The notes beneath the pieces are model-generated. The model saw only the letters and a program-made list of their open reading frames with translations. It ran no database searches and was not told where the DNA came from. A program made the position numbers and the translations under genes. From contig CACGNA010000006.1 of assembly GCA_902574425.1 (NCBI GenBank), positions 1 through 58,021 of the forward strand: a stretch of 58,021 bases of DNA. Reading direction: 5' to 3'. The DNA comes from an uncultured Prochlorococcus sp. (GTDB lineage: Bacteria > Cyanobacteriota > Cyanobacteriia > PCC-6307 > Cyanobiaceae). Position 1 is the first letter of the stretch. The number at the start of each line of letters is the position of its first letter. This document shows, one piece after another, positions 1 to 58,021 of the stretch.

Positions 1-757
1 ATGTATTTTACCTGTTCTTCATACTGCAGGGGGATTGGTTGGTGGTGATTTACTTGAGTTTGAAGTAAATCTTGAAAAAAACTCTAAGGTTTTGTTGACT
101 ACTTCTTCAGCTCAGAAAGTATATGGATCAGTTGGAAGATCTAAAATTAATCCAAAAGGAAGTTTTTCAAAGCAAAAAAATCAAATAAATATTCTTGATA
201 ATTCTCATTTGGAATATCTCCCCCAAGAAACAATTATCTTTGCAAATGGTTTATATGATCAAAAGTTTAAAGTATCTATTTCAGAAACTTCAAGTTTTTT
301 ATTTGCTGATTTAATAAGACTTGGAAGATCTTCTTCTGGAGAGTCTATTGAAAGTGGAGTTTTTAGATCCAAATTAGAAATTATAAGAAATAATGATTTA
401 TATGATGACTGGGAATATGTTGATCAAATTGAATTATCTAAAGCTAGTTATGTAGCTAAGTCTGGTATGGATTACATGCCTGTTTTTGGATCTTTAATTT
501 GGATTTGCGAAAAAGATTTTTCCAAATCAAAAATAAATAATCTAGTGGGAAATATAAAAAAGATTTTGCAAGAAAGCGAAAATCATTTATCTATTGGAAT
601 TCTTGAGAATGGAATCTCTGTAAGATTCCTGGGGAGTTCTTCTCAACATGCTAGGAAATGTTTTTTTTGTATTTGGAAACAAATTAGGTCTGTTTGTGGA
701 TTTTGTGAGCCAAAATATCAAGGTGTATGGCCTTTACAAGATTCTATGAATTATTAA
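1..757 (+). CDS. ureD: Urease accessory protein UreD (5' end cut off by window)
   Basis: UreD acts in the cytoplasm with UreF and UreG as the chaperone complex that loads nickel into apo-urease. The reading frame is open from base 2 ([18 protein letters not shown]), so the N-terminus lies upstream of the window; a TTG at 35 is an internal codon rather than a start. The early segment ending GGLVGGD is the conserved UreD motif, and the C-terminal part is a typical UreD beta-rich sequence. About 250 codons are visible, close to the usual length, so only a few tens of residues are missing. It sits directly upstream of ureABC on the same strand, the gene order expected for cyanobacterial ureDABC. 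Confidence 0.93.
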
Positions 758-761
758 TTAT

Positions 762-781
762 GTTCAGAGAGAACCTTTTTT
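762..781 (+). terminator. Weak hairpin plus T-tract between ureD and ureA
   Basis: GTTC (762-765) and GAAC (771-774) pair around the loop AGAGA and are followed by CTTTTTT. The stem has only four pairs, so this may be a partial terminator or RNA-processing element or may be chance in AT-rich DNA. It lies 27 nt upstream of ureA, where it could set the ratio of accessory protein to structural subunits. Confidence 0.3.
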
Positions 782-807
782 AAGAATTTATAGATTAATT
801 TTTTATT

Positions 808-1110
808 ATGCATCTTTCCCCTCAAGAAAAGGATAAATTATTGATTTTTTCTGCTGCGCTCTTAGCTGAAAGAAGACTTAAGCGAGGTCTGAAGCTAAAT
901 TATCCTGAAACAATTGCTTTTTTAAGTTTTCAAGTTCTTGAAGGAGCTAGAGATGGGAAAAGTGTAAGTCGATTAATGTCAGAGGGAACTACCTGGCTTT
1001 CGAGATCACAAGTTATGGAGGGCATTCCTGAAATGGTGGATGAGGTCCAAATAGAAGCGGTTTTTCCTGATGGGACCAAATTAGTTACTATTCACAATCC
1101 GATTAATTAG
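808..1110 (+). CDS. ureA: Urease gamma subunit
   Basis: Smallest structural subunit of urease, which hydrolyses urea to ammonia and carbamate in the cytoplasm. The 100-residue product has the usual UreA length and opening ([14 protein letters not shown]), with the conserved block [12 protein letters not shown] at about residues 30-41 and the C-terminal [20 protein letters not shown] signature. The ATG at 808 is the natural start. It is separated from ureB by 2 nt, so ureA, ureB and ureC are almost certainly co-transcribed and translationally coupled. Nothing is missing or odd. Confidence 0.98.
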
Positions 1111-1112
1111 TT

Positions 1113-1433
1113 ATGAGTAATTTAATTCCTGGTGAAATAATTCCAGAACAAGGTGAAATCGAATTAAACCTTGGTAAGGAAGTCAAAACAGTAACCGTTT
1201 CAAATTCTGGAGATAGACCTGTTCAAGTTGGATCTCATTATCATTTTTTTGAAGCTAATAAGGCGTTAATTTTTGATCGAGAAATAACACTTGGTATGCG
1301 TCTTGATATTCCTGCAGGAACAGCAATTAGATTTGAACCAGGAGATTCAACAGATGTCAAATTAGTTCCATATTCAGGTTTTAGAAATGCATATGGTTTT
1401 AATTCATTAGTTAACGGTTCTTTAGATATTTAA
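1113..1433 (+). CDS. ureB: Urease beta subunit
   Basis: Structural subunit of the urease alpha-beta-gamma trimer. The 106-residue protein starts [14 protein letters not shown], a near-invariant UreB opening, and carries the conserved stretches [19 protein letters not shown] (about residues 30-48) and [13 protein letters not shown] near the C-terminus. It is full length and lies 4 nt upstream of ureC. UreB has no catalytic residues; it packs against UreC and stabilises the assembly. Confidence 0.98.
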
Positions 1434-1437
1434 CATT

Positions 1438-3147
1438 ATGTCCTACAAAATTGACAGAAAAACTTATGCTCAAACTTACGGACCCACCACAGGGGATAGA
1501 GTAAGGCTTGCAGATACCCAACTATTCATTGAAGTAGAGAAGGATTTAACTACTTATGGAGATGAAGTTAAATTTGGAGGCGGTAAAGTTATTCGAGATG
1601 GGATGGGACAGTCTCAAGTAACAAGAGGAGATGGGGCTGTTGATACCGTAATAACTAATGCTTTGATTGTAGATTGGTGGGGAATAATTAAGGCGGATGT
1701 AGGCCTAAAGGATGGAAAGATTTTTGAAATCGGAAAAGCTGGTAATCCTGATATCCAAGATAAAGTTAATATTATTATTGGCGCCTCAACAGAAGTAATA
1801 GCAGGAGAGGGTTATATTCTTACTGCAGGATCAATAGATACCCATATACACTTTATATGTCCCCAACAAATTGAGACGGCATTAGCTTCAGGTATTACCA
1901 CAATGCTTGGGGGAGGAACCGGACCTGCAACCGGCACAAATGCCACAACCTGCACTCCTGGATCTTTTCACATTTCTCGCATGCTTCAATCGGCAGAAGC
2001 CTTCCCAATGAATTTAGGTTTTTTTGGTAAAGGTAATTCAACAAACGAGAGAAATCTTATTGATCAAGTTGAAGCTGGTGCATGCGGGTTAAAGCTTCAT
2101 GAGGATTGGGGGACGACTCCATCAACAATAAATTCTTGTCTTAATATTGCAGATAAGCTTGATGTTCAGGTTTGTATTCATACTGACACTCTAAATGAGG
2201 CAGGCTTCGTTGAAGATACTATAAACGCTATTGCAGGAAGGACAATTCATACTTTTCATACAGAGGGAGCAGGTGGTGGGCATGCGCCTGATATTATAAA
2301 AATTTGTGGAGAAAAAAACGTTCTTCCAAGTAGTACTAATCCAACAAGACCCTATACGACAAACACCTTAGAGGAACATCTTGACATGTTAATGGTTTGT
2401 CATCATTTAGATTCTAAAATTCCAGAAGATATTGCATTCGCTGAATCAAGGATTAGAAGAGAGACTATTGCAGCGGAGGATATCCTACATGATATGGGCG
2501 CATTCTCAATTATCGCTAGTGACTCTCAGGCTATGGGAAGAGTTGGTGAAGTAATAACAAGAACTTTTCAAACTGCTCATAAAATGAAAGTACAAAGAGG
2601 TCCTCTATCACAGGATTCTGATAGGAACGATAATTACAGAGTTAAGAGATATATTTCTAAAGTTACAATTAACCCTGCAATAGCCCATGGTATTAATAAA
2701 TATGTTGGTTCAATTGAAAAGGGTAAAATTGCAGATTTAGTATTGTGGAAACCTTCCTTTTTTGCAGTAAAGCCTGAATTGGTTGTTAAAGGAGGCTCTA
2801 TAGTTTGGTCTCAAATGGGTGATGCAAATGCTTCAATCCCAACTCCTGGTCCCGTTTATGGTAGACCGATGTTTGCAAATTTTGGTCAATCTCTTATTAA
2901 TAGTTCTTTCACCTTTTTAAGTAAAAATTCAATAGATCATGATATTCCTAAAAAGTTAGGATTACAAAAAAAATGTATTGCTGTAGAAAATACAAGAAAT
3001 ATCAATAAATCACACTTAAAACTTAATAGCAAACTGCCAAATATTTCAGTTGATCCAGAAACCTACGAGGTTTTTTCTGATGGGGAACTCCTTACTTGTG
3101 AACCACTTGAAGAAGTCCCAATGGCTCAGAGGTACTTTTTGCTTTAG
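1438..3147 (+). CDS. ureC: Urease alpha (catalytic) subunit
   Basis: Catalytic nickel subunit of urease, 569 residues, normal length. All expected active-site residues can be seen: the HIH nickel ligands at 136 and 138, the lysine to be carbamylated at 219 within GLKLHEDWG, His221, His248 (CIHTD), His274 ([12 protein letters not shown]), the flap Cys321-His322 and the nickel-binding Asp362 (SDSQAMGR). Numbering is shifted by two from the well-known Klebsiella enzyme. It lets the cell use urea as a nitrogen source. The gene converges with gpgS and the stop codons overlap by 4 nt, leaving no room for a separate terminator. It is intact and should be active if nickel and UreEFG are supplied from elsewhere. 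Confidence 0.99.
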
Positions 3148-4370
3148 AAGTTTTTAATTAGTTCTTTCTCACTTGTCTTTATATCTTTTGACCCTGCTAT
3201 GGCTAAATCCTCTTGCAGTTTGTTCTCACAGGAGAGAACTCTAGACCAACTTGGTAACTGCTGTGTGGTAGGGCAAGCTAGGTAATCTTCTGTAGCAGGT
3301 CTCAATAGTTTCGCAAATTTTTGTACTGATAGTTCTTCTTCATGTCTATCATATGGAAGTTGATTAACTGCTGAATCTAATCCAAATTGTTTTACCCGAT
3401 CTTCTCCCACTCTTTTATAAAGAACTTCTAAAGTTGCAAGTTGAGTGCTAGTTAAGGTCTCTGCTTGATGCTCCATAAGACCTCTTAACACACTCGAAAG
3501 GATTTCAGTACACATCTTTTGCAATCCTTCTCTAGAAGAATCACCAATATTCTTATGTTTATGATCAAACAAACCTAGGTCAACTTGGGCTATCTTGGAG
3601 GTTCTTACGTTTCTATAAACTTCTGATAATAAACCTATTTCTAAACCCCAGTCACAAGGTATTCTTAAATTCATAGCAAGGTCTTTAGTAAAAGCAAACT
3701 CACCTGCTAATGGATATCTAAATGATTGCAGATATTGTAAAAAAGGACCCTTCCCAACTAACTGCTCCAGACTTGCTAATAGAGGACCAACAAATAATCT
3801 TGTTGCCCTACCTTGTAATTGGTTTGTTTCTAAAGATAATCTACTATAAAAGGCTTTTACATAAGATATTCCATATGATTCATCGAGAAGTGGGAGTATC
3901 ATTCTTGAAGGATACGAAGGACTAAAAGTTCTTATGTCAGCATCAAAAAGAGCCACTACCTCTGATTTTCTAGTCGCAACGCCTATGCCCTGCCAGACAG
4001 CCCATCCTTTGCCAGGAGTTCCTAATAATTCTAGGCCATTTTTTTCTTGGTTTTTTAACAGCTCTATTACATAAGGAGAATTAGTCCATTGCACATGAAC
4101 GGGGAATGGCATTGAGTTAAAAAATGACTTTGCTGCTTTAACTTGCTCATCAGTTTTTGCAGAGAGAGCTATAACTAATTCGTTTAATCCTGAAAGGTTT
4201 TTTAAAACTTCTCTTATATCTTTTAATGCCGGACGTTCAAATTCTTCATATAAGCAAGGAATTAATATACTAGTTGTTCTTTTTTTTAGATTTTTGTTTA
4301 ATTCTTTGAGTAGATCGCTAGTTACACCATATTCATGTATTGTTGTGATTAACCCTTGTTGAAAGTCCAT
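3144..4370 (-). CDS. gpgS: Glucosyl-3-phosphoglycerate synthase (GT81 type)
   Basis: Transfers glucose from an NDP-glucose to 3-phosphoglycerate, giving glucosyl-3-phosphoglycerate, the first step of glucosylglycerate synthesis. The 408-residue protein begins after a short lead with [10 protein letters not shown], typical of the retaining GT-A fold, and has the metal-binding DAD motif at residues 143-145 (LFDADIRTF). The downstream PLAGEFAF and [10 protein letters not shown] segments are typical of the family. It is transcribed away from the phosphorylase, phosphatase and kinase genes that complete the pathway, sharing a 50-bp divergent promoter region. A mannosyl-3-phosphoglycerate synthase is the main alternative, but family resemblance and context favour glucose. 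Confidence 0.9.
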
Positions 4371-4420
4371 TTTCTAATTGATGTGCAGAATAGTGTTAAT
4401 ACTTCGATGATTTTTTCAAA

Positions 4421-6181
4421 GTGAAGCAAATTGATTCAGAGAAAAAATTAGATAGATTAAAGCTTAATAAATTGTTGAAAACAATTTATTCAAATAATAC
4501 TACAGAAGAAATTAATTTTATTTCAAATCAATTATTGCAGATTTTAGATAATTTCTCAGAGAAATCTGCTTATGAAGAAATAAGCAATAAAGAAAGGTGG
4601 GATGAATCTCATTCGGTTTTAATAACTTATGCAGATAGTATTTATAAAAATGGTGAACCAACATTAATTACTCTTGGAGATTTGTTGAGCAAACACTTTG
4701 GCAGTCTTTCTAAAGTTGTACATATTCTCCCTTTTCTCAAATCCACAAGTGATGGAGGATTTGCAGTCTCTAGTTATGATTCCCTTGAAGAAAAATTTGG
4801 TTGTTGGGATGATCTAAAAAGTATTTCTAAAAATCATGTCTTGATGGCTGACTTGGTACTTAACCATGTTTCATCCTCTCATCCCTGGGTTCAACAATTT
4901 ATTAAATCCCAAGAACCAGGAATATCAAATGTTTTTTCCCCAGAACAAAATCTTGACTGGTCAAATGTAGTTAGACCAAGAAGTTCTTCCTTGTTTTCTC
5001 AAATAAATACCCAAGATGGTCCTAAGCAAGTTTGGACAACTTTTGGTCCAGATCAAATTGATTTGAATTGGCATAATCCCAAAATGACACTTGAGTTCCT
5101 AAATTTAATTATTTCTTATTTAGCAAATGGCATTAAATGGTTAAGGCTTGATGCTGTAGGTTTTATTTGGAAGGAATCAGGAACAACTTGCCTACATTTG
5201 CCCAAGGCACATTCAATTGTAAAAATTTTAAGAATTCTTTTAAATGATCTTCTTAACGATGGAGTTTTAATAACAGAAACTAATGTCCCTCAGAAGGAAA
5301 ATTTATCTTATCTTATTCCAGAAGATGAAGCCCATATGGCATATAATTTTCCATTGCCTCCTCTTCTCCTAGAAGCAATTATCACTTCAAAAGCTGATAT
5401 TCTAAACTCATGGATTTTTGATTGGCCAAGATTACCTGATGATACTACTCTTTTCAATTTCACTGCATCACATGATGGTATTGGTTTAAGAGCTCTTGAG
5501 GGCCTAATGAATGAGCAGAGAATTAAAGATTTATTAATTAATTGTGAGAAAAGAGGGGGACTAGTAAGTCATAGACGTTTATCAAATGGTGTTGATAAAC
5601 CTTATGAATTGAATATTAGTTGGTGGAGTGCAATGGAAGACTCGAGTAGAGATTTCAATCGATTCCAATTTGAGCGGTTTATCTTGACTCAATTATTAGT
5701 AATGGCTCTAAAAGGCGTTCCTGCCTTTTATTTGCCAGCTTTACTGGCTTCAGAAAATGATATCAAAAGATTCTCTACGACAGGTCAAAGAAGAGACCTC
5801 AATAGAGAGAAATTTAAATCAGACAATCTTTTATCTGTTTTTAATAATCCTGAATCTAATGCCAATAAAAACTTAAAATATCTTTGTAATGCTATGGATG
5901 TAAGGTCAGAATCAAAACAATTTCATCCTTGTTCAGAAATGAAATGTCTGTCTAAAGGTAGAAGCGATATTGTTGTAATTAAAAGAGGTAAAGGTTCAAA
6001 ATCTGTTTTTGCAATCCATAATATGACAGAAAATAAAATTAATTATCAATTGAATGATAATGATTTAACAGAAAAAATTGATAATGATTTTAATATGCGA
6101 GATTTTTTGACATCCACTAAATACAATTATAAAAATATTAGTCTTGATCCTTTTCAAGTTGTTTGGCTTGGTTCTTTATAA
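4421..6181 (+). CDS. GH13_18 glycoside phosphorylase, likely glucosylglycerate phosphorylase
   Basis: Sucrose-phosphorylase family enzyme (GH13 subfamily 18), 586 residues, GTG start. The catalytic set is visible: nucleophile Asp244 in WLRLDAVGFIW, acid/base Glu286 in LITETNVP, and the His351-Asp352 pair in TASHDGIG. Such enzymes phosphorolyse an alpha-glucoside to glucose 1-phosphate. Genes of this type are traditionally named sucrose phosphorylase, but the neighbours gpgS, gpgP and glycerate kinase argue that the acceptor is glycerate, which is a known specificity in the subfamily. The end lies 1 nt before the gpgP start, so the two are tightly coupled. Substrate choice is inferred from context; membership in GH13 is clear. 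Confidence 0.85.
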   Translation: MKQIDSEKKLDRLKLNKLLKTIYSNNTTEEINFISNQLLQILDNFSEKSAYEEISNKERWDESHSVLITYADSIYKNGEPTLITLGDLLSKHFGSLSKVVHILPFLKSTSDGGFAVSSYDSLEEKFGCWDDLKSISKNHVLMADLVLNHVSSSHPWVQQFIKSQEPGISNVFSPEQNLDWSNVVRPRSSSLFSQINTQDGPKQVWTTFGPDQIDLNWHNPKMTLEFLNLIISYLANGIKWLRLDAVGFIWKESGTTCLHLPKAHSIVKILRILLNDLLNDGVLITETNVPQKENLSYLIPEDEAHMAYNFPLPPLLLEAIITSKADILNSWIFDWPRLPDDTTLFNFTASHDGIGLRALEGLMNEQRIKDLLINCEKRGGLVSHRRLSNGVDKPYELNISWWSAMEDSSRDFNRFQFERFILTQLLVMALKGVPAFYLPALLASENDIKRFSTTGQRRDLNREKFKSDNLLSVFNNPESNANKNLKYLCNAMDVRSESKQFHPCSEMKCLSKGRSDIVVIKRGKGSKSVFAIHNMTENKINYQLNDNDLTEKIDNDFNMRDFLTSTKYNYKNISLDPFQVVWLGSL

Positions 6182-6182
6182 A

Positions 6183-6980
6183 ATGATTGAAAATTCTACT
6201 ATTTGGGTTGTGAGTGATGTTGATGGTACTTTAATGGATCACTCATATGATTTAACACCTGCAAAAGAAACTATAAAAACACTACAAAAATTATCTATAC
6301 CTGTAATTCTTTGTACAAGCAAGACAGCATCTGAAGTTAAAGTTATTAGGAAGGAACTGAATTTAACGGATCCCTATATTGTTGAAAATGGCGCAGCAAT
6401 ATATGGTGAATCTCTTAGAAGTGTTAATGGGAAGATTATTCTTGGAAAAAAATACGAATTTCTTGAAGAAATCTTAAACTTTATTTCTAAAGAAATTAAT
6501 TATAAACTTATTCCTCTTAATAATCTTACTGATCAAGAAGCAACTAAGCTCACAGGTTTAAAAGGCAACTCATTGAACTTAATGCGTGATAGACATTGGA
6601 GTATGCCTTTTTTAAACCCGCCAAGTTTTTTAGAAGAGAGAATTAATATCTGTTGTAAAAAGTTCAAAGTAGACATCTTTAAAGGAAACAGAATGAGTCA
6701 CTTATTATCTTCAAATTCTAATAAAGGAAAAGCAATAAATGCCCTTAAAAAATATTCAAATAATCAAAATATTCAAATTATTGGTCTAGGTGATTCTCCA
6801 AATGATTTGCCATTACTTTTAAATTCAGATTTTAGAATTGTTATTCCTGGAATCGAAGGACCTAACTTAAATTTACTAGGTCAATTAAGAGATATGGAAT
6901 TTATTTTAGCTTCTGAACCAAATGGATATGGTTGGAAAAATGAAATCAATAGATTAATAAATAAGCTTGAATTGATTTAG
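6183..6980 (+). CDS. gpgP: Glucosyl-3-phosphoglycerate phosphatase (HAD family)
   Basis: HAD-superfamily phosphatase of the mannosyl/glucosyl-3-phosphoglycerate phosphatase group, expected to remove phosphate from the GpgS product to give glucosylglycerate. With the ATG at 6183, motif I is SDVDGTLMD with Asp12 (nucleophile) and Asp14; CTSKT is motif II, the lysine in the SNKGKAI segment is motif III, and GLGDSPNDLPLL is motif IV. The 265 residues match the family. An in-frame TTG at 6144 would overlap the upstream gene by 38 nt and is less likely. The start follows the previous stop by 1 nt, indicating an operon with the phosphorylase and the kinase. Confidence 0.88.
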   Translation: MIENSTIWVVSDVDGTLMDHSYDLTPAKETIKTLQKLSIPVILCTSKTASEVKVIRKELNLTDPYIVENGAAIYGESLRSVNGKIILGKKYEFLEEILNFISKEINYKLIPLNNLTDQEATKLTGLKGNSLNLMRDRHWSMPFLNPPSFLEERINICCKKFKVDIFKGNRMSHLLSSNSNKGKAINALKKYSNNQNIQIIGLGDSPNDLPLLLNSDFRIVIPGIEGPNLNLLGQLRDMEFILASEPNGYGWKNEINRLINKLELI

Positions 6981-6984
6981 AAAA

Positions 6985-7929
6985 GTGAAAGATTTAGATA
7001 TTGGTTTTCCTCTTGATAAATTTGAAAAATTAATTATTGATATTGGCTGGGAATCCTTGAATAATTGGATCAACTTTTGGGATAATCAAATAAATATTCT
7101 CTCAATTGATCAATTTTGGAATAGCAAAGTAAATGATGATTGGATTTGGGGTTTGGCTTTACCTCTTTTATCTCAGTCTTATAAATTTCATAATAAGTTT
7201 TCTGATCGAAAAATAATTGGGATCTCAGCTCTCCCTGGAACGGGCAAAACAACTTTAGGTAAATGGCTTGAAGCAATCTCGTTAAATTTAGATTTTAAAA
7301 TTGCTGTTATTTCAATGGACGATTTTTATCTTCCTGCAGATGAAATGAATTTGGCAATTAATGATAATCCTTGGAATGTCTCAAGAGGTTTTCCTGGGAG
7401 TCACTCAGTAAATTTAATGTATGAAAAGTTATTAAACTGGAAAACAAATGGAGAATTAAATGTACCTGTTTTCGATAAGTCTTTAAGAAATGGCTTAGGA
7501 GATAGATCTCATTGGAGAGCAGATAATCCTGATTTATTAATTCTTGAGGGATGGTTTTTGGGAATTGAACCTTTACCTCTTGATCTTAATGATCAAAGCA
7601 TGAATTCCCTAGATTTGAGCACTCATGAATCTTCTTATAGATTCAAAATACAAAAAAATTTAAAAGAATATTTAGATGTTTGGAGTTTAATAGACAATAT
7701 ATGGCACTTTAAGCCTTTAAAGTATGAATATATGAATATGTGGAAATTAAATCAAGAAAAAGAAATGTTCTTAAAGAAAGGAAACGCCCTTAGAGATGAG
7801 AAATTATCTAATTTCTTGAGAATGCTTAATGTATCAATACCTCAAAAAAGTTTTGATCTTATAAATTCTTATGCTGTTTTATTGATTGATCAAGAAAGAA
7901 ATTTAGTTGAATCTAGATTAAATTTGTAA
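6985..7929 (+). CDS. D-glycerate 3-kinase (plant/cyanobacterial GLYK type)
   Basis: P-loop kinase that phosphorylates D-glycerate to 3-phosphoglycerate, the last photorespiratory step. The 314-residue product starts at GTG 6985, has Walker A ALPGTGKTT near residues 82-90, MDDFYLP (about 112-118), a GFPGSHS segment and LILEGWFLG, all typical of GLYK and of the uridine-kinase-like fold. It lies 4 nt after gpgP. In this operon it can recycle the glycerate released when glucosylglycerate is split, and it can also serve the glycolate pathway. The two roles cannot be told apart from sequence. Confidence 0.88.
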   Translation: MKDLDIGFPLDKFEKLIIDIGWESLNNWINFWDNQINILSIDQFWNSKVNDDWIWGLALPLLSQSYKFHNKFSDRKIIGISALPGTGKTTLGKWLEAISLNLDFKIAVISMDDFYLPADEMNLAINDNPWNVSRGFPGSHSVNLMYEKLLNWKTNGELNVPVFDKSLRNGLGDRSHWRADNPDLLILEGWFLGIEPLPLDLNDQSMNSLDLSTHESSYRFKIQKNLKEYLDVWSLIDNIWHFKPLKYEYMNMWKLNQEKEMFLKKGNALRDEKLSNFLRMLNVSIPQKSFDLINSYAVLLIDQERNLVESRLNL

Positions 7930-8019
7930 AAATTTATAAATTTCTTTTTTTAAGTAATTTTTTATACATTCTTAGATGCTCTAAATGTTGTTTAATTGAT
8001 TTTATTTTGATACTTGGTG

Positions 8020-8247
8020 ATGGTTGAGTTTTCTTACAAAAACGAAGGTTGTAGGATGATTGTTTTGAGATGTATTGGTCCTTCAAACTTTTTTTTAGAA
8101 AGAGTTTTATTCCCAACTGACATTCTTACTTTTAATGCCCCAGAAGATTCAAGAGTTGAAATCTGGGGAAATGAATTATATGGCCCTAAGTTGGAAGAGA
8201 GAATAAGAGTTTCTTCTGATAATGAAGATTCCTCTTTAGTTGCATAG
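8020..8247 (+). CDS. DUF1830 family protein
   Basis: Small cyanobacterial protein of about 75 residues. The central block FFLERVLFPTDILTFNAPEDSRVEIW matches my memory of the DUF1830 signature (WYFERVVFPGQ followed by an apolar stretch and an acidic end). The start is placed at ATG 8020; an in-frame TTG at 8014 is also possible. No membrane segment or known catalytic motif is visible and the function is unknown. It stands alone, downstream of the glycerate kinase with an 84-nt AT-rich gap containing AAATTTATAAATTT and a run of seven T that could act as a weak terminator. Confidence 0.72.
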   Translation: MVEFSYKNEGCRMIVLRCIGPSNFFLERVLFPTDILTFNAPEDSRVEIWGNELYGPKLEERIRVSSDNEDSSLVA

Positions 8248-8530
8248 AACCGTAGTCCTGTAATTGTCTTCGAGTCACAATTTTATACAAATAGCTATTT
8301 TTTATTGATATCATCAAACTAGTTTTTAGTTTCTTGTGACATACTAATTTTCTTCTTTCACAATATGAGGATTTGTTCCCTCTGAAGCTATTTTGGGCTT
8401 TTTAATTCTATTTGGTTTGGTCGCCTTCTTTTATCTTGGTATCAAAGGTCCGACGGATTATTCAAACTGAGTTTTATTAACAAATGGTTATTTTAAATTT
8501 TTATAACCAAATTATTTCAACTATTTTCTT
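8248..8530. other. Intergenic stretch with a start-less hydrophobic ORF
   Basis: No normal gene is visible. A weak hairpin (AATTGT 8262-8267 with ACAATT 8277-8282) follows the DUF1830 gene. Frame 8375-8470 on the plus strand encodes about 31 residues, VPSEAILGFLILFGLVAF then FYLGIKGPTDYSN and a stop, which reads like a single-span membrane peptide. Its upstream stop is TGA at 8366 and the only codons before the conserved-looking part are GGA, TTT and GTT, so it has no ATG, GTG or TTG. An ATG at 8365 is in another frame. It may be a decayed gene, a frameshift or a non-AUG small protein. Confidence 0.4.
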
Positions 8531-8665
8531 ATGGATTTAACAACCATTCTATTTATATTAAGTTTGCCATTCGTTTTGTTAACTGTTTACTTTGGCACAA
8601 AAAATGATTTTTACGAAAGTGAAAATTATAAAGGTGATGGCTGTGCTCACGATGTAAAAAGGTAA
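8531..8665 (+). CDS. Small single-span membrane protein, unknown
   Basis: A 44-residue ORF from ATG 8531 to TAA 8665. Residues 3-22 form one hydrophobic segment (TTILFILSLPFVLLTVYFG), followed by a charged tail ending KGDGCAHDVKR. Its topology resembles the many very small thylakoid or membrane proteins of picocyanobacteria, but I do not recognise a named photosystem subunit. It is followed on the opposite strand, 5 nt away, by the 3' end of a secreted-protein gene. It could be a real conserved small gene; checking other strains is decisive. Confidence 0.6.
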   Translation: MDLTTILFILSLPFVLLTVYFGTKNDFYESENYKGDGCAHDVKR

Positions 8666-8670
8666 CTTCA

Positions 8671-8949
8671 CTAATTACCGCTAAATACACAAGTCCACTT
8701 GCTATCAAATTGCCAGACCGGTTTATATATATCTTTTGAGATTTTGTCACCTGCCTTTTTACATGTATCCAAATCCTTCATTGGAATAGAGTGTAACGAA
8801 GGACTTGTTATTCCACTTACCTCAGGTCTTCCTCCTGGTCCTTGTCTATAAGTTCCAATTACTAGCCAATAATTATTAGCCCTTAATGAATTTGAATAAA
8901 ATAATAAAGAAAAACAAAATAAAAGTATTTTAATAGATTTTTGTTTCAT
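8671..8949 (-). CDS. Small secreted protein of unknown function
   Basis: A 92-residue protein with a clear signal peptide: basic start MKQKSIK, hydrophobic core ILLFCFSLLFYS, and a likely cleavage after SLRA (about residue 24). The mature part is about 68 residues, begins NNYWLVIGTYRQGPGGR and holds two cysteines (63 and 87) that could form one disulfide in the periplasm. I do not recognise a family beyond small secreted proteins seen in marine picocyanobacteria. It is transcribed alone, divergently from uppP. Confidence 0.7.
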   Translation of the reverse strand: MKQKSIKILLFCFSLLFYSNSLRANNYWLVIGTYRQGPGGRPEVSGITSPSLHSIPMKDLDTCKKAGDKISKDIYKPVWQFDSKWTCVFSGN

Positions 8950-9032
8950 TAATTTACATTAGAGATTACTTAATTATATTTAAATTATATTTTTTGATTT
9001 GCTACTTATACAATAGGAATTTATTTAGGTTT

Positions 9033-9833
9033 TTGAAATATTTAGAATTTATTTTATATGGCGTAATTCAAGGTTTAACAGAATTTATTCCAGTAAGTAG
9101 CACTGCTCATTTAAAAGTCATATCTGATCTCTTAGGAATTGATGATCCAGGCTCCTCTCTTTCTGCAATTATTCAATTTGGAAGTGTTTTAGCACTACTT
9201 TGGTATTTTAAGAATGATGTTTTTAAATTAAAAAGTAAATCTTCAAAAAGAATTTTTGATTATTTCTTACATGAACGTTTATTGAGATCTATTTTGATCG
9301 GGACTATCCCAATTATTTTTCTTGGTTTTAGTCTTAAATTATTATTTCCCTATTTTTATAATAATTTTCTTCGTTCAAATTTATCAATAGCCTTAGTTTC
9401 TTTCCTAATGGCTTTTTTTATGTACATAGCAGATCGTTCGAAAAAAGGTTCTATAAATTTAAAAAATCATAATTATACTGATAGTTTTTTGATAGGCTTT
9501 TCTCAAGCATTTGCTATTTTCCCAGGGGTCTCAAGATCTGGGATAACTATTTCTACCGCTCTTATATCAGGATGGGAAAGAGGTGATGCAGCAAAGTTCT
9601 CTTTTCTTTTAGGTATTCCCGCTATCTCTATGGCCGCAATTGTGGAGTTCATTTTTTCTTTCAATGAATTTTCCTCATTTGGTCTTTCCCATCTAATGGT
9701 GGGTTTTCTTGCGACATTTTTATCTTCTTTATTAGCTATAGATTTTTTATTAAAGTATTTTTCTTCAAATGGTTTAAAATTATTTATTTTCTATCGAATT
9801 ATATTTGGTGTTGTAATTCTTCTGAATTTATAA
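9033..9833 (+). CDS. uppP: Undecaprenyl-diphosphatase UppP (BacA)
   Basis: Inner-membrane enzyme that converts undecaprenyl diphosphate to the monophosphate, recycling the lipid carrier for peptidoglycan. The protein opens YGVIQGLTEFIPVSSTAHL, the first signature with its conserved glutamate, and carries the second signature FPGVSRSGITIS; the rest is a series of membrane helices. There is no ATG near the conserved N-terminus. A TTG at 9033 (MKYLEFILYG) gives the usual length of about 266 residues; a TTG at 8994 would add 13 residues of unlikely sequence. Function is secure, the exact start less so. Confidence 0.93.
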   Translation: MKYLEFILYGVIQGLTEFIPVSSTAHLKVISDLLGIDDPGSSLSAIIQFGSVLALLWYFKNDVFKLKSKSSKRIFDYFLHERLLRSILIGTIPIIFLGFSLKLLFPYFYNNFLRSNLSIALVSFLMAFFMYIADRSKKGSINLKNHNYTDSFLIGFSQAFAIFPGVSRSGITISTALISGWERGDAAKFSFLLGIPAISMAAIVEFIFSFNEFSSFGLSHLMVGFLATFLSSLLAIDFLLKYFSSNGLKLFIFYRIIFGVVILLNL

Positions 9834-9888
9834 TTCATTGTGAATAAAAATTTACAATTATGTTAAGGTTTAAAAAAAATAGTGTCTA

Positions 9889-10041
9889 ATGAATATTTTT
9901 ATATCTTTTCAGCTAGGTGAAGTTGAAGTTTCAAACCTTACCATATTAGTATTAACGTTTTTTTCATCATTTACTTTCATAGCTGTCGGCATAAGCTCAT
10001 ATAAACTATACAAATCCCTTATAAATGATGACGATAAGTGA
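9889..10041 (+). CDS. Small membrane protein, unknown
   Basis: A 50-residue ORF from ATG 9889 to TGA 10041. After a short polar start (MNIFISFQLGEVEVSN), residues 17-39 form one membrane helix (LTILVLTFFSSFTFIAVGI), then a tail ending YKSLINDDDK. The stop lies 1 nt from the 3' end of the converging tRNA gene. I do not recognise it as a named photosynthesis subunit. The composition, one span and acidic tail suggest a genuine small gene rather than random ORF noise. Confidence 0.6.
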   Translation: MNIFISFQLGEVEVSNLTILVLTFFSSFTFIAVGISSYKLYKSLINDDDK

Positions 10042-10042
10042 T

Positions 10043-10115
10043 CGGAACGGCGGGATTTGAACCCACGACCCCCACTACCCCAAAGTGGTGCGCTACCAAA
10101 CTGCGCTACGCCCCG
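10043..10115 (-). tRNA. tRNA-Pro (anticodon GGG)
   Basis: Read on the minus strand the gene starts CGGGGCG and ends CGTTCCG, which pair as a 7-bp acceptor stem with two G-U pairs. The D-arm has GTAGCGCAGTTTGGTAGCGC; the anticodon arm is CCACT, loop TTGGGGT, AGTGG, giving anticodon GGG; the T-arm contains GGTTCAAATCC. The CCA end is not encoded. The reading of GGG depends on taking the 7-nt loop as shown. Confidence 0.95.
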
Positions 10116-10142
10116 TATTATTACTATAAGGATAAGATAGAT

Positions 10143-10871
10143 TTAAATGTTATTCTTTATGGGATTGTTATCAGATCTCAATACACACTTATCAACTTCC
10201 CAATTAAAGTTTTCCCAAATATGATCATTTAATTTGTAATTACTCCCAGTAAAACTTCCTAACTTAACTTTTGTAGGAGAAGCAGAACAATATTGCCTGC
10301 TGCCTGTTGATGCAAGATATTGTTGATGGTAATTTTCTGCATAAAAATATGTATCAATCGTTTTTATTTCTGTTTCAATTAAACCAAAATTCTTTTTATT
10401 GAGTTCTTTTTGATATTGTTCTTTACTGGCTAATATTATTTTTTTATTATTTTCATTTTTATAATATATCGCTGACCTATATTGAGTCCCAATATCATTA
10501 CCTTGACGATTTTTTTGTGTAGGGTCATGACATTCCCAAAACATTTTTAATAAATCACTTATATCTATTTCACTTTTGTCCCAGATAACTCTTACAACTT
10601 CTGAATGACCAGTTAAACCAGAACAAACTTCATAATAAGTTGGGTTGGTTTTATCACCACCAGCATAACCTACTGAAGTTGTGACAACTCCTGGAAGTTT
10701 CCAAAAACATTTTTCAGCTCCCCAGAAACAACCACATCCAAATATTATTTCATCTTCTTCTGGATTAGGATCCTTTTTGAGATCTGTTTTTAATATTCTA
10801 TGAAGTGAACTAACATTATTAGTTAAAGTTTTCTCTTCTTTATTCATAATGCTTTTTAGAAATTCAAACAT
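10143..10871 (-). CDS. msrA: Peptide methionine-S-sulfoxide reductase
   Basis: Repairs oxidised methionine (S-sulfoxide form) in proteins. The signature GCGCFWGAEK places the catalytic cysteine at residue 48, and the fold-specific blocks VVTTSVGYAGG, PTYYEVCSGLTGHSEVV, FWECHDPTQ and GTQYRSAIYY are all present. Length is 242 residues, with a polar N-terminal extension of about 40 residues; translation could instead begin at Met9. Additional cysteines near the C-terminus (QYCSA) could act in disulfide recycling. It is a likely oxidative-stress gene in a light-exposed organism; it is single and not obviously part of an operon. Confidence 0.97.
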   Translation of the reverse strand: MFEFLKSIMNKEEKTLTNNVSSLHRILKTDLKKDPNPEEDEIIFGCGCFWGAEKCFWKLPGVVTTSVGYAGGDKTNPTYYEVCSGLTGHSEVVRVIWDKSEIDISDLLKMFWECHDPTQKNRQGNDIGTQYRSAIYYKNENNKKIILASKEQYQKELNKKNFGLIETEIKTIDTYFYAENYHQQYLASTGSRQYCSASPTKVKLGSFTGSNYKLNDHIWENFNWEVDKCVLRSDNNPIKNNI

Positions 10872-10907
10872 AACTTAATTTTTATATAATAATTTAAAAA
10901 ATTAATT

Positions 10908-12653
10908 TTAGCTCTTAACAATTTTAGTGGCTAGCTCTCTTTCCCACAGTTTTTTATATAGCCCTGTCTCTTTTATTAAATCCTTATGATTACCTTCTTG
11001 TACTATTTCTCCTTTGTCCATTACTAAAACCCTGTCACAAGTCGCAGCAACAGATAGTTGGTGACTAATCATTAATATTGTTTTATTACTTCTTTCTCTC
11101 ATTTGATCTATTATTCTTGCTGCTGTTTTATTGTCAACACTAGCTAAAGCATCATCAAGAACGATAATAGGTGAATTTATAAGCAATGCTCTTCCAAGTG
11201 CTGTTCTTTGCCTTTGTCCACCACTTAGTGTTATCCCTCTTTCTCCAACAATAGTTTTAAACTTTTTAGGAAAATTATTAATATCTTCGATCAACCCAGC
11301 CTTTTTTGCACTTTCTTTAACTAACTCCTTAGAAGCTTTGGGTTCTCCAAAACGTAGGTTTTCTGAGATTGTAGAAGTAAATAAGAATGCCTCTTGCGGA
11401 ACGATTGCAATATTTTTTCTAAGATCACCTAATTTAATAGTTTTTACATCAATTTCATCTAAAAATAATTGACCGTCAGGAATTTCAATAGTTCTTCCAA
11501 GTGATTTTGCTAAAGTTGTTTTGCCACAACCTACAGGGCCAACTATTGCAATAAGTTCACCAGGATAAATTTTGAAATTGATACCATTTAATGAATTATA
11601 TTTTGACCCTGAATATTTTATAGTTAAATTTTTTGCTTCTAATAATCCTTTTACCTTTCTCTTAAAAAATTTGGTGTTTTCTCCGTCTACAATTTTTGGA
11701 TTATTCTGAAAGATTTCTTCAACACGATTTAAACTTACTTGACCAAGTTGAAAAGTATTCAATGTAAAACCTAAGAGTGCTGTAGGGAAAACAAGTCTTT
11801 CGACGTAAAGAATTAAAGCTACTAATCCACCTATTGAAATAAATCCACTCTCTAGTTGAAAAGACCCTAATCCTAATAAAATTAATAATGAAATTGATGA
11901 AATACCTTGAAGTAATGGGAAAAGGGTACTTGCTGTTCTTGCAAGTTTTATTGCGGAATTTCGATAAGCATTATTATATATATTAAATTCTTTAATCTCA
12001 GCATTTTCTTGTGCATAGATTTTGATAGCGCTTATGCCAGAAAGATCTTCTTGTATCAGATCACTAAGTTTTGATAATGATTCTTGTTGGGCTTTTCTTT
12101 GATTCACCATCCTACCTCCGAATAAGCTTACAATTCCAAGGATTAATGGGAATATCATTAATGCGGATATTGTTAGTATTTTATTAATCGAAAACATCGA
12201 GGGAATAGTGAGTGAATAAGCTAAAACAATGTTGCATAAACTTAAAACAGTAAAACCTAAAAGCCTTCTAATGTTTTCAACATCGCTTGTAGCCCTACTA
12301 ATAATGTCTCCACTCCCTTTCTTTTGAATCCATTCTGGGTCTTGAATAAGTAAATGATCGAAAAGTTTCTGACGAAGATTTACCTCAACCTTTCTACCTA
12401 TCCCAAAGACAATCTGTCTTGAAATTAATCTAATTAAACCCATACAACTTGCTAATAAGATTAACCACAATGATTTTGAAATTACAAATTCTGAAGAGAA
12501 ACCATTTTGTAATTGATCAATTATATTTTTTACTTCTAGGGGTATTACAACGCTCAAAATATTTACTATCAAGAGAGCTAAAGCTCCATATAGAAATTCT
12601 TTTTTGTATGGTCTGAGGTATTTAAATATAACTTTTAATTTTAAATTTCTCAT
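10908..12653 (-). CDS. ABC exporter, fused membrane and ATPase domains (MdlA/MsbA-like)
   Basis: A half-transporter of 581 residues: six membrane helices in residues 1-310, then an ATPase domain. Walker A is GPVGCGKTT (372-380), the signature is LSGGQ (476-480), and Walker B is IIVLDD (about 496-501). The residue after the Walker B aspartate is Asp501 rather than the usual catalytic Glu, a change typical of one half of heterodimeric exporters such as the MdlA or YheI type. No partner half-transporter is nearby. The transported substrate (lipid, drug or peptide) cannot be told. The gene diverges from DUF3288. Confidence 0.9.
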   Translation of the reverse strand: MRNLKLKVIFKYLRPYKKEFLYGALALLIVNILSVVIPLEVKNIIDQLQNGFSSEFVISKSLWLILLASCMGLIRLISRQIVFGIGRKVEVNLRQKLFDHLLIQDPEWIQKKGSGDIISRATSDVENIRRLLGFTVLSLCNIVLAYSLTIPSMFSINKILTISALMIFPLILGIVSLFGGRMVNQRKAQQESLSKLSDLIQEDLSGISAIKIYAQENAEIKEFNIYNNAYRNSAIKLARTASTLFPLLQGISSISLLILLGLGSFQLESGFISIGGLVALILYVERLVFPTALLGFTLNTFQLGQVSLNRVEEIFQNNPKIVDGENTKFFKRKVKGLLEAKNLTIKYSGSKYNSLNGINFKIYPGELIAIVGPVGCGKTTLAKSLGRTIEIPDGQLFLDEIDVKTIKLGDLRKNIAIVPQEAFLFTSTISENLRFGEPKASKELVKESAKKAGLIEDINNFPKKFKTIVGERGITLSGGQRQRTALGRALLINSPIIVLDDALASVDNKTAARIIDQMRERSNKTILMISHQLSVAATCDRVLVMDKGEIVQEGNHKDLIKETGLYKKLWERELATKIVKS

Positions 12654-12733
12654 TTAATTTTGCCGATATGATTAAGATAATGTTTCATTTTTAAATATGT
12701 GAGCTAATTTTAGAAATGATTTAGTATTTATTT

Positions 12734-13030
12734 ATGAGTAACGAACAAACTCATCCTTTGCATGCAACAGACAAGATTATTATAGATTCTCTTATCACTA
12801 AAGAAAAACCAGAAGATCTTGACTTTATTAATTTAGCCAGATTAATAAATCGTTATTCTAATTTCCCTGGAGAAATAGAAATTAAAAATGATATTGGAAA
12901 AATTTTGAAATTTTGGAAAATTACTAAAAATCAACTTTTTTCAAAAACAAAAGAAATTTGGTCACTTAGCTTCAGGCCATCCAATACAACTAAAGATTTA
13001 GTTGGGTCAGGTTTTGATACTTCAAATTGA
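12734..13030 (+). CDS. DUF3288 family protein
   Basis: A soluble 98-residue protein. The sequence HPLHATDKIIIDSLI near the start, FINLARLINRYSNFPG (about 35-50) and IGKILKFWKITKNQLFSKT fit what I remember of the cyanobacterial DUF3288 family, whose function is unknown. There is no signal peptide or membrane span. It is 32 nt upstream of trpD and probably shares its transcript. The ATG at 12734 is the first reasonable start. Confidence 0.75.
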   Translation: MSNEQTHPLHATDKIIIDSLITKEKPEDLDFINLARLINRYSNFPGEIEIKNDIGKILKFWKITKNQLFSKTKEIWSLSFRPSNTTKDLVGSGFDTSN

Positions 13031-13062
13031 ATCTTTTCTCGATAATATTCTTCAATAAATAA

Positions 13063-14112
13063 ATGTCTTCAAATCTATCGAACGCTGAAATACTAAATAT
13101 TTTGCTAGAGGGGAGTAATCTTGAAGATTTTACTTCTAGAACGTTAATGCAAAGATGGCTTAATGATGAAATATCTGATGTTCAAACAGGAGCTTTTTTG
13201 AGCGCTTTGAGAGCTAAGGGCTGCACAGGGGTTGAGTTGTGTGCTATGGCTGAGGAACTCTTAAATGTTTGCAACTTACCATTAGCTAGACCAAATCTTT
13301 ATATGGTAGATACTTGTGGAACTGGAGGTGATGGGGCTAATACATTTAATATTTCTACTGCAGTTGCATTTGTCGCAGCATCTTGTGGTGTGAAAATTGC
13401 TAAACACGGAAATAGAAGTGCTAGTGGAAAAGTTGGCTCTGCAGATGTTTTGTTGAATCTTGGTTTAAATTTAAATTGTTCATTAGAAAAAGTAATTTCT
13501 GCAGTCAATGAAATTGGAGTAACTTTTTTATTTGCCCCTGTTTGGCATAAATCTTTAATAAAACTTGCTCCTTTAAGAAAGTCCCTTGGAATAAGGACTG
13601 TTTTTAATCAACTTGGACCACTAGTAAATCCTTTAAGACCAAATGCGCAAGTGTTAGGGGTTGCCTCTGAAGATCTTTTAGAGCCTATGGGAAGTGCACT
13701 ATTAAAAATGGGGATGAATAGGGCAATAGTGGTTCATGGTTTTGGTGGCCTTGATGAAGCCTCGCTTCAAGGAGAAAATAAATTAGTATTTGTCGAAAAT
13801 GGTAAATTAAGATTTTCAAAAATAAATGTTTCAGATTTTAACCATGAAAATGTTCCAAACGAAAAGCTTGTAGTTACAGATAGTGACTCTAACGAGAAAA
13901 TATTAAAGTCTGTTTTAAACGGTTCTGGACAAATATCACATAAAGATGTTGTTGCTTTGAACACTGCCTTAGTCCTCTGGGTGGCAGGAATTGAAGAGGA
14001 TTTACATGAAGGCTTTAATAAATCTATATTTTCAATTAATCAAGGAAATCCATGGAAAACATTTTTACTCTTGAAAACTTATTTATCCTCAGATGAATCA
14101 ATATCAAATTGA
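13063..14112 (+). CDS. trpD: Anthranilate phosphoribosyltransferase
   Basis: Second step of tryptophan synthesis: joins anthranilate to PRPP. The 349-residue protein has the glycine-rich PRPP loop [17 protein letters not shown] (around 83-99), the [15 protein letters not shown] anthranilate/PRPP segment, and the [19 protein letters not shown] block. Length is normal and the ATG start is clear. Its stop codon overlaps the carA ATG by one base (TGATG), so translation of the two is probably coupled although they belong to different pathways (tryptophan and carbamoyl phosphate). Confidence 0.98.
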
Positions 14113-15251
14113 TGATTAATCCCTACAAGAAAAATGCAAAATTGGTTTTAAGTAATGGTATTACATTCCCTGGATTTTCTTTTGGTGCTTTAGGTACTAC
14201 TTTTGGCGAAATAGTTTTTAATACGGGAATGACTGGATATCAGGAAGTTATTACTGATCCAAGTTACTACGGACAAATATTAACATTTACTTATCCAGAA
14301 ATTGGAAATACTGGAATTAATCCTGAAGATTCAGAATCTAGTATTAGTGTTAAAGGAATAATAGTAAGAAATTATTCATCAAATAATAGTAATTGGAGAT
14401 CTCTAAAGAATTTTAATCAATGGTTAGTTGAAAAAAATATCATAGGTCTTTATGGAATTGATACAAGGGCTCTTGTCAAAATTTTAAGAACCTATGGCTC
14501 GATGAATGGAGTTCTTACCTCTGAAGATAAAACTGTAGATAGTTGTTTAAAGATAATTCATCAAACGCCAAAAATGGAGGGGTTAAATTTATCAAAAGTA
14601 ATTTCAACGAAGAAAAAATATTTATGGCGTAGTCCTACAGAAACAGATTTTGATGTTAGAAAGAAATACACTAAAAAATCTAATTTATTAAAAATAGTAG
14701 CTATTGATTTTGGAATAAAAAAATCAATTTTAAACAGACTTGTTTCCCATGGTTGTGAAATTTTAGTTTTACCTTCTAGATCTTCTTTAAAAGATGTTCT
14801 ATCTAATAAGCCTGATGGTATATTCTTTTCAAATGGGCCAGGCGACCCTTCTTCTGTTTCTGAAGGTATAGATTTAGCAAGATCACTTATTGAACTTGGT
14901 GAAATTCCTATGTTCGGAATTTGCCTTGGCCATCAAATATTTGGATTAGCCTTAGGAGGTTCTACTTATAAACTCCCTTTTGGACATCGTGGTTTAAATC
15001 ACCCTTGTGGAAAAGATAATCAAATTGAGATAACTAGTCAGAATCATGGTTTTGCAATTGATCCTAATTCTCTCTCAAAGGACATAGTCAAAATAACTCA
15101 TTACAACCTTAACGATACTACTGTTGCAGGATTGGAAGTGAATAATAAGCCAATATTTAGTGTTCAATATCATCCAGAAGCCGGTCCTGGTCCACATGAT
15201 TCAGATTATTTATTTAAGAAATTTGTTTCTCTAATGTTAGAAAGATGTTGA
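14112..15251 (+). CDS. carA: Carbamoyl-phosphate synthase small (glutaminase) subunit
   Basis: Releases ammonia from glutamine and channels it to CarB for carbamoyl phosphate, used for arginine and pyrimidines. The C-terminal class I amidotransferase domain shows the nucleophile Cys (about residue 271) in MFGICLGHQ and the His-Glu pair in QYHPEAGPGP; the N-terminal CarA domain has the typical FNTGMTGYQEVITDPSY block. The ATG at 14112 overlaps the trpD stop; a TTG at 14109 would add one residue. Length, 379 residues, is normal. Confidence 0.98.
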   Translation: MINPYKKNAKLVLSNGITFPGFSFGALGTTFGEIVFNTGMTGYQEVITDPSYYGQILTFTYPEIGNTGINPEDSESSISVKGIIVRNYSSNNSNWRSLKNFNQWLVEKNIIGLYGIDTRALVKILRTYGSMNGVLTSEDKTVDSCLKIIHQTPKMEGLNLSKVISTKKKYLWRSPTETDFDVRKKYTKKSNLLKIVAIDFGIKKSILNRLVSHGCEILVLPSRSSLKDVLSNKPDGIFFSNGPGDPSSVSEGIDLARSLIELGEIPMFGICLGHQIFGLALGGSTYKLPFGHRGLNHPCGKDNQIEITSQNHGFAIDPNSLSKDIVKITHYNLNDTTVAGLEVNNKPIFSVQYHPEAGPGPHDSDYLFKKFVSLMLERC

Positions 15252-15301
15252 CATATTGTTTTCTTTTGATTTGATGATTACATTTGATACATTATTTTTT
15301 T

Positions 15302-15306
15302 GGAGG
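15302..15306 (+). promoter_or_regulatory. Strong Shine-Dalgarno GGAGG for the STAS gene
   Basis: TGGAGGG at 15301-15307 contains a perfect GGAGG. It ends 6 nt before ATC 15313 and 9 nt before ATA 15316, and the in-frame TAG at 15310 rules out any start further upstream. No ATG, GTG or TTG is in range in the STAS frame, so this site strongly suggests initiation at a rare AUC or AUA codon. Confidence 0.65.
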
Positions 15307-15312
15307 GTTTAG

Positions 15313-15678
15313 ATCATAGAAGATTTCCAGAAGCTAACTGTTTCTCTAAGAGGAAACCTCGATATAAAAACAAATATTATTGTTTTTACTTTTAAAGGCC
15401 AACTTGATGCATTCTCAGAAAAACAATTTAAGACTTTTGTTACTAATAATTTAAGAAATGAGTTTCCATTCATAATTGATCTTACAAAAATTGATTTTCT
15501 AGATTCTTCTGGTCTTGGTGCTCTTGTTCAGACTGCTAAACAATGTAAAAAATTGAAGTTAGGGTTCTCAGTTGTTGGCAATTCTAGAGTTGCTCAAACA
15601 ATTAAACTAGTACGTTTAGGTGATTTTCTTAACTTAAAGTTAAATCTTGAAGATGCATTAACTTATTTGAAAAATTGA
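15313..15678 (+). CDS. STAS-domain protein (anti-sigma factor antagonist type), non-AUG start
   Basis: A full STAS domain of the SpoIIAA/RsbV type, about 121 residues. The family core is clear: VFTFKGQLDAFSEKQFK, then IIDLTKIDFLDSSGLGALV with the phosphorylatable serines at residues 65-66, and SVVGNSRVAQTIKLVRLGDF. These proteins bind an RsbW-type kinase to release a sigma factor or another target. The reading frame opens after TAG 15310 and contains no ATG, GTG or TTG before the middle of the domain, so translation must begin at ATC 15313 or ATA 15316, behind a perfect GGAGG. It ends by overlapping the next gene (TTGA). A candidate partner kinase is at 39681-40115. Confidence 0.85.
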   Translation: MIEDFQKLTVSLRGNLDIKTNIIVFTFKGQLDAFSEKQFKTFVTNNLRNEFPFIIDLTKIDFLDSSGLGALVQTAKQCKKLKLGFSVVGNSRVAQTIKLVRLGDFLNLKLNLEDALTYLKN

Positions 15679-16073
15679 ATTATTGGATTCAAAACTTGGT
15701 TCCATATGGATCTCCTGATGAAATAGGTGTTATTCAACTTGCTTGGCTTGGTGATTCTGTATGGGAACTTCATCAGAGACTAAGACATGTTCATTTCCCA
15801 TTGAAATCAAAAGAACTCCATTTATCAGTAGTAAACGAAGTAAAAGCAAAATCTCAATCAAAATCATTAAGTCAAATTGAACATTTATTAAATTCAAATG
15901 AAATTGATTTAATTAGACGTGCTAGAAATAAAACAAAGAGATACCCAAAGTCTTCAGACCCTACCATATACTCAAGAGCAACTGGTTTTGAAACCCTTAT
16001 TGGTTGGCTATTTCTGAAAGATCCCCAAAGATTATCAACTCTTTTTGAATATCTTGAAATCACAATGCATTGA
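15675..16073 (+). CDS. mrnC: Mini-ribonuclease III
   Basis: A 132-residue RNase III-like domain without a dsRNA-binding domain, which in other bacteria trims 23S rRNA precursors. The catalytic blocks are LAWLGDSVWELHQR (aspartate at about residue 27) and the second block YSRATGFETLIGWLFL with its glutamate. The start is TTG 15675, overlapping the stop of the STAS gene, and the stop at 16073 is followed 4 nt later by rlmB. The grouping of mini-III with a rRNA methyltransferase fits a role in ribosome maturation. Confidence 0.92.
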   Translation: MNYWIQNLVPYGSPDEIGVIQLAWLGDSVWELHQRLRHVHFPLKSKELHLSVVNEVKAKSQSKSLSQIEHLLNSNEIDLIRRARNKTKRYPKSSDPTIYSRATGFETLIGWLFLKDPQRLSTLFEYLEITMH

Positions 16074-16077
16074 ATCT

Positions 16078-17088
16078 ATGAAAAACTCCTCAAAAAATAA
16101 TTACTCTGCAAAAAATAGTAAACAATACAAAAAAGATTATGATTCTAATTTTTTCTCCAAAAATACAAATTCTTCCAAGAAAAATAATAGATTTTCGATA
16201 AATTCTACTAAAAACAAGGGTCTTAACAATTTAAATGAAAGTGATCAAAAGAATAGTAAATTTTCATCTTTTAAAAGAAGTAAGCCAATATATAAATCCA
16301 ATATAGAAGTTTCTAACAAAGCTACTAATACTTATCAAGAGCCTACAAAGAAAAGAAATTTTGATGACTGGATATGGGGAAAACATTCAGTTTTTGAGGC
16401 CCTTATTAGTGAAAGAGCTATTAATAGGATTTGGTGTACATCAGATATTTTTTCTTCAGAGAAATTCTATATCTTACTCAAGGAACTTAAATCAAAAGGA
16501 GTACTTATTGAAGAAGTTTCTTGGAATAGGCTTTCGCAATTAACTTTTGGTGCTTCACATCAAGGTGTCGCGTTGCAGTTGGCATGCTCTAAAACAATAT
16601 CCCTAGAAAAATTAATTGATCTTTCAAAAAATTACTCTGCAAATCCAATTATCCTTGCCTTAGACGGAATAACTGATCCACATAATGTTGGTGCAATTAT
16701 AAGATCTGCAGAAGCATTTGATTGCAAGGGTATCATTATTCCTCAAAGAAGATCTGCTGGATTAACTGGAACAGTAGCCAAAGTGGCCGCAGGAGCCTTG
16801 GAACACTTGCCAGTAAGTAGAGTTGTTAATTTAAATAGGGCGTTAGAGGAATTAAAGAAAAATGGTTTTCTTGTTATTGGATTATCTGGCGATGGTCAAT
16901 TATCGATTTCAAAATTTCATGAAAAAACTCCCTTAGTAGTTATTGTTGGTGCAGAGGATAAAGGCATCTCTTTGCTTACTCAAAAAAAATGCGATTTCCT
17001 ATTAAGTATCCCTCTTAAGGGGAAGACATCAAGTTTAAATGCCTCTGTGGCAGCGGCAATATCACTATTTCATTTGACAAGTAAATAA
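16078..17088 (+). CDS. rlmB: 23S rRNA 2'-O-methyltransferase, TrmH/RlmB family
   Basis: SPOUT-fold methyltransferase that methylates a guanosine ribose of 23S rRNA. The start is ATG 16078. The first ~90 residues are a Lys/Asn/Ser-rich, low-complexity, probably disordered extension; a SpoU substrate-binding domain starts at WIWGKHSVFEAL. The catalytic SPOUT part has LDGITDPHNVGAIIRSAEAF, VIVGAEDKGIS and SLNASVAAAISLF, the knot motifs. Length is 336 residues, longer than the E. coli enzyme because of the N-terminal tail, a trait often seen in cyanobacterial versions. The target nucleotide is inferred from the family. Confidence 0.93.
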   Translation: MKNSSKNNYSAKNSKQYKKDYDSNFFSKNTNSSKKNNRFSINSTKNKGLNNLNESDQKNSKFSSFKRSKPIYKSNIEVSNKATNTYQEPTKKRNFDDWIWGKHSVFEALISERAINRIWCTSDIFSSEKFYILLKELKSKGVLIEEVSWNRLSQLTFGASHQGVALQLACSKTISLEKLIDLSKNYSANPIILALDGITDPHNVGAIIRSAEAFDCKGIIIPQRRSAGLTGTVAKVAAGALEHLPVSRVVNLNRALEELKKNGFLVIGLSGDGQLSISKFHEKTPLVVIVGAEDKGISLLTQKKCDFLLSIPLKGKTSSLNASVAAAISLFHLTSK

Positions 17089-17235
17089 GTTTATTTATTT
17101 ATAAAACTCTTTTTAATGTGATTTGAAATATTGTTATTTCAATATATTTATATAATTAATCAAAATTTATTGAATTTTCACTGCAAAATTGTATAGAATT
17201 TAACAAGAATTAACGGCTTAATAAAGCCAGTAAAA

Positions 17236-17451
17236 TTGATTAGAAATTTTGGAAACAAACTCGGATTAGCTTGGTGGGCTAAGATTGAAACAGATCAGCC
17301 TTCAACTACGTACTGGTATGGTCCATTTATTACAAAACGTAGTTTAAAAGAAAATTTATCTTCTTTTATTAAAGATCTTTCTGAGGAAGGTTCTACTAAT
17401 ATTAAACATACTTTAGTTCGTTGCAAAAAAGAAGAACCATTAACTGTTTGA
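17236..17451 (+). CDS. DUF1816 family protein
   Basis: A 71-residue protein with LAWWAKIETDQPSTTYWYGPF near the start and SFIKDLSEEGSTNI in the middle, which fits the cyanobacterial DUF1816 domain, also found fused to phycobilisome-linker domains in other species. Function unknown. The start is TTG 17236; no ATG is available. The 147-bp gap before it holds an imperfect hairpin right after rlmB (17088-17108 followed by CTTTTT) and a short GGCTT/AAGCC hairpin near 17216-17229 that lies just in front of the start. It is 30 nt upstream of gatA. Confidence 0.75.
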   Translation: MIRNFGNKLGLAWWAKIETDQPSTTYWYGPFITKRSLKENLSSFIKDLSEEGSTNIKHTLVRCKKEEPLTV

Positions 17452-17481
17452 TAATCTTAAATTTTAAGAAATAAGTTTGAA

Positions 17482-18930
17482 ATGAATTTTGATTCTTTAA
17501 GAAAGGAAATTAATAGTAAAAATGCTTCTGTTAAAGAATTAGTAAATGATTTTTTATCAAAAATCGATTCTAATGATCCTAAAATTAATTCATATATTTG
17601 TACGACAAAAGATAAGGCAATTGAGCAAGCTGAAAATATAGATAAATTAATTCAGAATGAAGAAATACTTCCTCCTCTTGCCGGTATGCCAATAGCAATT
17701 AAAGACAATATTTGCACTAAGGGTGTTGTAACCACTTGTGCAAGTAAAATGCTTAAAAGCTTTGTGGCACCATACGAATCAACAGCTTCTAGTAAATTAT
17801 GGTCTTCAGGTGGTATTTGTTTAGGTAAAACAAATTTGGATGAATTTGCAATGGGTAGTTCAACAGAAACCTCTGTCTTTGGGGTTACTTCAAATCCTTG
17901 GGATATTAATAGAGTTCCAGGTGGAAGTTCTGGAGGTAGTGCTGCTTCAGTTGCGGCTGGATTATGTGCGGCTGCTATAGGCTCTGATACTGGAGGATCC
18001 ATAAGACAACCCGCTTCTTTTTGTGGTGTAGTAGGCCTTAAGCCTACTTATGGCAGAGTAAGTAGATGGGGACTGGTAGCTTTTGCTAGTTCTCTCGATC
18101 AAATTGGCCCAATAACTAATACTGTTTCAGATGCCGCTGAAATACTTTATTCAATATCTGGTAAAGACCCCTTAGATTCAACATGTCTCGATAAACCAGT
18201 GCCAAATTATTTGAGTGATTTAAATAAATCTATAAAGGGTTTAAAAATTGGAATCATTAAAGAATGCTTTGAACATCCCGGCCTTAATACAGAAGTTAAA
18301 GAATCCGTTCTTTCTGGAGTTGAGAAATTTAAAACTTTAGGAGCCGAAATTATTGAAGTTGATTGCCCAAGGTTTAACGATGGAATTGCCACATATTATG
18401 TAATTGCTCCATCTGAAGCATCTGCAAATTTAGCTAGATATGATGGAGTTAAATATGGTTATAGGTCTAATGAAGGTTCTAATATTTTAGATATGACTTC
18501 AAAAAGTAGAGCTGAAGGATTTGGAGATGAAGTGCAAAGAAGAATTTTGATAGGAACTTATGCTTTGTCAGCTGGATACAGTGATGCATATTACAAGAAA
18601 GCACAAAAAATTAGAACTTTGATAAGAAAAGATTTTGATAATGCTTTTAAAAAAGTAGATATTTTATTGACTCCGACTTGTCCAACCACTGCTTTTTTGA
18701 AGGGTGATTTTGCCAATGATCCACTTTCTATGTATTTATCTGATCTCTTAACTGTTCCAGCTAATTTAGCCGGACTCCCAGCTATCAGTATTCCATGTGG
18801 TTTTGATACTAAAGGATTGCCTATAGGACTTCAACTTATAGGTAATGTATTGGAAGAGAATAAAATATTGAATGCAGCAAATATTTTTGAAATTGATGCT
18901 CAGGTAATTAAGAATAGGCCCTTATTCTAA
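17482..18930 (+). CDS. gatA: Glutamyl-tRNA(Gln) amidotransferase subunit A
   Basis: Amidase subunit of GatCAB, which converts Glu-tRNA(Gln) to Gln-tRNA(Gln); it hydrolyses glutamine to supply ammonia. The Ser-cisSer-Lys triad is visible: Lys74 in AIKDNI, Ser149 in [11 protein letters not shown] and the nucleophile Ser173 in [11 protein letters not shown]. The 482-residue length is normal. The gatB and gatC genes are not in this window. It lies upstream of dnaE with an 85-bp gap. Confidence 0.99.
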
Positions 18931-19015
18931 ATTTGTATTAATAATTAATTTGTAATTAAGATCTATAGACCTTTTAGAAATTTTCTCTATCTTATATATA
19001 TAAATTGTATAGAAT

Positions 19016-22000
19016 ATGGGTTTTGTTCCACTTCATAATCATAGTGATTACAGTCTGCTTGATGGAGCAAGTCAAATTTCTAAAATAGTAGAAAGAGCTT
19101 GTGATCTGGGAATGGATTCTATCGCTCTGACCGATCATGGAGTTATGTATGGAGTTCTTGATTTAGTCAAGAAGTGTAAAGAGAAAGGTATAAAACCAAT
19201 TATTGGGAATGAAATGTATGTGATTAATGGTTCTATTGATGACCCTCAACCTAAAAAAGAAAAAAGATACCATTTGGTGGTGTTAGCAAAAAATCATACT
19301 GGCTATAAGAATCTAGTAAAGTTAACAACCATTAGTCACTTAAATGGGATGAGGGGTCGAGGCATTTTTTCTAGACCATGTATTGATAAATTTCTTTTAA
19401 GTAAATATAGCGATGGTCTTATAGTTTCTACAGCTTGTCTTGGAGGAGAGATACCTCAGGCCATCTTGAAAGGAAGACTAGATGTGGCAGAGGATATAGC
19501 TCTTTGGTATAAAAAATTATTTGCCGATGATTTTTATCTTGAAATACAAGATCACGGCTCTATTGAGGATAGAATTGTTAACGTTGAATTATTGAAAATT
19601 GGGAAGAAGCATCAAATAAAAGTCATCGCTACCAACGATGCTCACTATATATCGAATATGGATGTTGAAGCACATGATGCTTTGCTTTGTGTATTAACTG
19701 GAAAACTAATAAGCGATGAGAAAAGATTAAGATATACCGGTACAGAATATATTAAAAGTGAAAGTGAAATGCTTGAACTTTTTAAAGATCATATTGATGA
19801 TGAATCAATTAAAGAGGCAGTGAATAATACAGTAGAAATTTCTCAAAAAATCGAAGTATTTAATTTGTTTGGTAAATATAGAATGCCAAAATTTCCTCTT
19901 AATGAATACACAGATTCATTTTCTTTACTAACACAATTATCTAATGAAGGTCTTTTAAAAAGACTTAAAAAAAATGATCTTACAGAAGTTGATGAGAATT
20001 ATAAAAAAAGACTATCTTCGGAATTAAAAATCATAAAAGATATGGGTTTCCCAGATTATTTTTTGGTGGTTTGGGACTATATCAAATTTGCTAGAGATAA
20101 CTCTATCCCAGTAGGACCAGGTAGAGGTTCTGCTGCAGGCTCACTAGTAGCCTATGTTCTTCAAATTACAAATATAGATCCAGTAGAGCATGGATTATTG
20201 TTTGAGAGATTTTTAAATCCTGCAAGAAAGTCTATGCCAGATATTGATACTGACTTTTGTATTGACAGGAGAAATGAGGTTATTGATTATGTTACTAATC
20301 GATATGGAGAGGATAAAGTTGCGCAAATAATTACTTTCAATAAAATGACCTCTAAGGCGGTTTTAAAAGATGTTGCGAGGGTTCTAGATATTCCTTATGG
20401 AGAAGCCGATAAATTGGCTAAGTTAATACCGGTTGTAAGAGGAAAACCTTATAAACTTAATGAAATGATTGATAAGAATTCTCCTAGCAAAGAGTTTAGA
20501 GATAAATATATTAATGATAATAGGGTAAAAAAATGGATTGATTTGGCTTTAAGAATTGAAGGAACTAATAAAACATATGGAGTTCATGCTGCAGGAGTTG
20601 TTATTGCATCAGATCCTCTCGACGAACTTGTACCTCTTCAAAGAAATAATGAGGGACAAATAATAACCCAATATTCTATGGATGATATTGAATCACTTGG
20701 ATTATTGAAAATGGATTTCTTGGGTCTTAAGAATCTAACGATGATTGAAAAGACAGTTTCTCTGATTAATCAGTCCACTGGAAAGAAAGTAAATATTGAC
20801 AATTTACCGCAAAATGATTGTAAAACCTTTGAGCTTATTGGTAGAGGAGATCTTGAAGGTATATTTCAACTTGAATCTTCTGGTATGAAACAGGTTGTAA
20901 AGGACTTTAAGCCTAATTCTCTTGAGGACATTTCATCTATCCTGGCTCTTTATAGACCAGGTCCTCTTGATGCGGGTCTTATACCTAAATTCATAAATCG
21001 AAAAAATGGGAACGAAAAGGTTGATTTCCCTCATCCTTTTATTAAGTCAATTCTTACCGAAACCTATGGAATTATGGTTTACCAGGAACAAATTATGAAA
21101 ATTGCTCAAGACTTAGCGGGTTATTCTCTGGGGGATGCTGATTTGCTTCGAAGAGCAATGGGAAAAAAGAAAGTATCAGAGATGGTAAAACATAGGAATA
21201 TTTTTGTAGAAGGCTCTATGAAGAAGGGTGTAAATGAAAAATTAGCTAATGATCTTTTTGACCAAATGGTTTTATTTGCAGAATATTGTTTTAACAAAAG
21301 CCACTCAACTGCTTATGGTGCAGTAACTTATCAAACTGCATTTTTAAAAGCCCATTTTCCTGTCGCATATATGGCAGCCCTTTTAAGTGTAAATTCTGGC
21401 TCCACCGATAAGATGCAAAGATATATTTCTAATTGTTATTCGATGGGAATTGAAGTTATTTCACCAAGCATTAATTTCTCTGGAATTGATTTCACTATTA
21501 AAAATAATCAGATTTTATTTGGTCTGTCTGCAATTAAAAATTTAGGAGATTCTGCTATAAGAAATATAATTGAAAATCGTAATAATTTTGGAAGTTTTAA
21601 TTCATTATCAGATTTGTGCGATCGATTACCTTCTAATGTTCTTAACAAAAGGAGCCTTGAATCTCTAATTCATTGTGGAGCACTAGATGAGTTTTCAACT
21701 AATAATAATAGAGCTCAATTATTGTCAGATCTAGAACATGTCATTGAATGGGCCTCTTCTCGATATCGCGATAGAATGTCTGGTCAAAGAAATCTCTTTG
21801 ATTCTAATGAAGGATTTTCAAATGTAGCATTTTCAGATTCACAATTAGCCAAGGTTGATGATTATTCACTTATTGAGAAGTTAAAGTTAGAAAAGCAGCT
21901 TTTAGGCTTTTACTTATCTGATCATCCTTTAAAACATCTAACTAAGCCAGCAAAACTTGTATCTCCAATTAGTATTTCGCAGTTAGAAGAAACAAAGGAT

Positions 22001-22513
22001 AGAACCAAAGTCTCTTTAGTTGGAATGATCCCTGAGTTGAAGCAGATTACTACGAGAAAAGGAGACAGAATGGCTATAGTTCAGCTTGAAGATCTTTCTG
22101 GAAGTTGCGAAGCAATAGTCTTCCCTAAAACCTATGTTAGATTATCAGAATTTCTTTTAACTGATACCAGATTATTGGTTTGGGGAACTATAGATAAAAA
22201 AAGTGATAAAACTCAATTAATAATTGATGATTGTAGAGAAATAGATAACCTGAAATTGCTTATTATTAATCTTGAAAGTTCTCAAGCATCAGATGTAAGA
22301 GTTCAAAATACTTTAAGAGACTGTTTAATTAAATTTAAGCCAGATAAAGGCAAATGTGGAAACAAAATTCCAGTTTTAGCTGCAGTAAAAAATAGAAATA
22401 GTGTTACTTACGTTAAATTTGGTGAACAATTCTGTATTGGAGATATCCAAGGAGCATGCAAACTATTAGAAGAGAAATCATTTCAAGTTAATTTGAAATC
22501 TTTAGTTTCCTAG
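19016..22513 (+). CDS. dnaE: DNA polymerase III alpha subunit
   Basis: Replicative DNA polymerase, 1165 residues, normal for DnaE1. The N-terminal PHP domain starts FVPLHNHSDYSLLDGASQ and continues with ALTDHGVMYG; the palm domain has the catalytic aspartates in PDIDTDF (about 408-414); a helix-hairpin-helix region and a C-terminal OB domain (VSLVGMIPELKQI to VFPKTY) follow. The start ATG 19016 is preceded directly by TATAGAAT, part of a 14-nt sequence also found upstream of DUF1816. It converges with the PAM68-like gene, 1 nt separating the stops. Confidence 0.99.
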   Translation: MGFVPLHNHSDYSLLDGASQISKIVERACDLGMDSIALTDHGVMYGVLDLVKKCKEKGIKPIIGNEMYVINGSIDDPQPKKEKRYHLVVLAKNHTGYKNLVKLTTISHLNGMRGRGIFSRPCIDKFLLSKYSDGLIVSTACLGGEIPQAILKGRLDVAEDIALWYKKLFADDFYLEIQDHGSIEDRIVNVELLKIGKKHQIKVIATNDAHYISNMDVEAHDALLCVLTGKLISDEKRLRYTGTEYIKSESEMLELFKDHIDDESIKEAVNNTVEISQKIEVFNLFGKYRMPKFPLNEYTDSFSLLTQLSNEGLLKRLKKNDLTEVDENYKKRLSSELKIIKDMGFPDYFLVVWDYIKFARDNSIPVGPGRGSAAGSLVAYVLQITNIDPVEHGLLFERFLNPARKSMPDIDTDFCIDRRNEVIDYVTNRYGEDKVAQIITFNKMTSKAVLKDVARVLDIPYGEADKLAKLIPVVRGKPYKLNEMIDKNSPSKEFRDKYINDNRVKKWIDLALRIEGTNKTYGVHAAGVVIASDPLDELVPLQRNNEGQIITQYSMDDIESLGLLKMDFLGLKNLTMIEKTVSLINQSTGKKVNIDNLPQNDCKTFELIGRGDLEGIFQLESSGMKQVVKDFKPNSLEDISSILALYRPGPLDAGLIPKFINRKNGNEKVDFPHPFIKSILTETYGIMVYQEQIMKIAQDLAGYSLGDADLLRRAMGKKKVSEMVKHRNIFVEGSMKKGVNEKLANDLFDQMVLFAEYCFNKSHSTAYGAVTYQTAFLKAHFPVAYMAALLSVNSGSTDKMQRYISNCYSMGIEVISPSINFSGIDFTIKNNQILFGLSAIKNLGDSAIRNIIENRNNFGSFNSLSDLCDRLPSNVLNKRSLESLIHCGALDEFSTNNNRAQLLSDLEHVIEWASSRYRDRMSGQRNLFDSNEGFSNVAFSDSQLAKVDDYSLIEKLKLEKQLLGFYLSDHPLKHLTKPAKLVSPISISQLEETKDRTKVSLVGMIPELKQITTRKGDRMAIVQLEDLSGSCEAIVFPKTYVRLSEFLLTDTRLLVWGTIDKKSDKTQLIIDDCREIDNLKLLIINLESSQASDVRVQNTLRDCLIKFKPDKGKCGNKIPVLAAVKNRNSVTYVKFGEQFCIGDIQGACKLLEEKSFQVNLKSLVS

Positions 22514-22514
22514 A

Positions 22515-22964
22515 TTAACCATTCTCCTCAAAATTTTGAGTCGCAGGTTTGAAGGCTGCTTTTGCTCGTTGTATATTCATAGGAATATTTTCAATACCGA
22601 AAAAAGATCCTGGCTCCTTATCCCAACTAGCTGATAATATTCCAAAACTCAATCCTGCAAGACCTAATAAGAAGAACAATGCTGAAATTGCAATTGTTGA
22701 GGAAGGAGGTATTTCAGCAATGTTTCTTGTAACGATAATGTAGCTCACAATAAAAACTGACATACCCATTATTGTCGGTATTCCTGCGGTAAAAAATATT
22801 CTTCTCGCCATTCTATCGGCTACATATTTAGGTATTCCACTTGATGATTTCTTTTGGGTATTTACTATATTAGGTTTTTTTTCTAGATTAGCAAAAGCAG
22901 TTTCATCAGATAATCTTTTTTTCTTTTTATTAAGTACCTTTTTTTTTGTTTGTTTTTTATTCAT
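22515..22964 (-). CDS. PAM68-like photosystem II assembly protein (DUF3464)
   Basis: Membrane protein of about 149 residues. A very basic N-terminus (MNKKQTKKKVLNKKKKRLS) is followed by the block GIPKYVADRMARRI, then two membrane helices (about residues 75-95 and 105-128) and a tail with GSFFGIENIP. This layout matches the PAM68 family, which helps assemble photosystem II around CP47 in cyanobacteria and plants. The start is set at 22964; an upstream ATG at 22991 would overlap rpsO. It follows rpsO by 10 nt. Confidence 0.85.
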   Translation of the reverse strand: MNKKQTKKKVLNKKKKRLSDETAFANLEKKPNIVNTQKKSSSGIPKYVADRMARRIFFTAGIPTIMGMSVFIVSYIIVTRNIAEIPPSSTIAISALFFLLGLAGLSFGILSASWDKEPGSFFGIENIPMNIQRAKAAFKPATQNFEENG

Positions 22965-22974
22965 TGAATAGAAA

Positions 22975-23244
22975 TCAACCTCTGATTCCAATTTTCTTTA
23001 CTAAATCTTGATATCTTTGGAAATTTTTGTCTTTTATGTAAGCTAGTAATCTTTTCCTTTTCCCAATCATTTTTAATAATCCTTGCCTTGAGGAAAAATC
23101 ATGAATGTTTCCTTGAAGATGGTCACTTAATTTAGAAATTCTTTTAGAGAGCATTGCAACTTGCACTTCCACAGAGCCTGTATCAGTTGAATGAACTTGA
23201 TGGGTTTCAATAAGCTTTTGTTTTTCAGCTGTATCTAATGACAT
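22975..23244 (-). CDS. rpsO: 30S ribosomal protein S15
   Basis: Primary 16S rRNA-binding protein of the small subunit. The 89 residues include the classic [19 protein letters not shown] (about 17-36), [32 protein letters not shown] and the end [13 protein letters not shown]. It is normal in every respect. It lies 33 nt after ruvA and 10 nt before the PAM68-like gene, all on the minus strand. Confidence 0.99.
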
Positions 23245-23277
23245 AAAATTTATTTTCCTTAAGACTATATTACTACG

Positions 23278-23955
23278 TTATCTGACTATATTACTACTAT
23301 TATTATCTAAATAATTCATAGCTAATTTCAATAAATTTTCAAATGATATATTTTTTTCTTTTTCAGCAAGGAGATCAGATTCTTTAATAATAATTGGCAA
23401 AATAGTCTTTATTTCTTTGTTTTTATAATTTAATGATTGAAGGGTTAACTGAAGGTCATCCACGATTTTATTAATTTCAGGATTCTTAATCTCGAATTGA
23501 TCATTGCCCTGATCTTCTGCAATTTGTATTTCATCTTTAAATTTACTTTTTAATTCTAAAATAAACCTTTCACTCATTTTTTGCCCTATTCCAGGTACAG
23601 AACAAATTAATTTCTTGTTTTTCGTTTTTATTGCATTGATAACTTCACTAATGGAAAATTTATTTAATATCCCCATACCTATTTGAGATCCAACACCTCT
23701 AATACTTAAAATATCAATAAAGAAATTCTTTTGATCCTTTGATGTAAAGCCAAAAAATAAATCTGAATCTTCTTTCTTAATATGTTTTATCCAAAGAGTT
23801 ATGTTTTTATTAGATATCTGCTTTGTTTTTAATTTGAGAAAAAAAGTTTCTAGTATTTGAATTTCGTACCCTAATCCTTGACAATTTATTAAAACAAAAA
23901 ATTTTTGATTAGTTTGCCATAATTCAACCAATTCTCCATTTATCCAACTAATCAA
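23278..23955 (-). CDS. ruvA: Holliday junction DNA helicase subunit RuvA
   Basis: Binds four-way junctions and guides RuvB in branch migration. The 225-residue protein starts from TTG 23955 (MISWINGELVEL), has an OB-like first domain, helix-hairpin-helix motifs (ILSIRGVGSQIGMGIL and ICSVPGIGQKMSERFILELK) and a C-terminal domain that contacts RuvB. It begins directly after the stop codon of the upstream secreted-protein gene, so translation is likely coupled. No LexA-like box was seen in front of it. Confidence 0.96.
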   Translation of the reverse strand: MISWINGELVELWQTNQKFFVLINCQGLGYEIQILETFFLKLKTKQISNKNITLWIKHIKKEDSDLFFGFTSKDQKNFFIDILSIRGVGSQIGMGILNKFSISEVINAIKTKNKKLICSVPGIGQKMSERFILELKSKFKDEIQIAEDQGNDQFEIKNPEINKIVDDLQLTLQSLNYKNKEIKTILPIIIKESDLLAEKEKNISFENLLKLAMNYLDNNSSNIVR

Positions 23956-24312
23956 TTAACCACCATCCACCTGACATCCAATTAGCGCTCCTGCAGTTCC
24001 TCCAGCAGGTACGGCCCAAAATCTGTCTTTCCCTCTAGAGGAGGATAGTGCTATTCCAGCACCAAGAATACCTCCAATAAAAGAACCTTCACTACAGTCA
24101 TTATCATCTATTTTTTCAGCTTGACTTTGATCTCTACAAGGGATTACAACATCCACTTCGTAACTTGTTACGTAGCCTGGGTTAGATTTCGTTCCAGGAA
24201 TATACTCCTCTCTATATTCGGTTCTTGTGCAAGTTACTGACTTTGGAGTTGTTGCTTTAACTTGAACAATAGGAGAAAAACAAAACAATAAAGCTAAATA
24301 GAAAAATTTCAC
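23956..24312 (-). CDS. Secreted glycine-rich, cysteine-containing protein, unknown
   Basis: A 118-residue protein with a signal peptide (MKFFYLALLFCFSPIVQVKA, likely cut after residue 20). The mature part has four cysteines (28, 59, 73, 113) and, from about residue 77, glycine-rich runs (GSFIGGILGAGIA and GGTAGALIGC) resembling glycine-zipper segments of outer-membrane or periplasmic proteins. No specific family is recognised. It directly precedes ruvA, which looks like chance operon sharing. Confidence 0.7.
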   Translation of the reverse strand: MKFFYLALLFCFSPIVQVKATTPKSVTCTRTEYREEYIPGTKSNPGYVTSYEVDVVIPCRDQSQAEKIDDNDCSEGSFIGGILGAGIALSSSRGKDRFWAVPAGGTAGALIGCQVDGG

Positions 24313-24337
24313 CGTTTTTTTTTATTCTTTTAATATT

Positions 24338-25228
24338 CTATGTCCTTTTGATTATTTTGGTAGTAGAAATAATAGTTCCTAATAAAACTAGTGAAGCGCC
24401 TAATAAAAAATTTATGTTTATTATTTCACGAAAAAACAAAATCCCCCAAATTGACCCGAATAAAACTTGTAAATAGTTAATTATTGAAGCTTCAGAAGCA
24501 GGTAAATTTTTTAATCCTATAGTTAAGAAAGTCTGACCTAATTGAGTAAATAAGCCAATGCCAATTATCCAAACTAATTCATTCCAATTTGGGGTAACCC
24601 AGTTTATTAATACAATTGGCAATAATGTTATAAAAGAAACTAGTGGAAAATATTCAATAATTACATAAATATCTTCAGTAAATGAAAGTTTCTTAACTGT
24701 AACGTAAGCCAATGCTGTGCAAATTGCTCCAATAAATGCTATCGATATCGAAAAATTTTCAATTTCAACGTTTATATTTGATAATTGAGTTGGATTTAAT
24801 ATTACTAATATTCCAATCCATCCAATAATTAAAGCAAAAAATAAATTACGAGTTATTTTTTCGTTTATAAATATGCCAGCAAATATAGATATAAAAATAG
24901 GATATGTGTACTGTATGACAGTAGATATACTAAGAGGCATATTTCTTATCGCATAAAAAATACAAACTAAAGCTAAAGTTCCTAAAACACCTCTTAAGAT
25001 AAGTAATGGTCTATTTTTGCCCCAAGGATTTATATTTTTTAGATTAATTATGAAAAATGTAATCATTAAACTTAAAAAAGATCTGAACAAAACTAATTCA
25101 TAAATAGGTATCCTTTTATCAATATTCTTTACGCACAAAGTCATTAAACTAAAGAAGAATGAGGCAAATACCAAATTAAACTTATCCAATGAATTAATTT
25201 TTCTTTCTAATTCTGCGATATTTATCAT
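24338..25228 (-). CDS. DMT superfamily permease (EamA type)
   Basis: A 296-residue membrane protein with about ten hydrophobic helices arranged as two EamA repeats. Recognisable pieces are FRSFLSLMITFF in the first repeat, YAIRNMPLSISTVIQYTYPIF and LPASEASIINYLQVLFGSIWG, all typical of drug/metabolite transporters. Substrate unknown; amino acids, purines or other metabolites are exported by relatives. It diverges from dnaG with a 94-bp gap that must hold both promoters. Confidence 0.88.
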   Translation of the reverse strand: MINIAELERKINSLDKFNLVFASFFFSLMTLCVKNIDKRIPIYELVLFRSFLSLMITFFIINLKNINPWGKNRPLLILRGVLGTLALVCIFYAIRNMPLSISTVIQYTYPIFISIFAGIFINEKITRNLFFALIIGWIGILVILNPTQLSNINVEIENFSISIAFIGAICTALAYVTVKKLSFTEDIYVIIEYFPLVSFITLLPIVLINWVTPNWNELVWIIGIGLFTQLGQTFLTIGLKNLPASEASIINYLQVLFGSIWGILFFREIININFLLGASLVLLGTIISTTKIIKRT

Positions 25229-25322
25229 TTAATAAATAGTTTTATTGTGAAATTAAGTAGATTCTTATTTGATTTTGAACTATAACAAATAAATCCTTAT
25301 TTATTCTTTGATAAAAATCTCA

Positions 25323-27356
25323 ATGGTTCATTCTATACACCCAAGAACTATTCAAGAGATTAAAGAAAAGGCCGATATTGTTGACGTTATATCTGAACAT
25401 ATTGTTCTTAAGAAGAAAGGGAAGGAATTTGTTGGAATTTGTCCTTTTCATGATGATACTAAGCCATCAATGACAGTATCACCAAGTAAACAATTCTATT
25501 ATTGTTTTTCTTGTGGCGCTGGTGGTAACTCTATTAAATTTTTAATGGAATTTACTCGAGCAAACTTTTCTGATGTTGTACTTTCTCTTGCAAAAAAAAA
25601 TAATATTAATGTTGAAAATCTTGAGGGTCCCCAAGTAGAAGCATATAAAAAACAATTATCCAGAAAAGAAGAACTCTATAAAATACTAAGAGTCACTAAA
25701 AATTGGTTTAAGTCTCAATTAAATAATTCTCTTGGCGCTGAAGCAATGAAATATTTAACATCAAAGAGAAAATTGAATAACAAAATTATTGATAACTTTG
25801 AATTAGGTTTCGCTCCAAATTCATGGAACGATTTATTTAATTATCTATCCAAGGTAGAAAAATTTCCTATTAATCTAATATTAGCTTCAGGTCTTGCAAT
25901 TTCTAAAGATAATTCTGGCAAGATTTATGATCGTTTTAGAAATAGGTTAATTGTTCCAATACATGATATGCAGGGAAGAGTAGTTGCCTTTGGGGGCAGA
26001 TCTCTTGATGGTCAGGAACCCAAATATCTTAATTCTCCTGAATCAGAGATATTTGAAAAGGGAAAAATGTTGTTTGCATTAGAAAAAGCTTCTAGCAATA
26101 TTAGAAAAAGAGATAAAGCTATTATTGTTGAAGGATACTTTGATGTGATTTCTCTTCATTCAAAGGGCATTACTAATTCTGTGGGTTCTCTCGGTACCGC
26201 ATTAAATAAGTATCAAATTTCTCAACTATGTAGATGTACAGATAATAAAAATATAATTTTGAATTTTGATTCTGATAATGCAGGTATATTAGCTACAAAA
26301 AGAGTAATTAAAGAAGTGGAGAGTCTATCTCTTCATGATCAAATTAATCTTAAGATACTTCAACTAAGTGATTTTAAAGATCCTGACGAATATTTGAATA
26401 GTCATACACCTGAAGATTATTTTAATTTGATTGATAACTCATCCTTTTGGATTGATTGGGAGATTGATCAGATCTTTAAAGATAAAGATTTAACTAAGGC
26501 TGAAATTTTTCAGAGTGTTATTTCTTTATTGGTAAAATTGTTGAGTAAATTACCTCAATCATCAACCAGAACTCATTACTTACAAAAAGTTGCCGAACAA
26601 TTAAGTAAGGGACAAGCTAGATTAGCAATACAGTTTGAACAAGATTTAAGATATCAAGTTAAGGGTTTTCGTTGGCATGGTAGATCAAAAAAATTTGAAC
26701 AACCAAATGAAATTTCTCGACGTGAGAAAAATGAATCGGAAATAATCTTTTATTATTTACATTGTCCAGATCTTAGGCTATTTATTCGAGATGAATTTCT
26801 CAAAAGAGAAATAAATGGTTTTAATACTAATTATATTCAAAATTTATGGGAAGCTATTTCAAAAATTGAACAAAATAATTTAGGTTTAAATTATTTAAAT
26901 GATTTAAAACAATCAAATAGTCAAATTCTTCATAAAGAGTTTTCTGCTATTAACTTAATTTCACTTCTGCCTGACTACTTAGTTAATAATAATCCTGAAT
27001 CATCAAATAAAATTAATATTTTTATTAATCCAAATGAGTTTTTTTTAACATTACTGAGTAACCCTAAAGACAATTTACTTGGAACCTTATCACTTCTTGA
27101 GAAATATAATTCTCTAAAAAGATGTAGACACTTAATCGAATCTTGGGGATCTCAAAGATTAAAAACTCTAGAAAATTGTATATCTATATTAATTGATAAT
27201 TCTTCTTCAGGTTCCTCAAATACTAATAAAGAGATAGACGATCTTTTTAAGGATTTAAATTCAGATGCGATTAAATTTCAGGAATTATATTATTTAGAAA
27301 GACAACATATTAATTTTTTAGATAAACAACGCTGTGGTAACTTCATTGCTAGTTAA
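25323..27356 (+). CDS. dnaG: DNA primase
   Basis: Makes RNA primers for replication. From ATG 25323 the 677-residue protein has the CHC2 zinc ribbon (Cys40, His43, Cys61, Cys64), the catalytic core and the TOPRIM motif EGYFD at about 270-274, followed by NFDSDNAG and the DPDEYL segment. The C-terminal DnaB-interacting part is divergent. A TTG at 25308 would add five residues and is not needed. It converges with the HEXXH gene, with 16 bp between the stops. Confidence 0.98.
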   Translation: MVHSIHPRTIQEIKEKADIVDVISEHIVLKKKGKEFVGICPFHDDTKPSMTVSPSKQFYYCFSCGAGGNSIKFLMEFTRANFSDVVLSLAKKNNINVENLEGPQVEAYKKQLSRKEELYKILRVTKNWFKSQLNNSLGAEAMKYLTSKRKLNNKIIDNFELGFAPNSWNDLFNYLSKVEKFPINLILASGLAISKDNSGKIYDRFRNRLIVPIHDMQGRVVAFGGRSLDGQEPKYLNSPESEIFEKGKMLFALEKASSNIRKRDKAIIVEGYFDVISLHSKGITNSVGSLGTALNKYQISQLCRCTDNKNIILNFDSDNAGILATKRVIKEVESLSLHDQINLKILQLSDFKDPDEYLNSHTPEDYFNLIDNSSFWIDWEIDQIFKDKDLTKAEIFQSVISLLVKLLSKLPQSSTRTHYLQKVAEQLSKGQARLAIQFEQDLRYQVKGFRWHGRSKKFEQPNEISRREKNESEIIFYYLHCPDLRLFIRDEFLKREINGFNTNYIQNLWEAISKIEQNNLGLNYLNDLKQSNSQILHKEFSAINLISLLPDYLVNNNPESSNKINIFINPNEFFLTLLSNPKDNLLGTLSLLEKYNSLKRCRHLIESWGSQRLKTLENCISILIDNSSSGSSNTNKEIDDLFKDLNSDAIKFQELYYLERQHINFLDKQRCGNFIAS

Positions 27357-27372
27357 TACGTTTATTTTGAAT

Positions 27373-27840
27373 TTATAGGCAGTATTTTTTAATCAAGTTT
27401 TTTACCTTTTTGGGTTTATCTTCAAGAACATAAGCTTCAACTTCTTTTGCATAAGTTCCAGAAAAATTAGAAATCGAGAACTTCAGCGCATTCCTCTTAC
27501 TTGGATGTAATTTACTTTCTAGTTTTTCTATATCTCCTACTGTTTTATTGTTATTACATTTTTGTATTGCATGCGTTGCTTCATGTCTTAATGCTTTTCT
27601 TATCGCACGTTCTGTTTTAAAGTTATCTTTTCTTGGTTGTTGCTTTATAGTTTTATAATTTGTTTTCCTTTTTGCATTTTCAGTACATATTATTATCTTA
27701 TTCTCTTCAAAATTGTGTAGTCCTTTAATCTTCTTGTTTAATTGACACTCAACTTTATTTTCTTCAACTATGTAATTTGCTTTTGTTAATAATTCAAGAA
27801 TATCTTTATCTAATTTGCTTAAAAATATAATAAATTCCAT
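27373..27840 (-). CDS. Putative zinc metallopeptidase, ATP23/M76-like, third gene of the umu operon
   Basis: A 155-residue protein without signal peptide or membrane span. It has the zinc-peptidase motif HEATH at residues 86-90 in LRHEATHAIQKC, an upstream segment ENKIIICTENA (about 47-56) and a downstream KEVEAY (132-137) whose glutamates could give a third metal ligand. The order I-x-x-C-x-N, HExxHAxxxC, EVxA is what I recall for the ATP23/XRCC6BP1 (peptidase M76) family, but this is a motif-level resemblance only. The start is 9 nt after the umuC stop, with no room for a promoter, so it should be co-induced with polymerase V. Function is not proven. Confidence 0.6.
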   Translation of the reverse strand: MEFIIFLSKLDKDILELLTKANYIVEENKVECQLNKKIKGLHNFEENKIIICTENAKRKTNYKTIKQQPRKDNFKTERAIRKALRHEATHAIQKCNNNKTVGDIEKLESKLHPSKRNALKFSISNFSGTYAKEVEAYVLEDKPKKVKNLIKKYCL

Positions 27841-27849
27841 TTTATTTTT

Positions 27850-29136
27850 TTACTTTACTATAGTTGGTATATGCTTGATATCGGTTGTAGATGAGGGACT
27901 TAAGAAATTTTTACTCATCGACCAACTTTGTGGCTTTTTTGTAATCGCCCATGTAATTGCATCATGATTGAATCTTTTATTTAAGAAATCAATCGTTCTC
28001 ATAAGATTTGTTGATTTTTTTAGATCTTTCTGAGATTTGTAATTGATAACTGATTGCTGTAAATATTTGCTATTAGTTAAATCCTGCATTAAAACACCAG
28101 CTTTTGAGAATTTATATTCGGGATTATAAATTTCTTTAGATAATGCGACTACTATTTTTAAAATACTATTTGTATCGTCTGTTGGATTTGTAAGTTTTCT
28201 ATGAGCACTTCTTTGGTAATTTTGAGTTGAATATTTACTGGTTCTGGCAAATACTCTAATATTAGATGATTGCAAATTTTGACTTCTCATTTTTTCAGAT
28301 GCTTTTATTGCATGAGTAGCTAGTGCTTGAGTTAAGTCTTCTAATTTTGTGACAGGTGTACCGAAACTCCTGCTTACCTGAATTTCTTTTTTGGATTTCT
28401 TATTTTTTTCTATAGGCAGACATTTATGACCTTTAAGTTCTAATTGCAGTCTTTCCCCTACGATGCCTAGTTTCTTAATGATTTCCTTTTCTTCCATATC
28501 TCTTAATTCTCTTGCATTTTTAATACCTTTACTTTGTAACCAATTAGAGGTTTGTTTCCCGACTCCCCAGATCTTATCTATACTAATTATTTTCAAATAA
28601 TTATTCTCATTTCTGGCTCTAGCCAAATCAAATATTCCAGCTGAATAATCAATATTTTTAGCTAATTTATTAGCAATTTTTGCTCTTACTTTATTTTCTC
28701 CTATTCCTACGGTTATGGTAATCCCTAGATTCTGATATATTAATGCTCTTATGCTTCTTGCCCAAGGATATAGATTTTTATCATTAGGTCTAGAAATCGA
28801 GACAAATGCTTCATCAATAGAATAAATCTCTATCTGTTCACAGCAGTCTTTTAGTAAATTCATTAGTCTTCTACTCATATCGCCATAAAGAGAGTAATTT
28901 GAGCTTAAAACTGCTACACCTAATTTATTTAATCTTTCTTTCACCTTAAAATAAGGAGCCCCCATTTTGATTTTTAAAGCACGCGCTTCAGGACTTCTCG
29001 CAATGATACATCCGTCATTATTAGATAAAATCACTACTGGTTTATTCCTTAAATGAGGATTAATAGTTTGTTCACATGACGCGTAAAAATTATTAGCATC
29101 TATAAGAACTATCGCATTAATACTTGGAATTCTCAT
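27850..29136 (-). CDS. umuC: Translesion DNA polymerase V subunit UmuC
   Basis: Y-family DNA polymerase that copies damaged templates. The 428-residue protein has the catalytic blocks ALIDANNFYASCEQ (here VLIDANNFYASCEQ) and YSIDEAFVS with the metal-binding aspartates and glutamate, a helix-hairpin-helix segment (KIWGVGKQTSNWL), the little-finger region and a C-terminal RecA/UmuD-interacting tail. Its start overlaps the umuD stop as ATGA, so the two are coupled. It belongs to the three-gene operon controlled by the LexA-like palindrome at 29553-29593. Confidence 0.97.
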   Translation of the reverse strand: MRIPSINAIVLIDANNFYASCEQTINPHLRNKPVVILSNNDGCIIARSPEARALKIKMGAPYFKVKERLNKLGVAVLSSNYSLYGDMSRRLMNLLKDCCEQIEIYSIDEAFVSISRPNDKNLYPWARSIRALIYQNLGITITVGIGENKVRAKIANKLAKNIDYSAGIFDLARARNENNYLKIISIDKIWGVGKQTSNWLQSKGIKNARELRDMEEKEIIKKLGIVGERLQLELKGHKCLPIEKNKKSKKEIQVSRSFGTPVTKLEDLTQALATHAIKASEKMRSQNLQSSNIRVFARTSKYSTQNYQRSAHRKLTNPTDDTNSILKIVVALSKEIYNPEYKFSKAGVLMQDLTNSKYLQQSVINYKSQKDLKKSTNLMRTIDFLNKRFNHDAITWAITKKPQSWSMSKNFLSPSSTTDIKHIPTIVK

Positions 29137-29549
29137 AAATAGCTATGTATTGAATAAATGACAACGCCCCATATCTGTACATCAAGATGGTTTTTAAATC
29201 TGAAATCAGGATAATTATGATTTTCTGCTTTTAAATATAATTCATTATTTTTTATAGATAATCTTTTTATTGTAAATTCGCCGTCTATCATTGCAATGAT
29301 AATATTCCCTGGCTTGGCTGTTAAACTCTTGTCTACTATTATTAAATCTTTATCTTTAATTCCAGCATTTATCATTGAGTCGCCTTTAACTCTAAGGAAA
29401 AAAGTGCTAAACGGATTAGATATTAAATGTTCATTCAAATCAATATTTTCTTCTGTATAGTCATCTGCAGGAGAAGGAAATCCTGCTGATACCGAATCAG
29501 TTAATAAGGGGACCTTAAACTTTTTAGTAGTTGAATCAAAGAAATCCAA
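29133..29549 (-). CDS. umuD: UmuD, self-cleaving polymerase V subunit
   Basis: S24-family autoprotease that, after RecA-stimulated self-cleavage, forms polymerase V with UmuC. The 138 residues include the cleavage region SAGFPSPADDY, with Ala22-Gly23 where E. coli has Cys-Gly, the catalytic Ser58 in GDSMINAGI and Lys95 in FTIKRLSI. All needed residues are present. It is the first gene of the operon, 14 bp downstream of the LexA-like box. Confidence 0.96.
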   Translation of the reverse strand: MDFFDSTTKKFKVPLLTDSVSAGFPSPADDYTEENIDLNEHLISNPFSTFFLRVKGDSMINAGIKDKDLIIVDKSLTAKPGNIIIAMIDGEFTIKRLSIKNNELYLKAENHNYPDFRFKNHLDVQIWGVVIYSIHSYL

Positions 29550-29552
29550 GAC

Positions 29553-29593
29553 TTAAATTAATAGTATATATGTACTATATACTATTAATTTAA
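29553..29593. repeat. 41-bp perfect inverted repeat containing the LexA box
   Basis: Bases 29553-29570 and 29576-29593 are an 18-bp perfect inverted repeat separated by TGTAC, whose inner GTAC is itself self-complementary. The axis falls at 29573. It lies between the rlmH stop and the umuD start. There is no T-run on the minus strand after the stem, so it does not look like an intrinsic terminator for rlmH; an extended operator is the better reading. Confidence 0.9.
29563..29576 (-). promoter_or_regulatory. LexA (SOS) box upstream of umuD
   Basis: AGTATATATGTACT on the plus strand (AGTACATATATACT on the minus strand) matches the cyanobacterial LexA consensus AGTAC-N3-TGTACT at 13 of 14 positions when read in either direction. 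It lies 13 bp in front of the umuD start codon, where bound LexA would block transcription. The consensus is from memory of published cyanobacterial SOS boxes. Confidence 0.75.
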
Positions 29594-29648
29594 AAACCAG
29601 TTAGTTATTAAACTTTTATAAATTAATTTTAGATTAAATCTAATTTTT

Positions 29649-30065
29649 TTAAGAGCGATGGTAAGGGGAGTTGTTAGATATAGAAATAGCTCTATAAATT
29701 TGCTCGATTAGGATTAATCTAGCTAATTCATGAGGGAAAGTTAAAGGAGACAGACTTAGTATAAGATCTGATTTTTCTTTTATATCTGAACTAATTCCAT
29801 CGGTATCACCGATTAAGAAATTAATTTTTTTATTTTTAAAATTTAAGAGTAAAGAACATAGCTCAACTGAATTAAACTGTTTCCCTTCTTCACTTAGGCA
29901 GATAATAATATGGTTATTTGATCTTAGATTATTTATATTAAAAGTCTTTAACTCATTAATGATAAGTTCAGGCATTCTTTTTTTGTATTGATTAATTCCA
30001 TCTCTAATCCAAACTTTCTTTATTTTGCCGATAGCGTAAATTGTTAATCTATTACTCTGAAGCAT
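29649..30065 (-). CDS. rlmH: 23S rRNA (pseudouridine-1915 N3) methyltransferase
   Basis: Small SPOUT methyltransferase acting on mature 70S ribosomes. The 138-residue protein has [15 protein letters not shown] (about 55-69), [14 protein letters not shown] (SAM-binding knot) and the C-terminal [25 protein letters not shown], ending with the typical histidine-containing tail. Length is slightly short of the E. coli protein but complete. It follows a small unknown gene by 19 nt on the same strand. Confidence 0.93.
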
Positions 30066-30084
30066 AGGTAAATATTTAATTTAA

Positions 30085-30417
30085 TTATTCCTCAAGAAGA
30101 TAATTAAATTCATCATACAGTTCTTCTTCAGTTGTTAATTTCTTAGAATAATTAGCTTTTCTAGAATTTATATTAATTTGATTAAGTTCACTTTTTCTTA
30201 GTGAATGATTAACATTAGAAGTCTTTTCTAGAGATTCTGAATTGTCAATTAACGAATAAAAAATTTTATTGGGATCTTCTGATTTAAGTTGCTTTTTGGT
30301 TGAGTTTTCGTTGCTATATATTTTTGGGAGATTATTTATATTATTGCTACCATTATTTAAATTTTTATTTTCTTTATATTTATTGAGTTTATCTAAATTT
30401 TTTTTTGATAAGCTCAT
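30085..30417 (-). CDS. Low-complexity basic/asparagine-rich protein, unknown
   Basis: A 110-residue ORF rich in Asn, Lys and Ser with no hydrophobic segment; it is probably disordered over most of its length, ending in an acidic helix (TTEEELYDEFNYLLEE). No family is recognised. Its position, 19 nt upstream of rlmH and divergent from rsmA, and the absence of any gene on the other strand support it as coding. Low-complexity composition means a chance ORF cannot be fully excluded. Confidence 0.6.
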   Translation of the reverse strand: MSLSKKNLDKLNKYKENKNLNNGSNNINNLPKIYSNENSTKKQLKSEDPNKIFYSLIDNSESLEKTSNVNHSLRKSELNQININSRKANYSKKLTTEEELYDEFNYLLEE

Positions 30418-30473
30418 GATATAAAGTATTAAATAAATTCATATTTAATTTAAACATATTATTTATCTTTTAG

Positions 30474-31298
30474 ATGAATTCTAAAAACTATCATCAAAAA
30501 AAAAGATTTGGACAACATTGGTTGGTAAATAAAGAAATATTAGAAAAAATTAAGGAAGTTGCTGATCTTAATGAAAATGACTTTATTTTAGAAATTGGTC
30601 CAGGAAGAGGAGCTTTAACCTCTAAGTTATTAGATTCTGAAATTAGAAAATTGCATGCAATTGAATTAGATAAAGATTTAATTAATTTATTGAATATTAA
30701 ATTCAATAATAATGATAAGTTTTCGCTTCAGCAGGGAGATATTCTTTCTGTGAATTTAGATTCGATTAACAATAAGATTACAAAAGTGGTTGCAAATATC
30801 CCCTACAATATAACTGGCCCAATATTGGATATATTTGTAGGGAGATTGGGTGTTGTTAGAAACTATAATTACGCAAAAATAATTTTTTTAATGCAGAAAG
30901 ATGTTGTAGATAGGATTTTGTCACAGGAAGGAAGTTCAAATGCTGGTGCGCTTAGTATAAGAATGCAGCTTTTGTCAAAAATAAAAAAAATTTGCGATGT
31001 AGAGCCTTCATCATTTAGTCCACCTCCTAAAGTTTTCTCATCTTTGGTAGTTTTTGAGCCGTTAAAAAAAGATTTACGTTTAGATATTAGTGTAGAAAAA
31101 TATATAGATAAACTTCTTCGCATTTCATTTAATTCAAGAAGAAAAATGCTTAGAAATACTCTTAATTCAATACTTTCAAATGAAGAGATAAATGAATTAT
31201 CTGAATCTTCAAAAATTTGTTTTAATTTAAGACCACAAGATATTTCAATTAACCAATGGATTAAGCTTGCAGAAAATTGTATTAAAATTAAAAAATAA
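30474..31298 (+). CDS. rsmA: 16S rRNA dimethyladenosine transferase
   Basis: KsgA/RsmA dimethylates the two adjacent adenosines near the 3' end of 16S rRNA. The protein opens [15 protein letters not shown], has the SAM loop [15 protein letters not shown] (about 39-53), the catalytic [10 protein letters not shown] (about 109-118) and a helical C-terminal domain ([12 protein letters not shown]). Its 274 residues are normal. It is 11 nt upstream of ispE, with which it is adjacent in many bacteria. Confidence 0.98.
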
Positions 31299-31309
31299 AA
31301 TTTACGGAT

Positions 31310-32245
31310 ATGCAAGAACTAGATAAAGGAAAAATTATTTTAAAATCTCCTGCAAAAATAAATTTGCACTTAGAAGTTATTGGAAAAAGAGATGATGGTT
31401 ACCATGAATTAGCAATGATTATGCAAAATATTGATCTGTCTGATTATTTGGAATTTGAAATTAATAATGAAGGTTTAATTAAACTTGAATCTGATTGTAA
31501 TAATTTAAGCTTGTCTAGTGATAACTTAATCGTTAAATCTGCCAATCTATTAAAGAAAATATCTAATATAGATTTTGGTGCAAATATATTTTTAAGAAAA
31601 AATATTCCAATAGGTGCAGGATTAGCTGGTGGATCAAGTAATGCCGCAGCAACATTAATTGGTCTTAATAAATTATGGAATTTGAACCTAGACCAAAAAA
31701 CATTATGTTCATTGGCATCAAGTTTAGGATCAGATATTCCTTTTTTTATTAATGGTGGTATTCAATTATGTTTTGGAAGAGGCGAAATTTTGGAGAAATT
31801 AGATTCAAACTTTGAATATGGGGTAATTCTTTTAAAAAATCCAAGTTTATCAGTATCTACTGCTGAAACTTATAAAAAATATAGTAATAGATTTTGTCAT
31901 GAATATCTTACGAGTAAAGAAACGATTGAGAATATAAGAAAAAATTTAAGGAATAATGGTTTAAAAAGATTAAATATTGATAATCAACATATGACTATAA
32001 AAAACGATTTGCAGTTAGTTGTTGAAAATGAGAATGCTTCTGTAAAGCAGGCATTATATTTACTCTCTAACTTAAAAAATTGCCTGACATTTTCCATGAG
32101 TGGATCAGGACCTACTTGCTTTGCACTCTTTAATGATGTTGAGACAGCTAAAAAAGAATTAAAGGTAAATTATAAATTATTTAAAGATAAAGGTTATGAT
32201 TCATGGGTTTGTACATTACTTGAAAAGGGAATAACATTCATTTAA
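31310..32245 (+). CDS. ispE: 4-diphosphocytidyl-2-C-methyl-D-erythritol kinase
   Basis: GHMP kinase of the MEP isoprenoid pathway. Signatures are SPAKINLHLEVIGKRDDGYHE at the N-terminus, the ATP loop PIGAGLAGGSSNAAATL (about 100-116) and the C-terminal SMSGSGPTCFALF. Length 311 is normal. The pathway also appears here through dxs at 54906; its products feed chlorophyll, carotenoid and quinone synthesis. It sits between rsmA and a DUF3082-like membrane protein gene. Confidence 0.98.
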   Translation: MQELDKGKIILKSPAKINLHLEVIGKRDDGYHELAMIMQNIDLSDYLEFEINNEGLIKLESDCNNLSLSSDNLIVKSANLLKKISNIDFGANIFLRKNIPIGAGLAGGSSNAAATLIGLNKLWNLNLDQKTLCSLASSLGSDIPFFINGGIQLCFGRGEILEKLDSNFEYGVILLKNPSLSVSTAETYKKYSNRFCHEYLTSKETIENIRKNLRNNGLKRLNIDNQHMTIKNDLQLVVENENASVKQALYLLSNLKNCLTFSMSGSGPTCFALFNDVETAKKELKVNYKLFKDKGYDSWVCTLLEKGITFI

Positions 32246-32254
32246 ATTTTTACT

Positions 32255-32587
32255 ATGAACAAAAATAATATTATGGCTGATAATAGTAAAATTAAAAATA
32301 CTGAGAATATTAAAAATAATATTCCCGAAAAAGGACCTTTAAATTTTATAGTTGGATCATTAACCAGTTTTTTATTATTTATATTTTTTTATTTTTTAAG
32401 TAATAAAATTGCAATTTATTTTTCAATACATAAACCATCTAATTCTTCTGAAATAGTCCAAAATATTTCTTCTAGTATTAACACCCTTATAATTGGATTA
32501 TCTTTTTTATTAACTTTTTCTTTTGCTTTTATAGGTTTTGGACTCTTCATTGTATTTATTCGCAGTTTTTTTCTGAAGAAAATTTGA
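32255..32587 (+). CDS. DUF3082-like small membrane protein
   Basis: A 110-residue protein with a polar N-terminus and two membrane helices (GSLTSFLLFIFFYFLSNKIA, about 33-52, and TLIIGLSFLLTFSFAFIGFGLFIV, about 72-96). Size, topology and its place right after ispE fit the cyanobacterial DUF3082 family; function unknown. The start could be ATG 32255 or ATG 32273. It is 9 nt downstream of ispE and is likely co-transcribed. Confidence 0.65.
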   Translation: MNKNNIMADNSKIKNTENIKNNIPEKGPLNFIVGSLTSFLLFIFFYFLSNKIAIYFSIHKPSNSSEIVQNISSSINTLIIGLSFLLTFSFAFIGFGLFIVFIRSFFLKKI

Positions 32588-32621
32588 ATTACCAATATTA
32601 TTAAAAAAACACTTTCTTTTA

Positions 32622-32717
32622 ATGTCTTTAAATGACCTAGGACTTTTAATTCTTTTGCTTTCTCCAGGAATGATTTTGTCAATATTACTACTTATAACCT
32701 TTGCAGAAGGAGGATAA
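32622..32717 (+). CDS. 31-residue single-span membrane peptide
   Basis: ORF ATG 32622 to TAA 32717 encoding MSLNDLGLLILLLSPGMILS followed by ILLLITFAEGG. Nearly the whole protein is one hydrophobic helix with a Pro-Gly kink, and its size resembles the tiny subunits of photosystems, cytochrome b6f or NDH complexes, but I cannot assign it to any of them. It lies between a DUF3082-like gene and pdhB. Confidence 0.55.
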   Translation: MSLNDLGLLILLLSPGMILSILLLITFAEGG

Positions 32718-32766
32718 ATTAATCAAAGTGGTAGGATTATATATGTGATTAATTAGGTAATTAATT

Positions 32767-33750
32767 GTGGCTGGAACATTATTGTTTAATGCCTTGAAAG
32801 AGGCAATTGATGAAGAAATGGCAAATGATGTTAATGTTTGCGTTATGGGTGAAGATGTTGGTCAATATGGAGGTTCATATAAGGTAACTAAGGATTTATA
32901 TGAAAAATATGGTGAGTTAAGAGTATTAGATACTCCAATTGCAGAAAATAGTTTTACAGGTATGGCTGTGGGTGCAGCTATGACTGGGTTAAGACCAATA
33001 GTTGAAGGAATGAATATGGGTTTTTTGCTTTTAGCGTTTAATCAGATATCGAATAATATGGGTATGCTTAGATATACAAGTGGTGGAAATTATAAGATAC
33101 CCGCAGTAGTTCGAGGTCCGGGAGGAGTTGGCCGTCAACTTGGTGCTGAGCACAGTCAAAGACTTGAAGCATATTTTCATGCAGTGCCTGGTATAAAAAT
33201 TGTGGCATGCAGTACTCCCACAAATGCTAAAGGTCTAATGAAAGCAGCGATAAGAGATGATAATCCGGTTCTATTTTTTGAACATGTACTTTTATACAAC
33301 TTGACTGAAGAATTACCAGAGGGCGATTATACCTGTGCATTAGACCAAGCTGATGTCGTAAAAGAGGGAAAGGATCTTACTTTGTTAACTTATTCAAGAA
33401 TGAGACATCACTGTCTTAAAGCTGTTGAAGAATTAGATAAAAAAGGAATAGATGTTGAATTAATTGATTTGATAAGTTTAAAACCATTTGATATGGAAAC
33501 CATTGCCAAATCAATAAGAAAAACAAATAAAGTAATTATCGTTGAAGAATGTATGAAGACTGGAGGTATTGGAGCAGAATTGATTGCCTTGATAACAGAA
33601 GAGTGTTTTGATGATCTTGATGCTAGACCAATTAGGTTATCAAGTCAGGATATACCAACTCCATATAATGGAAATCTTGAGAATTTGACAATAATCCAGC
33701 CACATCAAATAGTTGAAAAAGTTGAACATTTAATAACTGGGAGTATATAG
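32767..33750 (+). CDS. pdhB: Pyruvate dehydrogenase E1 component, beta subunit
   Basis: Part of the complex that makes acetyl-CoA. The 327-residue protein starts from GTG 32767 and has the conserved [30 protein letters not shown] and [17 protein letters not shown] blocks near the thiamine diphosphate site, plus [14 protein letters not shown] in the C-terminal transketolase domain. The E1 alpha, E2 and E3 genes are not here. secD starts 3 nt after its stop, so pdhB, secD and secF probably form one transcript. Confidence 0.97.
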
Positions 33751-33753
33751 TCA

Positions 33754-35223
33754 ATGAAGAGAAGGCAAGGATGGCTTTTTTTTATAATTTTTCTACTTAC
33801 TTTATCAGTTTATTTATTAATAAATTACCCCCTACAGTTGGGCCTGGATTTACGAGGGGGTTCTCAGCTTACACTTCAAATTATAAAAGAGGAAGGTAAG
33901 GTAACTAAGGATGAACTTGAAGCGGTTAATTCGGTTATTGATAGACGCGTTAACAATTTAGGTGTATCCGAGTCTAACTTACAAACCCTTGGTGGAGATC
34001 AATTGATTTTAGAATTACCCGGAGAACAGAATCCCTTAGTTGCTTCAAGAGTTTTAGGTAAGACTGCTTTATTAGAATTTAGAACTCAAAAATTAGGAAC
34101 ATCCTCATATTTAAAAGAATTGCAATTTCAGAGATTGAATATTAAAGATTTAATTGAAGAATATTCCTCTTTAGAAAAAAATCAAAATTCAGATGAGTTC
34201 TTAAACACTATGCAGGAGAGTCTTAAGGATATTGAAAAAAAATTAAATTACTCTACTAATAATAAAGAGTTATATGAGAAATTAATTGAAATCAAAAAGT
34301 ATATTGATAAAGAAATTACAAATTTATTTAATAAAACTGATTTATCTGGGAAGGATCTTATTAACGCGGGAAGGAGACAAGAACAAACAAATAGTAATTG
34401 GGAAGTTTTATTAACTTTTAATAATTCAGGAGGTGAAAAGTTTGCCGCAATTACAAAGTCAATTGCTGGCACTAATCAACTATTGGCTATCATTCTTGAT
34501 GGCGAATCTATAAGTGAAGCTAGTGTTGGTAGTCAGTTTGCAAATACTGGGATTACAGGTGGATCAGCAACTATAAGCGGTAATTTTAGTGCTGAAAATG
34601 CTAGAGAATTAGAAGTACAACTTAAAGGCGGTTCTTTGCCCTTGCCAATTGAAATAGTCGAAACTAACACGATAGGAGCTCTGCTTGGAACCAAGAATAT
34701 TTTAAAAAGTCTTTATGCAGCTATTAGTGGATTAATTTTTGTTGGTATTTTTATGATTTTCAATTATAGAATTTTAGGTTTTGTTTCAGTTCTCTCTCTA
34801 GGACTTTATGGTTTCTTTAACTTGGCCCTGTATTCGTTAATTCCTGTGACTTTAACTTTACCTGGAATATCTGGGCTTATACTTAGTATCGGTATGGCAG
34901 TTGATGCAAATATTCTAATATTTGAGAGAATTAGAGAAGAATTATATGATGGCAATACACTTACAAGATCTATTGATAGTGGTTTTCAAAGAGCTAATTC
35001 ATCCATAGTTGATGGTCACATTACAACTCTTTTAAGTTGTTTTGTATTGTTTTTATTGGGAACAAATTTTGTTAAGGGTTTTGCTGCAACATTAGGAATT
35101 GGAGTCTTAATAAGCTTATTTACCTCATTAAATTGTTCTAAAACTATTTTGAGATTTTTTACAACATATCAATCCTTAAGGCAAAAAAATCTTTACCTTC
35201 CCAAAAACAATTTTTCTAATTAA
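33754..35223 (+). CDS. secD: Protein translocase subunit SecD
   Basis: Membrane protein that with SecF uses the proton gradient to help translocation through SecYEG. The first helix is followed by GLDLRGGSQLTLQI (D1 motif), a periplasmic domain with VNNLGVSESNLQTLGGDQLILELPG, and a C-terminal set of helices with GMAVDANILIFERIREEL. Length 489 is normal for the cyanobacterial form, with a Lys/Glu/Asn-rich insertion in the periplasmic head (about residues 120-200). It lies 21 nt upstream of secF. Confidence 0.97.
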   Translation: MKRRQGWLFFIIFLLTLSVYLLINYPLQLGLDLRGGSQLTLQIIKEEGKVTKDELEAVNSVIDRRVNNLGVSESNLQTLGGDQLILELPGEQNPLVASRVLGKTALLEFRTQKLGTSSYLKELQFQRLNIKDLIEEYSSLEKNQNSDEFLNTMQESLKDIEKKLNYSTNNKELYEKLIEIKKYIDKEITNLFNKTDLSGKDLINAGRRQEQTNSNWEVLLTFNNSGGEKFAAITKSIAGTNQLLAIILDGESISEASVGSQFANTGITGGSATISGNFSAENARELEVQLKGGSLPLPIEIVETNTIGALLGTKNILKSLYAAISGLIFVGIFMIFNYRILGFVSVLSLGLYGFFNLALYSLIPVTLTLPGISGLILSIGMAVDANILIFERIREELYDGNTLTRSIDSGFQRANSSIVDGHITTLLSCFVLFLLGTNFVKGFAATLGIGVLISLFTSLNCSKTILRFFTTYQSLRQKNLYLPKNNFSN

Positions 35224-35244
35224 ATTTTTATTTCTAATCTTTCC

Positions 35245-36162
35245 ATGAAATTATTTAATCTTGAACTCATAAAAAATAAAAGAAAGATAATTGGGTTTTC
35301 AACTTTTCTAATTTTGTTGAGTCTTTTAGGAATTTTTTATTCTACTTTTAATACTTCTTATAAGAAACCTATAAATCTTGGGATGGATTTTGTTGGGGGA
35401 AATGAATTAAGAATAGAGAGAGTTTGTGACCAGCAATGTTCTGACATTTCTCCTGATTCAGTTCAAGATGATTTAAGAGAGATCTCTAAAAATAAAAACG
35501 TTTTAAATAATATTAAATTACAATTCCAAAATAATAATAAATTAATTTCAATAAGAACACCTTATTTGAGTATTGAAGAATCAAATAATCTTATTACTAA
35601 TCTTGAGAACGTTATTGGTCCTCTAAATTATCAGAGTAAAGATTCAAGATTAATAGGTCCAAAGCTTGGGAAAAGATTACTTACTAACTGTGTTACTTCT
35701 TTGTTAGTTTCTTTATTTGCAATATCTTTATATATAACTATAAGATTTGATAGAAAATATGCATTATTTGCATTATTAGCTTTATTCCATGATTTATTAA
35801 TTGTTTTCGGTCTTTTTTCTTGGTTAGGAATTATTTTATCTATAGAGGTAAATAGTTTATTCGCAGTCTCTTTGTTAACTATTGCGGGTTATTCAGTAAA
35901 TGATACTGTGGTTATTTTTGACAGGATCCGTGAAAATTTACGATCAAGCAACTTAGGCTACAACGAAACTATTCAATTATCAGTTAATGAATCATTTAGG
36001 AGAACAACTTTTACTAGTATTACAACCCTAATTCCATTAATAACTCTCATTTTGTTTGGTTCTTATTCATTATTTTGGTTTTCTGTTTCTCTATCATTAG
36101 GAATTATAATTGGTAGTTATTCAAGTATTTTATTGGCGCCATCATTTTTGCTGAAAGATTAA
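35245..36162 (+). CDS. secF: Protein translocase subunit SecF
   Basis: Partner of SecD. The 305-residue protein has NLGMDFVGGNELRIER after the first helix and the helical block SVNDTVVIFDRIRENLR, followed by FRRTTFTSITTLIPLI; these are the SecF signatures. It is in tandem with secD, as in many cyanobacteria, and is full length. A small two-helix protein follows 18 nt later. Confidence 0.97.
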   Translation: MKLFNLELIKNKRKIIGFSTFLILLSLLGIFYSTFNTSYKKPINLGMDFVGGNELRIERVCDQQCSDISPDSVQDDLREISKNKNVLNNIKLQFQNNNKLISIRTPYLSIEESNNLITNLENVIGPLNYQSKDSRLIGPKLGKRLLTNCVTSLLVSLFAISLYITIRFDRKYALFALLALFHDLLIVFGLFSWLGIILSIEVNSLFAVSLLTIAGYSVNDTVVIFDRIRENLRSSNLGYNETIQLSVNESFRRTTFTSITTLIPLITLILFGSYSLFWFSVSLSLGIIIGSYSSILLAPSFLLKD

Positions 36163-36180
36163 GTTTAAGTTTTTAACTTT

Positions 36181-36363
36181 ATGAGATTGAATTACTATTT
36201 AATACTGTTACTTTCTTTAGTTTTAATTGATCTTTCTACTGAACTAAGAATATTATTTGATCATTTTACTTTTAATTCTTTACAATTTGCTATTGCTAAG
36301 CATCCCTTAGCTTTCTTTATACTTTTTTCCTATCCATATTTATATAAAAAGTTAAATAAGTAA
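36181..36363 (+). CDS. Two-helix small membrane protein, unknown
   Basis: A 60-residue protein of two hydrophobic segments (YYLILLLSLVLIDLSTELRI and KHPLAFFILFSYPYLY) separated by a short loop and ending in a basic tail. It follows secF by 18 nt on the same strand and may be cotranscribed with it; there is no other hint of function. It converges with the AI-2E family gene. Confidence 0.65.
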   Translation: MRLNYYLILLLSLVLIDLSTELRILFDHFTFNSLQFAIAKHPLAFFILFSYPYLYKKLNK

Positions 36364-36367
36364 ATTC

Positions 36368-37411
36368 TTATATATCTTTAATTGATTCTTTGATAAGAAC
36401 TTGAATTACTACAGCTAGAGGAAGAGATAAGATTAATCCTAATGGACCAAAAATGAATGTAAATCCAAATTGTGAGATTAGTGTTAAACCAGGTAGTAAA
36501 TTTGCTTTTTTCTTCATTATTGATGGCATTATTATATAGCTTTCAATATTTTGAATGATTACATAAGCTCCTAATACTACCAGTGGTTTCCAAAAATTAT
36601 CTAATAGTGCAATTGAAATTGGAAATATACCACTAATAACTGGACCTATATTTGGAATTATATTTAAAACCATTGCTATTAAAGCATTAGAAACAACATA
36701 TTTGACATCTAATATCGATAAAACTATTAATGATAACAGGCCTACTGATAATGAGCTTATGACCATAGAAAAGGTCCAGTTTGCTAGTGCAGTATTGCAT
36801 TTAGCCAGAATATTTCTAGATTTATTGCGATAATTTTTAGGAATTAATAGAAGTATATTTTCTATATATTGTTTTGGTTCAATAGATATCATCAAACTGA
36901 CTACTAAAACGAAGATTAATTTTAAAAATCCTGAGCCCAGATTTCCAGCTATATTTATTAAGTTCTTAAAACTTTCTTGAATAGCTTTAGCAATAGTTGC
37001 AGTATCTGGAATCGTAACTACATTATTTATAAGATTAAATATGTCTATAACATTTTCTGATTCTTCACCATAAAATAAGCTATTTAATTTGTTAATATTT
37101 GTATTTAGTAGAAAATTTATTTTAGATAAACCATTTGGAATATCAACTAGTATTTCATTAAATTCTTTTATAAATGGAGGCAAGACAAGAATAAAAATAG
37201 TAAATACTATTACCGATATAACTGTTAATACAAAAAACAAAGATAGTGACCGGGGGATCTTCAAACCCTTTTGAATTTGATTACATAAATTACATACAAT
37301 ATTTGAAATTACTAAAGAGCAAATTATTAATAGTAGGAAATCTCTTAAAATCCATATTATTAAAGATGTTATTAAAATTACTGCTAACTTGAAATATGCT
37401 GAACTATTCAA
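36368..37411 (-). CDS. AI-2E transporter family protein (PerM-like)
   Basis: A 347-residue membrane protein with about eight helices, including ALIAMVLNIIPNIGPVISGIFPI in the C-terminal half, a hallmark of the AI-2E/UPF0118 (PerM) family. Despite the family name, transport of autoinducer-2 is shown for few members; the Prochlorococcus protein more likely exports another solute or ion. It is 13 nt downstream of psb28 on the same strand, suggesting co-transcription. Confidence 0.88.
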   Translation of the reverse strand: MNSSAYFKLAVILITSLIIWILRDFLLLIICSLVISNIVCNLCNQIQKGLKIPRSLSLFFVLTVISVIVFTIFILVLPPFIKEFNEILVDIPNGLSKINFLLNTNINKLNSLFYGEESENVIDIFNLINNVVTIPDTATIAKAIQESFKNLINIAGNLGSGFLKLIFVLVVSLMISIEPKQYIENILLLIPKNYRNKSRNILAKCNTALANWTFSMVISSLSVGLLSLIVLSILDVKYVVSNALIAMVLNIIPNIGPVISGIFPISIALLDNFWKPLVVLGAYVIIQNIESYIIMPSIMKKKANLLPGLTLISQFGFTFIFGPLGLILSLPLAVVIQVLIKESIKDI

Positions 37412-37424
37412 TTTAGATAATATT

Positions 37425-37763
37425 CTACTTCTTCTCAGAATATCCTAATCCATTTGATTTAGCATAACTATTTGCAAATCTCATAAACCTATCAAAGTCT
37501 GAAATGTTCTTCCAAATATAAACTGCTTCTAAAAATATTGGCTCTCCATCTACAAACTTTACTTTAACTTCCCTAGTTAATAACTCACCTTCATTATCAA
37601 TCATACGCATTCCCGTGATTTCACCGTCTGCAATTGATGATAATGCCTGAGGTTTCTCAAAGGAAAATAATGCTTGACCCGTAGTGCCGTCTTTACTCCT
37701 AGTTAATCTTATTTCTGGAACTACTGGTTCATCAGTTCCTTGATAAAATTGTATTTTTGCCAT
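37425..37763 (-). CDS. psb28: Photosystem II assembly factor Psb28
   Basis: Soluble thylakoid-associated protein that binds early photosystem II assembly intermediates near CP47. The start at Met (37763) gives [23 protein letters not shown], the family opening; the remaining [32 protein letters not shown] and [19 protein letters not shown] are typical. A possible upstream ATG (37778) adds five residues. Length about 112 is normal. Confidence 0.95.
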
Positions 37764-37838
37764 TTTATTTGCTGTCATAATATTCGTATAATAATTTTTT
37801 ATTTTAGGAAATAATTTTCACTTTTGTTTATAAATATT

Positions 37839-38879
37839 TTATAAAACATTATTTATTAATTCTAAGATCTTTTCATCATAGTTTTTATCAGTTAAATCCA
37901 ATAACGTTATGTTTTCTTTCCCAACCTTTTCATATTCATAACATCTATCGTAATAATCCAAAACTGATCTGCAAACCAAGTCCCATCTCTCATTTTCAAT
38001 TGATTCTATAGCTATTTTTGTTCTTTGTGGTCCTAATCTTTTTTTTATCCTTAGTACAGATTCTTTGAGTTCTTCTTTATTAAATACACTATAAGTATCT
38101 ATTAACTCATCTAACCTGTTTTCTTCGCTCCTTAAAATCTCAATTCTCCTTGAAGTATTCATCTGATTGAAGAATTCATGAGGTATTTTGCATTTACCAA
38201 TATTTGCACTTTCAGCTTCAATAAAAATATTATTAATGGCTTTAAAGGTATTTAATTTTTCTGCAATTTTATTTTCAAATTGTTCATTTGTAGGTTGTTC
38301 CTTCATTCCTAAACCACCAAATGTACTACCTCTATGACAGGCAAATCCTTCAAGATCTATAGTTTGATATTTATATTTCTCTAGTAAAGTCAATAACCTT
38401 GTTTTCCCAGTTCCTGTTTTCCCCCCAATAATTAAAAAATTCCACTTTTTTGAGAAACTATCTAATATCCATCTCCTATATGTTTTGTATCCTCCTTTAA
38501 GTGTAATGGTATTGTATTTATATTTTTCTAATAACCAAGCAATACTTTGTGATCGCATTCCCCCTCTAGAACAATATATTCTAATTGATATTTCATTATT
38601 ATTTTCAGGAATAATTTTATGAGAGTCAATATTCATAAATAAATTATCAAGAAGTAATTTCAATTTTTTTTCAAAAAATTTTAATCCCTCTATTACTGCT
38701 ATTTCCCTCCCTCTTTTTTTATAAATTGTCCCAATTATTGATCTCTCATTATTATCAAATAATGGAATGTTAATAGAATTAGGCATATGTCCTTTATAAT
38801 ATTCACTCGGGCTCCTAACATCTATAAGTGGTCCTTTAAAACTTCTAAATTTCTCTAGTTCTATACTTTTGGAATACAT
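37839..38879 (-). CDS. mnmH: tRNA 2-selenouridine synthase (SelU/MnmH)
   Basis: Enzyme that replaces sulfur of 2-thiouridine in the wobble position of some tRNAs with selenium, through a geranylated intermediate. Of the 346 residues, the N-terminal rhodanese domain has the catalytic Cys103 in YCSRGGMRSQS, and the P-loop is GGKTGTGKT (152-160). The C-terminal part is helical. Whether selenophosphate is available depends on selD, which is not in the window. It diverges from the GUN4 gene with only 33 bp between start codons. Confidence 0.93.
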   Translation of the reverse strand: MYSKSIELEKFRSFKGPLIDVRSPSEYYKGHMPNSINIPLFDNNERSIIGTIYKKRGREIAVIEGLKFFEKKLKLLLDNLFMNIDSHKIIPENNNEISIRIYCSRGGMRSQSIAWLLEKYKYNTITLKGGYKTYRRWILDSFSKKWNFLIIGGKTGTGKTRLLTLLEKYKYQTIDLEGFACHRGSTFGGLGMKEQPTNEQFENKIAEKLNTFKAINNIFIEAESANIGKCKIPHEFFNQMNTSRRIEILRSEENRLDELIDTYSVFNKEELKESVLRIKKRLGPQRTKIAIESIENERWDLVCRSVLDYYDRCYEYEKVGKENITLLDLTDKNYDEKILELINNVL

Positions 38880-38912
38880 TGATAGTTTTTGTTTTTAGGT
38901 TAATTTATTAAA

Positions 38913-39632
38913 ATGACTAACAAAGAAAAAGATAACGATAGTAATCCTACATTAGATCTGATAAATAAATTTGTAGATTCAAATCAAAGAAAAAGAATAA
39001 ATTTATTAACTCAAATAGAAGATGAAGTGGATAATATTTTTAAACTTGGTCATTCATTGTTTGAAATCTTTGATAGTGACGGTGATGACTGGGCTGCGGG
39101 TTGGTTATTGCAAGTTTTAAAAAGATATAAGCCTGATTTCTTTGATAATGCCAAATTCAATGATTGGTTTAATACCTATTCAGAAATTGATATTAATTAT
39201 GCAGAATTGCAATTGATGTTAGTTGAGCAGAAATTTGAAGAAGCTGATAGATTAACAAGCAGTTACTTAAGGAAGTTAGCAGGAAAACTAGCTGAAAAAC
39301 GTGGATATGTTTTCTATAGTGAGGTTAATAATATGTCAGGTAAAGATCTACAAACAATTGATAGATTATGGACTATTTATTCTACTGGTAGATTTGGCTT
39401 TTCTATTCAGGCAATGATTTTAAAATCAGTAGGAAAGAAATATGAATTGTTGTGGCCTAAAATAGGATGGAAAAAAGATGGTTTATGGACAAGATATCCC
39501 TCTTCTTTTTGTTGGTCATTAAAGGCTCCTGATGGACATATGCCTCTTATAAATCAATTAAGAGGAGTAAGGCTTATGGACTCTATTCTTAGACATCCTG
39601 CTATAGCTGAGAGACACAACAATATACTTTAA
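38913..39632 (+). CDS. GUN4 domain protein, tetrapyrrole regulator
   Basis: GUN4 binds Mg-protoporphyrin and stimulates magnesium chelatase in chlorophyll synthesis. The 239-residue protein has a helical N-terminal extension (about 1-85) followed by the GUN4 core: LQLMLVEQKFEEADRLTSSYL, FSIQAMILKSVGKKYELLWPKIGWK and RYPSSFCWSLKAPDGHMPLINQLRG. It is complete. Nearby photosynthesis-linked gene psb28 is on the opposite strand. Confidence 0.92.
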   Translation: MTNKEKDNDSNPTLDLINKFVDSNQRKRINLLTQIEDEVDNIFKLGHSLFEIFDSDGDDWAAGWLLQVLKRYKPDFFDNAKFNDWFNTYSEIDINYAELQLMLVEQKFEEADRLTSSYLRKLAGKLAEKRGYVFYSEVNNMSGKDLQTIDRLWTIYSTGRFGFSIQAMILKSVGKKYELLWPKIGWKKDGLWTRYPSSFCWSLKAPDGHMPLINQLRGVRLMDSILRHPAIAERHNNIL

Positions 39633-39680
39633 AATAAGGTATTTAATAAGTTAAAATTAGGTTAGTATCAAAATATTATT

Positions 39681-40115
39681 ATGTCCTTCTTTCAGGGCAA
39701 AAATATTTTTAAAAAATTCCTAAAGAGTTCAAGGATTAACTGGTCTATTTTTGAATTTGAATCTTCATTACAATTAAATGAATTTGTAGATCAATTACTA
39801 GAACCCATTAATAGAACTCAATCAAGCTACCTCATCAAACTTGGCTTACATGAAGCCCTTGTTAACGCAGTTAAACATGGAAATAAATTAGATCCAACTA
39901 AAAATATTAGAGTAAGAAGAATTATTACTCCTAATTGGTGTGTTTGGCAAATCCAGGATCAAGGTAATGGTTTAGAAATAAAAAAAAGAAATTACAAATT
40001 ACCAAAAAAAGTAAATAGTATTAATGGACGTGGCTTATACATTATTAATGAATGTTTTGATGATATTAGATGGAGTAATAAAGGTAATAGGCTTCAATTG
40101 GCTTTAAAAAGGTGA
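39681..40115 (+). CDS. RsbW-type anti-sigma factor / serine kinase
   Basis: A 144-residue GHKL ATPase domain. The N-box is GLHEALVNAVKHGNKL (Glu58, Asn62, His66), the G1 box is DQGNGLEI (93-100), and GRGLYIINECFDDI gives G2. Such proteins phosphorylate a STAS antagonist and hold a sigma factor or other target. No STAS gene is adjacent; one is found at 15313-15678. Its 3' end overlaps the converging gene by 22 nt. Confidence 0.88.
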   Translation: MSFFQGKNIFKKFLKSSRINWSIFEFESSLQLNEFVDQLLEPINRTQSSYLIKLGLHEALVNAVKHGNKLDPTKNIRVRRIITPNWCVWQIQDQGNGLEIKKRNYKLPKKVNSINGRGLYIINECFDDIRWSNKGNRLQLALKR

Positions 40116-40357
40116 TTTTTACTGGGACAAGGTTTATCAACGTTAATTTCTTTTAACCATTTAATACTTTCTTCCATATATTCAATGGTTTCTTTCTCAT
40201 TACAAGAAATAATTAATTGACATAACGCTGCTGAAATAAGTTCTGCAGATCTTTTATATTTGTTTCCTTTATCAATATGCCATTTTGTATGATCAATTTT
40301 TAATTTTCCATTAAGACTTTGCACAAGCTTAATAGTATCTTTATCCCAATATGTCAT
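40094..40357 (-). CDS. Small conserved cyanobacterial protein (DUF6439-like)
   Basis: An 87-residue soluble protein with a helical core SAELISAALCQLIISCNEKETIEYMEESIKWLKEI (about 38-72) and a PCPSKN tail. Its layout (AELLAAAL plus a second helix ending WLK) resembles a small cyanobacterial family I recall as DUF6439, though the match is weak. It is 13 nt downstream of the methyltransferase gene and in the same direction. Confidence 0.6.
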   Translation of the reverse strand: MTYWDKDTIKLVQSLNGKLKIDHTKWHIDKGNKYKRSAELISAALCQLIISCNEKETIEYMEESIKWLKEINVDKPCPSKNHLFKAN

Positions 40358-40370
40358 AGAAGTTTTTGAT

Positions 40371-41426
40371 CTACTTTACAGCAGACCATACTTTGGTCAT
40401 AAAAAAGGAATTTGAATTAACATTTTTAAAACCAACTTCTTCGAGTTTAGAATTTATGTCCTCTTTTATGTAATCACAATAAAAAGGCTCATGAAAAGTT
40501 TTATAGAAATTTTCCATTATGGATGTAAAGTCAGGGGAATCACTTATTTGAATCGAATCTGCTAATACTAATGTTCCGGAAGGTTCAAGTACTCTAAAAA
40601 ATTCATTTAATACTTTAGCTCTAACTGTTCTCGGTAATTCATGAAATAAAAAAACACAAGAAATGCATTGAATGCTGTTATCCTCGAAAGGTAATTCTTC
40701 GGCATTACCTTTTATTAATTCAATTAAATCCCCATCAAGATCTGAAATATATCTACTCGCCTCTTTCAAGTATGAATCAGATAAATCAATTCCTGTAATT
40801 TTTTCTTTGGGGAATGCTCCTCTTAATTGTTTTAATGTCCTTCCTGAACCAGTAGCTACATCAAGAATTTTTATAGAACTTTTTTTTCTATCACTAAAAT
40901 TTTCAAGTCCTTCTTTTATTGGCTTTATGATTCTCCTCCTCATTGAGTCAGCACTTCCATTAAAAAGTATCTCTACTTGTAAATCGTAAATACTAGCTGA
41001 AAATTCTGATAAATAACCATCTGTTTGATGGTGAAAGTTTCTTAGGTAATAGTGAGGATAATTATCTTTTTCAATCGATTTTGGAAGATCATCAAAGTTT
41101 TGGTTTCTTCGTCTATTCCATGTATTAGGCATATCTAGCCAAATTTTAGGATATTGACTCAAATATCTAAGCCATGGTTCATCAAACAATAATTTTTTTG
41201 GATATATATTTTTTTCTGCATCATTCCAATCTTCCTCTCTTAATAAATCCATTGAGTTTTGGATTTGTAATAAAAGGTTCTTATCTATATCAAAGTTTTC
41301 TAGATTAGAATCGGGAAGAATAAAGTTCATTATCCTTGAACTAATTTGCTTATGAGCAAATCCAGCAATGCTTTTACTCTGTTGAAGCGTTTTATATGCA
41401 ATTTTTGAAATAGATTCCCTAGCCAT
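40371..41426 (-). CDS. Class I SAM-dependent methyltransferase
   Basis: A 351-residue protein. After an N-terminal region of about 170 residues rich in helices, motif I is KILDVATGSGRTLKQLRG, followed by GIDLSDSYLKEA, IELIKGNAEELPFEDNSI and a CVFLFHELPRTVRAKVL segment, typical of UbiE-like small-molecule methyltransferases. The long N-terminal part, which includes a motif PYHYYLRNFHHQTDGYLS-like region, is common in cyanobacterial homologues. The substrate is unknown. The start is ATG 41426; the gene lies behind the glnA terminator. Confidence 0.82.
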   Translation of the reverse strand: MARESISKIAYKTLQQSKSIAGFAHKQISSRIMNFILPDSNLENFDIDKNLLLQIQNSMDLLREEDWNDAEKNIYPKKLLFDEPWLRYLSQYPKIWLDMPNTWNRRRNQNFDDLPKSIEKDNYPHYYLRNFHHQTDGYLSEFSASIYDLQVEILFNGSADSMRRRIIKPIKEGLENFSDRKKSSIKILDVATGSGRTLKQLRGAFPKEKITGIDLSDSYLKEASRYISDLDGDLIELIKGNAEELPFEDNSIQCISCVFLFHELPRTVRAKVLNEFFRVLEPSGTLVLADSIQISDSPDFTSIMENFYKTFHEPFYCDYIKEDINSKLEEVGFKNVNSNSFFMTKVWSAVK

Positions 41427-41454
41427 TTTTAAATTTATATATATATATTCCAAC

Positions 41455-41502
41455 AAAAAAAAAATCAATTTGAGAATATTTTGTGATAATTCTCAAATTG
41501 AT
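41455..41502 (-). terminator. Intrinsic terminator of glnA
   Basis: A perfect 15-bp stem (41462-41476 with 41488-41502; AATCAATTTGAGAAT and its complement) with an 11-nt loop. Read on the minus strand it lies 26 nt after the glnA stop and is followed by nine T (complement of A55-A63). This is the clearest terminator in the window. Confidence 0.92.
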
Positions 41503-41528
41503 TAATGTGAACCTTTAGATTCTCTTAC

Positions 41529-42950
41529 TTATGCGTCATAGTACATGAAGAATTCATGTGGATGTGGCCTCTGTCTTAATTGTTGTACCTCTTCGTATTT
41601 TATATCGATAAAGTTATCAATAAAATCTTCTGTAAATACTCCACCAGCTAATAGATAATCCTTATCTGCTTTGAGTGCATTAAGTGAATCATTAAGAGAT
41701 GAAGGAACGGTATCAATTTTTGCAAGTTCATCTGCTGGAAGTTCGAATAAATCAACATCTACACCATCACCAGGATCTATTTGATTTTTAATCCCATCAA
41801 TACCAGCAAGCATCATTACGGAGAAAGCTAAATATGGGTTAGCAAGGGCGTCACCTGATCTAAATTCTAATCTTTTGGCTTTTGGACTTGGACCTGTTAA
41901 AGGTATTCTGACAGCAGCGGATCTATTACCCTCAGAATAAACTAGATTAACAGGTGCTTCGAATCCTGGAACCAATCTTTTGTAACTGTTTGTAGTTGGA
42001 TTAGTAAATGCTAGGAATGAAGGGGCATGTTTAAGTATTCCTCCGATGTACCATCTAGCTGTTTGAGATAAATTTGCATAAGCACCTTCTCCAAAGAATA
42101 ATGGCTCTCCACTCTTCCACAAACTTTGGTGAACATGCATTCCAGTACCATTATCGTTAAATACAGGCTTAGGCATAAAGGTAGCTGTTTTGCCATACTT
42201 TTTAGCTACATTTCTTACCACATATTTATACGTCATAACGTTATCAGCAGCATTTATTAAAGAATCAAATTTCATTCCGAGTTCGTGTTGGCCTGCACCA
42301 GCAACTTCATGGTGATGTTTCTCTGTAGGGATACCTAATTCACCCATAAGAAGAAGCATCTCAGATCTGATATCTTGCGCAGTATCATTTGGTGCTACTG
42401 GAAAATATCCTTCTTTATACTGTATTTTGTATCCTAAGTTTCCACCTTCTTCTATTCTCCCTGTATTCCATGGTGCTTCAATAGTATCTACACTATAAAA
42501 ACAACCTCCTTCTTTAGAATCATATCTAACATCATCAAATAAAAAGAATTCTGGCTCTGGTCCAAAAAATGCAGTATCTGCTATGCCAGTAGAGCTTAAA
42601 TATTTTAATGCCTTTTGAGCTAAAGCTCTTGGACATCTATCATAAGGCTCACCGCTTCTTGGCTCTTGAATAGAGCAAATCATACTAAGAGTTTTATGTT
42701 TATAAAAAGGATCGATCCATGCTGTACTTGCATCAGGCACCATTGACATATCAGATGCATTAATTGCTTTCCAACCTCTTATTGATGACCCATCAAACGC
42801 TAAGCCTTCTGTAAAAGAATCCTCTTCTATCATGTCTGATGTAAGTGTTAAATGTTGCCATTTTCCATGAATATCTGTGAATTTTAAATCGATGAGTTCA
42901 ATTCCTTCGTCTTTAATTTGACTTAAAACATCTTGAGGTGACTTAGACAT
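41529..42950 (-). CDS. glnA: Glutamine synthetase, type I
   Basis: Central nitrogen-assimilation enzyme: glutamate + ammonia + ATP to glutamine. The 473-residue protein has the N-terminal beta-grasp domain ([13 protein letters not shown]), the ATP/metal-binding segments [34 protein letters not shown] and the adenylate-flanking NRSAAVRIP. It is intact. Upstream is an NtcA-type activator site with a matching -10 box, and downstream a strong terminator, so glnA is a single-gene transcript responsive to nitrogen. It would take up ammonia from urease. Confidence 0.99.
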
Positions 42951-42971
42951 AATTTTTTAATACCTTCTATG

Positions 42972-43013
42972 AAATTAATAACTTGATGATTCTTGTTATG
43001 TATCAACCGTAAC
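42972..43013 (-). promoter_or_regulatory. NtcA-dependent glnA promoter
   Basis: On the minus strand GTTACGGTTGATAC (43013-43000) differs from the NtcA consensus GTA-N8-TAC by one base. Exactly 22 nt later is TAATTT (42977-42972), a fit to the -10 TAN3T. This spacing is the canonical class II NtcA-activated arrangement. A start site a few bases further on would give a leader of roughly 15 nt in front of glnA (start 42950). Confidence 0.78.
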
Positions 43014-43163
43014 TTTTTTTAAGACTAGATGACTTCTTTTAGTGTTTCAAGTCATAAGTTTAATAATTGTTTACCTAAATATTTAAATTGAATGAATTTC
43101 TTTAAATAAATCTCGCTTATGCGGCGATATTAGTCTAATTTAAAAGTAATTGAATGTAATGCT

Positions 43164-44348
43164 TTGACAGAGGCAAAACTTATTTCTGCTTTAAATGAAG
43201 AGAATTTATCTCATTTCTCAAAGACTTATGTTCCCTCTAGACTTTTATTAGGTCCAGGTCCTTCTAACGCACATCCAGAAGTTTTAAACGCTCTTTCCCT
43301 AAATCCAATCGGTCATCTAGATGAAGCATATATTTCATTAATGTCTGATGTTCAACAACTTCTAAGATACACCTGGCAATGCAATAATCGTCTTACTCTC
43401 CCAATGAGTGGTACTGGAAGTGCAGCTATGGAAGCTTCAATAGCGAATTTTATTGAGGAAGGAGAAAAAATTCTTATCGCTAAAAAAGGATATTTTGGAG
43501 ACAGACTTGTTGATATGGCTACTAGATATAAAGCAGATATATCTATTATGGAAAAACCTTGGGGTGAATCTTTTTCTTATGAAGAAATCAAGTATGAAAT
43601 AGAGACTAAAAAACCAGCTATATTTGCTATTGTTCACGCTGAAACATCTAGTGGGGTTTTACAACCTCTTGATGGAATTGGTGATGTATGTAGAAAAAAT
43701 AACTGCTTGTTTTTAGTTGACGCAGTTACTTCCCTTGGCGCTTTAGAACTATTGATAGATGAATGGAAAATAGATTTAGCGTATAGTTGTAGCCAGAAGG
43801 GATTAAGTTGCCCGCCTGGATTAAGTCCTTTTACAATGAATGAGAGAGCTGAAGAAAAACTAAGTTCAAGAAAAACAAAAGTTCCTAACTGGTATTTAGA
43901 TTTATCCCTTTTAAATAAATATTGGGGTTCAGATCGCGTTTACCATCATACCGCCCCTGTAAATATGAATTTTGCTATTCGAGAGGGTTTACGATTAATT
44001 GCAAATGAAGGTTTAGAGAATGTTTGGAATAGGCATAATACCAATGCAAGGAAACTGTGGAATGGTTTAGAAAGTCTAGGCATGGAATTACATGTTTCAA
44101 TAGATTATCGATTGCCAACTCTTACAACAGTTAAGATCCCACCAGCAGTTGATGGAGATGGTTTTAGAAATCATCTTTTAAGAAACTTTGGAATAGAAAT
44201 AGGAAATGGACTTGGAGAATTGTCTGGTAAGGTATGGCGAATAGGATTAATGGGCTTTAACTCAAGTGAAGAGAATGTCGACAGATTATTAAACCTATTT
44301 GATACTGAGTTAAAGAAATATTCTATTTTTGAGTCCTCAACTTTTTAA
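43164..44348 (+). CDS. Serine/alanine-glyoxylate aminotransferase family (class V)
   Basis: PLP enzyme of 394 residues, start TTG 43164. The cofactor lysine is at about 212 in CSQKGLSCPPGLS, and the block LLLGPGPSNAHPEVL together with GTGSAAMEASIAN is typical of class V aminotransferases of the AgxT/Spt group. It probably transaminates glyoxylate in photorespiration, using serine or alanine. It diverges from glnA across a 213-bp region, placing nitrogen and glyoxylate handling side by side. The donor amino acid is not resolvable by eye. Confidence 0.88.
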   Translation: MTEAKLISALNEENLSHFSKTYVPSRLLLGPGPSNAHPEVLNALSLNPIGHLDEAYISLMSDVQQLLRYTWQCNNRLTLPMSGTGSAAMEASIANFIEEGEKILIAKKGYFGDRLVDMATRYKADISIMEKPWGESFSYEEIKYEIETKKPAIFAIVHAETSSGVLQPLDGIGDVCRKNNCLFLVDAVTSLGALELLIDEWKIDLAYSCSQKGLSCPPGLSPFTMNERAEEKLSSRKTKVPNWYLDLSLLNKYWGSDRVYHHTAPVNMNFAIREGLRLIANEGLENVWNRHNTNARKLWNGLESLGMELHVSIDYRLPTLTTVKIPPAVDGDGFRNHLLRNFGIEIGNGLGELSGKVWRIGLMGFNSSEENVDRLLNLFDTELKKYSIFESSTF

Positions 44349-44838
44349 ACCATAATTTTAATATTTGACTGCATTCTTCTTCTAATATACCCCCTACAAT
44401 TTCCATCTTGTGATGAGAGCTTTCATGCTTTGATAAGTCAATTGACCCTCCCAATCCACCTCTTTTCTTATCGTAGGCACCAAAAACAACTTTACCCATC
44501 CTCGCTTGAATAAGTGCCGATGCACACATGGTACATGGTTCTAAGTTTGTTATAGTAATACATTCATTAAATCTCCAGTCATTTTTTATTAGAGATGCCT
44601 GCCTTAGTGCAATTATCTCAGCATGACCTAATGGGTCTTTATTTACACTTCTCCTGTTAACCCCTCTTCCAATACATCTTCCTCTTTCATCTAAAATTAT
44701 TGAAGAGATTGGTAGCAGAACTTTTCCAATTTTTTCTGATCTTCTTAATATAGAATTCATCCATTTAATGTAATTTAAATTATTTGTTTCTTTATGTGGA
44801 TCATTATTACTATTTCCATTTTCAAAAATATTCCTCAT
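44323..44838 (-). CDS. tadA: tRNA-specific adenosine deaminase
   Basis: Converts A34 to inosine in tRNA-Arg. The 171-residue protein has the zinc motifs HAEIIAL (His72, Glu74) and PCTMCASAL (Cys102, Cys105), and GVNRRSVNKDPLGHAE around the active site. A 24-residue N-terminal extension precedes the usual start. It converges with the aminotransferase gene, the 3' ends overlapping by 26 nt. Confidence 0.95.
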   Translation of the reverse strand: MRNIFENGNSNNDPHKETNNLNYIKWMNSILRRSEKIGKVLLPISSIILDERGRCIGRGVNRRSVNKDPLGHAEIIALRQASLIKNDWRFNECITITNLEPCTMCASALIQARMGKVVFGAYDKKRGGLGGSIDLSKHESSHHKMEIVGGILEEECSQILKLWFKKLRTQK

Positions 44839-44881
44839 TTAACAATATTGAGAATAGACTTATTAATAGATATTTTATCTG

Positions 44882-46267
44882 ATGACTGAAGATTTAATTA
44901 ATAAAAAAGATATATACTTCCCTTCGTCTTTAGGGACTAACGATAACTTTATTACTCACCTCAATAGGGCAACTCAAATTCTTTGTGACTGGTTCTCTAA
45001 TGCCGAGAAATATGGTCCATTAACCTTTGATGAGAATTTCAAGTGCTTAATGCCTGATGAGTATGGTAATTCTACAGAAGATTTGTTTTCTGAGATTCAA
45101 GCCCTTCTAAATAATTCATTTAATCCCGTTCATCCGGGCTCTCTAGCTCATCTTGATCCCCCGCCTTTAATTTTTTCTATTTTAGGAGATTTAATTGCTG
45201 CCGGTTTAAATAATAATCTTCTTGCTTACGAGTTGTCTCCAAGTGTTACTTTGCTTGAGGAATCATTATGCAAATGGTTTGCAAAGAAAATAGGGTTTAA
45301 TGATTCTTCAGGAGGCATAGCAGCTAGTGGAGGCACTTTAAGTAATTTGAATGCACTTATAGCAGCTAGACATAATGCTGGATTAGGTTCAGATCCTAAT
45401 TCTGTATTACTTGTAAGTGAAGATGCTCATTCTTCGTTCATTAAATGCATAAGAATTATGGGTCTTGATGATACAAATCTAGTAAAGATTAAAACTGATA
45501 ATAATGGTTGTATGGATATGGATAATCTAAAAAATTCTTTAAATCAATGTTCAATAAATAATAAAAAAATCTTTGCTATTGTTGCCACATTAGGAACAAC
45601 TGTAAGAGGAGCAATTGATCCTATTAAGGATATAAGTGATATATGCAAAAAAAGAAATATTTGGCTACATATTGATGGCTCTATTGGTGGAATTTTTGGA
45701 GTAACATCTATTCCAATAGAAGGTTTAAATAATATTAATCAGGCTAATTCCATAACAATAAATCCCCAAAAAATTATTGGCATTACAAAGACTTCCTCTC
45801 TGTTATTGGTATCAAATATGCGTACTTTGGAAAATACCTTTTCAACTGGACTTCCATACATATCATCTAAGGAAAATATTATAAATAGAGGAGAATTAGG
45901 TATTCAAGGTTCTAGACCTGCAGAAGTTATAAAACTTTGGCTTGGATTAAGATCTTTAGGTTTGAAAGGAATGGAAGATATATTAAACTCATCAATTAAT
46001 AGAAAAGACTTTTTTATAAAAAATATTAATGAAAATAAGTTTGAAATATATTCAGGTCCTCTACATATTATTTCTTTCTTACCAAAGGGACTTAATACAA
46101 AAGAAACAGATTTCTGGACTCAAACTAAAGTCAATGAACTAATGAAAAATAATTTTATGCTTTCTAGACCAAAATTTAAAGGCAAATATTATTTAAGAGT
46201 TGTCATGGGTAATTACAATACTAACGAATCTCATATTGAAGAACTTTTGAAAATTTTAGATGCTTAA
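44882..46267 (+). CDS. Group II PLP-dependent decarboxylase, divergent
   Basis: A 461-residue protein of the glutamate/2,4-diaminobutyrate/aromatic amino acid decarboxylase family. The family features HPGSLAHLDPPPLIFSILGDL, GGIAASGGTLSNLNALIAAR and SEDAHSSFIKC are present. The PLP lysine is likely Lys297 in NPQKIIGI; most relatives have a histidine right before this lysine, and the usual AYGG after HxDx is changed to HIDGSIGG. The product and substrate are unknown. It diverges from tadA. Confidence 0.8.
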   Translation: MTEDLINKKDIYFPSSLGTNDNFITHLNRATQILCDWFSNAEKYGPLTFDENFKCLMPDEYGNSTEDLFSEIQALLNNSFNPVHPGSLAHLDPPPLIFSILGDLIAAGLNNNLLAYELSPSVTLLEESLCKWFAKKIGFNDSSGGIAASGGTLSNLNALIAARHNAGLGSDPNSVLLVSEDAHSSFIKCIRIMGLDDTNLVKIKTDNNGCMDMDNLKNSLNQCSINNKKIFAIVATLGTTVRGAIDPIKDISDICKKRNIWLHIDGSIGGIFGVTSIPIEGLNNINQANSITINPQKIIGITKTSSLLLVSNMRTLENTFSTGLPYISSKENIINRGELGIQGSRPAEVIKLWLGLRSLGLKGMEDILNSSINRKDFFIKNINENKFEIYSGPLHIISFLPKGLNTKETDFWTQTKVNELMKNNFMLSRPKFKGKYYLRVVMGNYNTNESHIEELLKILDA

Positions 46268-46269
46268 CA

Positions 46270-46407
46270 ATGAAAATCGGTAGACCAAAAATTATTGCAA
46301 TAGTAACAGGGTTTATATCTATAGCCATATGTATTGCTTACTTACTTTTAATAACAATCTTTGATTTCAGAACTTATCTAAATGATCAATTATCAAATCT
46401 CACATAG
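46270..46407 (+). CDS. Small single-span membrane protein, unknown
   Basis: A 45-residue ORF from ATG 46270 to TAG 46407: basic start MKIGRPKIIA, one helix IVTGFISIAICIAYLLLITI and tail FDFRTYLNDQLSNLT. It begins 2 nt after the upstream decarboxylase and its 3' end overlaps the converging GTPase by 8 nt. The basic-in topology and tail look like a conserved small protein of marine picocyanobacteria; no function is known to me. Confidence 0.65.
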   Translation: MKIGRPKIIAIVTGFISIAICIAYLLLITIFDFRTYLNDQLSNLT

Positions 46408-47899
46408 GAAATGGAGGCAAACTTTTATTTGACTTAAAATATTTTCTTATCTCGATTTTTGAAATAGCTTCTTTGACGAAGTTATTTAAAATGTCCTCTC
46501 TCTTACTTATTCTGTAGATTTTATCTACAACTTCTTGAATTCCTCCATCTCCCCAATCTTGTCCATTTTTAAAATATTCAATCAAACTTAGTCCTACTAT
46601 TTTTATTAACCAGCCTGCTGTAATTGATTGTATCGATTTAGATATTATTATTTTAGTCAAACTTGAAGCTAAAGCAGGAGAAAGAATGGCGAGCCCTCCT
46701 TTTAGTATACCTTGTTTAGCCAATGCGCTTAGCAATGATTTCGATAAATCTTTTGCATCTTTTTTAGTAAGATTTATTTCATATATTTTTGATAATTCCA
46801 TTATCATTTGAAGGTTAACCGAGGCAGTAGTAAGAAAATCAACCGCTGGAAGTGGATTAACTAGGATTACTCCTCCTGTTACCCACATATATTTATTAAT
46901 CACTTTATTAGACATTAAGTATCTTTGTTCTTGTACAAAATTTTTACTTTTAATACCTAACTTTTTTGAGCGAAAAAGGATATTATCTGCCAATAACTCT
47001 TCACCATTATTATCGAGCGTTTCAATTATTTCTTTAAATAAACTTCCTACCTCTGGAACTAAATTTAAGGCATCTGATTTTACATAAGGAGATTGTTGAG
47101 GTATTGCAATTGTTTTAACAACTGAAATTTTATTTTTTCTAGCTGAAGTTATAGAAATTATATTTTCTTTGATGAGGTTATTTTCATCTCTAGACCTTAA
47201 ATCACATTTATTTAGCACTATTATTATTTTTTTTCCTATTTTCAATAATTCATTAATTAAATAGTTTTCGTATTTATTTATGTCCTGATCTAACACAAAG
47301 AGAACTAAGTCAGAATTTGATGCTTGTATAATTGTTGCTTTTTCTCTTTCTTCGCCTAACTTAGATGGTTCGAATAGTCCTGGAGTATCAATTATATTAA
47401 TGTTTCTTTTTAATATTGGGATACGAATTTTATAGCTATTAATTTGCTTTGTTGTTCCTATTTTCGCTGATGTTTGTCCGACAATATTTTTCAATAAAGA
47501 TCTTACTATTGATGTTTTTCCTGAGGAGCCTGCTCCAAAAAGAGTAACTTTATAATCTCCTGTTTTTAGTTGTGACTCTAGTTTAGTTTTTTGGTAATTT
47601 AACAATTCAACTTTTACTTTATCGTTAATTTTTTTATTAATTTTCTCGATCCCTTCCAAACTTATCTTGGCAGCACCATATGTATTCTTGAATGAAAGTG
47701 TATTCTTTTTATTTTTGTATATAACTTTATAAACTATTTTCTTAAATAATTTTTTATCAATATTATAAAAGATATACATAGTTAATATTAAAAATAAAAG
47801 CGTATAAATATTTACTATTCTTATTAATATCGAAAATAAAATATATAGAAATAAAATAAAGATAAAATATTTTATATACTTTAATTTAAAGTAATTCAT
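46400..47899 (-). CDS. Membrane-anchored GTPase with DUF697 domain
   Basis: About 499 residues from ATG 47899. Two N-terminal membrane segments (about residues 8-45) precede a Ras-like G domain: P-loop GAGSSGKTS (about 122-130), DTPGLFE, and NKCDLRS for guanine specificity. The C-terminal part with membrane-active helices (VILVNPLPAVDFLTTASVNL, ALAKQGILKGGLAIL) fits DUF697 (YcjF-like). Role unknown; such GTPases are thought to act at membranes. An upstream ATG at 47968 would overlap lspA by 68 nt. It begins 1 nt after the lspA stop. Confidence 0.85.
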   Translation of the reverse strand: MNYFKLKYIKYFIFILFLYILFSILIRIVNIYTLLFLILTMYIFYNIDKKLFKKIVYKVIYKNKKNTLSFKNTYGAAKISLEGIEKINKKINDKVKVELLNYQKTKLESQLKTGDYKVTLFGAGSSGKTSIVRSLLKNIVGQTSAKIGTTKQINSYKIRIPILKRNINIIDTPGLFEPSKLGEEREKATIIQASNSDLVLFVLDQDINKYENYLINELLKIGKKIIIVLNKCDLRSRDENNLIKENIISITSARKNKISVVKTIAIPQQSPYVKSDALNLVPEVGSLFKEIIETLDNNGEELLADNILFRSKKLGIKSKNFVQEQRYLMSNKVINKYMWVTGGVILVNPLPAVDFLTTASVNLQMIMELSKIYEINLTKKDAKDLSKSLLSALAKQGILKGGLAILSPALASSLTKIIISKSIQSITAGWLIKIVGLSLIEYFKNGQDWGDGGIQEVVDKIYRISKREDILNNFVKEAISKIEIRKYFKSNKSLPPFPM

Positions 47900-47900
47900 A

Positions 47901-48359
47901 TTATCCTTTGTTTTTAAAAATACTATAAAGTAAAAAAATAAAACCAATATTAATAGATATATCAGCAATATTAAATACTGGAAAATTTATAATATTTAAA
48001 TTTATAAAATCAATTACAAATCCTTTTAATATTCTATCCATTCCATTACCAAAAGTTCCTCCAAGAATAAAGCTATAAGAATAGAGATCAACTGATTTTA
48101 AAGTATTTTTCTTTAATATTAAATAAATAAGTAATATTGAAAAAATAATACTTATGAAAGATAAAAATATTCTACTACCACTAAATATGTTAAATGCTGC
48201 CCCGTAATTTTTTACAAAGTCTAATCTAAATAAGAGAAAATCTTTATTTATAAATATTTTATAATTATAAAACATTATATATTTCGTATATTGATCTATT
48301 AAAACAATAAAAATACTTAATGAAAAGTAATATAATTTTGTTTGTATTTTATTAATCAT
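47901..48359 (-). CDS. lspA: Lipoprotein signal peptidase
   Basis: Aspartic membrane peptidase that removes signal peptides from prolipoproteins. Four helices; conserved blocks are FIVLIDQYTKYI, NYGAAFNI, GGTFGNGMDRILKGFVIDFI (first catalytic Asp) and FNIADISINIG (second Asp). Length 152 is normal. Its ATG overlaps the bioY stop as TAATG. The three-gene minus-strand cluster bioY-lspA-GTPase is notably rich in isoleucine, asparagine and lysine, reflecting AT-rich DNA. Confidence 0.95.
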   Translation of the reverse strand: MINKIQTKLYYFSLSIFIVLIDQYTKYIMFYNYKIFINKDFLLFRLDFVKNYGAAFNIFSGSRIFLSFISIIFSILLIYLILKKNTLKSVDLYSYSFILGGTFGNGMDRILKGFVIDFINLNIINFPVFNIADISINIGFIFLLYSIFKNKG

Positions 48360-48928
48360 TATTTGCTATGTTTAAAACGCTTTATAGGCTCAATAAATAA
48401 TAATAGTGGAAATAGCATTAAAAAATGATATCCAATTTTACCTGCAGAGTATTTCCCTAAATTATATAAAAATATATTAAATTGACTGTAAAATATAACA
48501 TTTATAAAGTTGTAAAATATTCCAGTTAAATGCATGGCACCTATTGCTATAAATCCATTTTTTAAAAAGTTGACAACATTTATTTTATTTTTTTTATTTA
48601 AATTATCAATTACTTTTATTAATGGATATACTCCTAATAAATAACCAAAATTTGGAGTGAGTAAATATCCTATTGACCCACCGTCATGAAAAACTGGCAA
48701 TATAAATAACCCTAAAACTATATATATAGTAAATGCTCTATAAACAACTTTTCTATTAAATAAAAGTGTAAGTAAAATAATTGTTGGAATTTGCCATGTG
48801 ATAGGTATGTCAAAGTTAATACTTGATTTATCAGTAAATGGGAGTGGAATATAAATAGGAATCAGGGTTGATATTATTATTGATTGAAGACATAACAGTA
48901 TCTCAATTAATTTATAAAAATTGAGCAT
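48359..48928 (-). CDS. bioY: BioY family biotin transporter S component
   Basis: Membrane protein of 189 residues with six helices; GYLLTPNFGYLLGVYPLIK is the signature BioY motif and GAMHLTGIFYNF a second conserved part. BioY is the substrate-binding subunit of an ECF importer for biotin and can sometimes work alone. No ECF ATPase genes are in view. It overlaps lspA, and precedes it on the transcript. Confidence 0.88.
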   Translation of the reverse strand: MLNFYKLIEILLCLQSIIISTLIPIYIPLPFTDKSSINFDIPITWQIPTIILLTLLFNRKVVYRAFTIYIVLGLFILPVFHDGGSIGYLLTPNFGYLLGVYPLIKVIDNLNKKNKINVVNFLKNGFIAIGAMHLTGIFYNFINVIFYSQFNIFLYNLGKYSAGKIGYHFLMLFPLLLFIEPIKRFKHSK

Positions 48929-48943
48929 GTTTATTAATTTTAT

Positions 48944-50176
48944 TTATAAGCTTCTTAAGGCAACAATAGGATCTAATTTAGAAGCTCTTTTTGCGGGTAA
49001 AACACCAAAAATTAAACCTATTGATCCTGAAATAATCATTGTGGATAAAGTAGTTGTCATACCTACAGATGCAGGCAATGGTGTAATCAGAGATAATAGA
49101 AAAACACCTGATAAACCGGTTGTTGTTCCTATTAATCCTCCAATTGTAGATAAAATCAATGCCTCAATTAAAAATTGAATTAATATATCTGACTGTTTAG
49201 CACCAATTGCTTTTCTAAGACCTATTTCTTCAGTTCTTTCGCTAACAGAAACAAGCATAATATTCATTATTCCTATACCTCCAACTACTAAAGATACTGC
49301 ACCAATACCTGCTAAGAGAAACGTTAGTCCACTCGTAATATTAGTTACAATGTTTAATGCATCTTCTTGTGATCTAACTGCAAAGTCATCATCTCTTATT
49401 ATTTTATGTCTTTGTCTTAATAAATTAGTAATTTGAAATTTTGCTGCGCTTGTTGCATTTTTATTTTTTGCTTCAACACTTATGAAGCTTAAACTTACAC
49501 CATATGTAGGGTCCTTCCCCGTAATCCTATTAACCATTGTAGTCAATGGAATATAAGCATTTTTGTCTTGATTACTTCCAAATACTGCCCCTTTGGGTTT
49601 CAAAATTCCTATTATTTCATAAGTATGATCTTTAATTCTAATTTTTTCCCCAAGTGATGAAGATTTATTTTCAAAAAATTCCTCTTTTAGATCAGGACCT
49701 ATAACTACATAACTCCTAGCGCTATTAATATCGCTTTGTGATAAGAATCTACCCTTATCTACTTCAAAGCTTCTAACATCAAGAAACTCAGGAGTAACTC
49801 CTGCAATTGATATATTTAGGCTCTTAGAATTTGATTGTACTATTTCATTCGCTGAGATTTGAGGAGCTACCTTTTTTACTGTTGGGACTTGATTACTTAT
49901 TGCTAAGGCATCTTCTAATACTAAGTTTTTAGGAAATGAAATTCCTCTTCTTCTTGTGTCATTATTTCCAGGAACAATAAATAAAACATTTGCGCCTAAA
50001 TTACTTAATTGATTTTTTGCTAATGTTTGAGCACCTCTTCCAAGGCCAACAAGTGTAATTACTGATGCATTGCCTATAATTATTCCTAGCATAGTTAACG
50101 AACTTCTTAATTTGTTTGAGACCAATGTCTTGGTTGCCATGCCTAAGGCTTCCTTTATTGAAATATTCCTAGACAT
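48944..50176 (-). CDS. MacB/FtsX-type ABC transporter permease
   Basis: A 410-residue protein with one N-terminal helix (SSLTMLGIIIGNASVITLV), a large periplasmic MacB_PCD-like domain (about 45-270) and three C-terminal helices of the FtsX fold, containing GGIGIMNIMLVSVSERTEEIGLRKAIGA, the most conserved signature. Such permeases usually pair with a separate ATPase and a membrane-fusion protein; neither is adjacent here. The gene overlaps the pyk stop by 8 nt. It probably exports an envelope component or peptide, or acts as a mechanotransducing lipoprotein exporter; not determined. Confidence 0.88.
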   Translation of the reverse strand: MSRNISIKEALGMATKTLVSNKLRSSLTMLGIIIGNASVITLVGLGRGAQTLAKNQLSNLGANVLFIVPGNNDTRRRGISFPKNLVLEDALAISNQVPTVKKVAPQISANEIVQSNSKSLNISIAGVTPEFLDVRSFEVDKGRFLSQSDINSARSYVVIGPDLKEEFFENKSSSLGEKIRIKDHTYEIIGILKPKGAVFGSNQDKNAYIPLTTMVNRITGKDPTYGVSLSFISVEAKNKNATSAAKFQITNLLRQRHKIIRDDDFAVRSQEDALNIVTNITSGLTFLLAGIGAVSLVVGGIGIMNIMLVSVSERTEEIGLRKAIGAKQSDILIQFLIEALILSTIGGLIGTTTGLSGVFLLSLITPLPASVGMTTTLSTMIISGSIGLIFGVLPAKRASKLDPIVALRSL

Positions 50177-51962
50177 ATTTATATTTATCTATTGATTCTT
50201 CATCATCTTCAATTTGCCCCATATAAATAACCCCTTCATTAAGTTGCAATGTAATGAGGTCTCCATTAATAATTTGATGATCATTTATCTTTTCTAAATT
50301 ACAAATTGTAGAAATCTTCTTATTATTTTTATTAAATAACGCGTAAACATCATCAACATTTTGGTTCGTAACAATCCCGGCAATATTTTTGCTAATTGGA
50401 ATATTTGCCATTAACTCTTCTGGAACAAATAATATTTCTCCTGGACAAATTAAGGACATATCAAGATTATTTTTTATTATTCTGGCTTTTCCTGTAACTC
50501 CAATTTCCCCTATTGAAATTCCTCTTGAAACAATCTTTCTAACTAAACCGACTTTTATTAAATCTGTAGACCCACTAATACCAGTTAATGTACCTGCTGT
50601 TTGAACTACTAAATCTCCTTGATTTAGTATTCCCATTTCCTGAGCAGTTTGCATAGCCAAACTAAATGTTTTTGCGGTTCTTTCATCATTTTTAACTACT
50701 ATAGGAGTAACACCCCACACTAGTTGCAATCTTCTAGCCACACTCCTCTCTGTAGTAGTCGCTAAAATAGGTGTTGGAGGGCGGAATTTGCTTACATTTC
50801 TAGCAGTAGAACCTGATTTTGTTAAAGGAATTATTGCTCCTGCATCAAGTTGTCTAGCTATATTACTTACAGCTGCACTAATAGCATTTGGGATTGTACT
50901 AGGTAAGTGACTCTCTATTGCTTTAAGTGGATAATCCCTTTCAATTCTTATAGCTATAGTTGCCATCGTTTGTACTGCTTCTACAGGATAATCACCAACT
51001 GCAGTCTCGTTTGAAAGCATTACAGCATCGGTTCCATCAAGTATTGCATTGGCTACATCGCTTACTTCTGCCCTAGTTGGTCTTGGATTTGAAGCCATTG
51101 AATCAAGCATTTGAGTCGCTGTGATTATTGGTATACCTAATGTATTAGCTTTTCTTATTAATTCCTTTTGTAAAAGAGGGACCTCTTCAGCTGGCATTTC
51201 TACTCCCAAATCTCCTCTAGCAACCATAACCCCATCACATAATGGTAATACAGTATCAATTTGGTCAATTGCTTCAAATTTTTCTATTTTTGCGATTACT
51301 GGAGTTGAATGCCCATTTTTGTTTATTAAATCTTTTATCTCATTTATATCGGATGGATTTCTTACGAAACTTAGGGCTATCCAGTCAACACCTTGAGATA
51401 AGCCGAACTTTAAATCCTCTTTATCTTTATCTGTTAAAGCTTTTACTGATAGTTGAACATCTGGGAAATTTACACCTTTATTATTTGAAAGAACCCCTCC
51501 TACAGTAACCAAACATTCTAAAAGATTAGCTTTTATATCTACTTTTTCTACAATCATTTCAATTTTACCATCATCTAATAATATTCTTTTTCCTTTACTA
51601 ACTTCTTGAGAAAGTTTTTCGTAGGTGACATTTGCAATAGTATTTGTACATTCCACTTTGTTGGAGGTTAGTGTGAATTTATCACCTTTTTGAACTTTGA
51701 CTGGACCATCATTGAATCGCCCCAATCTAATTTTTGGTCCTTGAAGATCTTGTAAAATACCAATATCTATGGCTAATTTTTCTGATACATCCCTAATAGT
51801 TTTAATTCTCTCTGCATGATCTTTATGATCTCCATGTGAGAAATTTAATCTGAATGTTGTAACTCCAGCCTTAATTAAATCTGTAATTATCTCTTCAGAT
51901 TGAGTCGCAGGGCCAATAGTAGCTACAATTTTTGTTCTTCTTTTTAAATCAATATTCGACAT
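50169..51962 (-). CDS. pyk: Pyruvate kinase, long cyanobacterial form
   Basis: Converts phosphoenolpyruvate and ADP to pyruvate and ATP. The first ~475 residues are a standard pyruvate kinase: RRTKIVATIGPATQSEE, FRLNFSHGDH, AKIEKFEA (catalytic lysine), GVMVARGDLGVE and ITATQMLDSM. About 120 additional residues follow; GEILFVPEELMANIPI resembles a swivelling PEP-utilising domain, seen in other cyanobacterial and some Bacillus pyruvate kinases. Length 597 is normal for that form. The permease gene downstream overlaps its end. Confidence 0.96.
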   Translation of the reverse strand: MSNIDLKRRTKIVATIGPATQSEEIITDLIKAGVTTFRLNFSHGDHKDHAERIKTIRDVSEKLAIDIGILQDLQGPKIRLGRFNDGPVKVQKGDKFTLTSNKVECTNTIANVTYEKLSQEVSKGKRILLDDGKIEMIVEKVDIKANLLECLVTVGGVLSNNKGVNFPDVQLSVKALTDKDKEDLKFGLSQGVDWIALSFVRNPSDINEIKDLINKNGHSTPVIAKIEKFEAIDQIDTVLPLCDGVMVARGDLGVEMPAEEVPLLQKELIRKANTLGIPIITATQMLDSMASNPRPTRAEVSDVANAILDGTDAVMLSNETAVGDYPVEAVQTMATIAIRIERDYPLKAIESHLPSTIPNAISAAVSNIARQLDAGAIIPLTKSGSTARNVSKFRPPTPILATTTERSVARRLQLVWGVTPIVVKNDERTAKTFSLAMQTAQEMGILNQGDLVVQTAGTLTGISGSTDLIKVGLVRKIVSRGISIGEIGVTGKARIIKNNLDMSLICPGEILFVPEELMANIPISKNIAGIVTNQNVDDVYALFNKNNKKISTICNLEKINDHQIINGDLITLQLNEGVIYMGQIEDDEESIDKYKYV

Positions 51963-52023
51963 ATATAAATAATATTGCTAGATATAAATAAATTTACCAT
52001 ACCCAAAGTTAGTTATTTAAGTC

Positions 52024-52353
52024 ATGGATTTTAAAACTTATCAGAAAAAAGCAAGAGAAACAGCTCAATATCCTAATTTAGGCTCAAATAATATTTATCC
52101 AACTCTTGGTTTAGTTGGCGAAGCTGGTGAAGTTGCAGAAAAAGTAAAAAAAGTAATTAGGGATAAAAATGGAGTATTTGATAAAGAGTCAAAATTAGGT
52201 ATAAAAAAAGAGTTAGGAGATGTTTTATGGTATATATCTAATCTTTGTACAGAATTAAATTTCAATTTAGAAGATGTTGCCTTACAAAACCTTGAAAAAT
52301 TAAAATTAAGAGCTGCTAAAGGTAAGATAAGTGGTTCAGGCGATGATAGATAA
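52024..52353 (+). CDS. MazG-like nucleotide pyrophosphohydrolase
   Basis: A 109-residue all-alpha NTP pyrophosphohydrolase domain. The metal-binding pattern is seen in GLVGEAGEVAEKVKKVIRD (ExxE) and ELGDVLWYISNLC (ExxD). It is a single-domain MazG, the size found in many bacteria and phages, likely hydrolysing non-canonical or damaged nucleotides; it may affect ppGpp or dNTP levels. It converges with yggT. Confidence 0.9.
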   Translation: MDFKTYQKKARETAQYPNLGSNNIYPTLGLVGEAGEVAEKVKKVIRDKNGVFDKESKLGIKKELGDVLWYISNLCTELNFNLEDVALQNLEKLKLRAAKGKISGSGDDR

Positions 52354-52356
52354 AAT

Positions 52357-52635
52357 TTAGCTATATCCTAAGCTTGCATACTGAAGATTTGTAATTAAGT
52401 TTTGAATAACATTTAAAAGTAGAAAAGCTAATAATGATGAAATGTCAAATCCGCCAATTGGAGGAATAATACCTCTAAAAATGTTTAAATAAGGATCTGT
52501 GATAGACGTTAAAGCAGACAAAATACCATTACTCCAATCGATTCCTGGAAACCATGTAAGTAAAATTCTTATTATTAATATGAAAGAATAAATTGATAGT
52601 GTTTGACCCAGAACTGCAAAAATCTCAGATAACAT
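52357..52635 (-). CDS. YggT family membrane protein
   Basis: A 92-residue protein with two helices; IRILLTWFPGIDWSNGILSALTSITDPYLNIFRGIIPP is the YggT signature (W-F-P and DPYL-FRG). In cyanobacteria and chloroplasts the family (CCB3/YCF19-related) has been linked to membrane complex assembly and nucleoid or thylakoid organisation. The stop is 3 nt from the mazG-like gene's stop. Confidence 0.88.
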   Translation of the reverse strand: MLSEIFAVLGQTLSIYSFILIIRILLTWFPGIDWSNGILSALTSITDPYLNIFRGIIPPIGGFDISSLLAFLLLNVIQNLITNLQYASLGYS

Positions 52636-52673
52636 CTTTGTTAAGTAGTTTTTTCTATCTTAACATTTCCTTA

Positions 52674-53225
52674 TTATTGCTGCTTGTTAATGCCGCTTCC
52701 TATATTTGAGAGATATTCATCACTTACAGCAAAAGTTTGGAAAAACTTCTCGGATAATGACAACCAAAATGATCTGCCATCTTTTTGCTTTCGTTTCACA
52801 ATGAATTTCTTTTCTAGTAATTCTTTAATATGTTCATAAGCACCTGAGCCTCTTAGAAGTATAAGATCTGATTGTAGAATCTTCTTTTTAATAGCAATAG
52901 TTGCCAATGTCCTTAATTCTGATGTTTTAAGATCAGAAGGCAGTAAATCCTCTACAAAATCATTAAGACTAGATTTTAACTCCAGACAAAAACTATTATT
53001 TACTTCATTTAATACAATTGCTGAGTTTGGGTTGGAATATTTATTTTTTAGATCTTTAATTGATTCATTTATTGAATTTATATCCGTATTAGTAATTTCA
53101 GAAAGATCTTTTTTTGTTATTGGCCTTCCTTTCAAATAAAGGACAGCCTCAATTCTAGTTATTAGATCTATATCAGATATTTTCTTAGTAATTAGATCAG
53201 ATTGATTAATTTTAGATGACCAAAT
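52674..53225 (-). CDS. scpB: Segregation and condensation protein B, apparent non-AUG start
   Basis: Winged-helix subunit of the SMC-ScpAB condensin. The family signature IEAVLYLKGRPITKKDLSEI begins at 53156-53153 on the minus strand, upstream of the first TTG (53135). The frame is open to TAG 53232, and between them there is no ATG, GTG or TTG; the best candidate is ATT 53225 behind AGGAAAG, or a later ATA/ATT. The rest, with SDLKTSELRTLATIAIKKKI and GAYEHIKELLEKKFI, is typical. Length would be about 183 from 53225. A start at TTG 53135 would delete the first helix of the winged domain. Confidence 0.85.
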   Translation of the reverse strand: MWSSKINQSDLITKKISDIDLITRIEAVLYLKGRPITKKDLSEITNTDINSINESIKDLKNKYSNPNSAIVLNEVNNSFCLELKSSLNDFVEDLLPSDLKTSELRTLATIAIKKKILQSDLILLRGSGAYEHIKELLEKKFIVKRKQKDGRSFWLSLSEKFFQTFAVSDEYLSNIGSGINKQQ

Positions 53226-53247
53226 TCTTTCCTAATTTACCTTATAT

Positions 53248-54795
53248 TTAATCTGATGCACCAAGGAATAATTTATACGTATTGTTTTTAGTCTCATCCC
53301 AGTATTTATAACCTAAAATTTTTACAAATTTTTCCCATTCTGTAATTTCATTTTTATCAATTAAAACTCCAATTACAATTTTACCTACATCAGCACCATA
53401 GTTTCTATAGTGAAATACACTTATTGTCCAATTAGATTTCATATTATTTAAGAAATTTATTAATGCTCCAGGTCTTTCTGGAAATTCAAATCTATATAGC
53501 AACTCTACAAAATTTATATTATTCAATTCATTAATTTTCTGTGGTAATCTTCCACCTACCATATGTCTGAGATGATTTTTAGATAATTCATCATCACTTA
53601 TATCTATAAATGGATATTGAGAATTTTTAAATTCATCTAATAAGTTTTTTTTATCAATTAATCCATAAACCTGCACTCCTACAAATATCTGTGCGTTTGA
53701 TGAATTTGACATTCTATAGCTAAATTCAGTTAAATTTCTATCATTAAGCAATTTACAAAAATCAATTAAACTACCAGCTCGTTCTGGAATTTCAACTGCC
53801 ATCATTACCTCTTTGCACTCTCCAAGCTCGGCTCTTTCTGCAACAAATCTAAGCCTTTCAAAGTTCATATTTGCACCACATGCTATTGCGATCATTTTTT
53901 TATTTGTATGATTAGACTCGAATATGTCTTTTTTCATTCCAGCAATTGATAATGCTCCTGCAGGCTCTAGTATCGATCTAGTATCTTCGAAAACATCTTT
54001 TATAGCAGCACATATTTCATCTGTATTAACCGTAATCATCTTATCAATATATCTTCTACCAATATCAAAAGTATTATTACCAACTTTTTTTACTGCCACT
54101 CCATCTGCAAACTGTCCTACCGAAGATAATTCCACAATTTTTGATTCTTCCAAAGACTTTGACATAGCATCTGCGTCTTTAGGCTCTACACCAATTATTT
54201 TTACCGTAGGCCATATTTTTTTTATGTATAAAGATATTCCTGCGATTAATCCACCACCACCTACAGCAACATAAATGGCATATGGTTTTTCATTTGATTG
54301 TTGTTCAAGTTCAATAGCTATAGTTCCTTGTCCTGCGATTACGTCTAGATCATCAAAAGGATGAATAAAACATAATTTTCTTTCTTGGCTAATACGGATT
54401 GCTTCTCTATAAGTTTCATCATAATTATCTCCATATAATATAACTTTTGCTTTTAAATTTTTTACTGCGTTGATTTTAACTAGAGGTGTTGTTATGGGCA
54501 TTAAAATAGTAGCTTGACAATTTAACTTGAGAGCACTCAATGCCACCCCTTGAGCATGATTCCCAGCACTGGAAGTAATTACTCCCTGAGCAAGCTGTGA
54601 CTTGTTGAGCTTACTCATTTTGTTATATGCACCTCTAATTTTAAATGAAAATACGTCTTGAAGATCTTCTCTTTTTAAGTAAATTTCATTTTTAAGTGAA
54701 TTACTTAAATTATGAGCTTTTTCAAGCGGTGTTTTTTTTGCTACTTCATAAACTTCAGCTTGAAGTATTTTTTCAAAATAATCATTCATATACAT
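53248..54795 (-). CDS. ilvA: Threonine dehydratase (biosynthetic)
   Basis: PLP enzyme that deaminates threonine to 2-oxobutanoate, the first step of isoleucine synthesis. In the 515-residue protein the cofactor lysine is Lys52 in FSFKIRGAYNKM, followed by SSAGNHAQGVA and VAVGGGGLIAG. Two ACT-like regulatory domains lie at the C-terminus (about 330-420 and 420-510), the arrangement giving isoleucine and valine control. The start is ATG 54795 or 54789. It diverges from dxs. Confidence 0.97.
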   Translation of the reverse strand: MYMNDYFEKILQAEVYEVAKKTPLEKAHNLSNSLKNEIYLKREDLQDVFSFKIRGAYNKMSKLNKSQLAQGVITSSAGNHAQGVALSALKLNCQATILMPITTPLVKINAVKNLKAKVILYGDNYDETYREAIRISQERKLCFIHPFDDLDVIAGQGTIAIELEQQSNEKPYAIYVAVGGGGLIAGISLYIKKIWPTVKIIGVEPKDADAMSKSLEESKIVELSSVGQFADGVAVKKVGNNTFDIGRRYIDKMITVNTDEICAAIKDVFEDTRSILEPAGALSIAGMKKDIFESNHTNKKMIAIACGANMNFERLRFVAERAELGECKEVMMAVEIPERAGSLIDFCKLLNDRNLTEFSYRMSNSSNAQIFVGVQVYGLIDKKNLLDEFKNSQYPFIDISDDELSKNHLRHMVGGRLPQKINELNNINFVELLYRFEFPERPGALINFLNNMKSNWTISVFHYRNYGADVGKIVIGVLIDKNEITEWEKFVKILGYKYWDETKNNTYKLFLGASD

Positions 54796-54905
54796 ATTTT
54801 TAGCACTAATTATTAATCTAATAAAACATTACATGATCTATTTCATAAAAAGTACTCATTTTGCACCTCGGCGTTTTAGATTATATAGATAACTATTTTT
54901 ATGTA

Positions 54906-56795
54906 ATGCTTTTAAGTGAGTTAAGTCATCCGAATGAACTACATGGCTTAACAGTTGCACAATTAGAGGAAATTGCTTGTCAAATTAGGGAAAGACATCT
55001 TCAAGTAGTATCCACCAGTGGTGGACATCTTGGTCCTGGATTAGGCGTAGTTGAGTTGACATTGGCTTTATATCAAACTCTTGATCTTGATTTTGACAAA
55101 GTTGTTTGGGATGTTGGTCATCAAGGTTATCCTCATAAATTAATAACAGGTCGTTTCTCTGAATTTGATTCTCTTAGACAACAAAATGGTGTAGCAGGTT
55201 ATCTGAAAAGAACTGAAAATAAATTTGACCATTTTGGTGCAGGTCATGCAAGTACATCTATTTCAGCAGCATTAGGAATGGCTATAGCAAGAGATAGAAA
55301 AGGAGAAAATCATAAATGTGTAGCTGTAATTGGTGATGGAGCATTAACTGGTGGAATGGCTTTAGAAGCCATAAATCATGCTGGTCACCTGCCAAATACA
55401 CCCTTTGTTGTAGTACTAAATGATAATGATATGTCTATATCTCCTCCAGTTGGCGCTCTTTCATCTTATTTAAATAAGGTTAGACTTAGTCCCCCATTAC
55501 AATTTTTATCAGATAGTGTACAAGAAAGTGTGAAAAATATTCCGTTAATTGGTAAGGATATACCAGAAGAATTAAAAAATATTAAAGGAAGCGTGAGACG
55601 TCTAGCTGTGCCTAAAGTTGGAGCTGTTTTTGAAGAACTTGGGTTTACATATATGGGTCCAATTGACGGTCATAATATAGGAAATTTAATTAATACATTT
55701 AATGCTGCTCATAGACTAAAAAAACCTGTGCTAGTTCATGTTGTTACAACGAAAGGCAAGGGTTACCCTTATGCAGAAGCTGATCAAGTTGGGTATCATG
55801 CACAGTCTGCATTTGATCTTACGACTGGGAAATCTATTCCATCTAATAAACCAAAGCCTGTAAGTTACAGTAAAATTTTTGGTCAAACCTTATTGAAAAT
55901 ATGTGAACAAGATAGCAAAGTTATTGGTATTACTGCTGCAATGGCTACTGGCACCGGATTAGATATTTTGCAAAAAAATATCCCAGATCAATATGTCGAT
56001 GTAGGAATAGCTGAGCAGCATGCGGTTACTCTTGCAGCAGGAATGTCCTGCGATGGTCTTAAACCAGTTGTAGCTATTTACAGCACTTTCCTTCAACGTG
56101 CTTTTGATCAACTAATACATGATGTAGGGATACAAAAATTACCTGTTTCATTCGTACTTGATAGAGCTGGAATAGTTGGTGCTGATGGTCCTACCCATCA
56201 AGGGCAGTACGATATCAGTTATATGAGATCCATACCTAATTTTGTCTTAATGGCTCCAAAAGATGAGTCCGAATTGCAGAGAATGTTAATAACATCAATT
56301 AACCATAAAGGACCTACCGCTCTAAGAATACCAAGAGGTTCTGGATTAGGCGTAGCTGTAATGGATGAGGGGTGGGAACCAATTAATATAGGTGAAGGTG
56401 AAATACTAGAAGATGGTAATGATATCTTAATTATTGCTTATGGTTCGATGGTCGCTTCGGCAATTGAAACATCAAAGATCTTAAAGGATATGAAAATTAA
56501 TGCATGTATTGTAAATGCAAGATTTGTAAAACCTCTTGATCAAAACCTTATTGTTCCTCTAGCAAGAAGAATCCAAAAAGTAGTAACTATGGAAGAAGGG
56601 ACATTAATTGGTGGGTTTGGTTCGGCTATCGTTGAATTATTTAACGATAATGAAGTAAATATTCCTGTATACAGGATTGGTATACCTGATGTTTTAGTTG
56701 ATCATGCATCACCTGATCAGAGTAAGAAAAAATTAGGTCTTATGCCTGATCAGATGGCAGATAAAATTATTGAGAAATTCAAATTAAATAATTAA
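54906..56795 (+). CDS. dxs: 1-deoxy-D-xylulose-5-phosphate synthase
   Basis: First enzyme of the MEP isoprenoid pathway; joins pyruvate and glyceraldehyde 3-phosphate with thiamine diphosphate. From ATG 54906 the protein starts [16 protein letters not shown] and has LVTGRFSEF-like and [15 protein letters not shown] (ThDP motif), [15 protein letters not shown] and the transketolase pyrimidine block [12 protein letters not shown]. Length about 629. A TTG at 54861 is in frame but leads to unlikely residues. It shares the MEP pathway with ispE at 31310. Confidence 0.97.
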
Positions 56796-56814
56796 AAATT
56801 ATTTTAAAAAATTT

Positions 56815-57075
56815 CTATAAAACACCACGTGATGCTAATCCAAGTATCGCACCAATTCCAAATATGTGACCTAAGCAATTAGCTCCAACAACTGAGGCGT
56901 GACTTAAACCACCATAAAATGTTGAATTAGGTATTTCAAAACCTTCATTAGGTTTTTGAATATTTGCTCTTGCTATTGCATAAGCAATACCATTACATGT
57001 AATCATTATCATGGCGCATTTTGGAGACCAAGAAAATGTGGCTGGATCAGCAGCTGCAAATAATGTAGTAAGCAT
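56815..57075 (-). CDS. psaK: Photosystem I subunit PsaK
   Basis: Two-helix subunit at the edge of photosystem I. The 86-residue protein starts MLTTLFAAADPATFSWSPKCAMIMITCN, has IQKPNEGFEIPNSTFYGG in the loop and the second helix HIFGIGAILGLASRG, typical of PsaK. It is transcribed as a single gene, with an AT-rich 66-bp upstream region. Confidence 0.95.
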   Translation of the reverse strand: MLTTLFAAADPATFSWSPKCAMIMITCNGIAYAIARANIQKPNEGFEIPNSTFYGGLSHASVVGANCLGHIFGIGAILGLASRGVL

Positions 57076-57141
57076 AAAAATTCGTTATTTTTATATATTC
57101 TCTAATACTTTTGCATAAAAAAGACAAAATTGTTAAAGGTC

Positions 57142-57477
57142 TTAAGAGTTGTTTACTTCTAAATTATTTAATATCTTTAAGAAACCAAATAATATAACAA
57201 AATCACTTAAGGTTAGGAAAAACTCAGCTGAACCATGAAGTAGGTCAACTTCAACAAGTGTTTTATCATAATAAGTTAATGATAAAATAGATAATACTAT
57301 AGTTATAAATACAAAGAAAACTGTCAAGGAAAAGCCTGTCTTTACAAATCTATTGATAGCTTTGAGTTTGTATAAGTAAAACAAAAAGATTGAATATGGA
57401 ATAATTGAAGCAGCAAATAATACTGTATTATCAAAAGTCGCTAATTTTTCTAAAAACATTAAGAAAAAATCATTCAT
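57142..57477 (-). CDS. DUF3593 membrane protein
   Basis: About 111 residues from ATG 57477 (MNDFFLMFLEKLATFDN) with three helices; the C-terminal helix carries LLHGSAEFFLTLSDFVILFGF, the family signature as I remember it. It overlaps the DUF2499 gene by 8 nt and lies downstream of it, a pairing conserved among cyanobacteria and, for related proteins, chloroplast-bearing eukaryotes. Function unknown. An ATG-like start at 57504 is also open but would overlap the preceding gene more. Confidence 0.82.
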   Translation of the reverse strand: MNDFFLMFLEKLATFDNTVLFAASIIPYSIFLFYLYKLKAINRFVKTGFSLTVFFVFITIVLSILSLTYYDKTLVEVDLLHGSAEFFLTLSDFVILFGFLKILNNLEVNNS

Positions 57478-57772
57478 AAGTAAACGAAGTTTTGTATATA
57501 ACAATAGTTGCTATTGCTAATGTTGTGTTACCTATAAAAGTCAATATTCCTTGAAGAGTTACTAAACCATACAAAGATTCCTGATTATCGAAAATATGCC
57601 AGGTAATTGCACACATGGCACTAATTAAATTGGGAATCATAGCTAGGCTTAACCAAAAAAACGTTTTGTATTTTTCATAATTACTTATTTTTTTAATTAT
57701 AAATATTGCATAAATCCATTCAATTACTGATGAAATATGTATTAACCATGTTCCAAATGATAGTTCGTGCAA
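57470..57772 (-). CDS. DUF2499 membrane protein
   Basis: A 100-residue protein with about three helices; HELSFGTWLIHISSVIEWIYAI at the start and AMIPNLISAMCAITWHIFDNQESLYGLVTLQGILTFIGN are the DUF2499 signature. The family is found in cyanobacteria and plants, and its gene overlaps DUF3593 downstream. It lies 4 nt after the peroxiredoxin stop. Confidence 0.85.
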   Translation of the reverse strand: MHELSFGTWLIHISSVIEWIYAIFIIKKISNYEKYKTFFWLSLAMIPNLISAMCAITWHIFDNQESLYGLVTLQGILTFIGNTTLAIATIVIYKTSFTYE

Positions 57773-57776
57773 AATT

Positions 57777-58021
57777 TTAAATTTTTTTCTTTAATATGTT
57801 AAGGACTTCCTTAGCATGATTTATGGGTAAGACACTTATCCATCTATAAGAGATTTTACCTTCTGGAGAAATCAAAAAAGTATTTCTATCTGAAAATGGA
57901 GGTATCCAGGAACCATATTTATCACTAATGATTCCATTGGGATCAGATAATAAAGTATAGTTTATAGATTTCTCACTGCAGAAACTTTCATGAGAGTCTT
58001 GATTATCAGCACTAATGCCAA
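57777..58021 (-). CDS. bcp: Peroxiredoxin, BCP/PrxQ type (5' end cut off by window)
   Basis: The minus-strand frame from 58021 to TAA 57777 gives GISADNQDSHESFC followed by SEKSINYTLLSDPNGIISDKYG and RNTFLISPEGKISYRWISV, the C-terminal half of a BCP/PrxQ peroxiredoxin (ISxD, LLSDPxG, R-x-TFxI). The catalytic cysteine part lies beyond the window. It would detoxify peroxides in the cytoplasm or near thylakoids. About 80 codons are visible. Confidence 0.88.
   Translation of the reverse strand, partial: GISADNQDSHESFCSEKSINYTLLSDPNGIISDKYGSWIPPFSDRNTFLISPEGKISYRWISVLPINHAKEVLNILKKKI

What the first reader, a model, noticed from the sequence alone, without database searches (positions are those of the whole stretch)
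27373..29593. SOS operon umuD-umuC plus an ATP23/M76-like HEXXH metallopeptidase
Three minus-strand genes are packed with an ATGA overlap and a 9-nt gap behind one LexA-like operator. The third product (155 aa) has HEATH at 86-90 and the motif order I-x-x-C-x-N, HExxHAxxxC and EVxA that I recall for ATP23/XRCC6BP1 (M76) peptidases, which in eukaryotes are linked to mitochondrial ATP-synthase assembly and, by name, to Ku-associated repair. A zinc peptidase induced with translesion polymerase V could trim UmuD or LexA, clear DNA-protein crosslinks or remodel replisomes. The role is inference.
Basis: partly seen in the sequence, partly recalled or inferred. Interest (0 to 1): 0.82.

Follow-up and report, generated by a model that had tools for sequence, protein, structure and literature searches.

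The report
Zinc peptidase in a mutagenesis operon
In the ocean cyanobacterium Prochlorococcus, a small predicted zinc-dependent protein-cutting enzyme is encoded right behind the genes for an error-prone DNA polymerase, and related viruses keep the same kind of gene beside their DNA-replication clamp genes, which points to an untested role in copying DNA.

Summary
In detail: umuD, umuC and a 155-aa HEATH protein, ATGA overlap, 9-nt gap, and a LexA-type site with one mismatch 12 nt before umuD. The third gene is under purifying selection (dN/dS 0.11-0.17). Its model (pLDDT 92.3) resembles zincins such as IrrE/PprI and lethal factor, all under Z 8. H86, E87 and H90 are in 71 of 71 rows, E133 in 70, so E133, not E135, is the likely third ligand. 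M76/ATP23 membership is not met: no Pfam hit for this protein, sub-threshold hits in 8 of 71. It follows umuC in 56 of 74 family-wide places. New: viral relatives sit in the sliding-clamp module of T4-like cyanophages, next to gp45 in 110 of 116 contigs, many of them near-copies. Best reading: a cytosolic zinc endopeptidase serving clamp-dependent DNA synthesis (Pol V in hosts, the replisome in phages), substrate unknown. SOS-linked zincins are known (DUF955 with DinB and ImuB-C), so this is a new variant of a known kind.

The parts
29562..29577 (-). LexA-type operator, one mismatch to TAGTACA-N2-TGTACTA, 12 nt upstream of the umuD start
   Evidence: a similar site upstream of umuD in 54 of 54 loci with at most 3 mismatches and in 77 of 77 tested named loci of 80 (73 with 1 mismatch, 4 with 2). 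Consensus from PMC2921402 (passages).
29133..29549 (-). umuD, 138 aa, TTG start, Peptidase_S24 / Pol V autoproteolytic subunit
   Evidence: PF00717 116.4 bits; NF007621 163.8 bits, over cut-off 110.
27850..29136 (-). umuC, 428 aa, Pol V catalytic subunit, ATGA overlap with umuD
   Evidence: IMS, IMS_C, DUF4113 over their cut-offs; NF002955 is best but below its cut-off.
27373..27840 (-). third gene: 155-aa predicted cytosolic zincin, relative of PHROG 16003
   Evidence: (phrog_16003 E 4.6e-11).
27571..27585 (-). HEATH codons, residues 86-90 (HExxH motif)
   Evidence: H86, E87, H90 in 71 of 71 cytosolic and phage rows (window included) and in 4 of 4 exported paralogues.
27442..27444 (-). codon of E133, likely third metal ligand
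   Evidence: E in 70 of 71 rows (D in phage S-SRM01) and in 4 of 4 exported paralogues; E135 is Q in 9 of 71. Atomic geometry could not be measured.
27421..27423 (-). codon of E140 in an ED-x-P motif, mark of the cytosolic and phage group
   Evidence: E in 71 of 71 cytosolic and phage rows, K or A in 4 of 4 exported paralogues.
25308..27356 (+). dnaG (primase), convergent neighbour on the other strand; not part of the operon
   Evidence: named by my own recognition; used as a synteny marker.

Best explanation
The third gene encodes a small cytosolic zinc endopeptidase of the Glu-zincin type (zinc held by H86, H90 and E133; E87 as catalytic base). It is made together with UmuD and UmuC when LexA repression is lifted. 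It most likely cuts a protein of the clamp-bound DNA-synthesis machinery, or one that blocks it, so that a polymerase can take over or be removed: Pol V in Prochlorococcus, the phage replisome in T4-like cyanophages. Shown by computation: the gene, its likely fold class, the conserved motif, selection, the LexA-type site, the linkage to umuDC and to the phage sliding clamp. Inferred: zinc binding, catalysis, co-induction. Guessed: the substrate.
For: Fold: AlphaFold pLDDT 92.3, pTM 0.88, and 94.9, 0.90 for a phage relative. Second looks put HExxH proteins first: 3dte IrrE Z 7.3, rmsd 2.2, 80 aligned; 4dv8 lethal factor 6.8; ArdC 5.9; minizincin 5.5; lethal factor 6.3, PprI 5.9, ArdC 5.4. Motif. 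Selection. Host linkage: 56 of 74 places directly downstream of umuC; 23 of 23 full-length same-genus loci, own included; 80 of the best 80 of 194 named-genome relatives, all 82-88% identical (78 by script, two on reading coordinates). Virus linkage: 35 of 37 contigs follow gp45, with a one-base overlap in 27 of 35; a second scan with alignment A4 gave 79 further contigs, 75 next to gp45, 2 between gp45 and gp44, 2 cut at the contig end with gp44 downstream. Named phages DSL-LC02, S-SRM01 and SynMITS9220M01 agree. [quoted passage not shown]
Against: No substrate, activity or metal is shown. Fold Z scores are under 8, and one search also lists Certhrax (5.0) and an M. tuberculosis transcriptional regulator (5.3) at Z 5 or more. 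Foldseek against the PDB gave nothing at E<=0.001; the profile found no PDB sequence. rlmH and dnaG flank most linked loci, so synteny alone could keep the gene there. In 16 of 72 testable places the gene is elsewhere; six genomes of other genera keep rlmH-umuDC-dnaG without it. In the other 45 loci measured outside the window's genus the gap is 31-355 nt, so an own promoter is possible there. Alignment A4 contains 14 phage or phage-like rows, so the second viral scan is not independent of the first, and many contigs are near-copies (19 distinct proteins in the first 35). The tree keeps most phage copies apart from host copies, so roles may differ. The abstract of PMC2921402 says added UV changed repair genes, umuC named, only slightly. 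No expression data for the third gene were found.
Confidence: 0.42

Rival explanations
1. An IrrE/PprI-like switch: after DNA damage the protease cleaves a repressor (LexA or another) and so turns repair genes on or keeps them on.
For: Top structural match is IrrE, 3dte Z 7.3, rmsd 2.2, 80 aligned residues; PprI again for the phage model, Z 5.9. IrrE is a zinc peptidase that cleaves DdrO after radiation (PMC8072749, abstract and section 4.2). Zincins of Pfam DUF955 are linked to DinB and ImuB-C in SOS neighbourhoods (PMC3765255, passages).
Against: Z is tied with lethal factor rows. At 155 aa there is no room for the GAF-like part of IrrE. The gene lies behind a LexA-type site, so it would act after derepression. 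No DNA-binding repressor gene is adjacent in the host operon; the phage module holds regA, a translational repressor, some genes away.
Confidence: 0.18
2. A DNA-protein-crosslink protease, working like SPRTN or Wss1, that clears blocks ahead of Pol V or the phage replisome.
For: Linkage to translesion polymerase and clamp genes; basic host proteins, pI 9.62 in the window and 9.3-9.63 in the five other host rows printed; SprT-like weak hits in 3 of 71 rows.
Against: The genus already encodes an SprT-like protein in 38 of 41 genomes; no DNA-binding domain beyond the catalytic fold is apparent; phage copies range from pI 6.2 to 9.2.
Confidence: 0.12
3. An ATP23/M76-type processing and assembly factor, perhaps acting mainly as a chaperone, for Pol V or the phage clamp complex.
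For: M76 is the Pfam family hit by most aligned rows (8 of 71, best E 0.00091); the best matches span the stretch that ends at HExxH.
Against: All hits are under the curated cut-off, and the window protein has none. PF09768 passed its cut-off in 0 of 146 genomes of the phylum.
Confidence: 0.1
4. The gene only lodges behind umuDC by history and has an unrelated housekeeping role.
For: Whole-block synteny rlmH-umuD-umuC-gene-dnaG; copies elsewhere in 16 of 72 testable places; umuDC at the same site without it in six other genomes.
Against: Viruses keep it in or beside the clamp module in 115 of 116 contigs, hard to explain by lodging; the short gap in the window genus (9-10 nt in 10 of 10 loci measured).
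Confidence: 0.18

Closest known systems
PHROG 16003 (phage protein family, unknown function)
   Same: Sequence match over residues 12-154, E 4.6e-11; same HExxH and Cys pattern in the cyanophage copies.
   Different: No function is given; the PHROG profile also rings for exported paralogues, so it is wider than the umu/clamp group.
IrrE/PprI and other ImmA/IrrE (M78, DUF955) zincins
   Same: Best structural match (3dte Z 7.3, rmsd 2.2, 80 aligned); HExxH; a DNA-damage setting. DUF955 zincins are linked to DinB and ImuB-C (PMC3765255, passages).
   Different: No PF06114 hit in the window protein; 155 aa, single domain; the operon partner is Pol V, not a repressor; four conserved Cys.
ATP23 / peptidase M76 (PF09768)
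   Different: Below the curated cut-off; C-x-x-N here; bacterial and viral, whereas Table 2 of PMC3890501 (passages) counts M76 in 21 eukaryote phyla and in no archaeal or bacterial one. Nothing links it to ATP synthase.
Anthrax lethal factor peptidase domain (M34)
   Same: Similar zincin fold over almost the whole model (4dv8 Z 6.8, rmsd 3.6, 120 aligned).
   Different: Matched only as a fold; no toxin context or sequence relation seen.
SOS-linked proteolysis by LexA, UmuD and SRAP
   Same: Peptidases serving the SOS response; UmuD is in this very operon.
   Different: Those are serine or thiol autopeptidases (PMC3765255, passages); this one is a predicted metallopeptidase.

Membership tests
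Peptidase M76 / ATP23 | PF09768 score over the curated cut-off (25.2 bits) | tested here: not met
   No hit for the window protein; best relative 19.5 bits; consensus sequences no hit, 15.7 and 15.0 bits.
Peptidase M76 / ATP23 | HExxHAxxxC | tested here: met
   HEATHAIQKC in the window protein; C95 in 71 of 71 rows. The family motif itself is recalled, not from a call.
Peptidase M76 / ATP23 | fold of a solved M76 protein | tested here: inconclusive
   None among the listed matches; no library of predicted cellular structures at hand.
IrrE/ImmA (M78, PF06114) | PF06114 score over cut-off (22 bits) | tested here: not met
   Absent for the window protein; 14.2 bits in one exported paralogue.
IrrE/ImmA (M78, PF06114) | peptidase fold of IrrE | tested here: inconclusive
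   3dte Z 7.3, rmsd 2.2, 80 aligned; under Z 8 and tied with lethal factor.
IrrE/ImmA (M78, PF06114) | cleavage of a partner repressor | not testable with these tools
   Needs biochemistry.
SprT-like (PF10263) | PF10263 score over cut-off | tested here: not met
   No hit in the window protein; weak hits in 3 of 71 rows, best E 0.013.
Glu-zincin metallopeptidases | HExxH plus a conserved downstream Glu | tested here: met
   H86, E87, H90 in 71 of 71, E133 in 70 of 71 (D in S-SRM01); all four invariant in the 73 rows of A5, which lacks that row. Definition of Glu-zincin: PMC3890501 (passage).
Glu-zincin metallopeptidases | zincin fold | tested here: met
   Confident models of a host and a phage member; the chains listed at Z 5 or more are zincins or their relatives, and apart from Certhrax (5.0) and an M. 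tuberculosis regulator (5.3). Caveat: each single Z is under 8 and Foldseek alone gave no significant match.
Glu-zincin metallopeptidases | bound zinc and peptidase activity | not testable with these tools
LexA-controlled umuDC operon | umuD, umuC and a LexA box upstream | tested here: met
LexA-controlled umuDC operon | third gene induced by DNA damage together with umuDC | not testable with these tools

The most novel reading that the evidence does not exclude
A clamp-cycle protease: a zinc endopeptidase shared by cyanobacteria and their T4-like phages that cuts sliding clamp, clamp loader or clamp-bound polymerase to force a polymerase switch. Prochlorococcus ties it to damage-induced Pol V, phages to their own clamp. 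As far as I know it would be the first metallopeptidase acting in the sliding-clamp cycle.
Probability: 0.2. Interest if true: 0.85.

Novelty: new variant of a known kind. Interest (0 to 1): 0.6.

Why it matters
Prochlorococcus is (recalled) the most abundant phototroph of the ocean. PMC2955971 (passages) says its strains encode Pol V but lack Pol II and IV, and that the role of SOS repair in it is not established. A metallopeptidase co-encoded with Pol V, and in phages with the clamp, is a concrete candidate for control of translesion synthesis or polymerase exchange by proteolysis, testable in vitro with a handful of proteins. It would add a Pol V-linked zincin to those already linked to DinB and ImuB-C, and give a functional lead for PHROG 16003.

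Tried and rejected
Filing it under M76/ATP23: rejected, cut-off not met. 0 of 146 genomes of the phylum pass PF09768 (19 have a match at E<=1), so no prokaryotic M76 set was at hand for a profile-profile test. Filing it under SprT or IrrE: rejected for the same reason. No M76 structure appeared in the fold listings, which excludes nothing. PADLOC and NCBIfam gave nothing usable for the third gene. Foldseek against the PDB gave no match at E<=0.001 for either model; against viral models it gave 6, four of them with named Synechococcus phages. The profile found no PDB sequence.

Co-loss with umuC: the 12 same-genus genomes without the gene also lack umuC (positive control 12 of 12). But 11 of the 12 also lack dnaG, and in the twelfth dnaG is cut at a contig end, so the region is not assembled. 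I do not count this as evidence.

The first viral scan, with the window protein, found no relative; scans with a phage member and with an alignment did. Remnants of the gene near umuDC in seven stretches of genomes that have it elsewhere or lack it: none convincing. A degenerate clamp-binding-like motif in UmuC as an explanation: strongest in the window's genus, while the gene is present with and without it. SRAP and SprT-like proteins are present in the genus (37 of 41 and 38 of 41). Literature: none of the rows shown describes this gene, as far as titles, abstract starts and the passages I read tell; some searches showed only part of their hits (15 of 24, 15 of 150, 10 of 15, 10 of 91), and the library holds only open-licence papers. 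Papers seen: passages of PMC2921402, PMC2955971, PMC3744912, PMC3890501, PMC5101192, PMC3091678 and PMC3765255; abstract and one section of PMC8072749.

Rows dropped: A4 was chosen by hand (71 rows; one search had found 87 candidate proteins, mostly from the fetched regions). The copy in L165 (a stop inside, first His of HExxH lost) is in none of A4-A6. A5 lacks the phage rows L026 and L027; L027 (S-SRM01) has Asp at 133, so E133 is invariant in A5 partly because that row is gone. L179 and L180 were fetched extra and are not in the linkage count. The tree holds 64 chosen rows.
Full report
WHAT IS THERE. On the minus strand lie umuD (29133-29549), umuC (27850-29136) and a 155-aa ORF (27373-27840), with an ATGA overlap and a 9-nt gap; dnaG on the other strand ends 16 nt away. 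UmuD and UmuC are supported by Pfam and NCBIfam, though UmuC stays under the cut-off of NF002955. A site one mismatch away from the Prochlorococcus LexA consensus of PMC2921402 (passages) lies at 29562-29577, 12 nt before the umuD start. A similar site is upstream of umuD in 54 of 54 loci, own included (31 with one mismatch, 16 with two, 7 with three), while 16 of 1,080 two-base-block shuffles reach three or fewer. In 77 named-genome loci tested it has 1 mismatch in 73 and 2 in 4. PMC3091678 (passages) lists umuCD as a predicted LexA target in several Prochlorococcus strains; the passages I saw name no third gene.

IS THE THIRD GENE REAL. Yes. Fourteen same-genus comparisons give dN/dS 0.112-0.167. 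In the 71 rows of A4 (window, host and phage relatives) E27, C32, G40, H86, E87, H90, C95 and E140 are in 71 of 71; E133 is Glu in 70 and Asp in one, phage S-SRM01; E135 is Gln in 9. In A5, with four exported paralogues added and the two phage-record rows removed, G40, H86, E87, H90, C95 and E133 are invariant. E140, in a Glu-Asp-x-Pro motif, marks the cytosolic and phage group (K or A in 4 of 4 exported ones).

FOLD. AlphaFold gives pLDDT 92.3 and pTM 0.88 for the window protein, and 94.9 and 0.90 for a phage relative. Foldseek against the PDB finds nothing significant. VIA-align as a second look puts HExxH proteins on top: IrrE 3dte Z 7.3 (rmsd 2.2, 80 aligned), lethal factor up to 6.8, ArdC 5.9, a minizincin 5.5, 1oz9 5.3. 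For the phage model: lethal factor up to 6.3, PprI 5.9, ArdC 5.4, but also an M. tuberculosis transcriptional regulator 5.3 and Certhrax 5.0. All are below Z 8, and IrrE and lethal factor are tied, so the fold class is supported but not the closest family. Ligand distances could not be measured, because no coordinates are handed out.

FAMILY. The protein matches PHROG 16003, a phage family without function (E 4.6e-11). PF09768 (M76/ATP23) does not hit it, but hits 8 of 71 rows weakly, more than any other Pfam family does; the best, 19.5 bits against a cut-off of 25.2, is in phage S-SRM01. Consensus sequences do no better. Table 2 of PMC3890501 (passages) counts M76 in 21 eukaryote phyla and in no archaeal or bacterial one; M34, M76 and M78 are all listed there as Glu-zincins.

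DISTRIBUTION AND LINKAGE IN HOSTS. Of 37 same-genus genomes (own included) 25 carry the gene; 23 of 23 full-length loci have umuC next to it, and the other two are cut at contig ends. The 12 without it lack umuC too, but this is missing assembly, because dnaG is absent in 11 and cut in the twelfth. In a family-wide sample of 201 genomes the type is found at E<=1e-15 in 70 genomes, 74 places: 56 directly downstream of umuC, 18 not; two of the 18 are cut at contig ends, and four or five look phage-like or exported-like. In the named genome collection 194 relatives were found and the best 80 kept, all titled Prochlorococcus or uncultured Synechococcaceae and 82-88% identical, so close kin. All 80 have umuC adjacent: 78 by the script, and the two flagged are an ORF-extension artefact on reading their coordinates. 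The gap is 9-10 nt in 10 of 10 window-genus loci measured, and 31-355 nt in the other 45. The flanks rlmH and dnaG are conserved too, so synteny alone is weak evidence. Sixteen umuC regions without the gene were looked at: six of seven from small-genome genera have rlmH-umuD-umuC-dnaG without it (the seventh is a contig end with umuC alone); of nine from larger genomes two show both flanks, five dnaG only, two neither. So the gene was added to, or lost from, an existing umuDC site. The wider PHROG profile rings in 163 of 201 genomes, because it includes paralogues whose N-termini read like signal peptides (by eye). Outside the family the alignment finds little: 29 of 242 class genomes, 26 of them in the window's family.

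VIRUSES. This is the new part. Phages DSL-LC02 and S-SRM01 carry the gene straight after gp45, the sliding clamp, and before gp44, the clamp loader; SynMITS9220M01 has one gene between gp45 and it. A scan of viral contigs with the phage protein gave 37 loci: 35 follow gp45 (gap 142 nt in one, at most 8 nt in 34), one (L070) is cut by the contig end with gp44 after it, and one (L095) has no recognisable neighbour. The start overlaps the gp45 stop by one base in 27 of 35. A second scan with alignment A4, led by the window protein but holding 14 phage or phage-like rows, found 269 relatives, of which the best 80 were kept, 79 new: 75 lie next to gp45, 2 between gp45 and gp44, 2 at a contig end with gp44 downstream. 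So 110 of 116 are adjacent to gp45, and 115 of 116 lie in or beside the clamp module. Many contigs are near-copies (19 distinct proteins in the first 35), and the scans favour this subgroup, so independent cases are fewer. T7-like cyanophages P60, S-CBP42 and S-TIP28 carry exported-type relatives shortly before the RNA polymerase gene, and phage ACG-2014f carries one among unnamed genes: the wider family is not always clamp-linked.

TREE. Exported types split from the others (100/99). Ten of 11 clamp-module phage copies, with two phage-like copies from larger genomes, form a group (98/91); the eleventh, SynMITS9220M01, is a long branch of unsure place. The host group, in which umu-linked and unlinked copies mix, is weakly supported (81/20). 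The direction of transfer between phage and host is not resolved.

MECHANISM. The common factor of umuDC and gp45/gp44/gp62 is clamp-dependent DNA synthesis. I therefore favour a zinc endopeptidase that cuts a protein of, or a block on, that machinery. The catalytic step follows from fold and motif; the substrate is a guess. Rivals are an IrrE-like repressor protease, a crosslink protease, an ATP23-like assembly factor, and lodging without function. The genus already has an SprT-like protein in 38 of 41 genomes and SRAP in 37 of 41, which weakens, but does not exclude, the crosslink idea.

NOVELTY. [quoted passage not shown] A zincin with Pol V is thus a new variant of a known kind, from another sequence family. 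The tie to the phage sliding clamp was not described in any paper that my searches showed (some listings were partial).

Noticed in passing
L026:4001-4411 (phage DSL-LC02, WJZ48381.1): The phage relative is annotated serine hydroxymethyltransferase; with HExxH and a PHROG 16003-type sequence this name looks wrong.
   Followed up: yes
L200:3401-4000 (SynMITS9220M01 gene 128, annotated DenV): The gene between gp45 and the peptidase reads by eye more like a 2-oxoglutarate/iron oxygenase than a pyrimidine-dimer glycosylase; not tested.
   Followed up: no
window 27850-29136 (UmuC C-terminal part): After KAGV the stretch reads LQQSVIN in the window, while many other genera keep Qxx[L][LF], which resembles a beta-clamp-binding motif (recalled): possible loss of the canonical clamp peptide.
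   Followed up: partly
L160, L161, L162 (G085, G138, G102): A cytosolic-type copy sits in one conserved spot between a gene that reads like phosphoglycerate mutase and groEL/groES in three genomes, grouping weakly (85/60) with phage copies in the tree.
   Followed up: partly
L165:3605-4420 (G139): A broken phage-like copy (a stop inside, first His of HExxH lost) lies beside a stretch of repeated peptides that look like a CRISPR array read in frame, and near a short ORF that reads like Cas2 (by eye).
   Followed up: no
L198:1472-1960, L199:4902-5381, L202:3375-3824: T7-like cyanophages carry exported-type relatives among early genes shortly before the phage RNA polymerase.
   Followed up: partly
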